Below are positions 1-33,000 of a stretch of DNA of 33,000 bases, in pieces. Source of the DNA: Kiritimatiellia bacterium (lineage in GTDB: Bacteria; Verrucomicrobiota; Kiritimatiellia; RFP12; UBA1067); contig JAFPUH010000002.1 in assembly GCA_017395505.1 (NCBI GenBank), forward strand, positions 1 through 33,000. Reading direction: 5' to 3'. Each line of letters starts with the position of its first letter. Position 1 is the stretch's first letter. A program made the translations under genes and the position numbers. The notes below the pieces were generated by a model. The model saw nothing but the letters and a program-made list of their open reading frames with translations, was not told the origin of the DNA and ran no database searches.

Positions 1-585
1 CAGCTCACGGCAGAGAGGGATCACCTCTGCCTCGAACATCCGCTCCATCATCGAATACTCGCTCTGTACCATCGAAAGCGGCGTGACGGCATGCGCCCTC
101 CGAATCTGCTCCGGCGTGGACTGGCTCTGTCCCCAACCGCGGATCTTTCCTTCCTTGATGAGTTCGCCCATGACTTCTGCGACTTCCTCCGGACGGCTCG
201 TCTGCGGGACGCGGTGTTCGTAGTAGCAGTCGATGTAGTCCGTTCCGAGACGCCGCAGCGAGTCCTCGAGCGCCTTGCGGATGCCCTTGGCCGTCAGCTT
301 CTCCGCGTCCGAGATGTCCTGGTCGCCGACCTTGCACGGCGTGAATTTAGTCGTGAGGACAATCTTGTCGCGGAAAGGCTTGACCGCCTTGCCGACGAGC
401 GTTTCGTTGACGAACGGGCCGTATGCCTCTGCCGTGTCGAAGAGCGTGCAGCCCATGTCGAACGCCTTGCGCATGAGGCGGATGGATTCTTCCTCCGGCG
501 GCAATGCGCCATAACCGTGGCTGAAGCCCATGCAGCCCATCCCGACGGACGAGACCGTGAATTTTCCGAGATTGCGAATTGTCAT
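1..585 (-). CDS. Aldo/keto reductase, C-terminal part beyond window edge
   Basis: NAD(P)H-dependent oxidoreductase of the aldo/keto reductase superfamily, expected to reduce aldehydes or ketones in the cytoplasm. The 195 visible codons run from ATG at 585 to the window edge without a stop, so the C-terminal third is missing. The first half of the TIM barrel shows the active-site Asp/Tyr signature (FDTAEAYGP, about residues 49-57), the catalytic Lys in LTTKFTP and a YYEHR segment at the active-site His position. A GGAG ribosome site lies 8 nt before the ATG and overlaps the stop of the flavoprotein gene upstream, so the two are translated together. It is the last visible gene of the tetR-led operon and a distant paralogue of the reductase at 4975-5967. 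The family is certain; the substrate is not predictable. Confidence 0.9.
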   Translation of the reverse strand, partial: MTIRNLGKFTVSSVGMGCMGFSHGYGALPPEEESIRLMRKAFDMGCTLFDTAEAYGPFVNETLVGKAVKPFRDKIVLTTKFTPCKVGDQDISDAEKLTAKGIRKALEDSLRRLGTDYIDCYYEHRVPQTSRPEEVAEVMGELIKEGKIRGWGQSQSTPEQIRRAHAVTPLSMVQSEYSMMERMFEAEVIPLCREL

Positions 586-597
586 TGTTTTGTCTCC

Positions 598-1221
598 TTA
601 TCGTATGAAGTGCATGGGCTGCCAGGGTTCCTGCGGTGTGCGGGGGACTGCGTCGCCGTGCTTGAGGTTCTTCAAGAGCCACGCCATGTTGCGTCCGAGG
701 GTGCGCATCGTCTGCATTCCCTCCGTGTCCTTCTCGCATTCGCCTTCCTCACGTCCGAACACGATGTTCCAATACTGCGAGGTGACGACAGGGCAGTTCA
801 GCATCTCGAACGGCATGTTCATGCACTGGTACGCCGCCGTCGAGCCTCCGCGACGGCACACCGCGATGGAGGCGGCGGGCTTGCATTCAACATGCTTGCG
901 TCCTGCAACGCAGACGCGTTGCCATACCGCCATGAACGCGCCATTGGGCTGGCCGTAATAAACGGGCGCTCCGATCACGAACGCATCGGCTTCAGGCAGT
1001 TTTTCGACGATGCGGTTGGCGACGTCGTCATCGAACACGCAGCGTCCAAGCTCCTTGTTCATGCATTGCCAGCAGGCGACGCACCCGCGCACCGGCTTCT
1101 TCCCGATCCACACCGTCTCGCTCTCGATTCCCTCGGCGGCGAGGGTGTCGGCCACTTCCTTGAGCGCACGGGCGGTGTTGCCGTTCGCACGCGGACTTCC
1201 GTTTATCATCAGCACTTTCAT
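598..1221 (-). CDS. NADPH-dependent FMN reductase / iron-sulfur flavoprotein-like
   Basis: Cytoplasmic flavodoxin-fold protein of the NADPH-dependent FMN reductase family, 207 residues. The N-terminal strand-loop GSPRANGNT (residues 9-17) is the FMN phosphate-binding loop. GCVACWQC (residues 46-53) is the compact cysteine motif of iron-sulfur flavoproteins, which suggests a [4Fe-4S] cluster or a redox-active thiol set. VIGAPVYYGQPNG is the second FMN-binding loop. These proteins pass electrons between NAD(P)H, flavin or ferredoxin and small quinone-like acceptors. AAGGGAAG precedes the ATG at 1221. A second gene of this type lies at 4321-4959, and each copy adjoins an aldo/keto reductase, so the pair looks duplicated within the operon. 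The physiological acceptor is unknown. Confidence 0.88.
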   Translation of the reverse strand: MKVLMINGSPRANGNTARALKEVADTLAAEGIESETVWIGKKPVRGCVACWQCMNKELGRCVFDDDVANRIVEKLPEADAFVIGAPVYYGQPNGAFMAVWQRVCVAGRKHVECKPAASIAVCRRGGSTAAYQCMNMPFEMLNCPVVTSQYWNIVFGREEGECEKDTEGMQTMRTLGRNMAWLLKNLKHGDAVPRTPQEPWQPMHFIR

Positions 1222-1275
1222 TGGCGCTCTTCCCTTTCAAGTTTGTGAAAACTCTTGATTGCCTGCATCTCCCAA

Positions 1276-2439
1276 TTAAAGGCTTGCACGGAAGATGGCG
1301 GCGATGTCGGACTCTGCAAGCGGCACCCAGGCGTCTTCGAGGCCGCCGGTCTCAGCGACATGGTGCGCCATTTCGTCTATGCGGCTTTCGTCTATGCCGA
1401 CCGCGCGGAGCGTCATCGGGATGCCGATTGAGACAAAGAAGTCATGCGTCGCCCGAATCGCCTTCTCCGCGATTTCGCGCGGCGGCAGGGTAGCATCAAT
1501 GCCAAAGATGTTCACGCCGTACTTGACGAAGCGCGGAAGGGTCTTATCCGAAAGTATGTGGCGCATCCAGGGCGGCGTGATGATTGCAAGGCCTTCGCCG
1601 TGCGTGATGTCGTAGTAGGCGCTCAGGGCATGTTCCATCGCGTGGCAGGGCCATCCAGAGTAGGCGTTGCCGAGCGCGAGGATGCCGTTGCATCCATAGG
1701 TACAGGCGAGCATCATCTCGGCGCGGGCGCGGTAGTCCTCGGGATTCGCGAGGCAGGCGCGGGCGTTCGCCATGAGGCTCCTCAGCATCGACTCGCAGAT
1801 GCCGTCGTTGAGAAGAGTGGTGTCGCCAGTGAAATACTGCTCCATCACGTGGTTCATCGCGTCGGCGCATCCGGCGGCGGTCTGCCGCTTCGACACGGTG
1901 AACGTCAGTTTCGGGTCGAGGATCGAAAACGCCGGATAGACCTTCTCCGAGAAATAGCCGATCTTGTCGTTCGTGTCGGTGCGCGAGATGACGGCAAAAC
2001 CGTCAAACTCGCTTCCCGTGGCCGCAAGCGTAAGAATGTCCGCGACCGGAAGCGCGTCCAAGGTCGGCTTCTCGCCAGTGACGAGATCCCACACGTCGCC
2101 ATCGTACTTCGCGCCGGCGGCAATCGCCTTGCAGCAGTCGAGCACGCTTCCGCCTCCGACGGCCAGCACGATGTCGATCTTCTTCTCCTTGCAGAGCCGC
2201 ACGCCCTCAAGAACGCTCGGGTCGTATTTCGGATTAGGATGGATGCCGGGAAGCTCGACGATCTCGCAGTCCGCGAGCAGCACCTTTACTTTGTCGTAGA
2301 GGCCAGACTTCTTGATGCTGCCGCCGCCATACGCCAGAAGTACACGCTTTCCGTAGGGACGAATTGCGTCAGGAAGTTTTTCGACAGCTCCTTTGCCGAA
2401 GATGAGCCGCGTAGGTGTCATGTAGTCGAAGTTTTGCAT
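1276..2439 (-). CDS. Iron-containing alcohol dehydrogenase (butanol dehydrogenase/YqhD type)
   Basis: Group III metal-dependent alcohol dehydrogenase that reduces aldehydes to alcohols with NAD(P)H. The Rossmann part carries GGGSVLDCCK (near residues 95-104, numbering from the second ATG). The helical part carries the metal-ligand set: DAMNHVMEQY supplies Asp and His, and HAMEHALSAYYDITHG supplies two further His. Length (387-389) is normal for the family, and the opening NFDYMTPTRLIFGKG is typical of YqhD/BDH proteins. Two ATGs, at 2445 and 2439, are both in frame. I chose 2439 because AAAGGA then lies about 8 nt upstream, while 2445 leaves only 2-3 nt. It sits mid-operon and fits aldehyde disposal together with the aldo/keto reductases. 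Substrate chain length cannot be read from the sequence. Confidence 0.93.
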   Translation of the reverse strand: MQNFDYMTPTRLIFGKGAVEKLPDAIRPYGKRVLLAYGGGSIKKSGLYDKVKVLLADCEIVELPGIHPNPKYDPSVLEGVRLCKEKKIDIVLAVGGGSVLDCCKAIAAGAKYDGDVWDLVTGEKPTLDALPVADILTLAATGSEFDGFAVISRTDTNDKIGYFSEKVYPAFSILDPKLTFTVSKRQTAAGCADAMNHVMEQYFTGDTTLLNDGICESMLRSLMANARACLANPEDYRARAEMMLACTYGCNGILALGNAYSGWPCHAMEHALSAYYDITHGEGLAIITPPWMRHILSDKTLPRFVKYGVNIFGIDATLPPREIAEKAIRATHDFFVSIGIPMTLRAVGIDESRIDEMAHHVAETGGLEDAWVPLAESDIAAIFRASL

Positions 2440-2468
2440 TGTCATGTTCCTTTCGTTTAGTGGATTGA

Positions 2469-3482
2469 TTATTCTGAAACTGGTTCAAGCCATTCGTTCT
2501 GGGTTTCGGTGCCGGGGACTTCGATGGCGATGTGCTGGAACCAGCAGTCCGCCGCGCCGTGCCAGTGTTTGACACCGGCAGGGATGTTCACCGTGTCGCC
2601 CTTCTTGATGCGACGCTTCTCTTTGCCCCATTCTTGGTAATAGCCCTCGCCCGCCGTGACGATGAGAATCTGCCCTCCGCCGGTCTTGGCGTGGTGGATG
2701 TGCCAGCTGTTGCGGCAGTTCGGCTCGAACGTGACGCCGAAAGCGGGCACCTGGTTGAGCGTCAGCTTGTGGAGATAGCTCCTTCCGCTGAAATACTTGG
2801 CGTATGCGGTGTTCGGCTCGCCGATGGGGATTGGCGACCAGTCGCTCGGAAGTTTCGACGGATCGGCTGGACTCTGCACGCGATGCACGATTGCGGCGGC
2901 CTGATCGTCGGTGATTCCGTTCAACTTGCCGATGGCGATGTGTGCCTTGAGCTGCGGCTCGGTCTCCGGTCGTGCGGCAAGCGCGGCGATGGTGACGAGT
3001 TCGCGCGTTTTCCAGTCGAGGTTGTCGCGCTGGAAGATGTCGCCGAAGAGATGCGCCTTGAGGTATTCGTCGAGCTGCGGATGGAACTCGAAGAGCGGTC
3101 CCTTGACGGGAGCGCCGCAGAGCTTCGTCTGGTTGGCCTCACCGTCGCGCAAGGCGTTGTAGCCATCGGGGAATGGACTTGGAGTCTTTCCCGTTTTCCA
3201 TTCCCAGTTCCCTCTTCCCCACACGCCCATCAGCGTTGCGGCGGCATTGAGCGCACGAGGAAACCCGCAATAGGCGTAGAGCTGTCCGACGAGTTCCTTC
3301 GCCTCGTTCAGCGTCAGCCCTGCGTTAAAACCCGTCTTGAACGCCTCCGCGAGCTGTTCCTGTTCCCCACGTGCCGCTGCCGCGCCGATGTCGACGATAG
3401 CCGTCTCCCTGTCCGTCAGCGCTGCGGCGCTTGCCGAGATTGCCGTTGCCATGATGATTGCTCCTGTCAATAACTTGTTCAT
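2469..3482 (-). CDS. Secreted carboxymuconolactone decarboxylase-cupin fusion
   Basis: Exported protein of about 337 residues. The N-terminus MNKLLTGAIIMATAISASA is a Sec signal peptide with an ASA|AAL cleavage region. Two alpha-helical carboxymuconolactone decarboxylase/AhpD-like repeats follow (about residues 25-110 and 145-215). The C-terminal third (about 245-330) is a cupin with HIHHAKTGG, an EGYYQEWG loop and IPAGVKHWHG, so the usual His metal ligands are present. Such fusions are common in gut-bacterial redox operons, where their reaction is unproven; the carboxymuconolactone name is a fold label only. A TTG at 3488 overlaps the dehydrogenase stop and extends the ORF by two codons. I prefer ATG at 3482 because it begins the signal peptide. 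Export sets it apart from the cytoplasmic enzymes beside it and pairs it with the exported flavodoxin at 5984-6601. Confidence 0.88.
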   Translation of the reverse strand: MNKLLTGAIIMATAISASAAALTDRETAIVDIGAAAARGEQEQLAEAFKTGFNAGLTLNEAKELVGQLYAYCGFPRALNAAATLMGVWGRGNWEWKTGKTPSPFPDGYNALRDGEANQTKLCGAPVKGPLFEFHPQLDEYLKAHLFGDIFQRDNLDWKTRELVTIAALAARPETEPQLKAHIAIGKLNGITDDQAAAIVHRVQSPADPSKLPSDWSPIPIGEPNTAYAKYFSGRSYLHKLTLNQVPAFGVTFEPNCRNSWHIHHAKTGGGQILIVTAGEGYYQEWGKEKRRIKKGDTVNIPAGVKHWHGAADCWFQHIAIEVPGTETQNEWLEPVSE

Positions 3483-3484
3483 AA

Positions 3485-4318
3485 TCAATGTGTCGCCTTG
3501 AGATATTGGAGGTCGCCGTAGAAGTAGCTGGCGGTGGTGCCTCCGTCGATGAGGAAGTCGGAGCCGGTGATCCAGCGTCCGCGCGAGGACATCAGGAACT
3601 CCGCGAGGTCGCCCACCTCGTCCGGCGTCCCCGCCCGGCGGCAGGGGCAGAGAGAGAGCATCTTGCGGTAGCCTTCGCCGCGCGGACCCTTCAGCTCGTC
3701 ATTCGCAAGGGGCGTGATGATGATGCCTGGGCTGATGGAGTTCACCGTCGCGCCGCGCTTCGCCCAGTTCGTCGCCTCGCCCATTACGCGCAGGACGTTG
3801 CAGCGCTTGGAATACTGGTACGCCTTGAGGGTGTCCGTGATGGACGCGATGAACGGCAGCGAGAGCAGCTCTTCCGTCGGGGCGGTCGCAAGCGCGGCGT
3901 TTTCCTCCTCGGTAAGCGCATGGAGGCGATGTCCGGACTGCGACGAGATAACGATTCCCGAGCCGCCTTCGGCGATGACCTTGCCGAACTCCTCCAGAAG
4001 GACGCTCGTCCCGTAGAGATCGACCTTGAGAATCGTCGCGACTGGTGCCTGCGAGGGCGAGACGCCCGCCGCGTTGACGAGGTTCCTGATCGGGCCGAAC
4101 GACTTTGCGTGTTCGATAAGCGCGAGGATCGACTCTCGGCTCGCGAGGTCGGCTTGGGCCGCGCTGGTCTCGAAGCCGGCATCCTCCAGCGTCTTCGCGG
4201 CGGACTCCGCGGCCTCCAGGCGCAGATCGGCCAGCACGACGTGCTTGCCTGCGCCCACTCGCCGCGCAATCGCCTGCCCGATCCCGCCCGCGCCAATGAC
4301 TACGACTACGTCCTTCAT
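3485..4318 (-). CDS. Short-chain dehydrogenase/reductase
   Basis: Classical SDR-family oxidoreductase, 277 residues, cytoplasmic. The dinucleotide motif is GAGGIGQAIA at the N-terminus (residues 9-18). NAAGVSP replaces the usual NNAG, and the catalytic set is Ser in VISSQSGH, with Tyr and Lys in AYQYSKRC. SPGIIITP and the C-terminal DFLIDGGT are family hallmarks. LADLR after the second strand has an Asp at the position that usually selects NAD(H) over NADP(H); this is an inference. It lies 2 nt downstream of the flavoprotein gene (stop at 4321) and is tightly coupled to the secreted cupin gene. The Shine-Dalgarno is weak, so its expression probably depends on translation of the gene upstream. 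Confidence 0.93.
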   Translation of the reverse strand: MKDVVVVIGAGGIGQAIARRVGAGKHVVLADLRLEAAESAAKTLEDAGFETSAAQADLASRESILALIEHAKSFGPIRNLVNAAGVSPSQAPVATILKVDLYGTSVLLEEFGKVIAEGGSGIVISSQSGHRLHALTEEENAALATAPTEELLSLPFIASITDTLKAYQYSKRCNVLRVMGEATNWAKRGATVNSISPGIIITPLANDELKGPRGEGYRKMLSLCPCRRAGTPDEVGDLAEFLMSSRGRWITGSDFLIDGGTTASYFYGDLQYLKATH

Positions 4319-4320
4319 TG

Positions 4321-4959
4321 CTATCTCACGAAGTTGGTGAATACGCTTTCGTCAGCTGTCGGCGGGAGAATGCCTGCGTCGCGCCCGGCCTTGAGGCATT
4401 TCATGACATAGACCATGTTGCGAGCGAGGTTCTGAAGCGTCTGCACGCCCTCGCCATCCTGCGGCACGTCAATCTTCTGGAGCGCATGGAACTCGTTCCA
4501 GTAGGTACTGCCGATGTTGAACATCTGCGCGATGCCGAAATACTTGTTCATCACGTCGTAGCTCGCACTCGTTCCCGCGCGACGGGCGACGACGATTGCC
4601 GCGCCCGGCTTGTGGCGCAAATGCTCGTAGCCGTTTGCGAGGCGGCTCGAGAAGAAGAGCCGGTCGAGAAAGCTCAGGATGCGCCCCGAGGGATGCGCGT
4701 AGTAGACGGGCGTCCCGAAGACGAGGCCGTCCGCCGTCTTTGCCTTCTCCGCGAACTCGTTGACCGCGTCGTTGGCGAAAACGCAGCGGCCAAACTCCTT
4801 GCACTTGCCGCAGGCGATGCAGTCGGCAATCGGCTTGCCGCCGACGGTCATGATTTCCGTCTCCACGCCTTCGTCGGCAAACGTCTTCGCCATGATTTCC
4901 AATCCCGCGTTCGTCGAACCGTCGGGGTTGAAGCTTCCATTCAGCATCAGCACTTTCAT
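4321..4959 (-). CDS. Flavodoxin-fold NADPH-dependent FMN reductase family protein
   Basis: Second flavoprotein of the operon, 212 residues. The FMN loop is NGSFNPDGSTN near the start, and CIACGKCKEFGRC (about residues 48-60) provides four closely spaced Cys, as in iron-sulfur flavoproteins. FGTPVYYAHPSG is the flavin-ring loop. It matches the protein at 598-1221 in the order of these landmarks and in the C-terminal region (LARNMVYVMKCLK against LGRNMAWLLKNLK), so the two are paralogues. AAAGGA lies 8 nt before the ATG, and the gene starts 15 nt after the aldo/keto reductase gene ends. A role in passing electrons from NAD(P)H to a small acceptor is inferred from the family. Confidence 0.88.
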   Translation of the reverse strand: MKVLMLNGSFNPDGSTNAGLEIMAKTFADEGVETEIMTVGGKPIADCIACGKCKEFGRCVFANDAVNEFAEKAKTADGLVFGTPVYYAHPSGRILSFLDRLFFSSRLANGYEHLRHKPGAAIVVARRAGTSASYDVMNKYFGIAQMFNIGSTYWNEFHALQKIDVPQDGEGVQTLQNLARNMVYVMKCLKAGRDAGILPPTADESVFTNFVR

Positions 4960-4974
4960 TGCATCATTCCTTTC

Positions 4975-5967
4975 TTAAAACGCGCCGGTTTTGATGTGCG
5001 GGACGTAGGGCGATTCGAGGGCGGCGATTTCCTCGGCGTCGAGCTTGATGTCGAGCGCGGAGACCGCCTCTTCAACGTGCTTCACGGACGTGCAGCCGAC
5101 GATGGGGGCGGTGATCTCCGGCTTCGAGAGCATCCATGCAAGCGACTCCTGCGCCATCGTACGTCCATGCGCTGCGGCGATTTTTTCGAGGTTATCCACC
5201 ACGACCTTGTCCAGAGCGTCCGTCGCACCCCATACCATCGGCGAGACTTCGTCAATCGAATTGCGGGCGGTCTTCGTTCCCCACGGATGCGCGCAGCGTC
5301 CGCCGGCGAGCGGACTCCACGGCACGACGGCCATCTTGCGGTCGCGGCAGAGCGGCAGGATCTCGCGCTCCTCCTCGCGGTAGATGAGGTTGTATTGAGG
5401 CTGTAGCGAGACGAACTTCGTCCAGCCGTGGTGCTCGGCGATCTGCTGCATCCGCTCCAGCTGCCACGCGAAGATGGTGGAGGCTCCGATGTAGCGTGCC
5501 TTGCCGCTCTTCACGACATCGTGCAGTGCCTCCATGATCTCCTCCATTGGCGTGTTCGCGTCGAGGCGGTGGATCTGGTAGAGGTCCACGTAGTCCATGT
5601 TGAGTCGCTTCAAGGAATGGTCGATCTCCGCCATGATATTCTTGCGCGAGGAACCACCGCCATTGGGCTTGCCGGGGCGCATGTCGAAATGCACCTTCGT
5701 CGCAACGACGATCTCGTCGCGGTCGAGGCCGAAGTCGCGCACGAGCCGCCCGGTGATCTCCTCGCTCGATCCCATCTGATAGACGTTCGCCGTGTCGAAG
5801 TAGTTGATGCCGAGGTCAATGGCTTTCTTGAAGAGCGGTTTCGCGTCGTCGTAGTCCCGCGCCCACGGGAAGACTCCGTTCTCCTTGCCGGGCTTGCCGA
5901 AGCTCATCATGCCGAGGCAGATGCGCGAGACGTCCATCCCCGTGTTGCCGAATTTCACGTATTGCAT
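4975..5967 (-). CDS. Aldo/keto reductase
   Basis: Full-length aldo/keto reductase of 330 residues, the usual size for the AKR11/YhdN/IolS-like group. Landmarks in order are ICLGMMSFG at the first barrel strand, NYFDTANVYQMGSSE with the catalytic Asp and Tyr, VATKVHF with the catalytic Lys, LYQIHRLD with the active-site His, and SKPEITAPIVGCTS with the nucleotide-binding loop near the C-terminus. An AAAGGA ribosome site precedes the ATG. The insertion KPNGGGSSRKNI is characteristic of AKRs that use sugar or small carbonyl substrates, but the substrate is not settled. It lies between the exported flavodoxin and the flavoprotein at 4321-4959. Confidence 0.94.
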   Translation of the reverse strand: MQYVKFGNTGMDVSRICLGMMSFGKPGKENGVFPWARDYDDAKPLFKKAIDLGINYFDTANVYQMGSSEEITGRLVRDFGLDRDEIVVATKVHFDMRPGKPNGGGSSRKNIMAEIDHSLKRLNMDYVDLYQIHRLDANTPMEEIMEALHDVVKSGKARYIGASTIFAWQLERMQQIAEHHGWTKFVSLQPQYNLIYREEEREILPLCRDRKMAVVPWSPLAGGRCAHPWGTKTARNSIDEVSPMVWGATDALDKVVVDNLEKIAAAHGRTMAQESLAWMLSKPEITAPIVGCTSVKHVEEAVSALDIKLDAEEIAALESPYVPHIKTGAF

Positions 5968-5983
5968 TGCTGGTTTCCTTTCT

Positions 5984-6601
5984 TTATTTTCCGAGCTGTT
6001 TCAGCCAGTTGGCCACGGCGGACTTGACGGCGTCAGGTTCCTTTTGCGCAACGTGTCCGTAGAGGGCGAGTCCTTTCAGTTCCACCTTTGCCTTGGGATA
6101 GGCAGCCGCGAGCTTCTTTGCGGTCGAGCCAAGTCCCGAACCCTCGTGCGTGCAGAACGGGAGGATTGTCTTGCCGTCGATCTTCGCCTTGTCGAGGAAG
6201 GAATAGACGATCATCGGGGCGTCCGCCCACCAGTTCGGGTAGCCGAGGTAGATGGTGTCGATGTCCGAGAGGTCGGGGGCCTCGCCGACGAACTCCGGGC
6301 GCGCCTTCGCCTGCATTTCCTTCTTTGCGACTTCGATGCACGGCGTGTACTGGGTCGGGTAGGGATTCTTCTCCTTGATCTCCCATGTCGTCGTGCCCGT
6401 CTGGGCGGCGATCTCCTTGGCGACCTTCGCGGTGTTGCCCACCGTGATGTTGCCCACGGAGTAGTTCTCGCCCGTGTGCGAGAAGTAGACGACGATGCTC
6501 TTGTTCATTTTCTTTGCTCCTTCCTCGGCGAAGCCGATGTTGTCGAGCGCCGCTGCAGTTGCGACCGCGCCCATTATCTTGATGAATTCTTTCCTGTTCA
6601 T
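5984..6601 (-). CDS. Exported flavodoxin
   Basis: Flavodoxin-fold protein with an N-terminal export signal, 205 residues. MNRKEFIKIMGAVATAAAL resembles a Tat signal (R-K rather than R-R, then a hydrophobic stretch). After it, IVVYFSHTGENYS is a flavodoxin FMN loop and LGYPNWWADAPM is the loop that packs on the flavin. CTHEGSGLGST is also typical of the flavodoxin_4 type. I start at 6601 because AGGAAA lies about 8 nt upstream and the signal peptide begins there. Reading on upstream adds 27 residues encoded by the inverted repeat that bounds the neighbouring cassette, which is unlikely to be original. An extracytoplasmic flavodoxin is odd, because FMN must be bound before Tat export; the tat-like signal fits that. 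Confidence 0.88.
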   Translation of the reverse strand: MNRKEFIKIMGAVATAAALDNIGFAEEGAKKMNKSIVVYFSHTGENYSVGNITVGNTAKVAKEIAAQTGTTTWEIKEKNPYPTQYTPCIEVAKKEMQAKARPEFVGEAPDLSDIDTIYLGYPNWWADAPMIVYSFLDKAKIDGKTILPFCTHEGSGLGSTAKKLAAAYPKAKVELKGLALYGHVAQKEPDAVKSAVANWLKQLGK

Positions 6602-6625
6602 TTTCTGTTTTCCTTTTTCTTTTTT

Positions 6626-6652
6626 GCCACAAAGAACGCAAAGATCGCAAAG
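6626..6652. repeat. Left copy of 27-bp inverted repeat beside GxxExxY gene
   Basis: A 27-bp element beginning GCCACAAAGAACGCAAAG. The same element lies in inverted orientation at 7056-7082 with only the two central bases swapped (AT against TA). It is built of repeated AAAGnnCGCAAAG-like units. It ends 2 nt before the stop codon side of the GxxExxY gene. Confidence 0.9.
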
Positions 6653-6654
6653 GG

Positions 6655-7032
6655 TCAGAGTTGTTTCACCATTTTCTTGCATTGAAATGTCTCTGAACCG
6701 AAGTTTATGAGCAAACCATGTCCCAGTTTCATTGCTTTCATGTAATTCAGCAGCTGGGCAAGATGGGTCGGAAGAAGCGTTGAAACGGCCTTCAATTCAA
6801 CAATTATCCCTTCAACAACCATATCGGCGATATATTCACCGATGACATAACCATCTTCGTCTGCAACCTGTATTGGGACTTGCGATTGCACCGACATGCC
6901 GACCTTTACCAGACGATGGACCAATCCATTTTCATAGACCTTTTCGAGATAGCCAACCCCAAGATAAACATGCAAGTCGTAGGCCGCCTGTCTGATCTTG
7001 TCACAAATCGCATTTGCTTCTTGCTCCGTCAT
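6655..7032 (-). CDS. GxxExxY family protein
   Basis: Small protein of 125 residues with the motif GYLEKVYE (about residues 27-34), which is the family signature G-x-x-E-x-x-Y. Further landmarks are EYIADMVVEGIIVELKAV, which resembles the D-x(n)-E-x-K core of PD-(D/E)XK nuclease-like folds, and QLLNYMKAMKLGHGLLINFG. The function of the family is unknown; the E-x-K core makes a nucleic-acid role possible. AAGGGAAAG lies 8 nt before ATG at 7032. The coding region fits between two inverted repeats with almost no spare bases. Transcription from the tetR promoter would run through it into the flavodoxin gene, so it is now part of the operon without a visible link to redox chemistry. Confidence 0.9.
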   Translation of the reverse strand: MTEQEANAICDKIRQAAYDLHVYLGVGYLEKVYENGLVHRLVKVGMSVQSQVPIQVADEDGYVIGEYIADMVVEGIIVELKAVSTLLPTHLAQLLNYMKAMKLGHGLLINFGSETFQCKKMVKQL

Positions 7033-7055
7033 CTTCTGCTTTCCCTTTCTCGCAT

Positions 7056-7082
7056 CTTTGCGTACTTTGCGTTCTTTGTGGC
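7056..7082. repeat. Right copy of 27-bp inverted repeat beside GxxExxY gene
   Basis: Inverted copy of the element at 6626-6652, differing at two central bases. It lies 23 nt upstream of the GxxExxY start codon and ends 5 nt from the 3' end of tetR (7088), so the cassette boundary nearly abuts the regulator gene. Confidence 0.9.
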
Positions 7083-7087
7083 CAAAA

Positions 7088-7690
7088 TCATTTCACACGA
7101 TACGGCGCCAGCAGGTTTGGCAGCTGCACCTTTGCGAAGCGGCCCACCCATTCATCGGGGACGAATTTCTCGTCGCTCATGCACCAGCTCGTCATCATGC
7201 CGTAGAGCTCGCACATGAAGATGTGCGCCAGCGTCTTGACGGGAGTGCTCTTCTTGAGAAGTCCGCCTTTCACGGCGTCTTCGAGGAAGGCCGTCATGTG
7301 TCCGAGGTCGTAGTTGTACTTCCCTCCGCACATCTCGCCCGGCGAGTCGTTGGGATTGATCACCTCGCGCACCCACTGGCGGCAGAGTTCCGCGCCGCCG
7401 CACGTCACGCCCTCCATGAAGCCCTTGAAATAGAACGCGAGCTTTTCCACAATCGTCCCCTTGTGCTCTCGTGCCTTGCGGTCCACGTCGCTGAACCACT
7501 CCTTGCAGCACTCGAAGACGATATCCTCCTTGCGCTTGAAATAGACGTAGAACGTTCCCTTCGACACGCCACAGGCGCGCGTGATGTCCTCGACGGACAC
7601 GTTGGCGAATCCCTTTTCCTCGATGAGGGAACAGGCCGTCTCGTATATCTTCTGCCGCGTCTCCAGCGCGTTCTTCTGCCGCTTTGTCAC
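7088..7690 (-). CDS. TetR/AcrR family transcriptional regulator
   Basis: One-component repressor of 200 residues. The N-terminal helix-turn-helix (about residues 10-56) contains the TetR pattern: ETRQKIYETA, then VSVEDITRACGVSKGTFYVYFKRKEDI. The remaining residues form the helical ligand-binding domain, which does not reveal the ligand. The start is GTG at 7690, with TAGGAG 7 nt upstream. A near-palindrome covering the -35 box lies 50-75 nt upstream, so the protein most likely represses its own promoter and the whole redox operon downstream. By analogy with similar gene sets, an electrophile, aldehyde or quinone could be the inducer; that is an inference. Confidence 0.93.
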   Translation of the reverse strand: MTKRQKNALETRQKIYETACSLIEEKGFANVSVEDITRACGVSKGTFYVYFKRKEDIVFECCKEWFSDVDRKAREHKGTIVEKLAFYFKGFMEGVTCGGAELCRQWVREVINPNDSPGEMCGGKYNYDLGHMTAFLEDAVKGGLLKKSTPVKTLAHIFMCELYGMMTSWCMSDEKFVPDEWVGRFAKVQLPNLLAPYRVK

Positions 7691-7724
7691 TTCAAATCTC
7701 CTATGAGGATTAACAACGGCAGAA

Positions 7725-7753
7725 ATTATACCACATCACCGACCGCAAGTCAA
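7725..7753 (-). promoter_or_regulatory. tetR operon promoter
   Basis: On the minus strand, -35 TTGACT (7748-7753) and -10 TATAAT (7725-7730) are separated by exactly 17 bp. TGG precedes the -10, so it is also an extended -10. The start codon of tetR is about 34 nt from the -10, leaving a leader with a proper TAGGAG site. This is a strong sigma-70-type promoter read directly from sequence. Confidence 0.8.
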
Positions 7754-7765
7754 TGACCTGCGGTC
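7741..7765. promoter_or_regulatory. Probable TetR operator, 25-bp near-palindrome
   Basis: Arms GACCGCA and TGCGGTC flank a GTCAATGAC core; 22 of 25 positions are symmetric. It covers the -35 box of the tetR promoter, so a bound dimer would block RNA polymerase. Its size and position suit a TetR-family operator. Confidence 0.7.
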
Positions 7766-7814
7766 AGTATTTTTAACACAGCGCAGCGGAATTCTGCTTA
7801 ATCCAGAGCGTAAG

Positions 7815-8108
7815 TCAATCCCTGAGCCTGTAGCCGGCGCCGCGGATCGTCTCGATGCGTGCGCCGGACGAGCCCAGCTTGCGCCTGATCTGCAGGATGT
7901 GTTGGTCGAGCGTACGGCTTGCGGCAAAGTAGTCCTCCCCCCCCCCCCCTACGGCGTCCAAAAGCGCATCGCGGGAGAGGGCTTGCCCCGGGTGCGCGGC
8001 GAAGGCCTTGAGAAGCCCAAGCTCTCTTACGGTCAGGGTCTGCTCAGGCTCCCCGGGGGCGCGTATGAGAAAACGACTCGCGTCTATGAGCGCGTCGCCA
8101 AGCTGAAG
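7815..8108 (-). pseudogene. Response regulator fragment, OmpR/PhoB DNA-binding domain only
   Basis: About 97 codons encode a winged-helix effector domain: LTVRELGLLKAFAAHPG, LSRDALLDAV, SRTLDQHILQIRRKLG and the final wing RIETIRGAGYRL. This is the C-terminal half of an OmpR/PhoB-type response regulator. The receiver domain with its phospho-acceptor Asp is absent, and no start with a ribosome site precedes the fragment. Beyond roughly 8060-8110 the sequence becomes the carB tail on the opposite strand. A run of 13 G (minus strand) encodes GGGG where the family usually has W-G, adding two residues. It is a remnant, not a working regulator. Confidence 0.75.
7937..7949. repeat. 13-nt poly-C/poly-G homopolymer
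   Basis: Thirteen consecutive C on the plus strand within the response-regulator fragment. Such tracts slip during replication and can switch reading frames, but they are also a common place for sequencing errors. Confidence 0.95.
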
Positions 8109-8438
8109 TCGCTCGGCTTCGGCATCTACGCGACGCTCGGCACGTCGTCCTACCTCTGGAACCACGGCATCGAGTCGCGCGCGGCGTTTCGCATCTCCCG
8201 CGGACGCCCCAACGCAATCGACCTTATGCGCAAAGGCGAGATAAACTGGGTCGTGAACACTTCCGAGTCGGACGGCGAGGCGTCCGGCGACTCGGTGAAG
8301 ATGCGCTCAGCCGCCGTCGCCGCCGGAATTCCCGTAACCACGACGCTTGCCGGTTTCGCCGCCGCAGTCGCCGGCCTCTCCCAGCCCCACGACGAATGTT
8401 CCGTCTACAGCCTTCAGGAGTATCAGCACAAAGCATAA
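8079..8438 (+). pseudogene. carB: Tail of carbamoyl-phosphate synthase large subunit (MGS domain)
   Basis: About 119 codons match the C-terminal methylglyoxal-synthase-like allosteric domain of CarB: LGFGIYATLGTSSYLWNHGI, then RPNAIDLMRKGEINWVVNT, TTLAGFAAAVAGL and a final SLQEYQ like the usual CarB end. The full protein has about 1070 residues, so nearly 90% is missing, including both ATP-grasp domains. No start codon with a ribosome site precedes it. It is the only clear conserved sequence on the plus strand here and abuts the response-regulator fragment back to back. It is a relic or an assembly join; a working carB must lie elsewhere if the organism makes pyrimidines. Confidence 0.75.
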
Positions 8439-8845
8439 AGGCGTCGCTTTGGGATGCCCAAGCTGCGCCCTCGCTCTCGTCGGCAAATATCTGCTGCGGC
8501 TATATCATTAGACAAGTAGCTTTTTCTTAGACTGCCACCCTCGACAAAGCGTGAGGTTGCAAACAACGTCACTCCTACGCTTGCAGAATTTGCCTCCTCA
8601 CTCGTGCGCCCTTGGCTCATCCCTTCGCTACCAGCAGCGAGCCAAGTCCATCTTGCGCCAACGACAATTTTATCTTGCATCCTTTCACTGATAGACGTAA
8701 GAATATGGTATAATATGCGCGTTTCACAGAAATCTTTTCTGCGGGACAACGGTGCCGATGGGAGAAATCCAAAGGGCCGAAGACAATTGTAGCATCAACG
8801 CTACTCGACGTTCGCTGAAAACTTAGGAAATCTTCATTAACTAAG
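8439..8845. other. Non-coding, no recognised gene
   Basis: About 400 bp with no ORF resembling a known protein on either strand. It holds a plus-strand TGGTATAAT box (8706-8714) without a convincing -35, and a small hairpin GTAGC-ATCAAC-GCTAC near 8787-8805. I could not match the transcript that would follow to an RNA family. Confidence 0.5.
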
Positions 8846-9061
8846 TTGCCGAAATGGCTGACATCGTGTTCGTTTCCGATATTCCTGATGCACACTGTGC
8901 TGTTTCCACATATCGTCATAGTGCTCGCGTATCTTCCTATAGAGGGCCTTTCAAAAGATTTTGCCGTGTTCTTTGGCGGGGTACTCGGCTCAATAGTCAT
9001 CACGCTTGTTCTTCGGCGCTTTACACCCAAATCGGCAGCTCTGCTTTTTGGCGGCAGATAG
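8846..9061 (+). pseudogene. C-terminal fragment of acyltransferase-3-like membrane protein
   Basis: Seventy-one codons encode PKWLTSCSFPIFLMHTVLF, an FPIYLxH-like segment, followed by two hydrophobic helices (IVIVLAYLPIEGL and FFGGVLGSIVITLVL) and a basic tail RRFTPKSA. This is how acyltransferase-3 (OafA-type) membrane proteins end. The remaining 280 or so residues are absent, and a stop lies about 9 codons upstream in the same frame. I read it as a remnant of a surface-glycan O-acyltransferase. The call rests on pattern recognition of a short segment. Confidence 0.5.
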
Positions 9062-9258
9062 GGCGGCGGGGAAGATTTGGCGACGTTGCGACCGAGCATG
9101 TTTGAAAACGCATAGCTTTGGTGTTCTCTAGGCGAGGTCGCACCGAGCGCGAAGAACTCAAGAGTTCGCGCGTTCGCCCAAACCTTCACTGCCGCCTGCT
9201 GTCTTCAAGGGCGGCTTCTGCGCCATGCGGGGACGGGCTCTGCACCACTTGGAAAGTC
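9062..9258. other. Non-coding, no recognised gene
   Basis: Nothing supportable was seen on either strand between the acyltransferase fragment and the tandem repeat. Confidence 0.5.
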
Positions 9259-9390
9259 TGCCACGGTAGACTGGGAAATTAGGCGCGGTAGATTATGAAG
9301 TCTACCGCGGTAGATTCGTCAGTTAGGCGCGGTAGACTTGTCAGTTAGGCGCGGTAGATTTCCCAGTTAGGCGCGGTAGACTTCCCAGAC
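9259..9390. repeat. Degenerate 22-bp tandem repeat, about six units
   Basis: Three near-perfect units begin at 9325, 9347 and 9369, each AGGCGCGGTAGAYTT followed by SYCAGTT. Three diverged units (21-23 bp) precede them from about 9259. Each carries GGTAGA, and at 9301-9314 two units meet head-on to form the perfect palindrome TCTACCGCGGTAGA. There are no unique spacers, so it is not a CRISPR array. It could be a cluster of protein-binding sites or a slippage-derived minisatellite. Confidence 0.85.
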
Positions 9391-9556
9391 TACCCTGACA
9401 TAAGCGCCAGCGGGTGCGCCGAGGGGTTTTGCGCGCTCAGCCGATAGGGGTGGTGTTCTGCGCAATAGCGCCTTTTCAAAGCGGAATTTGTAATTGATTT
9501 GCTGCCGATTGGCGGGGATGCGACATAAAATGTAAAAGATTCGTGCTTTTCGGAGT

Positions 9557-9572
9557 TGGCACGGGGTGTGCT
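9557..9572 (+). promoter_or_regulatory. Sigma-54-type -24/-12 promoter
   Basis: TGGCACG, then four bases, then GTGCT matches the sigma-54 consensus TGGCACG-N4-TTGCW at all but one position, with the invariant GG and GC correctly spaced. It points to the stub ORF that starts at 9630. Confidence 0.5.
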
Positions 9573-9629
9573 AATATAAGGGCAAGGGCAACGGGTGCGG
9601 TGGTCGCGTCCGGCGAAAGGAAAGCACAA

Positions 9630-9710
9630 ATGACAGAAGAGACAAAGGCGACGACGAACTTCGGCGCCGACGTGTTTGGCGAAGAGGCGATAAACCTAAG
9701 CGTCTCGGAT
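9630..9710 (+). pseudogene. N-terminal stub of an ORF, perhaps type III glutamine synthetase
   Basis: ATG at 9630 follows AAAGGA by 8 nt and a sigma-54-like promoter by about 58 nt. The first codons give TEETKATTNFGADVFGEEAI. FG-x-x-VF is how the conserved part of type III glutamine synthetases begins, and sigma-54 often controls nitrogen genes. Beyond about 25 codons the reading no longer resembles anything and overlaps the SMR gene on the opposite strand. I take it as the beginning of a gene whose body was lost. The glutamine synthetase identity is a guess from a short motif. Confidence 0.3.
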
Positions 9711-9746
9711 GCACCGAATACCGCTGCCAGCGTCTGTGTGTTCGCC

Positions 9747-10001
9747 TCAAGGAGAGTCGGATTCGCCGAATGCGGCAATCCCGACCACGACACCGCCGAT
9801 TGCGCCGATCCCCGTCCATACGGCGTAGGCAGTGCCCATTGGAATCGTCTTCATGGCAACGGCGAGCAACCACACGCTTAACGCCATCCCGATGACGCAA
9901 ACGGCATCGGCAATTGGATTGCGAAAGCCATTTGACATCTTGAGCGCCGTCGCCTACACGACCTCAAACAACCCTGCTGTTATCAGAATGATCCAGTTCA
10001 T
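9747..10001 (-). pseudogene. Broken SMR-family (SugE-like) efflux transporter
   Basis: From ATG at 10001 (GGAG 9 nt upstream) the reading is MNWIILITAGLFEVV, then a TAG stop at 9954-9956 where SugE proteins have Trp, then ATALKMSNGFRNPI and so on. The third helix region AMKTIPMGTAYAVWTGIGA is the family hallmark, and AAFGESDSP follows. The frame ends at TGA (9747-9749) after 84 codons, where the family needs about 105, so helix 4 is gone and the DNA beyond belongs to another fragment. The TAG is a single-base change from TGG. Active SMR proteins are dimers of four-helix subunits, so this copy is very probably dead. Confidence 0.8.
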
Positions 10002-10035
10002 TTCTCAAGTCTCCATCTGAAGTTATTGTGGTGGA

Positions 10036-10626
10036 TCACGACCATAAAGAATCCCCTTGTCTTTCATATGGATGAGGAACGGCTCGTCTGGGTTTTGGAG
10101 ACTGCCAATCATCGACATTTAAGGCGTAGACGTAATCATCCATGAAATAGCCGCTGCCGATGTCGTTCTTCTCGGCACGAACCCTTCTGAAACCAAGGCT
10201 TTCGTAAGCCGGTATCGCATCGTTGTGCTTGTTTACGTTCAGTTCAACCGAACCGAGAGATGCCTCCCTTGCCTTGCCCACGACGAACTCGACAATCAGG
10301 CGGGAATATCCCTTGCCGCGCTCGTCCTTCAACAGATACAGTTTGCTGAGATACATGGCCTCGCCTCTGGGATAGAACGCAAGAAATCCGATGTCTCGTC
10401 CTGCCGCCCTGACGAAATAGTACTGGTACCCGCTCTCAAGTTGGTGGTTGATGGCATCAACCGACTGGAACTTCTCTAGCATGTAGTTGTTCTGCGCCTT
10501 ACCCAAGATCGGGTCGTAGTGTTCACGAAGGATGTCAGTGGCCAGACGCGACATCGCCAGAATCCCGTCCCTGTCGCCCGGCGCAAGCCGGTTAAACGTA
10601 ATCTGCCGTCTGTTACTTTCCATCAT
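10036..10626 (-). CDS. GNAT family N-acetyltransferase
   Basis: Acetyl-CoA-dependent N-acetyltransferase of 196 residues. The acetyl-CoA pyrophosphate-binding motif A is LYLLKDERGKGYSRLIVEF (R-G-K-G-Y for the usual Q/R-x-x-G-x-G/A), preceded by GFLAFYPRGEAMYLSKL. Motif B is LNVNKHNDAIPAYESLGFRRV. The first 50 residues (RLAPGDRDGILAMSRLATDILREHY) are typical of small-molecule or peptide acetyltransferases. ATG at 10626 overlaps the TGA of the dehydrogenase tail (ATGA), which sets the start. The C-terminal 20 residues are polar and outside the fold. The substrate is unknown. Confidence 0.88.
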   Translation of the reverse strand: MMESNRRQITFNRLAPGDRDGILAMSRLATDILREHYDPILGKAQNNYMLEKFQSVDAINHQLESGYQYYFVRAAGRDIGFLAFYPRGEAMYLSKLYLLKDERGKGYSRLIVEFVVGKAREASLGSVELNVNKHNDAIPAYESLGFRRVRAEKNDIGSGYFMDDYVYALNVDDWQSPKPRRAVPHPYERQGDSLWS

Positions 10627-10721
10627 TTCTTCAGATTCCAACCGAAGTCATTGTGGTAGATCATATTGCGGGTCATGCCGCCGTCAATGCAGATGTTCTC
10701 GCCTGTTATGAAGCCAGCCTG
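10623..10721 (-). pseudogene. C-terminal remnant of a short-chain dehydrogenase
   Basis: Thirty-two codons encode GFITGENICIDGGMTRNMIY and HNDFGW, the closing strand and tail of SDR proteins (ITG-x-x-x-x-x-DGG). An in-frame TAA stands at 10722-10724, and nothing of the Rossmann core survives. The next gene's stop is only about 20 bp further on, so the deletion reached almost to the polyferredoxin gene. The TGA overlaps the acetyltransferase ATG, showing that the two were once a translationally coupled pair. Confidence 0.75.
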
Positions 10722-10743
10722 TTATTACAACAACCATAAAGAC

Positions 10744-12114
10744 TTAATTGGCGTCAATATTTGCAGGCCAGATTTCGCGGTGGCGCTCATACGCCTTTAC
10801 GGTCAGGGCGGGCAGCGGACGCGCCGGGCAGACGTGCTCGCACGCGCCGCAACCGATGCACTTGTCTGCATCCACGACGGGAATCCTGGCGCCGTTCGGC
10901 CCCTCGACAAGCGCTATCGCATTCACGGGACAATGGCGGAAGCATGCCGTGCAGCTGACGCCCTCGGTCGAAGCGAGGCAGCGATCCTTGTGCCAGACCG
11001 CTTCGCCGATGTTGATGTTCTCCTTCATGAACGAAGGTATCGCCTCTATCGCGCCCGCAGGGCAGACCTCAGAACATTTCGTGCAATCTACAGTACAGTA
11101 TCCCTTGTCAAACGCCATCTCAGGCTGGCCGAAGTCCTTGAGTCGCACCGATGGACGCAGCACCTTGTTGGGACACGCCTTCACGCAGAGCTGGCAGCCG
11201 ACGCACTTCGTCTGGAAGTTCTTTATCGAGTGCGACCCGGCGGGCTTGAGCGAGGCGTTGCGAACGTCGATTCCTGGATCCGACACGTCGGCAAAGCCGC
11301 CGTCGAATATCTTCTCATCCGCGGCTTCAGCCGCGAGAGCGGCGCTGGCAGCGGCGGTTCCGACGAGGAAGCTGCGGCGCGTTACGCCGGTCTTGGCTTC
11401 GGCAGGCTCGGACGCGGCCTTTGCATACGAGCCAATCGCTCCCTTGGGGCAGAGCACCGTGCAATCGCGGCACTGCACACACAATGTGGCGTCGATCTCT
11501 CCGCCTTTGCCGTCTATCTTGATTGCTGACGCGCGGCATGTGCGCTCGCACTGCTTGCATCCGATGCACTTCGCTTCGTCGATCTTCAGCTTGAACAGGG
11601 CGCGTCGCGAGAGCCCGCCGAGGAAAGTTCCGACGGGACACACCCAGTTGCACCACACGCGTCCGCGCCACGCGGCGAGCGCGAATATCGCGACGCCGAA
11701 CGTAAGCGCGATCCAGAGGCTCGTCACAATGCGCCCGAAGAGTCCGTATGGCTCGATCCACGAAAAGCCGAAGCCGCAAAGCCCGACCGCGAGAAACGCG
11801 GCGAGGATGGCGTACCTCGCGATAGTCCGTGCCTTGGTCCTTACGCCCTGCGACTTGTGCTTGAAGAGCGCAAAGGCGACATCCTGGAGTATTCCGAGCG
11901 GACAGCACACGCCGCAATAGATTCGCCCGAAGAGCAGCGTCGCAACGACCGTCGCAACTGCGACGACGGTGCTTCCCGCGAGAACGGCAGGAACGAACTG
12001 CAACTTCGCGAGGAACGCGAGATATTTGAACGAGCAGCCCGCGAACAGCGCGACAAAGCCGACGAATACAGATGCCGCGACGACGCGGCGAACCCAAAGA
12101 ACAGCCTTACGCAT
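10744..12114 (-). CDS. Membrane polyferredoxin, NapH-NapG-like fusion
   Basis: Membrane-bound electron carrier of 456 residues. The N-terminal half resembles NapH: about four or five membrane helices (residues 8-30, 40-62, 98-118 and 130-150), the conserved Cys motifs YCGVCCPLG and WCNWVCPVG, and two [4Fe-4S] clusters (CIGCKQCERTC and CVQCRDCTVLC). At residues 244-262 a Tat-like stretch TRRSFLVGTAAASAALA follows. The second half resembles NapG, with four more cysteine groups, including CVGCQLCVKAC, CTKCSEVC, CTACFRHC and CIGCGACEHVC. NapH and NapG are normally separate proteins carrying quinol electrons to periplasmic enzymes. Here one chain has both, with the Tat-like segment as a likely membrane-spanning linker. 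AAAGGAGG stands before the ATG, and the gene overlaps the aldo/keto reductase by 8 nt. No nitrate reductase is nearby. Confidence 0.85.
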   Translation of the reverse strand: MRKAVLWVRRVVAASVFVGFVALFAGCSFKYLAFLAKLQFVPAVLAGSTVVAVATVVATLLFGRIYCGVCCPLGILQDVAFALFKHKSQGVRTKARTIARYAILAAFLAVGLCGFGFSWIEPYGLFGRIVTSLWIALTFGVAIFALAAWRGRVWCNWVCPVGTFLGGLSRRALFKLKIDEAKCIGCKQCERTCRASAIKIDGKGGEIDATLCVQCRDCTVLCPKGAIGSYAKAASEPAEAKTGVTRRSFLVGTAAASAALAAEAADEKIFDGGFADVSDPGIDVRNASLKPAGSHSIKNFQTKCVGCQLCVKACPNKVLRPSVRLKDFGQPEMAFDKGYCTVDCTKCSEVCPAGAIEAIPSFMKENINIGEAVWHKDRCLASTEGVSCTACFRHCPVNAIALVEGPNGARIPVVDADKCIGCGACEHVCPARPLPALTVKAYERHREIWPANIDAN

Positions 12115-13447
12115 GGCGCTCCTCCTTTCTGAGATTGGCGACGAACCTGTCGATGGCGTCCAGCCTTCGCGGAATGTCGATGCGCTGCGGACAGTGGCTC
12201 AGGCACTTGCCGCACCCTATGCAATGCTCGGCCTGCCTCAAGTGCGGAATCGCCTTGTCGCAGTCCTTCAGGAACTTGCGGCGGTTCTCGGCATGGCGCG
12301 CGTTCGCCGGATCGTTCGGCAGGCGATCTTCGGTGCATGCGCGGTTCCAGCAGTCGAACACGCCAGGGATGTCCACTCCGTACGGACAAGGCATGCAGTA
12401 CTGACAAAGGTTGCACGGCACCGTGTTGTTCTGAAGCACGAGCTGCGCCGCCTCTTCAAGCGTATCAAGCTCATGCTGAGTGAGCGGCTTGAGCGGCGAG
12501 AGCGTCGCGATGTTCTCCATCAGCTGCTCCTTGTAGGTCATGCCGCTAAGTATCGTCAGCACCCTCGGATACGTGCCGCAGAAGCGGAACGCCCACGACG
12601 CTATCGACGCCTCAGCATCCATCCCCTTCAGCTTGGACGCGACGGCGTAGTTGAACTTCGCGAGCCTGCCGCCAAGAAGCGGCTCCATTATGACCGCCGG
12701 TATGTTCTTCGCCGCCAGCGTCTCGTAGAGATACTTCGCGTCGAGGTTGCGGTCGTTCACAGCCTTGGCATGAAGCCAGTCCACATAGTTCATCTGAATC
12801 TGGCAGAAGTCCCAACGGTACTGGTCGTGATGTTCGATGCACCACTCGAAAGCCTTGGGGTCGCCGTGGAACGAGAAGCCGAGGTTGCGGATGCGTCCTG
12901 CCGCGCGTTCCTCCAGGAGCCAATCTATCGCACCGTTCTCGATGTAGCGCTTTGAGAACGTCTCGAAGCCGCCGTTGCCGATCGCGTGCAGCAGATAGAA
13001 GTCGATGTAGTCTGTGCGCAGCGCCTTAAGCGAGTTCTCGAACATCGCCTTGCATTCCTCAAGCGGATACTGCTGCGGCGCAAAATTTGAGAGCTTAGTC
13101 GCGATGAAGTAGCTGCTTCGCGGATGACGCGAGAGCGCCTCGCCCATCACGCGCTCCGACTCGCCGCGACAGTATGCGGGCGACGTGTCGAAGTAGTTTA
13201 CGCCATGCTCCAGCGCGAAATCGACGTGCTCGTTGACAGCCTCCTGGTCGATCGCGGCGGAAGATACTCCCTCGGCCCAAGTGTTGGCGTGCTTGCCGTC
13301 CTTTGTCGGCAGGCGCATCGCGCCGTAGCCCAAGAGCGAAATCTTGTTGCCCTTGAGGTCTTCGCGGGTCGTCATCTCGCCGCTGCCCTCAAGCTTCTTC
13401 GCGAGGTCTGCGAAGAACTCGCGTCGCGACATTTCCTTCTTCCTCAT
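12107..13447 (-). CDS. Aldo/keto reductase with C-terminal ferredoxin domain
   Basis: Fusion of 446 residues. Residues about 35-310 form an aldo/keto reductase barrel: LLGYGAMRLP, NYFDTSPAYCRGESE (Asp and Tyr), FIATKLS (Lys) and YLLHAIGNG (His). The C-terminal 100 residues carry two clusters: CNLCQYCMPCPYGVDIP and CIGCGKCLSHCPQRIDIP. These resemble the [4Fe-4S] motifs of ferredoxin-linked reductases. The N-terminus MSRREFF looks Tat-like but has no hydrophobic stretch behind it, so I expect the protein in the cytoplasm. It starts with ATGA overlapping the larC stop and has AAAGGAG just before it. It could pass electrons between a carbonyl substrate and the polyferredoxin next door. That link, and any link to the nickel-pincer cofactor, is inferred from position. 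Confidence 0.9.
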   Translation of the reverse strand: MRKKEMSRREFFADLAKKLEGSGEMTTREDLKGNKISLLGYGAMRLPTKDGKHANTWAEGVSSAAIDQEAVNEHVDFALEHGVNYFDTSPAYCRGESERVMGEALSRHPRSSYFIATKLSNFAPQQYPLEECKAMFENSLKALRTDYIDFYLLHAIGNGGFETFSKRYIENGAIDWLLEERAAGRIRNLGFSFHGDPKAFEWCIEHHDQYRWDFCQIQMNYVDWLHAKAVNDRNLDAKYLYETLAAKNIPAVIMEPLLGGRLAKFNYAVASKLKGMDAEASIASWAFRFCGTYPRVLTILSGMTYKEQLMENIATLSPLKPLTQHELDTLEEAAQLVLQNNTVPCNLCQYCMPCPYGVDIPGVFDCWNRACTEDRLPNDPANARHAENRRKFLKDCDKAIPHLRQAEHCIGCGKCLSHCPQRIDIPRRLDAIDRFVANLRKEERHA

Positions 13448-14652
13448 GGTTCTCCTTTCGAGGTTTCAAGTCGATCCTTGGCTTCAGCCAATGAAATTCC
13501 ATTTGTACGCGCGAATGCGGCAAGATCGTCCGCCTCCCACTTTGCGCGGCAGACGCCATATCCGCTCGCAACCTTGCGCCTGACGGTCGAACCGTCCGCA
13601 AGCGCAACCGTCTCGATCTTGCGGTCTAGCGTATAGCGGCGGCAACGCGTCTCGCGAACGCCCAATGTCGAAGTGTGGGCGAATATCGCCTTTACGACCT
13701 CCCCGCGAGTTTCCGCAGGGCACATCACGCTGACGCGCTGCCCGGGACGCCCCTTCTTCATCACGACCGGAGCGAACGATACATCCCTCGCACCTGCGGC
13801 GAAGATGCGCCCGGACGCGAAGGCAAGTTCCTCGCCAGTCATGTCGTCCACATTGAAGTTGAGTTCGAACATCTCGCCGTCGCCAGATTCTTCCGCTGCG
13901 CTCTCGCCCAGCATCGCACGGACGACGTTTGCTCGCGGGAAATCCTTTCTGCCCGCGCCATAGCCTATGGACCTTACGGTCATAAGCGGCTGCGGACCAA
14001 AGGACGCCGCAAAATTCTTTATGAGCGCGGCACCAGTCGGCGTGCAGAGTTCGCCGACGATCACGCCGTCGGAACAGGTCGGCACGCCCTCCAGAAGAAA
14101 CGCGGTCGCCGGGGCGGGAACCGGCAATACTCCATGTGCGCAGTTCACTGTTCCAGAGCCGACATGAACCGGCGACGCGATAACCTTGTCGGGCGCGATG
14201 CGCCTGAGCAGATGGCAGAACGCCGCAATATCGGCGATTGCGTCCAATGCGCCCACCTCGTGAAAGTGTATCTCGCCCACTGCCTTTCCGTGCGCTCGCG
14301 ATTCCGCCGCCGCCAGAGATTCGTAGACGCTTTTCACATCCTCGCGGACGGAAGGCTCAAGCTTGAGATGTCCGATGACATGCAGCACATCGGCAAGCGA
14401 GCGGTGTTCGTGATGATGGTGTTCGTGGTGGTGATGGGCCTCATGTTCTTCGTGTCCACCGACCGTCACTGAAAGGTGCGTTGCGGCGATTCCGCATTTG
14501 GATAGCGTCTCTCGCTTGTACATCACTCCAGGTATTCCAAATGCATTCAGTTCGGCGACTGCGGCGTCGGGGTCTGGAACAAGCTCCAGGAGAGCCCCGG
14601 CGAGCATGTCGCCCGCTGCGCCCATTGAGCAATCGAGATAGAGGGTCTTCAT
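13444..14652 (-). CDS. larC: Nickel-pincer cofactor nickel insertase LarC
   Basis: CTP-dependent enzyme that inserts Ni into the dithiocarboxylated pyridinium mononucleotide to finish the nickel-pincer nucleotide. LarC opens with MKTLYLDCSMGAAGDMLAGAL, and this one follows that order exactly. A His-rich segment at residues about 66-84 (HEEHEAHHHHEHHHHEHR) probably stores or delivers nickel. GEIHFHEVGALDAIADI and NCAHGVLPVPAPAT mark the N-terminal LarC1 part, ELCTPTGAALIK its centre, and the remainder the CTP-binding LarC2 part. In Lactiplantibacillus plantarum LarC needs a ribosomal frameshift; here one continuous frame of 402 codons encodes it. ATGA overlap with larB, and AAAGGAG before the start. 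Confidence 0.94.
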   Translation of the reverse strand: MKTLYLDCSMGAAGDMLAGALLELVPDPDAAVAELNAFGIPGVMYKRETLSKCGIAATHLSVTVGGHEEHEAHHHHEHHHHEHRSLADVLHVIGHLKLEPSVREDVKSVYESLAAAESRAHGKAVGEIHFHEVGALDAIADIAAFCHLLRRIAPDKVIASPVHVGSGTVNCAHGVLPVPAPATAFLLEGVPTCSDGVIVGELCTPTGAALIKNFAASFGPQPLMTVRSIGYGAGRKDFPRANVVRAMLGESAAEESGDGEMFELNFNVDDMTGEELAFASGRIFAAGARDVSFAPVVMKKGRPGQRVSVMCPAETRGEVVKAIFAHTSTLGVRETRCRRYTLDRKIETVALADGSTVRRKVASGYGVCRAKWEADDLAAFARTNGISLAEAKDRLETSKGEP

Positions 14653-15338
14653 GCCTCTCCTTTCAAATGGTTTATGCGGCTTGCGAGAAAGCCCGCGCCA
14701 AAACCGTTGTCGATGTTGACTACGCTAACCCCCGCCGCGCATGAGTTGAGCATCGCGAGAAGCGCAGTCACTCCGCCGAACGATGCGCCGTAGCCCACGC
14801 TAGTCGGAACGGCAATGACAGGCGCTTCGACTAATCCGCCGATCACGCTAGGCAGCGCCCCTTCCATTCCGGCGACGGCGACGACCACGCGGGCAGACCT
14901 CAGTTCGCTTTCGCAGGCCAGGAGGCGGTGGATTCCCGCAACCCCGACATCGTAGATCCTCACCACCTTGTTGCCAAGCGCCTCTGCGACAAGCGCGGCT
15001 TCCTCTGCGACCCCAAGGTCGCTGGTGCCGCCGCATGCCACGGCGATGACGCCCCGCCCATCGCACGGACGGTTCTCGCCGAGCCTCCCAAGCCGCGCCT
15101 CTGCAAAATACGTAAAGTCGCCGCCAAACGCATCCGCCACGCGCGCCGCCTTCTCCGCATCAATGCGCGTCACGAGCGCGGGTCGCTGCCCGTGTGCGTC
15201 GAGAGACTTCAGGATGGCGATGATCTGCCGGGCCGTCTTGCCTTCGCCGTAGATCACCTCGCCGAAGCCCTGCCGCGCCTTGCGCTGAAGATCGACCCGC
15301 GCAAAACCCAAATCTTCCATATCATCAGAGCACTTCAT
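14649..15338 (-). CDS. larB: Nickel-pincer cofactor carboxylase LarB
   Basis: LarB carboxylates and hydrolyses nicotinic acid adenine dinucleotide to pyridinium-3,5-biscarboxylic acid mononucleotide, the first step of nickel-pincer nucleotide synthesis. The C-terminal half resembles the PurE/AIR carboxylase fold: VACGGTSDLGVAEEA, RIYDVGVAGIHRLL, VVAVAGMEGALPSVIGGL and PTSVGYGASFGG. FARVDLQRKARQGFGEVIYGEGK at the N-terminus is also usual for LarB. I start at ATG 15338 (229 residues), with GGGGAG upstream, rather than 16 codons earlier, which would lie deeper in larE and lacks a ribosome site. It overlaps larE by 14 nt. Confidence 0.94.
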   Translation of the reverse strand: MKCSDDMEDLGFARVDLQRKARQGFGEVIYGEGKTARQIIAILKSLDAHGQRPALVTRIDAEKAARVADAFGGDFTYFAEARLGRLGENRPCDGRGVIAVACGGTSDLGVAEEAALVAEALGNKVVRIYDVGVAGIHRLLACESELRSARVVVAVAGMEGALPSVIGGLVEAPVIAVPTSVGYGASFGGVTALLAMLNSCAAGVSVVNIDNGFGAGFLASRINHLKGEA

Positions 15339-16131
15339 TGAGTCTCCCCGTTCGAAAGTCTTCAAGGTCCAGGGCGGCATACGCAAAGCCGATTTGCTTC
15401 ATGGCCGCAGCGATTTCGGCACGGTGCGCAACTAGCGCGTCGAATCCGTCCGCGCCCACCTCGATACGCGCGACATCGCCGTGTGAGCGCACGCGTAAAG
15501 GCGTGTCGGACGGCAGCAGCGCCGCAATATGGTGCTCCGCATCCTCTACCCGTCTCAATCCTTCGCGTGTGATCCTCTCGCCATACGGAAAACGCGATGC
15601 GAGGCATGCTGCCGACGGCTTGCGCCAGACAGGGAGACCAAGTTCGCGCAGACATTCGCGGACATCGCCCTTTGCAAGCCCTGCCTCACGCAATGGACTC
15701 TTGACGCCAAGCTCCGCAATCGCCTTTCTTCCCGGACGGTAATCGCCATCGTCATCGAGATTCGAACCCTCGATCACATGGTCAATGCCGTGCGATCGCG
15801 CAAAGTCGCAGATCTTGGAGAATATCGTCCGTTTGCAATGGTAGCATCGGTCAGGCGGGTTCTCCGCGAATTGCGGAATGGACAGCGGATCGAAGTCCAT
15901 CACCTCATGCTTGATTCCGCGCTCGCGGCAAAACCGTATCGCCCCATCCGTCTCATTCTCCGGGAAAGCGCATGCGCGGATCGTCACCGCGACCGCCTTT
16001 TCGCCAAGCACCTCATGCGCCGCCGCCAAAAGAAGCGTCGAATCCGTACCGCCGGAGAATGCGACGGCAACGGACCGCATTTCGGCAATGCGGCGCTTTA
16101 GAGCGTCCAGTTTGGCGGACTCAGAGGACAT
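15325..16131 (-). CDS. larE: ATP-dependent sacrificial sulfur transferase LarE
   Basis: LarE adenylates the LarB product and gives sulfur from its own cysteine, or from a cluster in some species, to make the dithiocarboxylate ligand. The PP-loop pyrophosphatase motif is AFSGGTDSTLL (near residue 25). RCYHCKRTIF is the usual LarE signature, and KPSAACLASRFPYG carries the Cys in the place of the sacrificial residue (C176 of L. plantarum). DLEDFRTGRLNE is a normal end. Start: an in-frame TTG at 16137 precedes ATG at 16131. I prefer the ATG (268 residues), though neither has a good ribosome site and both lie within the 3' end of the membrane-protein gene, so coupling is likely. Confidence 0.95.
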   Translation of the reverse strand: MSSESAKLDALKRRIAEMRSVAVAFSGGTDSTLLLAAAHEVLGEKAVAVTIRACAFPENETDGAIRFCRERGIKHEVMDFDPLSIPQFAENPPDRCYHCKRTIFSKICDFARSHGIDHVIEGSNLDDDGDYRPGRKAIAELGVKSPLREAGLAKGDVRECLRELGLPVWRKPSAACLASRFPYGERITREGLRRVEDAEHHIAALLPSDTPLRVRSHGDVARIEVGADGFDALVAHRAEIAAAMKQIGFAYAALDLEDFRTGRLNEVL

Positions 16132-16537
16132 CGGCAAGAAGATCTACCGCAAACATCAACGCCGCGCCAAAGGCCGCAAGCGTCATCGTTCCCTTGAATC
16201 TGGCGAAGCTCCATGCCTTCGTCTTCGACACTGCGGCCATGCCTGCCCAGACTGCAATGACAAGAAGCGTCATCGCCACTCCGCGAGTCGCCATCTCGTG
16301 CAGCATTTCGCTGACGGCCTCCGGACCTTCCGTCATGGCGGTGAGGAACGGCGGCCTGAATATTACTTCGCCGTGGTAGACGTGCTCAAGCGCGAGAATC
16401 AAGCTCCCGCCGAACATCATCTTCTCAAGCCATGGCAGCTTGGCGACGAAAGGATTTCCCTTTGTCGATTCCGGCAACGACAGCTTTGTCGCCGTCGCAA
16501 CAGCGGCAGTGGCCAATGGAACAGTGAAACATGCCAT
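16121..16537 (-). CDS. Small membrane protein with histidine motifs, unknown function
   Basis: Membrane protein of 138 residues that I cannot assign to a named family. Hydrophobic stretches at about residues 3-17, 40-52, 87-106 and 114-135 suggest three or four helices. Between them lie ALEHVYHGEVIFRPPF (H-x3-H-x-E) and SEMLHEMATRG (H-E-M). These are possible metal ligands, which would be in keeping with a nickel pathway, but heme or simple structural roles are equally open. AAGGAG precedes the ATG, and it is the first gene after merR. Its place between regulator and larE implies a role linked to cofactor synthesis or to the enzymes downstream, for example nickel entry or quinone contact; this is inference from position only. 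Confidence 0.75.
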   Translation of the reverse strand: MACFTVPLATAAVATATKLSLPESTKGNPFVAKLPWLEKMMFGGSLILALEHVYHGEVIFRPPFLTAMTEGPEAVSEMLHEMATRGVAMTLLVIAVWAGMAAVSKTKAWSFARFKGTMTLAAFGAALMFAVDLLADVL

Positions 16538-16557
16538 ATGTTTTTCTCCTTGGTAAG

Positions 16558-17022
16558 TTACATGTCAATCTTGCGACCCGTCTCGCGGCAATAGCGTTCG
16601 CGCGTCGCCTTGAAATCGGCAAGCGCGGCGAGCCCCTCCTTCTCCGCAGTCTCGTAGTACCACACCTTGAACGCAATATGATCGGCGCATGCCTGGATGT
16701 CAGCCATCATCTCCTTGACGGCCGCCTCGCGCTTTCGCATCATGGCAAGGCGCTTCTTGACGCTCTTGTCCCCCTTCGTGGTAAGCCGCATGAACTCCGC
16801 AATGTCGTCAAGCGGCATGCCGGTCTTCTTAAGGCAATCAATCAGCCTGATCGCACCGACATTTGCCGCATTATAGCGACGCCGTCCTCCAGGCGCACGT
16901 TTCACGCCCGGCAGCAGCCCCTTCTTCTCGTAGAATCGCAGAGTGTCCCCGGAAAATCCGCTCAGCTCCGCCATCTCGGAAATGGTGTAAAAGCGTTCGC
17001 CTCCTTCGATTTTATTTCGCAT
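16558..17022 (-). CDS. MerR family regulator, AdhR-like
   Basis: Transcription activator of 154 residues. FYTISEMAELSGFSGDTLRFYEKKGLL is the MerR winged helix-turn-helix (residues about 11-37), followed by the wing R-x-x-GGRRRYN. A dimerisation helix comes next and then FKVWYYETAEKEG, a tail I associate with AdhR-type MerR proteins that sense aldehydes. There are no Cys pairs for metal binding. The first usable ATG (17022) lies 7 nt from the -10 box, so the message should be leaderless. An upstream frame extension to 17064 would start inside the promoter. It most likely binds the 20-bp palindrome in the spacer of its own promoter and switches on the lar operon. Confidence 0.9.
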   Translation of the reverse strand: MRNKIEGGERFYTISEMAELSGFSGDTLRFYEKKGLLPGVKRAPGGRRRYNAANVGAIRLIDCLKKTGMPLDDIAEFMRLTTKGDKSVKKRLAMMRKREAAVKEMMADIQACADHIAFKVWYYETAEKEGLAALADFKATRERYCRETGRKIDM

Positions 17023-17029
17023 GCCGCAT

Positions 17030-17060
17030 ATTATATCACTTGGAGTATGCTCCAAGTCAA
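17030..17060 (-). promoter_or_regulatory. MerR-controlled promoter of the lar operon
   Basis: On the minus strand, -35 TTGACT (17055-17060) and -10 TATAAT (17030-17035) are 19 bp apart, the overlong spacer typical of MerR-activated promoters. The spacer holds a palindrome with perfect 8-bp arms, ACTTGGAG and CTCCAAGT, around TATG (17038-17057). TGA precedes the -10. Everything needed for MerR control is present in 31 bp. Confidence 0.88.
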
Positions 17061-17080
17061 GCATACTTGTTGCGGAGACG

Positions 17081-18175
17081 TCAGTCGAGCGTCATGTCGA
17101 AAGCGAACGGTGGCGGGATGTCGTCCTGGCGATGCGAAACGAGGATGGCGGCGACCTTGGGATTGCGCCGCAGATAGCCGGAAAGCTTGCGCTTGGCCAA
17201 GGCGCGCTCGCGCTCGGACATGTTCATGAAAGGCTCGTCAAGAAGCAACAGGTCGTGTCCTGGAGCGAGCGCTTCGCCTAGAAGTTCCATTGGATGCCTG
17301 CCGAGATACGCCTGCATCTCTGCGCCAGCCATCCCGATTCGACGCCGCACATAGGCAAGAGCAACGCCCTTCCCGCGAACCTTGCCGAATACCTTGATGT
17401 CGCAGGCGTAGGCAAACGGATTGTCACCGCTTATCAGGGAAAGAAGCGTGGACTTTCCGCTGCCGTTCCCGCCGCGCAGCACCCACCTTTCGCCCTCTCG
17501 CACCGTCCATGAAAAGCCGTCGAACAGCTTGCGTCCGCCAAGCGCAAGCGTCAGGTTGGAGATTTCGACCACCGGACGAGATGCAGACGACGCGCTGCCA
17601 TTGCGATTGGCAGGGCGCGACGCGACACGCGACTTTGCAGAATTCGCGCCCGGGACTTCGTCGGGATGGCGGTAGCTCATCGCGACGGCCATGCCTCTGC
17701 GACAAAGCGCAAGTATTATCGCCTTAAGCTTCTCGCGCTGGACGGGGTCAAGTCCGGCGGCAGGGTCGTCGAGGATAAGTATTTCGGGAGCCTTCAGCAG
17801 GGCTCGCGCCAACAGGACACGGCGCATCTCGCCGTTGGAAAGCGCGATGAAAGCGCGCCTCTCCAACCGGCGCAGATCAAGAAGGCGCAACGTCCGCTCG
17901 CGCAACAGAGCAAAAGCCTTGCGGGCCATGGGCCGCTTCGCGCCGATCTCGAAAGGATTCACCTCCCAGACCGAGTCGAACGAAAGGAACTGCGAAACCG
18001 TCAGCTCGCCGTCTTCATGCCACCTCGCCTGAAGCCATCCCAGCCGCTGCGCCATTGCCGAGTGTTGCGCAAACGACAGCACCGCGATCTTGCCGGAAAG
18101 ATTCTCGTCGCGCAACCACTTTTCGAAAAGCGGCCTCGCCCTATCCACCCGCAGCGCCAGCAGTTCGCCTGGCAT
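17081..18175 (-). CDS. Reduced tandem ABC ATPase, ModF/PhrA-like
   Basis: Two ABC ATPase domains in one chain of 364 residues; ModF/PhrA relatives have about 490. NBD1 (residues 1-175) has the signature LSNGE (112-116), Walker B ILILDDP (132-138, Asp where the catalytic Glu should be) and HPDE (170-173), but no Walker A. NBD2 (202-364) has Walker A GGNGSGKST (235-243), Walker B LLLLDEP (309-315) and switch His in VSHRQ (346-350), but about 65 residues with its signature are gone. In tandem ABC proteins one ATP site is made from Walker A of one domain and signature of the other. The losses here would leave one complete site and erase the second. No permease gene adjoins it. queF ends 3 nt before its ATG in the same frame. 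It may work as a soluble ATPase or be decaying. Confidence 0.78.
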   Translation of the reverse strand: MPGELLALRVDRARPLFEKWLRDENLSGKIAVLSFAQHSAMAQRLGWLQARWHEDGELTVSQFLSFDSVWEVNPFEIGAKRPMARKAFALLRERTLRLLDLRRLERRAFIALSNGEMRRVLLARALLKAPEILILDDPAAGLDPVQREKLKAIILALCRRGMAVAMSYRHPDEVPGANSAKSRVASRPANRNGSASSASRPVVEISNLTLALGGRKLFDGFSWTVREGERWVLRGGNGSGKSTLLSLISGDNPFAYACDIKVFGKVRGKGVALAYVRRRIGMAGAEMQAYLGRHPMELLGEALAPGHDLLLLDEPFMNMSERERALAKRKLSGYLRRNPKVAAILVSHRQDDIPPPFAFDMTLD

Positions 18176-18178
18176 TTG

Positions 18179-18640
18179 CTAGCGGACGCCTTGCCAGTCG
18201 GCGAAGCGCTTTTCTGCGAGGGCCTTGTACTTCGCGCCTGTGCCGCCGTTGACGAACGGATCTATCGAGATGCCGCCGCGCGCCGCGAACTTGCCGTAGA
18301 CCTCCATGTACTTCGGCTTGAGGAGCTTTGCGAGATCGTTGTAGATCACGTTTATCACATCTTCGTGGAAGTCGCCGTGGTTGCGGAAGCCGAAGAGGTA
18401 GAGCTTGAGCGATTTCGACTCGACGAGCCTCTTCGACGGTATGTAGCGAATCGTAAGAGTCGCGAAGTCGGGCTGGCCCGTCTTCGGGCAGAGGGTCGTG
18501 AACTCGGGCGCAGTGAACGTCACCCAATAGTCGCGGTCGGGGTGGCGGTTGTCGAAGGCGTCCAGTATCGATGGATCGTAGTCCTTGGGGCCTGCAACGG
18601 TCTGTCCGAGTGTCTTAAGCGAATCGAGGTCGTTTCTCAT
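18179..18640 (-). CDS. queF: NADPH-dependent 7-cyano-7-deazaguanine reductase QueF
   Basis: Reduces preQ0 to preQ1 in queuosine biosynthesis, cytoplasmic. This is the short, single-domain (unimodular) QueF type, 153 residues. The catalytic Cys is in [15 protein letters not shown] (near residue 51), with the conserved Asp seven residues on. [22 protein letters not shown] is the NADPH- and substrate-binding QueF motif (E-S-K-S-x-K-x-Y). The C-terminal [12 protein letters not shown] is also usual. It begins 13 nt after the polA stop and shares its transcript. No other queuosine gene is in the window. Confidence 0.96.
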
Positions 18641-18653
18641 GTCTTCTCCTTTA

Positions 18654-21380
18654 TCAATGCGCGTCCAGCCAGTTGCGGCCGACGCCTATCCCCACTTCAA
18701 GCGGAACTCCGAAATCAAGGGCGCCCGTCATCTCGCGGCGCACGATCTCCTTCAGGCGCTCGACTTCGTCCAGCGGAACATCGAACACAAGTTCGTCGTG
18801 TATCTGCAGAACCATCTTGGCGCGAAGCCTCTCCGCCTTGATTGCGCGGTCCACGCGGACCATCGCGACCTTTATGAGGTCGGCGGCGGAACCCTGGATT
18901 GGCGTATTGATGGCGTCGCGCTCGGCGGACTGACGGGCGGTGGCGTTGCGCGAATTTATGTCGCGCAGGGTGCGGCGGCGGCCGAGGACTGTCGTCGCAT
19001 ACCCCTTCTCGCGGGCGGCGGCTATCGCGCCCTCCATATACTCGCGAACCTTCGGGTAGAGCCTGAAGTAGGTCTCGATCAATCCGGCGGCCTCCTTGCG
19101 CGAGACACCGAGGCGCTGGGAGAGTCCGAAAGGCGAAATGCCGTAGATGATTCCGAAGTTCACCATCTTGCACTTGGCGCGCTGCTCGGGCGTGACGAAC
19201 GCCGGCATCACGTCATAGACGCGGCTCGCGGTGTCGCGGTGGATGTCCTCGCCGTTCCTGAACGCCTCAAGCATCGCGGCATCCTTCGAAAAGGCCGCCA
19301 TGAGGCGAAGCTCGATCTGCGAGTAGTCGGCGGAAAGCAGCATGTGGTTCTCGTCGCGGGCGACGAACGCCTTTCGTATCAGCTTGCCGCGCTCGGTGCG
19401 GATCGGTATGTTCTGAAGGTTGGGATCGGACGAACTGAGGCGGCCAGTCTCCGTGAACGCCTGGGAGTAGGTCGTGTGGACGCGTCCGTTCTCGTCGATG
19501 AGCGTCGGCAGCTTGTCCACGTAGGTGGACTTCAGCTTGGCGCAGGCGCGGTATTCGAGAATCTTCCTGACGACGGGATGGTCGTCGACGAGTTTGGCGA
19601 GCGTCTTCTCGTCCGTCGAGAAGTTGCCGGTCGAAGTCTTCTTGGAGACGCCGGAGTTCAGACCGAGCTTGCCGAAGAGGAATTCACCGAGCTGCTTCGG
19701 GCTGTCTACGTTGAGGCCAGGGCCTGCGTATTCGAGGATGCCCTGCACAAGGCCAAGTATCTCGCGGTCTAGTTCGTGTCCGTACTCCTTGAGCGCCTCG
19801 ACATCGATCCTGACTCCCTCGCGCTCCATGTCCGTCAAAATCTTTACGAGCGGCTCTTCGGCTTCTTCGAGGGATCGCACGGCCCCGGCCTCCGCGACCT
19901 TCGGACGAAGCGCGTCGTCGAGCCTCAACGCGACGTCGGCGTCTTCGGCGGCGTAGTCGAGAATCTCCTCCGGCTTCAGGGCGGACATCGAAAGCTGCTC
20001 CTTGCCGCGCTCCCTCTCGCCGATCAGCTTCTCGATGGGGATGGGGCGATAGCCAAGATATTGCTCGGAGAGGGCGTCCATTCCGTGACGGGCGGCGGCG
20101 TCCAGGCAGTAGTGCTCAAGCATCGTGTCGCGCGGTATGGACGCGAAGCCTATGCCGTAGCGGTGCAGCACGGAGCGGTCGAACTTCACGTTGTGGGCGA
20201 CGAAGGTCTTTGTCGCGTCGGCAAAGAGCGGACGGAAGACGTCAATCTGGTCGCCGGTCACATACCACGCCTTGCCGGGGGCGACAGCGAACGAAAAGCC
20301 GACGAGCTTGCAGAAGTGAGCCTCGGTAGAGGAATGTCCCTCGACTGCGGCGGTCTCGGTATCGAACGCGATCCTGTCCGCATTCATCAGTTCGGCGAGA
20401 AGCTCGCGCGCCTCGTCCTCGGTCTTTATGAGCCTGTAATCGTGAGGAATGTCGGCGAGCGTCTTCGGGGCGTCGGCAGGGGATTCCGCACCGACAGTCG
20501 GCGCCTCGTCACCCAGCAGCTCGCGGGCGAGCCTGTTGAGCTCGAACTTCGCGCACACCTTCGAGAGCTTGTCGCGGTCGACACCGTCCAGCTTGTAATC
20601 GTCCCAGCTAGGCTCGATAGGCACATCGGTGCGTATCGTCGCGAGAAACTTCGACATGCGGGCGTCTTCCGCGCCAAGCACGACCTTCTCGGCAAGCTTG
20701 CCCTTCAGCTTCTGGGCGTTGGCGATTATTCCCTCGACGTCGCCGAATCGCGAAAGCAGGTCGTCGGCAGTCTTCTCGCCGACACCGCGGATGCCGGGGA
20801 TGTTATCGGAGGAATCGCCCGCGAGCGCGAGGTAGTCTATCATCTGCTTCGGCTCGCTGAGGTGCCAGTGTCCGCAAACCTTTGCGACGTCGTATATCTC
20901 GGCGCCGTCGCCGGCATGCGCGGGACGGTAGAGGCTGATACCTGGCGCAACGAGCTGGGCGGCATCCTTGTCGGGCGTCGCCATGTAGACGTCGAAGCCG
21001 GCCGCAGCGCCCTTCTGGGCGAGCGTACCCATCACGTCGTCCGCCTCGAAGCCGTCCACGCGAACGACTGGTATGCGCAAAGCCTCGGCCAGCTCGAAGG
21101 CGTAGGGAATCGACGCCGCAAGATCCTCGGGCATCTTCTCGCGCTGGGCCTTGTAGGGAGGATACGCCTCGTGCCGGAAGGTCGGCCCACCGGGATCCAT
21201 CGCCAGCACGGCGTGGGTAGGACGCTCCTTCTTCAGTATGGACATCAGTCCGTTCGCAAGCCCGATCAGCGCGGAGGTGTTTATGCCGCTCGTCGTCATG
21301 CGCGGGTTGCGCAGGAATACGAAATGTCCCTTGTAGAGGAACGGCATCAGGTCGATTATGAAGAGCTTCTTGTCAGACAT
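18654..21380 (-). CDS. polA: DNA polymerase I
   Basis: Replication and repair polymerase of 908 residues that removes RNA primers and fills gaps. The 5' nuclease (1-290) shows the metal-binding FEADDVMGT (111-119) and [10 protein letters not shown] (188-197). The 3'-5' proofreading domain (about 310-505) keeps all catalytic motifs: FDTET (339-343), AHNVKFD (395-401) and YAAEDAD (476-482), so it should proofread, unlike several bacterial polymerases that lost this. The polymerase domain (520-908) carries [15 protein letters not shown] (645-659), motif A DYSQIELR (685-692), motif [16 protein letters not shown] (738-752) and motif [12 protein letters not shown] (859-869). It overlaps the HNH gene upstream by 8 nt, so the two are translated together. 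Confidence 0.98.
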
Positions 21381-21672
21381 TTGATGGGAATAGGCTTTCG
21401 AGAATCTGTTCGGCGGGTGTGTAGGCCTTCTTCTTCGAGTTGCAGTCCTTGCAGCACGGCACGCAGTTGCCGCGGGTGGACCTGCCGCCGCGCGCGACGG
21501 GAATCACGTGGTCGAGGGTAAGCTCGGAGGGAGGGAACTTCTTGTGGCAGTAGTGGCAGATGCCCTTGGCGAGCTGCGCCCTCCACCAGTCGGTCGCGCG
21601 AAGCGCCCTGGCCTTTTCGCGTTCCCGCTTGACGTGATGAGGGTCGGGGTTTAGGTCAAGCCAATCTTCCAT
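21373..21672 (-). CDS. HNH endonuclease domain protein
   Basis: Small protein of 99 residues with an HNH nuclease core: CHYCHKKF, then LTLDHVIPVARGG with the metal-binding Asp-His, and NCVPCCKDCNSKKKA with the second zinc Cys pair and the Asn. The N-terminal 35 residues are charged and Trp-containing (DWWRAQL). Stand-alone HNH proteins of this size may act in repair or restriction; the role is not known. The overlap with polA suggests a repair link, although co-transcription alone does not prove one. The ribosome site is weak, and the gene begins 9 nt after the LacZ-domain-like protein ends. Confidence 0.85.
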   Translation of the reverse strand: MEDWLDLNPDPHHVKREREKARALRATDWWRAQLAKGICHYCHKKFPPSELTLDHVIPVARGGRSTRGNCVPCCKDCNSKKKAYTPAEQILESLFPSNV

Positions 21673-21681
21673 CGCGACGAA

Positions 21682-22431
21682 TCAGAGTTCGCTCACGAGG
21701 AACGAAAGGCGGAACTTCTTCGGCTGCTTCAAATCGGCAGTCTCGTCCGGCGATATCTGCCCCATGAAGTAGGCGTCGACGTTCACGCGGAACTCGCGGC
21801 TGGTATCGGAGATCGGGCGTATGCTGAAGCCGAAGGGCGCGCTGACGGCCTCGATCCTCATGCCGCGGCCCATCGGCTCGGAAACCTCAATCCAGCGGCA
21901 CGCCGCGCGATAGCCGAAGTTGGGCAGGGTGTCGCCGACAAGGCTCAAGTTGGCGGCATAGGTACCGAACTTCGCACTGTTGCGGCGGGCAGGATAGTTC
22001 TCCCACGGACCGCGACCGTTCCAGCGGACATTGGTGAACGAGCCCTGAAGCGGGAACGTAAGGCCGACGCGAGGCAATGGCGGCAGATTGTCGTCCTTTA
22101 TCACGAAAGTCCAGTCGACGAAGTAGCGCCCGTCCTTGAGCAGCGTAACCTCCATCTTCGACTCGCATCCGTCGGGAATCGCCTGGCAGGCCGTCGCATC
22201 CTTCCAGGCCTTGCAGAGGCGCGCAACCCCGTTCGTCTTCTCGGCCTCGGTCAAGCGCCGCCAGAAGTTGTAGTTGAAGAGGCCTTCGGCGGGAGAGCCC
22301 TCGAGGTCGATTGCCGGCGGCTTGAAGAACGGCTCTTCAGCGTCGGCGGGAACGGCGGCATCCGCCTTGGGTGCAGCGCACTGGGCGGCGAAAGCGGCAA
22401 AGACCGCCAGCAAAAGCAAAGTCTTCTTCAT
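21682..22431 (-). CDS. Secreted protein resembling beta-galactosidase domain 5
   Basis: Exported protein of 249 residues. MKKTLLLLAVFAAFAAQCAA is a Sec signal; the Cys at 18 could also be a lipoprotein site, though the lipobox is imperfect. In the mature part, LPPLPRVGLTFPLQGSF, VRWNGRGPWENYPARRNS, RWIEVSEPMGRGMRIEA and NVDAYFMGQISPDE track the C-terminal small-chain domain (Bgal_small_N) of LacZ-type beta-galactosidases in order. No catalytic TIM barrel is present, nor a neighbouring lacZ. I infer a carbohydrate-binding or inhibitory role, or a domain that split off and was reused. It follows ridA by 4 nt and precedes HNH and polA. Confidence 0.65.
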   Translation of the reverse strand: MKKTLLLLAVFAAFAAQCAAPKADAAVPADAEEPFFKPPAIDLEGSPAEGLFNYNFWRRLTEAEKTNGVARLCKAWKDATACQAIPDGCESKMEVTLLKDGRYFVDWTFVIKDDNLPPLPRVGLTFPLQGSFTNVRWNGRGPWENYPARRNSAKFGTYAANLSLVGDTLPNFGYRAACRWIEVSEPMGRGMRIEAVSAPFGFSIRPISDTSREFRVNVDAYFMGQISPDETADLKQPKKFRLSFLVSEL

Positions 22432-22435
22432 GGCG

Positions 22436-22819
22436 TCAATCCCCTGCTACCGCGACACACTCGATCTCGACCTTCACGTCCTTCGGCAGACGGGCGACCT
22501 CGACACAGCTTCTCGCCGGCTTGGTGTCGCCGAACATCTCGGCGTAGACGCCATTGAGGGCGGCAAAATCATTCATGTCCTTGATGAACACAGTCGTCTT
22601 GACGACATTGGCGAGGGAGCTGCCGGCGGCCTCGAGGACGTTCTTGAGATTGGTGATGGACTGACGGGTCTGATCCTCGATGGTGGTCGCCTCGATGGAG
22701 TTTGTCGCCGGATTGATCGGTATCTGGCCGGAGCACCATATGAAACCGCCGGCCCTAAGAGCCTGGCTGTAAGGACCCAGCGCCTTCGGCGCCTTTTCTG
22801 TGGAAACCGTCTGTATCAT
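22436..22819 (-). CDS. ridA: RidA family reactive-intermediate deaminase
   Basis: Hydrolyses reactive enamines and imines, such as 2-aminoacrylate from PLP enzymes, to keto acids and ammonia. The 127-residue protein has the family landmarks KAPKALGPYSQALRAGG at the N-terminus, WCSGQIPINPAT and the catalytic Arg in KPARSCVEVARLPKDVKVEIE, ending EIECVA. The start is ATG at 22819, preceded by GGAGG with a 5-nt gap; an in-frame ATG at 22831 would place that ribosome site inside the gene. It begins the transcript that continues through the secreted protein to polA. Confidence 0.95.
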   Translation of the reverse strand: MIQTVSTEKAPKALGPYSQALRAGGFIWCSGQIPINPATNSIEATTIEDQTRQSITNLKNVLEAAGSSLANVVKTTVFIKDMNDFAALNGVYAEMFGDTKPARSCVEVARLPKDVKVEIECVAVAGD

Positions 22820-22866
22820 AGTCGCCTCCATTGTGTCCGTCTGTTCACCTTCGCCACCCGCAAAGA

Positions 22867-22944
22867 TGGAGCCGGGTAAGGGACTCGAACCCCTGGTAAT
22901 TCCTCATTACAAATGAGGCGCAGTCGCCACTGTGCCAACCCGGC
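22867..22944 (-). tRNA. tRNA-Thr(UGU)
   Basis: Cloverleaf with acceptor GCCGGGT/ACCCGGC, anticodon stem-loop CCTCA-TTTGTAA-TGAGG (anticodon UGU, reads ACA) and T-loop GGTTCGAGTCC. The 3' CCA is genome-encoded after the discriminator U. Confidence 0.96.
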
Positions 22945-22959
22945 GCGAAAGCGGTTGGT

Positions 22960-22989
22960 ATTATATCATTTCCCCACGCTTTTTGTCTA
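22960..22989 (-). promoter_or_regulatory. Promoter of tRNA-Thr(UGU)
   Basis: Minus-strand -35 TAGACA (22984-22989) and extended -10 TGA-TATAAT (22960-22965) with an 18-bp spacer. The -35 overlaps the stop codon of the small membrane-protein gene upstream. Confidence 0.7.
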
Positions 22990-23469
22990 GTGGCTTTCTT
23001 CGGGCGAAAGCATGGCGCGGAATCCATCGACGCCGGTATGGTGCCATGCATCGAGGGTTATGCGGCCGAAACGCGTATTGAGCTTCAAGATGCCCTTCTT
23101 CTTCCACTGGGAATCGTCGACGGACTTTATGTCGTCCTTAGTCATGCGGCGACCTTTCCATGTAAAGCCCGCCTCGTCATACCCGAAGTCGAAACGCCAT
23201 GCGCGAAATACGCCAAGCCCCACTATCAGGGAGCCGACAAGGCAAAGCGCCATGAACTGCTTCTGGCGAGGTATCGCGTTCTCGTAGACCTTTACGGCCG
23301 CTTCATGCGACGGCGGCTGGGAGTGCTCGATCTTCTCGTAAAGCGCCTCTGGCGACATCGAAGGATACGTCACATACCCGTCGTAGGCGAACCAGCACCC
23401 CATCGCGGCCAGAAGTGCCGCCACAAAAAGATGGCGTGCGGCGAATTCACGGTTGAGTTTGAGTTTCAT
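22987..23469 (-). CDS. Two-helix membrane protein of unknown function
   Basis: Protein of 160 residues with two membrane helices (about residues 13-31, LFVAALLAAMGCWFAY, and 70-90, FMALCLVGSLIVGLGVF). A loop of about 40 residues lies between them, and the C-terminal 70 residues are soluble. These read like a PH-domain-like strand set (FGYDEAGFTWKGRRMTKDDI, KGILKLNTRFGRITLDAWHH). No named family is recognised. ATG at 23469 stands 6 nt from a TGA-TATAAT box, so a leaderless message is likely. It lies just behind the RNase P RNA gene and ahead of tRNA-Thr. Confidence 0.75.
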   Translation of the reverse strand: MKLKLNREFAARHLFVAALLAAMGCWFAYDGYVTYPSMSPEALYEKIEHSQPPSHEAAVKVYENAIPRQKQFMALCLVGSLIVGLGVFRAWRFDFGYDEAGFTWKGRRMTKDDIKSVDDSQWKKKGILKLNTRFGRITLDAWHHTGVDGFRAMLSPEESH

Positions 23470-23475
23470 GCAGGT

Positions 23476-23484
23476 ATTATATCA
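23476..23484 (-). promoter_or_regulatory. Extended -10 promoter of the small membrane protein
   Basis: TGA-TATAAT on the minus strand, 6 nt before the ATG; no convincing -35 was seen. It lies directly after the 3' end of the RNase P RNA. Confidence 0.6.
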
Positions 23485-23490
23485 AATACC

Positions 23491-23847
23491 CCGAAGCGGC
23501 GCACGGCGAGTAAGCCGGATTCTGTTCTATCCGATCATTCATCTGAGCAATCAACCCGGAATCTGAGAATCGCCTTTCGGCTCTTCGCCGGACGGGCCGC
23601 CCGTCGATCCCCTATTTGATCTTGCTCCGAGGTGGGCTTGCCGTGCACGCGCCCTTCGACGCGCCGGTGGGCTCTTACCCCGCCTTTTTCACCATTACCC
23701 CTTTCGGGGCTGTCTGTTCTCTGTTGCGCTTTCCGTCGCGCGGGCTTTCCCCGCGCCCCTCGCCCATTACAGGCGAAACCTCCGCCCTGTGGAGTCCGGA
23801 CTTTCCTCCGCCTTGCGGCGGCGATCGGTCCTCCGTACGCCGCTTCG
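23491..23847 (-). ncRNA. rnpB: RNase P RNA, bacterial class A
   Basis: Catalytic RNA that trims the 5' leaders of tRNAs, about 355 nt. P1 is formed by CGAAGCGGCG at the 5' end and CGCCGCTTCG at the 3' end. Conserved landmarks in order are GAGGAAAGTCCGGACTCC (P3-P4 region), ACAGGGC, GGGTAATGGTGAAA, GGGGTAAGAGCCCACCG, GCAAGCCCACC and CAGAATCCGGCTTAC (3' half of P4). A TGA-TTTTAT box just upstream (23850-23858) may be its promoter. Ends are approximate. Confidence 0.96.
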
Positions 23848-23862
23848 GGATAAAATCAAAGA

Positions 23863-24564
23863 TCAGTCGCGATACAGGATTCGTCCGCACATCGTGCAGG
23901 CGACGAGCCCTGAATTGTGGTCGACGAGCTGCGCGACGCTCGGCGGCTGAACGAGGTGGCAGCCATCGCAGACGCCCTCGTGCGTAAGCGGCACCACGAC
24001 CGGCCAGCGCTTGGTGCGAAGACGCTCGTAGTAGAGCATGAACCTCGGGTCGCCGACGAGCTTCGCCTTCTCGGCGCGCTCCTTCTGGGCCTCTTCAAGC
24101 TCGGTCTTGACGGCGGCGATACGCTCGTCGATCTCGGCGCAGAAGGCATCGACCCCGCCCTTCTCCGCATCGTACTTGGCCTGCGCCTCGGTAACGCGCG
24201 CCTCGGCCGAGGGGAGGTCATCCATCGCCGCGATCTGGTTGTTCTCGGTCGTCTCGAGGTCGTGGCTCACGAGGTCGATCTGGACCGAATACTGCTGATA
24301 TTCCTTGTTGGACTGAAGGCCGGCCTGGGTCGTCTTGAGCTGCTGTATCTTCTCCCTGAGAGTCTTGGCGTCTTCTTCATAGCCCTTGACTCGGCGGTTC
24401 GCATATTCCTGATTGGCCTTGGCCGCCTGAAGATCGGCGCTCACGCCCGAAAGACGGGCCGTTTCAAGAGCCTTGCGGCGGGGAAGATCCTTAAGCTCAA
24501 GCTCCAGCTCGCGGATGCGTCCATCAACTTCCTGCAAATCAATAAGCGATTGAACCACGGTCAC
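23863..24564 (-). CDS. Coiled-coil C4 zinc-ribbon protein (CT398/DUF164-like)
   Basis: Protein of 233 residues. Residues about 1-170 form a long coiled-coil hairpin with heptad-rich segments (DGRIRELELELKDL, KTELEEAQKERAEKAKL). The C-terminal 55 residues hold a zinc ribbon with CDGC and CTMC pairs and end GRILYRD, as in the chlamydial CT398 type. This family is widespread and may contact nucleic acid or the transcription and secretion machinery; its role is unsettled. The start is GTG at 24564 with AAAGGAAG 6 nt upstream. It lies between tRNA-His and rnpB. Confidence 0.9.
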   Translation of the reverse strand: MTVVQSLIDLQEVDGRIRELELELKDLPRRKALETARLSGVSADLQAAKANQEYANRRVKGYEEDAKTLREKIQQLKTTQAGLQSNKEYQQYSVQIDLVSHDLETTENNQIAAMDDLPSAEARVTEAQAKYDAEKGGVDAFCAEIDERIAAVKTELEEAQKERAEKAKLVGDPRFMLYYERLRTKRWPVVVPLTHEGVCDGCHLVQPPSVAQLVDHNSGLVACTMCGRILYRD

Positions 24565-24579
24565 GGTCTACTTCCTTTC

Positions 24580-24657
24580 TGGGGCAGGAGACGGGACTCG
24601 AACCCGCAACCCACAGAATCACAATCTGTTGATCTAACCAATTGATCTACTCCCGCC
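24580..24657 (-). tRNA. tRNA-His(GUG)
   Basis: Anticodon stem-loop ACAGA-TTGTGAT-TCTGT gives anticodon GUG. The acceptor has eight pairs, GGCGGGAG with CTCCTGCC, which supplies the extra G-1:C73 pair that identifies tRNA-His. CCA is genome-encoded. Confidence 0.96.
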
Positions 24658-24666
24658 ATCTTCTGC

Positions 24667-24742
24667 TGGAGCCAGGTAAGGGACTCGAACCCCCGACCTG
24701 CTCATTACGAATGAGCCGCACTACCAACTGTGCTAACCTGGC
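24667..24742 (-). tRNA. tRNA-Thr(CGU)
   Basis: Anticodon stem-loop GCTCA-TTCGTAA-TGAGC gives anticodon CGU (reads ACG). Acceptor GCCAGGT/ACCTGGC, discriminator U, encoded CCA. It is first in a two-tRNA transcript with tRNA-His and closely resembles tRNA-Thr(UGU) nearby. Confidence 0.96.
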
Positions 24743-24758
24743 CTGTGATTGAGAGGAT

Positions 24759-24788
24759 AGTATATCAAAATGGCCCCTTGGCCGTCAA
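24759..24788 (-). promoter_or_regulatory. Promoter of the tRNA-Thr(CGU)-tRNA-His transcript
   Basis: Minus-strand -35 TTGACG (24783-24788), 18-bp spacer and extended -10 TGA-TATACT (24759-24764). It lies in the 64-bp gap after ribF. Confidence 0.7.
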
Positions 24789-24806
24789 TGGGGTATTTTG
24801 GGAAAT

Positions 24807-25643
24807 TCAACACGCCTTCAGATCGTCCGCTATCTGGCGGCGAAGCTCTTCCGGCGAGGCAAACTTGATCTCAGGGCGGATGAACGAAAGCATCTCGACT
24901 CGGACGGTGTCGCCGGGGGCAAGATCTGGCGGATCGCCGATAAAGTGCACCTCCAGCACCGGATCGGGCCACGCCTTCTCCCCGAAGGTCGGGGCTACGC
25001 CATAGTTGGCCAGTCCGCGAACGCCGCACGCCGAAACCGAATACACTCCCCTTTGAAGGCGCAGCGAAACCCCCTTTAGCCGAAGATTGACCGTCGGATA
25101 CCCAAGAGCGGCGCCCGCGCCCTTGCCCTTGAACACCTCGCCCGCCACGGACCACGGGCGGCCAAGCATGGCCGTCGCCTCGCCCAGCTCGCCTGATTCG
25201 AGCGCAGCACGGATTCGCGTGGAGGATATCCTCTCTCCGCCATGAAGCGCGTATGGCAGAACCTCGACATTGATCCCGTTCGCCCTGAGAAGCCCGGCAT
25301 CGCCGAGCCCCCCTCGTCCGAAACGCCAGTTCTCTCCGCAGTATATGACACCGTCGCGCCTCGCGTCGCCAAGGTAGCGGTCTATGAAATCCTCGGCGGG
25401 CATGTCGGCAAGCTCCCATGTGAAGTCTAGCGCAACAACCTTCCCGACGCCACAGGCTTTTATGGCCTCAAGCCTTTCCTCGGCGCCCATAAGAAGCCTT
25501 GGCGCCCTTTCGGGAGCTATCAGCGAAAGCGGATGCGCACGAAAGGTAAGTGCGGCCGAGGCGTGCCGCAGTATCTCCTGATGCCCCAGATGGACACCGT
25601 CGAAGAAGCCTACCGCAAGGCCTCGCCTAGTGGCATCACGCAT
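24807..25643 (-). CDS. ribF: Bifunctional riboflavin kinase/FMN adenylyltransferase RibF
   Basis: Makes FMN and FAD from riboflavin and ATP, 278 residues. The adenylyltransferase part opens with GFFDGVHLGHQEIL (residues about 12-25) and continues to ISSTRIRAALESG. The kinase part carries GKGAGAALGYPTVNL, the G-x-x-x-G-x-P-T-x-N motif, and LEVHFIGDPPDL. The N-terminus is shorter than usual, and the first 50 residues after the HxGH motif are compact. I start at ATG 25643 because it directly precedes the conserved core; a longer frame reaching 25943 has unrelated, Arg-rich sequence. It overlaps truB by 34 nt and ends the nusA operon. It supplies the flavin used by the flavoproteins seen elsewhere in the window. 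Confidence 0.93.
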   Translation of the reverse strand: MRDATRRGLAVGFFDGVHLGHQEILRHASAALTFRAHPLSLIAPERAPRLLMGAEERLEAIKACGVGKVVALDFTWELADMPAEDFIDRYLGDARRDGVIYCGENWRFGRGGLGDAGLLRANGINVEVLPYALHGGERISSTRIRAALESGELGEATAMLGRPWSVAGEVFKGKGAGAALGYPTVNLRLKGVSLRLQRGVYSVSACGVRGLANYGVAPTFGEKAWPDPVLEVHFIGDPPDLAPGDTVRVEMLSFIRPEIKFASPEELRRQIADDLKAC

Positions 25644-26338
25644 GATGCGAAATCCTTGATGTCGGTATCGAGCAGCTTGTCGAACGGAATCGCCGAATCG
25701 ACCGGGAACTTGCCGATCCTTACGCGGCGAAGAGACTCCAGAGCCGCCCCGCAACCGATCGCCTCGCCAAAATCGTTGACAAGCGTGCGGACGATCAGCC
25801 CCTTCGTTCCGCTGACGGAAAACGGAAGCCTCGCGCCATCGATTTCGCCGAAGGAAAGCTTGTAGACGTGGGTCATGAACGGCTTGTGCTCGCCGGTGTC
25901 GACCACCTCGTAAGCCGCCGAGCCTTCGCGCCGGACGCTGCACCAGCGGCTTTCGGTCTGGAAAATGTCGCCCTTGAACTCAGGGAGCGCAGCCGCAATC
26001 CTGCCGGACAGCTCCGCCATGACAGGCCCCAGCTCGCATGCCGCAAGCGTTTCGCCCTGAACATCGTGGGTATTCGTCTTAAGGCCAAGGCGCATGACGC
26101 CTTCGTAGGCGCGGTCGGCCCCCATCACGTCGCCGACGAACTTGTTGGCGTCGTTTATGAGCAGTATGAAGAGCCCCGAGGCTGCGGAATCGAGCGAGCC
26201 GCCATGCCCGACCTTCACGAGGTTGAACTTGCGCTTGACCGCCTTGACGACGGAAGAGAACGCAATACCCGCCGGCTTGTCCACCAGCAGGAATCCGTCC
26301 AGATCCTCAAGCATCTTAAGCTGGGTCAGATTGGCCAT
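25610..26338 (-). CDS. truB: tRNA pseudouridine-55 synthase TruB
   Basis: Converts U55 of the tRNA T-loop to pseudouridine, 242 residues. DGFLLVDKPAGIAFSS is the N-terminal motif, and GHGGSLDSAASGLF contains the catalytic Asp where most TruB proteins read GHTGTLDPLATG. Later, GLIVRTLVNDFGEAIG matches the usual R-S-L-x-x-D-x-G segment with T for S. The region normally reading Q-x-P-P is QTESRWCSVRREG, so this is a diverged member. The C-terminal PUA-like domain is missing or minimal. An alternative ATG at 26314 begins just at the core; 26338 gives a 23-nt overlap with rbfA. Neither has a clear ribosome site. Confidence 0.9.
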   Translation of the reverse strand: MANLTQLKMLEDLDGFLLVDKPAGIAFSSVVKAVKRKFNLVKVGHGGSLDSAASGLFILLINDANKFVGDVMGADRAYEGVMRLGLKTNTHDVQGETLAACELGPVMAELSGRIAAALPEFKGDIFQTESRWCSVRREGSAAYEVVDTGEHKPFMTHVYKLSFGEIDGARLPFSVSGTKGLIVRTLVNDFGEAIGCGAALESLRRVRIGKFPVDSAIPFDKLLDTDIKDFASCVMPLGEALR

Positions 26339-26678
26339 CTAGCTTGGAAAGTATCGCAAGCACCTCGTCGCCCTTCTCGAGCGAAAGGTCCAGCTGGAAC
26401 ATCAGCCTCGGCGTGAACTTGAGGCGCACCTCGCGGTTGATTATCTGCTGGAAGCGCTTGGCGTTGTGCTTGAGATGCTGCAGCGCCGTCTCCTTCAGGG
26501 CGTCGTCGCCGAAGACCGAAACCTTCACGGTCGCATCGCGCAGATCCTTGCCGCACCTTACGTCCGTTACCGTTATCAGCCCCGGCGCCACGGTATCGCC
26601 CTGCATGACGGTGAACATCGACTCCGCGATGACCCGCTTCAGCAGGGAATTTACGCGCTCTAGCCTGTCTACCGCCAT
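26316..26678 (-). CDS. rbfA: 30S ribosome-binding factor RbfA
   Basis: Cold-shock and ribosome-maturation factor that binds the 16S rRNA of immature 30S subunits, 120 residues. The KH-like fold is seen in VNSLLKRVIAESM, ITVTDVRCGKDLRDATVKVSVFG and LKFTPRLMFQLDLSLEKGDEV, in the correct order and at usual length. ATG overlaps the infB stop by one base (TGATG), with AGGAG 6 nt upstream. Confidence 0.95.
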   Translation of the reverse strand: MAVDRLERVNSLLKRVIAESMFTVMQGDTVAPGLITVTDVRCGKDLRDATVKVSVFGDDALKETALQHLKHNAKRFQQIINREVRLKFTPRLMFQLDLSLEKGDEVLAILSKLDGQSDPA

Positions 26679-29179
26679 CAGAGGCTCCTAGGCAACTCCT
26701 CGAGCAGATAGCACTCGATGATGTCGCCGACCTTGAAGTCCTCGTAGTTCGCGAAGCACACGCCGCACTCCTGCTGGCCCGAGACCTCCTTGACCTCGTC
26801 CTTGAAGTGGCGAAGCGTCTGGACCTTGCCCTCCCAGATCTGCGCCTTGTTGCGCATGATGCGGAAGTGCTCCTTCGCGACGAGCGTGCCGTCAAGCATC
26901 TGCGAACCGGCGATCTTGCCGAGCTTGCCGATGTCGTAAATCGCCTTGATCTCCGCGTGGCCCTTGACCACCTCGCGGTACTCCGGCGGCAGAAGGTCGA
27001 GCATGCAGTTCTTGACGTGGTCGATCAGTTCGTAGATGATGCGGAAGGAATTGATCCTGACGCCGTCGTGACGCGCCTGCTGCTGTACGCCCGAATCGTT
27101 GCCGATGTCGAAGCCGACGATCACGGCCTTGCCGGCCGCCGCGGACTTGACGTCAGTCAGCGAGACGTTGCCTGTGCCTGTGCCGATGACGTTGAGGCCG
27201 ACCTTCTCGGACTTGATCTGCCCGAGCGCCTCGACGATCGCCTCGAGCGAACCGCGGGTGTCGGACTTCACGATGACGTTCAGCTCGCGCTTGCCCTCGG
27301 CCGCCATGCGGCTCATGAGGGCGTCGAGCGTCGCGGCCTTCGAGCTCGAAAGCTCCTGCTCCTTGCGCTCCTGGGCGGCCTGCTCGGCCAGCGTGCGGGC
27401 GCGCTTCTCGTCCAGCATGACGCGAAACTCGGCGCCTGCCTCCGGAACGCCGGAAAGGCCGGTGCACTTGACGGGCATCGCGGGCGGGGCCTCCTTGATT
27501 CTGCGGCCGTGGTCGTCGATCAGTGCACGGACCTTGCCGAAATGCTCGCCTATCAGTATGGCGTCGCCGACCTTGAGCGTGCCGCCCGTGACGAGCAGCG
27601 TGGCGCACGGGCCGAGGCCCTGCTGCAGCTCGGACTCGATCACATAGCCGTTCGCACGGCGCTTCGGGTTGGCCATGAGCTCAAGCACCTCGGCCTGGAC
27701 AAGTATGTTCTCCAAAAGCGCGTCAACGCCCTCGCCCGTTATGCCGGACACCGGGCAGCAGATGATGTCGCCGCCCCAATCCTCAGGGGTAAGGCCCTGC
27801 TTCTGGAGCTGCTGCTTCACGCGGTCGACGTTAGCCGTGGGCTTGTCGGCCTTGGTGATCGCGACCATGATCTGAACGCCGGTCTGCCTTGCGACGCGGA
27901 TGCACTCCTCGGTCTGCGGCATGATGCCGTCGTCGGCCGCGATTATGAGAACCGCGATATCGGTGATCTGGGCGCCGCGTGCACGCATCGCGCTGAACGC
28001 CGCGTGGCCGGGCGTATCGAGGAAGGTGATCTTCTTGCCGGCGATCTCGACCTGGTAGGCGCTGATCTGCTGGGTTATGCCGCCGGCCTCGCCAGCCGCG
28101 ACATGCTCCTTGCGGATCCAGTCCATGAGCGTCGTCTTGCCGTGGTCGACGTGACCGAGGAAGGTCACGACCGGAGCGCGCGGCTTGAGGGTCTCGGGCG
28201 GATCCTCCGGTATGAGGTCGTCCGCATCGATCGCCTTGAGGACGGGCTTCGCAGCCGCCTTGTCGCGGGCATGCTCCACCACTACCTTGAAGCCGTACTT
28301 CTCCGCAACCTTCGTGGCCACGTCGGGCTCGACGCGCTGGTTTATGGAAGCCAGCACCTTGAGACCCATGAGATCGGCGATGAGGCGGTTGGGCTTGATG
28401 CCCAGCTTGGCCGCGAGATCCTTCACGACGACAGCGCCGCGCACCGAAATCTCGCGCGACTCCTCGTTGACCGAAATCCTGCCGCCCGGCTGTGCGGGCT
28501 TCGCCGCAGCCATCTGGGGCGTCTTCTTGTCGAAGCTCTTCTGCAGCTCGCGGACCTTCTTGCCCTTGCGCCCGCGCTCGTCCTCGTAGTCGTCGACCCT
28601 GATGGACGGCTTGGCGGACTTCGGAGCCTTGGGCTTCGGCGGCGGAGTTGCGGCGACGGTAATCGTTATGGACGCCGTGGGCTTCGCCTTCTGGAGCGGC
28701 TTGAACCCTGCCCCTGCGCGAAGACCGGTCTGAGTGGCGGATACCGCCGGAGCTGGAGCCTTCGGCTTTGCGAGCGGCGGAGCCATCCTGATCTGGGGCT
28801 TCTCGGCCGCCTTCTCCTGAGGCTTGGCCTCGGCCTGTTCGGCGACCGGCGCAGGAGCCGCCGGAGCAGCCGCCTTTACGACGGTGTCGACCTTCCTGCC
28901 TTCGGCTGCGTCACGCGCAGTCTTGAGGTGGCGCTCGAGCGAGGCGCGGTCGGCGTCGACGCTCTTGCGCTTGATCTCCCCTGCACGTGCACGCTTGGCC
29001 GCACGCACCTCTTCGACGTTGTTGCCGCCCATCCCTGCGACGGCTTTGCGGAGGACCTCCACATCTTCGGCCCCGAGAACGCTTATCGCGCTCGACGCGT
29101 CAAGTTCCGCGGCTTCAGCCGCCTTGAGAACCGCAGCGCTCGTGACGCCGGCCTCTTTCGCTAGTTCATATACCCTCAT
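26678..29179 (-). CDS. infB: Translation initiation factor IF-2
   Basis: GTPase that brings initiator tRNA to the 30S subunit, 833 residues. [21 protein letters not shown] is the N-terminal IF2_N domain (1-50). A low-complexity Ala-Pro-Lys linker follows (100-195), then a second IF2_N-like segment [19 protein letters not shown] (244-262). The G domain has GHVDHGKTT (342-350), DTPGH (about 388-392) and TKAD (about 442-445), where the family mostly has NKxD; Thr for Asn is a modest change. Domains II, III and the C-terminal initiator-tRNA-binding domain follow to [26 protein letters not shown] precedes the ATG, and the gene lies 19 nt after nusA. Confidence 0.98.
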
Positions 29180-29198
29180 CTAAGCCCTCCGGGAAATG

Positions 29199-30488
29199 TC
29201 ACTCGGCCTCCTGCTCGGTCGCACCCGCGCCAGTCAGCTCGGCGACGGCCTGAGCCGCGGCGTAGATGCCCTTCGCCGTAACCTCGTCGAGACCGGTGGC
29301 CGCGATGAAGCTGGCTTCGTCCTCATCGACGATGCCCTCGACCGTAAGGTATCCGGCGTCTGCCATCTGGGTCGCAACAGCCGTCGAGACGCTGAACGTC
29401 TCGGCGAGCACCTTGATCGCCTCGGCCTTCTGGTCCTCGAAGCTGGCGGTCGCCATCGACTTCTTGACCTCGACATGCCAGCCGGTGAGCTTCGTCGTCA
29501 GGCGCACGTTCTGTCCGCGCTTGCCGATGGCGAGCGAATACTGGTCGGCGGCCACGACGACATGCACCGTGTTGGGCAGCACCGGATCGACCTCGATCGA
29601 CTCGAGCTTGGCCGGCGCAAGGGCACCGGCGACGTACTGGCGGATATCCTCGTTCCAGCGGACGATGTCGATCTTCTCGCCGGAAAGCTCGGAGACGATC
29701 GTCCTTACGCGGCTGCCGCGCTGGCCGACGCAGGCACCCACGGGATCGACGTTCTCGTTCGAAGTCCTGACCGCGAGCTTGGCACGGTAGCCAGGGTCGC
29801 GCGCGACGCCCATTATCTCGACCACGCCGTCGGAAATCTCGGAAACCTCAAGCCTGAAGAGCGCCTCGAGGAACTTGCCGCTCGCACGGCTAAGTATCAC
29901 GCTCGGACCCCTCGCCTCGGGATCGACCCTGAGGACGATCGCGCGGATGGGGTCGCCCACCTGGTAGTCTTCGCTGGGGATGCGCTCGCGGCTGGGCAGG
30001 ATCATCTCTGTCTTGCCGACGGTCACATACGTATCGCGGTGGGAGACGGCCGAGACGGTTCCGCTGACGATGTCGCCGACGCGATCCTTATACTCTGAGA
30101 AGGTGTTGGTGCGCTCCGCCTCGCGGATCTTCTGCATGATCATCTGGCGCGAAGTCTGCGCGGCGATTCGGCCGAGGCGCGAAGCCGGCATCTCGACCTT
30201 TATTGTGTCGCCTTCGGCCACTGGATTGCCGTGGTTGAACCTGGCGGCGCGGGCGAGCGAAATGAAGCCGGGACCGACCTCTTCGTCGGACGCAACAAGC
30301 GTGTCGTACACGTGGAGCGAAAGATCCTTGCGGTCGATCACGACCTGAAGGTCGTTCGTGACATCCTGATTGCGGCGAGCCGCCTGCTGAATGGCCTGCT
30401 CGATCGCCGTCACGACGATCTCCCGGCTGACGCCGCGCTCGCTCTCGATGTGCTGGACGACCGCCAGCAGCTGGTTGTTCATTGCCAT
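29199..30488 (-). CDS. nusA: Transcription termination/antitermination factor NusA
   Basis: RNA-polymerase-bound factor for pausing, termination and antitermination, 429 residues. Domains in order: N-terminal polymerase-binding (1-125, IESERGVSREIVVTAIEQAI), S1 (about 130-200, VGDIVSGTVSAVSHRDTYVTVG), two KH domains (RDPGYRAKLAVRTSNENVDPVGACVGQRGSR, and AIGKRGQNVRLTTKLTG) and one helical C-terminal repeat with helix-hairpin-helix character. The end AGATEQEAE is acidic. I use ATG 30488 because GGAG lies 9 nt upstream; the frame reaches 30545 without support. Normally rimP precedes nusA; it does not here. Confidence 0.97.
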   Translation of the reverse strand: MAMNNQLLAVVQHIESERGVSREIVVTAIEQAIQQAARRNQDVTNDLQVVIDRKDLSLHVYDTLVASDEEVGPGFISLARAARFNHGNPVAEGDTIKVEMPASRLGRIAAQTSRQMIMQKIREAERTNTFSEYKDRVGDIVSGTVSAVSHRDTYVTVGKTEMILPSRERIPSEDYQVGDPIRAIVLRVDPEARGPSVILSRASGKFLEALFRLEVSEISDGVVEIMGVARDPGYRAKLAVRTSNENVDPVGACVGQRGSRVRTIVSELSGEKIDIVRWNEDIRQYVAGALAPAKLESIEVDPVLPNTVHVVVAADQYSLAIGKRGQNVRLTTKLTGWHVEVKKSMATASFEDQKAEAIKVLAETFSVSTAVATQMADAGYLTVEGIVDEDEASFIAATGLDEVTAKGIYAAAQAVAELTGAGATEQEAE

Positions 30489-30566
30489 CTTCTTTCGCTC
30501 CTTACTTGTCAAAAAACAATACCCGACCCCCGGTTCGACCCCCATGGGCCGCCGAAAATCGTGTGT

Positions 30567-30596
30567 AATATATCATATTTTCCCTTATCCTGTCAA
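30567..30596 (-). promoter_or_regulatory. Promoter of the nusA-infB-rbfA-truB-ribF operon
   Basis: Minus-strand -35 TTGACA (30591-30596), 18-bp spacer and extended -10 TGA-TATATT (30567-30572). The -35 includes part of the stop codon of the upstream gene. The leader is about 70 nt. Confidence 0.78.
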
Positions 30597-30940
30597 ACGG
30601 ACACCTTTATGCGGTTGCCCGTCGCCGGCTCCATGTAAAGGCGGGTGGCCCCCCGCCGCCTGAGCACCAGCGGAACGGGATGCTCCGCGAGCCAGCGTCG
30701 CCGGAAGTCCGCGCACTTCACCCCTCGTCCGTCGATGATGAAGACGGGGTTGCCGTCCACAAGCGTTATCGCCACCTCAGAGAGCGATTCGCACTCCACA
30801 TAGACGTCCACCTCCAGCGAACGAGGCCGCTCGTCGAGCGAGGCGAAGACCTGCGCAAAGCAGTCGCGAAGGAACTCCGGCGAGGGATCGCACGGATCTA
30901 TCCTGACCGTAGCCCGCTCTGCCTTCCGCCGCCGGAACAT
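30593..30940 (-). CDS. Uncharacterised small protein
   Basis: Protein of 115 residues with no family that I recognise. It starts Arg-rich (MFRRRKAERATVRID), then has alternating strand- and helix-like segments (RSLEVDVYVECESLSEVAITLVDG, FIIDGRGVKCADF) and a basic end (LVLRRRGATRLYMEPATGNRIKVSV). It begins 4 nt after the acyl-CoA ligase stop and ends within the nusA promoter. The compact beta-rich design recalls a nucleic-acid-binding fold, but that is an impression. Its place before nusA, where rimP normally stands, does not make it RimP: the length is shorter and no RimP motif is seen. Confidence 0.65.
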   Translation of the reverse strand: MFRRRKAERATVRIDPCDPSPEFLRDCFAQVFASLDERPRSLEVDVYVECESLSEVAITLVDGNPVFIIDGRGVKCADFRRRWLAEHPVPLVLRRRGATRLYMEPATGNRIKVSV

Positions 30941-30944
30941 GGCG

Positions 30945-32681
30945 TCATGCGTCGGGCCAAAGCTCGTGGGCCATCTCGCGAAGCTTGTACTTCTGTATCT
31001 TCTGCGAGGCCGTCATCGGGAAGACATCCATGAAATGGACGAACTTCGGGATCTTGAACCACGAGATCTTGTCCTTGCAGTACGCGGCGACATCCTCCTC
31101 CTTTATGGTGGCGCCGTCGGCCGGGATTATGAAGGCCGCCGGCTGTTCGCCGTACTTCTTGGAGGGACAGCCCACTACCGCGACGTCCTTCACGCCGGGC
31201 ATCGTGCCGAGGAAGTCCTCGACCTCCTTCGGGCTGATGTTCTCGCCGCCGCGGATGATGAGGTCTTTGAGGCGGCCTGTGATGTAGTAGTAGCCCTGCT
31301 CGTCCATGCGGCCGATGTCGCCGGAGTGCAGCCAACCGTTCTTGTCGATGCACTTCGCCGTCTGCTCGGGCATGTTGTAGTAGCCCTTCATGTTGTTGTA
31401 GCCGCGGCAGCAGATTTCGCCGTCAGCGTTGAGCGGCGCGAGATCGCCCGTCTCCGGATCGATGATCGCGACCTCGACGCCGGGTAGCGCCTGCCCGATC
31501 GTCTTGCACTTGCGGTCGATCGACTCCTCGAAGTAGCGCGTCATAGTCATCACGGGGCCGGACTCCGTAAGCCCGTATGGATTCGTGATCTCGCGCATGA
31601 ACATCTTCGTCTGAGCCTGCTGCATGCGGTGGACGGGACACGCCGAGCCCGACATGATACCCGTCCTCAAGGAGCGGAAGTCGAAGCGGCTGAAGAGCGG
31701 ATGATCCAGCATCGCAATATACATCGTCGGCACGCCGTAGGTGGCCGTGCACTTCTCGCGCTCGATCGAGGTCATCACCTGCACAGGGTCGAACTTCTCG
31801 AGGAACACCATCGTCGAGCCGTGGTTCACGCAGCTCATGACGCCCAGCACGCAGCCGAAGCAGTGGAAGAGCGGCACCGGTATGCAGACACGGTCGCGGC
31901 ACGTGAGGTTCTGGCATGCGCCGATCCAGAAGCCGTCGTTCGCGATGTTGCGGTGGGTAAGCATCACGCCCTTCGGGAAGCCCGTCGTTCCGCTCGTGTA
32001 CTGCATGTTGACGACGTCGTTGACGTCGACTTCGCTCTGACGCGCAAGATACTCGGCGGTGGTCGTCTCGTTCGCGAGGCTCTTCACCTCGTTGAGCGAA
32101 TACATGCCGCGATGCTTCTCGCCGCCAAGGAAGAAGACGCGCTTGAGGTGCGGATACTTCGCGCACTTCAGCTCGCCGCGCGGACATTCCTTCAGCTCGG
32201 GGATGAGGTCGTTCAAAACCTGCACATAGTCGCAGTCACGGTAGCCGTTTATGACGAAAAGGTTCTCCGTATCGGACTGCTTGAGCGCAAAGTCGATCTC
32301 GGCCGACTTGTAGTTGATGTTGAGAGGCAGCAGTATCGCGCCGATCTTGGCGGTCGCGAACATGAGCACAACCCAGTGCGGAACGTTCGTCGCCCAAAGC
32401 GCGACCTTCTCGCCCCTCTTGACGCCAAGCGCCATGAGGCCCCTGGCGACGAGATCGACCTCTTCGCCAAACTCGTACCACGTAAGTCGATAGTCGCGAT
32501 CGGCGTAGACCACGGCATCGTTCTCGCCACAGCGAGCGATCGTCTGGTCTAGAAGCTGGCCGAGAGTATATTCGCGCGTAATCGGCAGATTGTGCCACGG
32601 CACACCTGTCGATACGCTCTGCTTGAACGGCGGCTTCGACGGAGCGGAGCCGAACGGATCGGATAGCTTGAATTCAGACAT
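30945..32681 (-). CDS. AMP-forming acyl-CoA ligase
   Basis: Activates a fatty or related carboxylic acid to its acyl-CoA through an acyl-adenylate, 578 residues. The P-loop is YTSGTTGFPKGVMLTH (about 195-210), the A-motif YGLTESGP lies near 355, and LHSGDIGRMDEQGYYYITGRLKDLIIRGGENISPKEVE contains the conserved Asp and hinge. The C-terminal catalytic Lys stands in MTASQKIQKYKLREMA. The sequence suits the medium/long-chain FadD-like type. I start at ATG 32681 because the frame extension to 32744 passes the -10 box. That start is 7 nt from TATAAT, so the message may be leaderless. Confidence 0.93.
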   Translation of the reverse strand: MSEFKLSDPFGSAPSKPPFKQSVSTGVPWHNLPITREYTLGQLLDQTIARCGENDAVVYADRDYRLTWYEFGEEVDLVARGLMALGVKRGEKVALWATNVPHWVVLMFATAKIGAILLPLNINYKSAEIDFALKQSDTENLFVINGYRDCDYVQVLNDLIPELKECPRGELKCAKYPHLKRVFFLGGEKHRGMYSLNEVKSLANETTTAEYLARQSEVDVNDVVNMQYTSGTTGFPKGVMLTHRNIANDGFWIGACQNLTCRDRVCIPVPLFHCFGCVLGVMSCVNHGSTMVFLEKFDPVQVMTSIEREKCTATYGVPTMYIAMLDHPLFSRFDFRSLRTGIMSGSACPVHRMQQAQTKMFMREITNPYGLTESGPVMTMTRYFEESIDRKCKTIGQALPGVEVAIIDPETGDLAPLNADGEICCRGYNNMKGYYNMPEQTAKCIDKNGWLHSGDIGRMDEQGYYYITGRLKDLIIRGGENISPKEVEDFLGTMPGVKDVAVVGCPSKKYGEQPAAFIIPADGATIKEEDVAAYCKDKISWFKIPKFVHFMDVFPMTASQKIQKYKLREMAHELWPDA

Positions 32682-32688
32682 GAGAGAT

Positions 32689-32697
32689 ATTATACCA
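32689..32697 (-). promoter_or_regulatory. Extended -10 promoter of the acyl-CoA ligase
   Basis: TGG-TATAAT on the minus strand, 7 nt before the ATG. No good -35 was found 17-18 bp upstream. Confidence 0.6.
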
Positions 32698-32893
32698 TAA
32701 ATTTGCCCGGCGGTGGGATTACTTGGCGACTTCCCAATGTCCACCCTTGTCAGGACCGACTAGGATTTTCTGGCTACTTTTCTGGCTACTTTCCTCGCCA
32801 GCAGCCGAGAAGTGCCGTCTGCCATAGCCGCCCAGTGCGTCCGTTGCCGTCCGGAAGGTAATGCAAGTGTTCTTTCTGTAAATTCGCATCGGT
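32698..32893. other. Intergenic, possible insertion-sequence end
   Basis: About 200 bp without a gene. It includes a 12-bp direct repeat TTTTCTGGCTAC twice (about 32766-32789). Because it follows a transposase tail, one end of the element is probably here, but I could not define an inverted repeat without the other end. Confidence 0.4.
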
Positions 32894-33000
32894 TCATAGC
32901 TTGCTTACGGTTGACATGTACTTGTAGTTCGAGCTTTCCCATTCGTCGCTCATCTCCGCGCAGATGGCGCTGACGAGCCGCATGAGCGAATCCGTGTTGG
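32894..33000 (-). CDS. C-terminal tail of IS256-like transposase, cut by window edge
   Basis: The last 35 codons read NTDSLMRLVSAICAEMSDEW and then ESSNYKYMS, ending TGA at 32894. In IS256/mutator transposases the chain ends with a segment of the form SxxRLVSAxLMEISDEWETGxxYL, and the match runs over about 25 residues. The catalytic DDE core would lie beyond the window, so completeness cannot be judged. Confidence 0.62.
   Translation of the reverse strand, partial: NTDSLMRLVSAICAEMSDEWESSNYKYMSTVSKL

Follow-up and report, generated by a model that had tools for sequence, protein, structure and literature searches.

A GxxExxY nuclease gene between inverted 9-bp-periodic arrays as a likely gene-bearing copy of a mobile short-repeat family

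The repeat-bounded gene behind tetR

The window, by which we mean the whole 33,000-nucleotide stretch of DNA that was analyzed, contains a minus-strand series of genes in which a tetR-family regulator gene (7088..7690, minus strand; PF00440), with orthologues in other genomes of the genus, is separated from a flavodoxin (Flavodoxin_4) gene (5984..6601, minus strand; PF12682) by a compact unit at 6621-7087. These are the host genes upstream and downstream of the insertion; orthologues of the flavodoxin gene are 86-92% identical in G002, G004 and G027, and an aldo-keto reductase gene lies beyond it. The unit opens with an upstream, or left, arm (7056..7087, minus strand; TTTTGGCCACAAAGAACGCAAAGTACGCAAAG), whose T-rich outer end abuts the tetR stop codon and is followed by the units CACAAAGAA, CGCAAAGTA and CGCAAAG. 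A spacer (7033..7055, minus strand), in which a ribosome-binding-site-like AAAGGG can be read directly, leads to a GxxExxY gene (6655..7032, minus strand) encoding a PD-(D/E)XK nuclease of 125 aa, and the downstream, or right, arm (6621..6652, plus strand) is an inverted copy of the left arm with its outer end at 6621.

A sequence-only reading of this region had claimed two inverted 27-bp copies matching at 25 of 27 bases, placed 2 nt after the stop and 23 nt before the start of a small gene, and this held exactly: the core arms at 6626-6652 (GCCACAAAGAACGCAAAGATCGCAAAG) and 7056-7082 (reverse complement GCCACAAAGAACGCAAAGTACGCAAAG) match at 25 of 27 positions, the right arm begins 2 nt past the GxxExxY stop, and the left arm ends 23 nt ahead of its start. 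A repeat search of the window extended the arms to 32 nt (6621-6652 and 7056-7087, 91% complementary), and a scan of all 33 kb found no second 27-mer inverted pair with at least 25 matches within 1.5 kb. The repeat is, however, not just one 27-mer but a 9-bp-periodic array, each arm reading inward as a T-rich stretch and then GCCACAAAGAA CGCAAAGNN CGCAAAG, or approximately three direct 9-bp units. The three units in each arm lay beyond the view of that reading, as did the family-wide layout and the difference in repeat type between protein variants. That reading also had the unit separate a TetR repressor from the genes that it should control, but the flavodoxin gene of the window is not the one that usually follows this tetR; in relatives that place is taken by a paralogue only about 32-37% identical. 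The search for further copies that it had proposed recovered, in the window's own genome, one more close match to the repeat element (pattern search; C28:606-632) and one more GxxExxY gene (C18:94815-95159), the latter without the window's repeat.

Contig C49 of G027 (loci L149 and L170) carries tetR and the window-type flavodoxin gene about 3 kb apart, with the flavodoxin paralogue between them. The intervening genes are missing in the window, so it is possible that a deletion accompanied the unit. On the other side of tetR, a long C run (G on the coding strand) at 7937-7949, inside a response-regulator ORF (7815-8165), is possibly a phase-variable tract or a weak spot of the assembly.

The GxxExxY nuclease family and its flanking arrays

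GxxExxY proteins form a widespread family that owes its name to a motif alone. In profile searches the window protein scored 114.1 bits against TIGR04256 (cut-off 35) and 106.6 bits against PF13366, PDDEXK_3 (cut-off 22). Across 28 sequences from many phyla, G27, E30, Y33, D70, E79, Q93 and Y97 are invariant and K81 is nearly so; the resulting order of E30, D70, E79-x-K81 and Q93xxxY97 (E, D, ExK, QxxxY) is that of Cas4/RecB-type nucleases. A search of PDB sequences gave no useful relative, and structure comparison was used instead. The AlphaFold2 model of the 6655-7032 product has a pLDDT of 96, and its closest structure is the Cas4 protein SSO0001 (4ic1; Foldseek 6e-5, VIA Z 10.0), followed by restriction-endonuclease-fold proteins such as AddAB, MGME1 and lambda exonuclease at Z values of 6-8, which are not decisive by themselves. 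By sequence and model, the active site is intact and of the Cas4/RecB type. The protein has no added DNA-binding domain. The nuclease is under purifying selection (dN 0.02, dS 0.17, dN/dS ~0.12).

Loci with GxxExxY were taken from 58 relatives and, across many phyla, from 76 named genome contigs; a strong inverted repeat was defined by a local alignment score of at least 16 within 220-bp flanks. The layout is general for the family: strong inverted repeats flank 57% of 101 GxxExxY genes, whereas the figure is 2.0% for 250 other ORFs in the same loci and 3.4% when flank pairs are swapped. A looser cut (300-bp flanks, score of at least 13) returned 22 of 36 PVC, 23 of 31 other-phylum and 51 of 68 own-order GxxExxY genes. 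About 30-40% of the genes have no clear inverted pair at the cut-off used, possibly through decay, contig ends or a different layout. The 9-bp period of the arms is reflected in an autocorrelation of 0.43 against 0.28 for shuffled sequence.

The neighbors of the gene-plus-repeat unit are unrelated from place to place in many bacterial phyla, and 57 of 78 units start between -60 and +45 bp from the end of a co-directional ORF of at least 120 codons, compared with 17% of random positions. The repeat-flanked unit is also carried by cultured bacteria, on plasmid or chromid records of Bacteroides, Sphingomonas and Bernardetia, such as those annotated for Sphingomonas parapaucimobilis, with the arrangement fabD-[unit]-fabG, and Bacteroides finegoldii, with radA-[unit]. 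Viral contigs and phage records yielded no relative and hence no phage carrier. The distribution of GxxExxY is patchy, with the gene present in 37 of 61 genus genomes, and truncated copies are frequent. The notion that the repeat is confined to the tetR operon is rejected, since flanking repeats are general for GxxExxY and arrays are dispersed in the genomes of the genus.

Long GC-rich inverted repeats (CACCGGTCGC..., GTCGTCGCCTCCCGC...) lie on both sides of the GxxExxY genes at L190, L205, L178 and L209 and do not fit the 9-bp unit pattern. These pairs, which slightly inflate the own-order count, are possibly another repeat class or nested elements.

The sequence of the unit repeat varies by lineage (CAAAGAACG, CACAGAGGA, CACGGAATA, ACAGGATTA, CGTGTAGAA, ACATAAGA and more), and it follows the protein variant, across phyla too, in tests that were uncorrected for ancestry. 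Similar GxxExxY proteins have similar repeats (Mantel r 0.28 over 96 loci), both inside the window's genus (r 0.35) and in the rest of the order (r 0.25), each value lying above all 999 permutations; neither the Mantel nor the rank tests take account of shared ancestry. Among cross-phylum pairs, a repeat is shared by 36% at a protein identity of at least 0.55 vs 0.3% at an identity below 0.35, and the ACAGGATT class is common to Bacteroidota, Chloroflexota, Neomarinimicrobiota and the window's own genus. Strict matching of one array type to one cognate gene was only partly supported when tested: the CAAAG type was significant (p 0.01) and the other types were underpowered. G064 and G078, which are incomplete MAGs, contain many arrays and no detected cognate gene.

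Alleles at orthologous sites and dispersed copies

The sequence-only reading had proposed a comparison of the operon in relatives, holding that the cassette idea would fail if they always kept the gene at this place without repeats. This is not what the relatives show: behind tetR there are three different cassettes, gene-less pairs, a collapsed palindrome, or no repeat. The three repeat/protein pairs found at the tetR site in the genus are types A, B and C. Among 12 other tetR loci, three carry a B-type unit, whose GxxExxY protein is 41% identical to that of the window and in one case truncated, and three carry a C-type unit with a protein 26-28% identical. At two loci there is a gene-less C-type facing pair, a doublet in which the CDS has been deleted between ATG and AAATAAC, with the ribosome-binding site and start codon retained. 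One locus has a collapsed CTCACGCCTCTGCGTGAG palindrome, one keeps a left C arm alone, with different sequence beyond it, and two lack a repeat of the 9-bp-array kind. The tetR genes behind which the cassettes differ are 82-87% identical, in contrast to the 26-41% identity of the cassette proteins to that of the window, and C-full, C-doublet and B-collapsed alleles all fall within one tetR clade of about 1% divergence. One B allele keeps what appears to be a leftover right end of a C array. Ordinary homologous recombination among strains possibly accounts for some of the exchange at this site.

In B and C alleles (L161-L171), the C terminus of TetR reads into the left arm (e.g. ...PYVADTASRKVREVR*). 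Insertion therefore rewrites the last residues of the regulator.

Presence and absence of the repeat-bounded unit at orthologous sites, with empty, solo, doublet and full alleles, is not restricted to tetR. The thiF-thiG site occurs in the genus in the empty state, with a truncated solo array, with a solo array, with a solo array of the other orientation and type, and with a full unit. G032 lacks the unit found behind L047, and identity across the joined flanks of its matching site is 86%. No target-site duplication was recognized at the L047/L229 or thiG sites, where the flanks are only 70-86% identical; no transposition intermediate was seen, nor a gain event in any near-identical genome pair. 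At L291, L292, L295, L297 and L299, where thiF is not the upstream neighbor, TPP-riboswitch-like sequences lie ahead of thiG. Solo arrays at L278:1500 and L285:1509 are apparently in frame inside a CDS, encoding a FLAAKNA-like peptide before VIFCCFSERD, and recall in-gene palindromic elements.

Gene-less arrays and doublets are dispersed through the genomes of the genus. Three array types gave 1380, 994 and 1171 pattern hits in 61 genomes, the third counted with one mismatch allowed, and reversed-pattern controls gave near-zero or low counts; the highest count for one type in one genome was 192. Several types coexist in one genome. For 98 CAAAG-type arrays, neighbors within 150 bp were facing in 15 cases, diverging in three and in the same orientation in none, and in G058 the only GxxExxY gene is enclosed by ACAGGATT arrays and has a doublet to each side. 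Doublets form a long hairpin (z -8.8 and -6.1), and a single arm is unfolded as single-stranded DNA (0 kcal/mol). Genomes with more GxxExxY copies have a higher array density (rho 0.70, 35 genomes, uncorrected for shared ancestry). Where no GxxExxY gene was detected, the median array numbers per genome are 2.5, 0 and 3 for the three tested types, and G007, G016 and G081 are among the genomes of this kind in which arrays occur.

The mobile-repeat interpretation and its rivals

We consider it likely, taking the explanation as a whole, that 6621-7087 is a gene-bearing copy of a mobile short-repeat family driven by a nuclease. That the unit is a mobile, repeat-bounded cassette is very likely. That GxxExxY itself drives the movement is an inference, which we favor by a narrow margin only. 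The sequence-only reading had proposed a minimal cassette moved by its own E-x-K-bearing protein or by another enzyme; the cassette is supported by the site comparisons and the identity of the mover is undecided.

In the model that we prefer, a pair of facing arrays, each with about three direct units of 9 bp, forms the ends of the unit, and the cargo is one minimal Cas4/RecB-type nuclease gene. Facing arrays, when single-stranded, can fold as one long hairpin. The nuclease would recognize its own array type and would cut or trim the DNA at such arrays. Host recombination or replication would then copy the unit to new sites, in most cases right after the stop codon of a co-directional gene, the position of least harm. 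Loss of the gene would leave a doublet and further loss a solo array, and both would spread or decay as non-autonomous copies. Recognition or binding of the arrays, cutting or trimming of DNA and the copying route are all inferred. The main weak points of the model are the lack of a recognized target duplication and the incomplete cognate matching.

The rival that survives best, which we nevertheless regard as unlikely, is a homing-like process in which the nuclease breaks a gene-less array and repair copies the gene in; the arrays would arise otherwise and there would be no transposition into naive DNA. It is favored by the different cassettes that share the tetR site, where gene-less doublets also occur, by the thiG-site alleles with solo arrays, and by the B allele with the seeming remnant of a C array. 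Against it, the C doublets, retaining a ribosome-binding site and start codon, look like cassette deletions rather than an ancestral state, and units are found at sites without any array in relatives (L047 vs G032). It is very unlikely that GxxExxY is a mere passenger and that another enzyme, such as an IS or RAYT-type transposase or a host recombinase, mobilizes the repeats. Arrays in genomes without a detected GxxExxY gene and the coexistence of array types would be consistent with a passenger role, but there is no other gene inside the units, the repeat type tracks the GxxExxY variant across phyla, and arrays of the tested types are few where GxxExxY is absent. Also very unlikely is a regulatory or defensive role, in which a host nuclease (autoregulated, for repair or anti-phage) binds the arrays and is kept for host benefit under ordinary horizontal transfer: purifying selection, conserved catalytic residues and placement inside operons, with likely read-through expression, are compatible with it, but selfish DNA is a better fit to the patchy distribution, the frequent truncated copies, the unrelated neighbors, the scattered solos and doublets without a gene, and the swapping of variants at one site.

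Through its link to a repeat family, GxxExxY gains a role, a large group of short dispersed repeats from environmental and gut genomes gains an explanation, and naturally matched nuclease/repeat pairs come to light. Should the nuclease be the mover, a Cas4-like enzyme would suffice to power a mobile element; this is relevant to the recruitment of nucleases such as Cas4 and makes a compact set of sequence-specific nucleases available for study. The association of GxxExxY with repeats is not described in the open-access literature that we searched, where mentions of GxxExxY are not about repeats; this is not proof of novelty. A bolder reading, which taken jointly we think falls a little short of an even chance, is that the units form a separate class of autonomous minimal mobile DNA across many phyla, with no enzyme but a 125-aa Cas4/RecB-type nuclease that recognizes 9-bp-periodic terminal arrays; array type and protein variant would coevolve as a specificity code, and gene-less doublets and solos would account for a large body of common but unexplained short dispersed repeats of the CAAAG, CACAGAGG, ACAGGATT and GTGTAGA kinds.

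Among known systems, a likely counterpart is that of REP/REPIN and RAYT (REPtron, PMC3116915), which the unit would parallel on the basis of a PD-(D/E)XK nuclease. Both have a dispersed short-repeat family, inverted doublets with predicted hairpins, one associated gene that lies between repeats of its class, and several repeat classes, each close to a gene variant of its own. RAYT, however, is an HuH tyrosine (Y1) transposase, and REPs are singly palindromic, GTAG/CGTC-tagged stem-loops (PMC3733652), whereas the only gene of the unit matches PDDEXK_3/GxxExxY alone and its single arm is unfolded with a direct 9-bp period instead of being an imperfect palindrome. With an unrelated enzyme and a non-palindromic single repeat, the unit is not a REPIN/RAYT member.

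With one small gene inside terminal inverted repeats, and with gene-deleted derivatives that keep both ends, the unit recalls MITEs with their parent insertion sequences and the TIRYTs, TIR-flanked tyrosine transposase genes (PMC3733652). The unit differs in that GxxExxY is its sole CDS, without a DDE, HuH, serine or tyrosine recombinase, its ends are 9-bp-periodic arrays, and no target duplication was recognized at the sites compared, with their diverged flanks. An insertion sequence is ruled out by gene content. Like freestanding homing endonuclease genes, the unit has a nuclease gene as sole cargo, a patchy distribution and a spread beside unrelated genes, but it is bounded by its own inverted arrays, has dispersed doublets and solos, and shows no recognized shared cleavage site.

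Cas4 and RecB/AddB-type nucleases (4ic1 SSO0001, AddAB, MGME1, lambda exonuclease) supply the best structural matches and the E-D-ExK-QxxxY order, but GxxExxY is only 125 aa long and has no CRISPR or helicase context. The 28-sequence alignment contains no conserved cysteine, and thus none for a Cas4 Fe-S cluster; membership of Cas4 is ruled out by the absent cysteines and by the context, the neighbors being tetR and flavodoxin. Weaker structural matches were obtained to the Wolbachia cytoplasmic incompatibility factor 7esz (Z 8.3) and to the fdxN-element excision controlling factor 2okf (Z 6.1, 26% identity).
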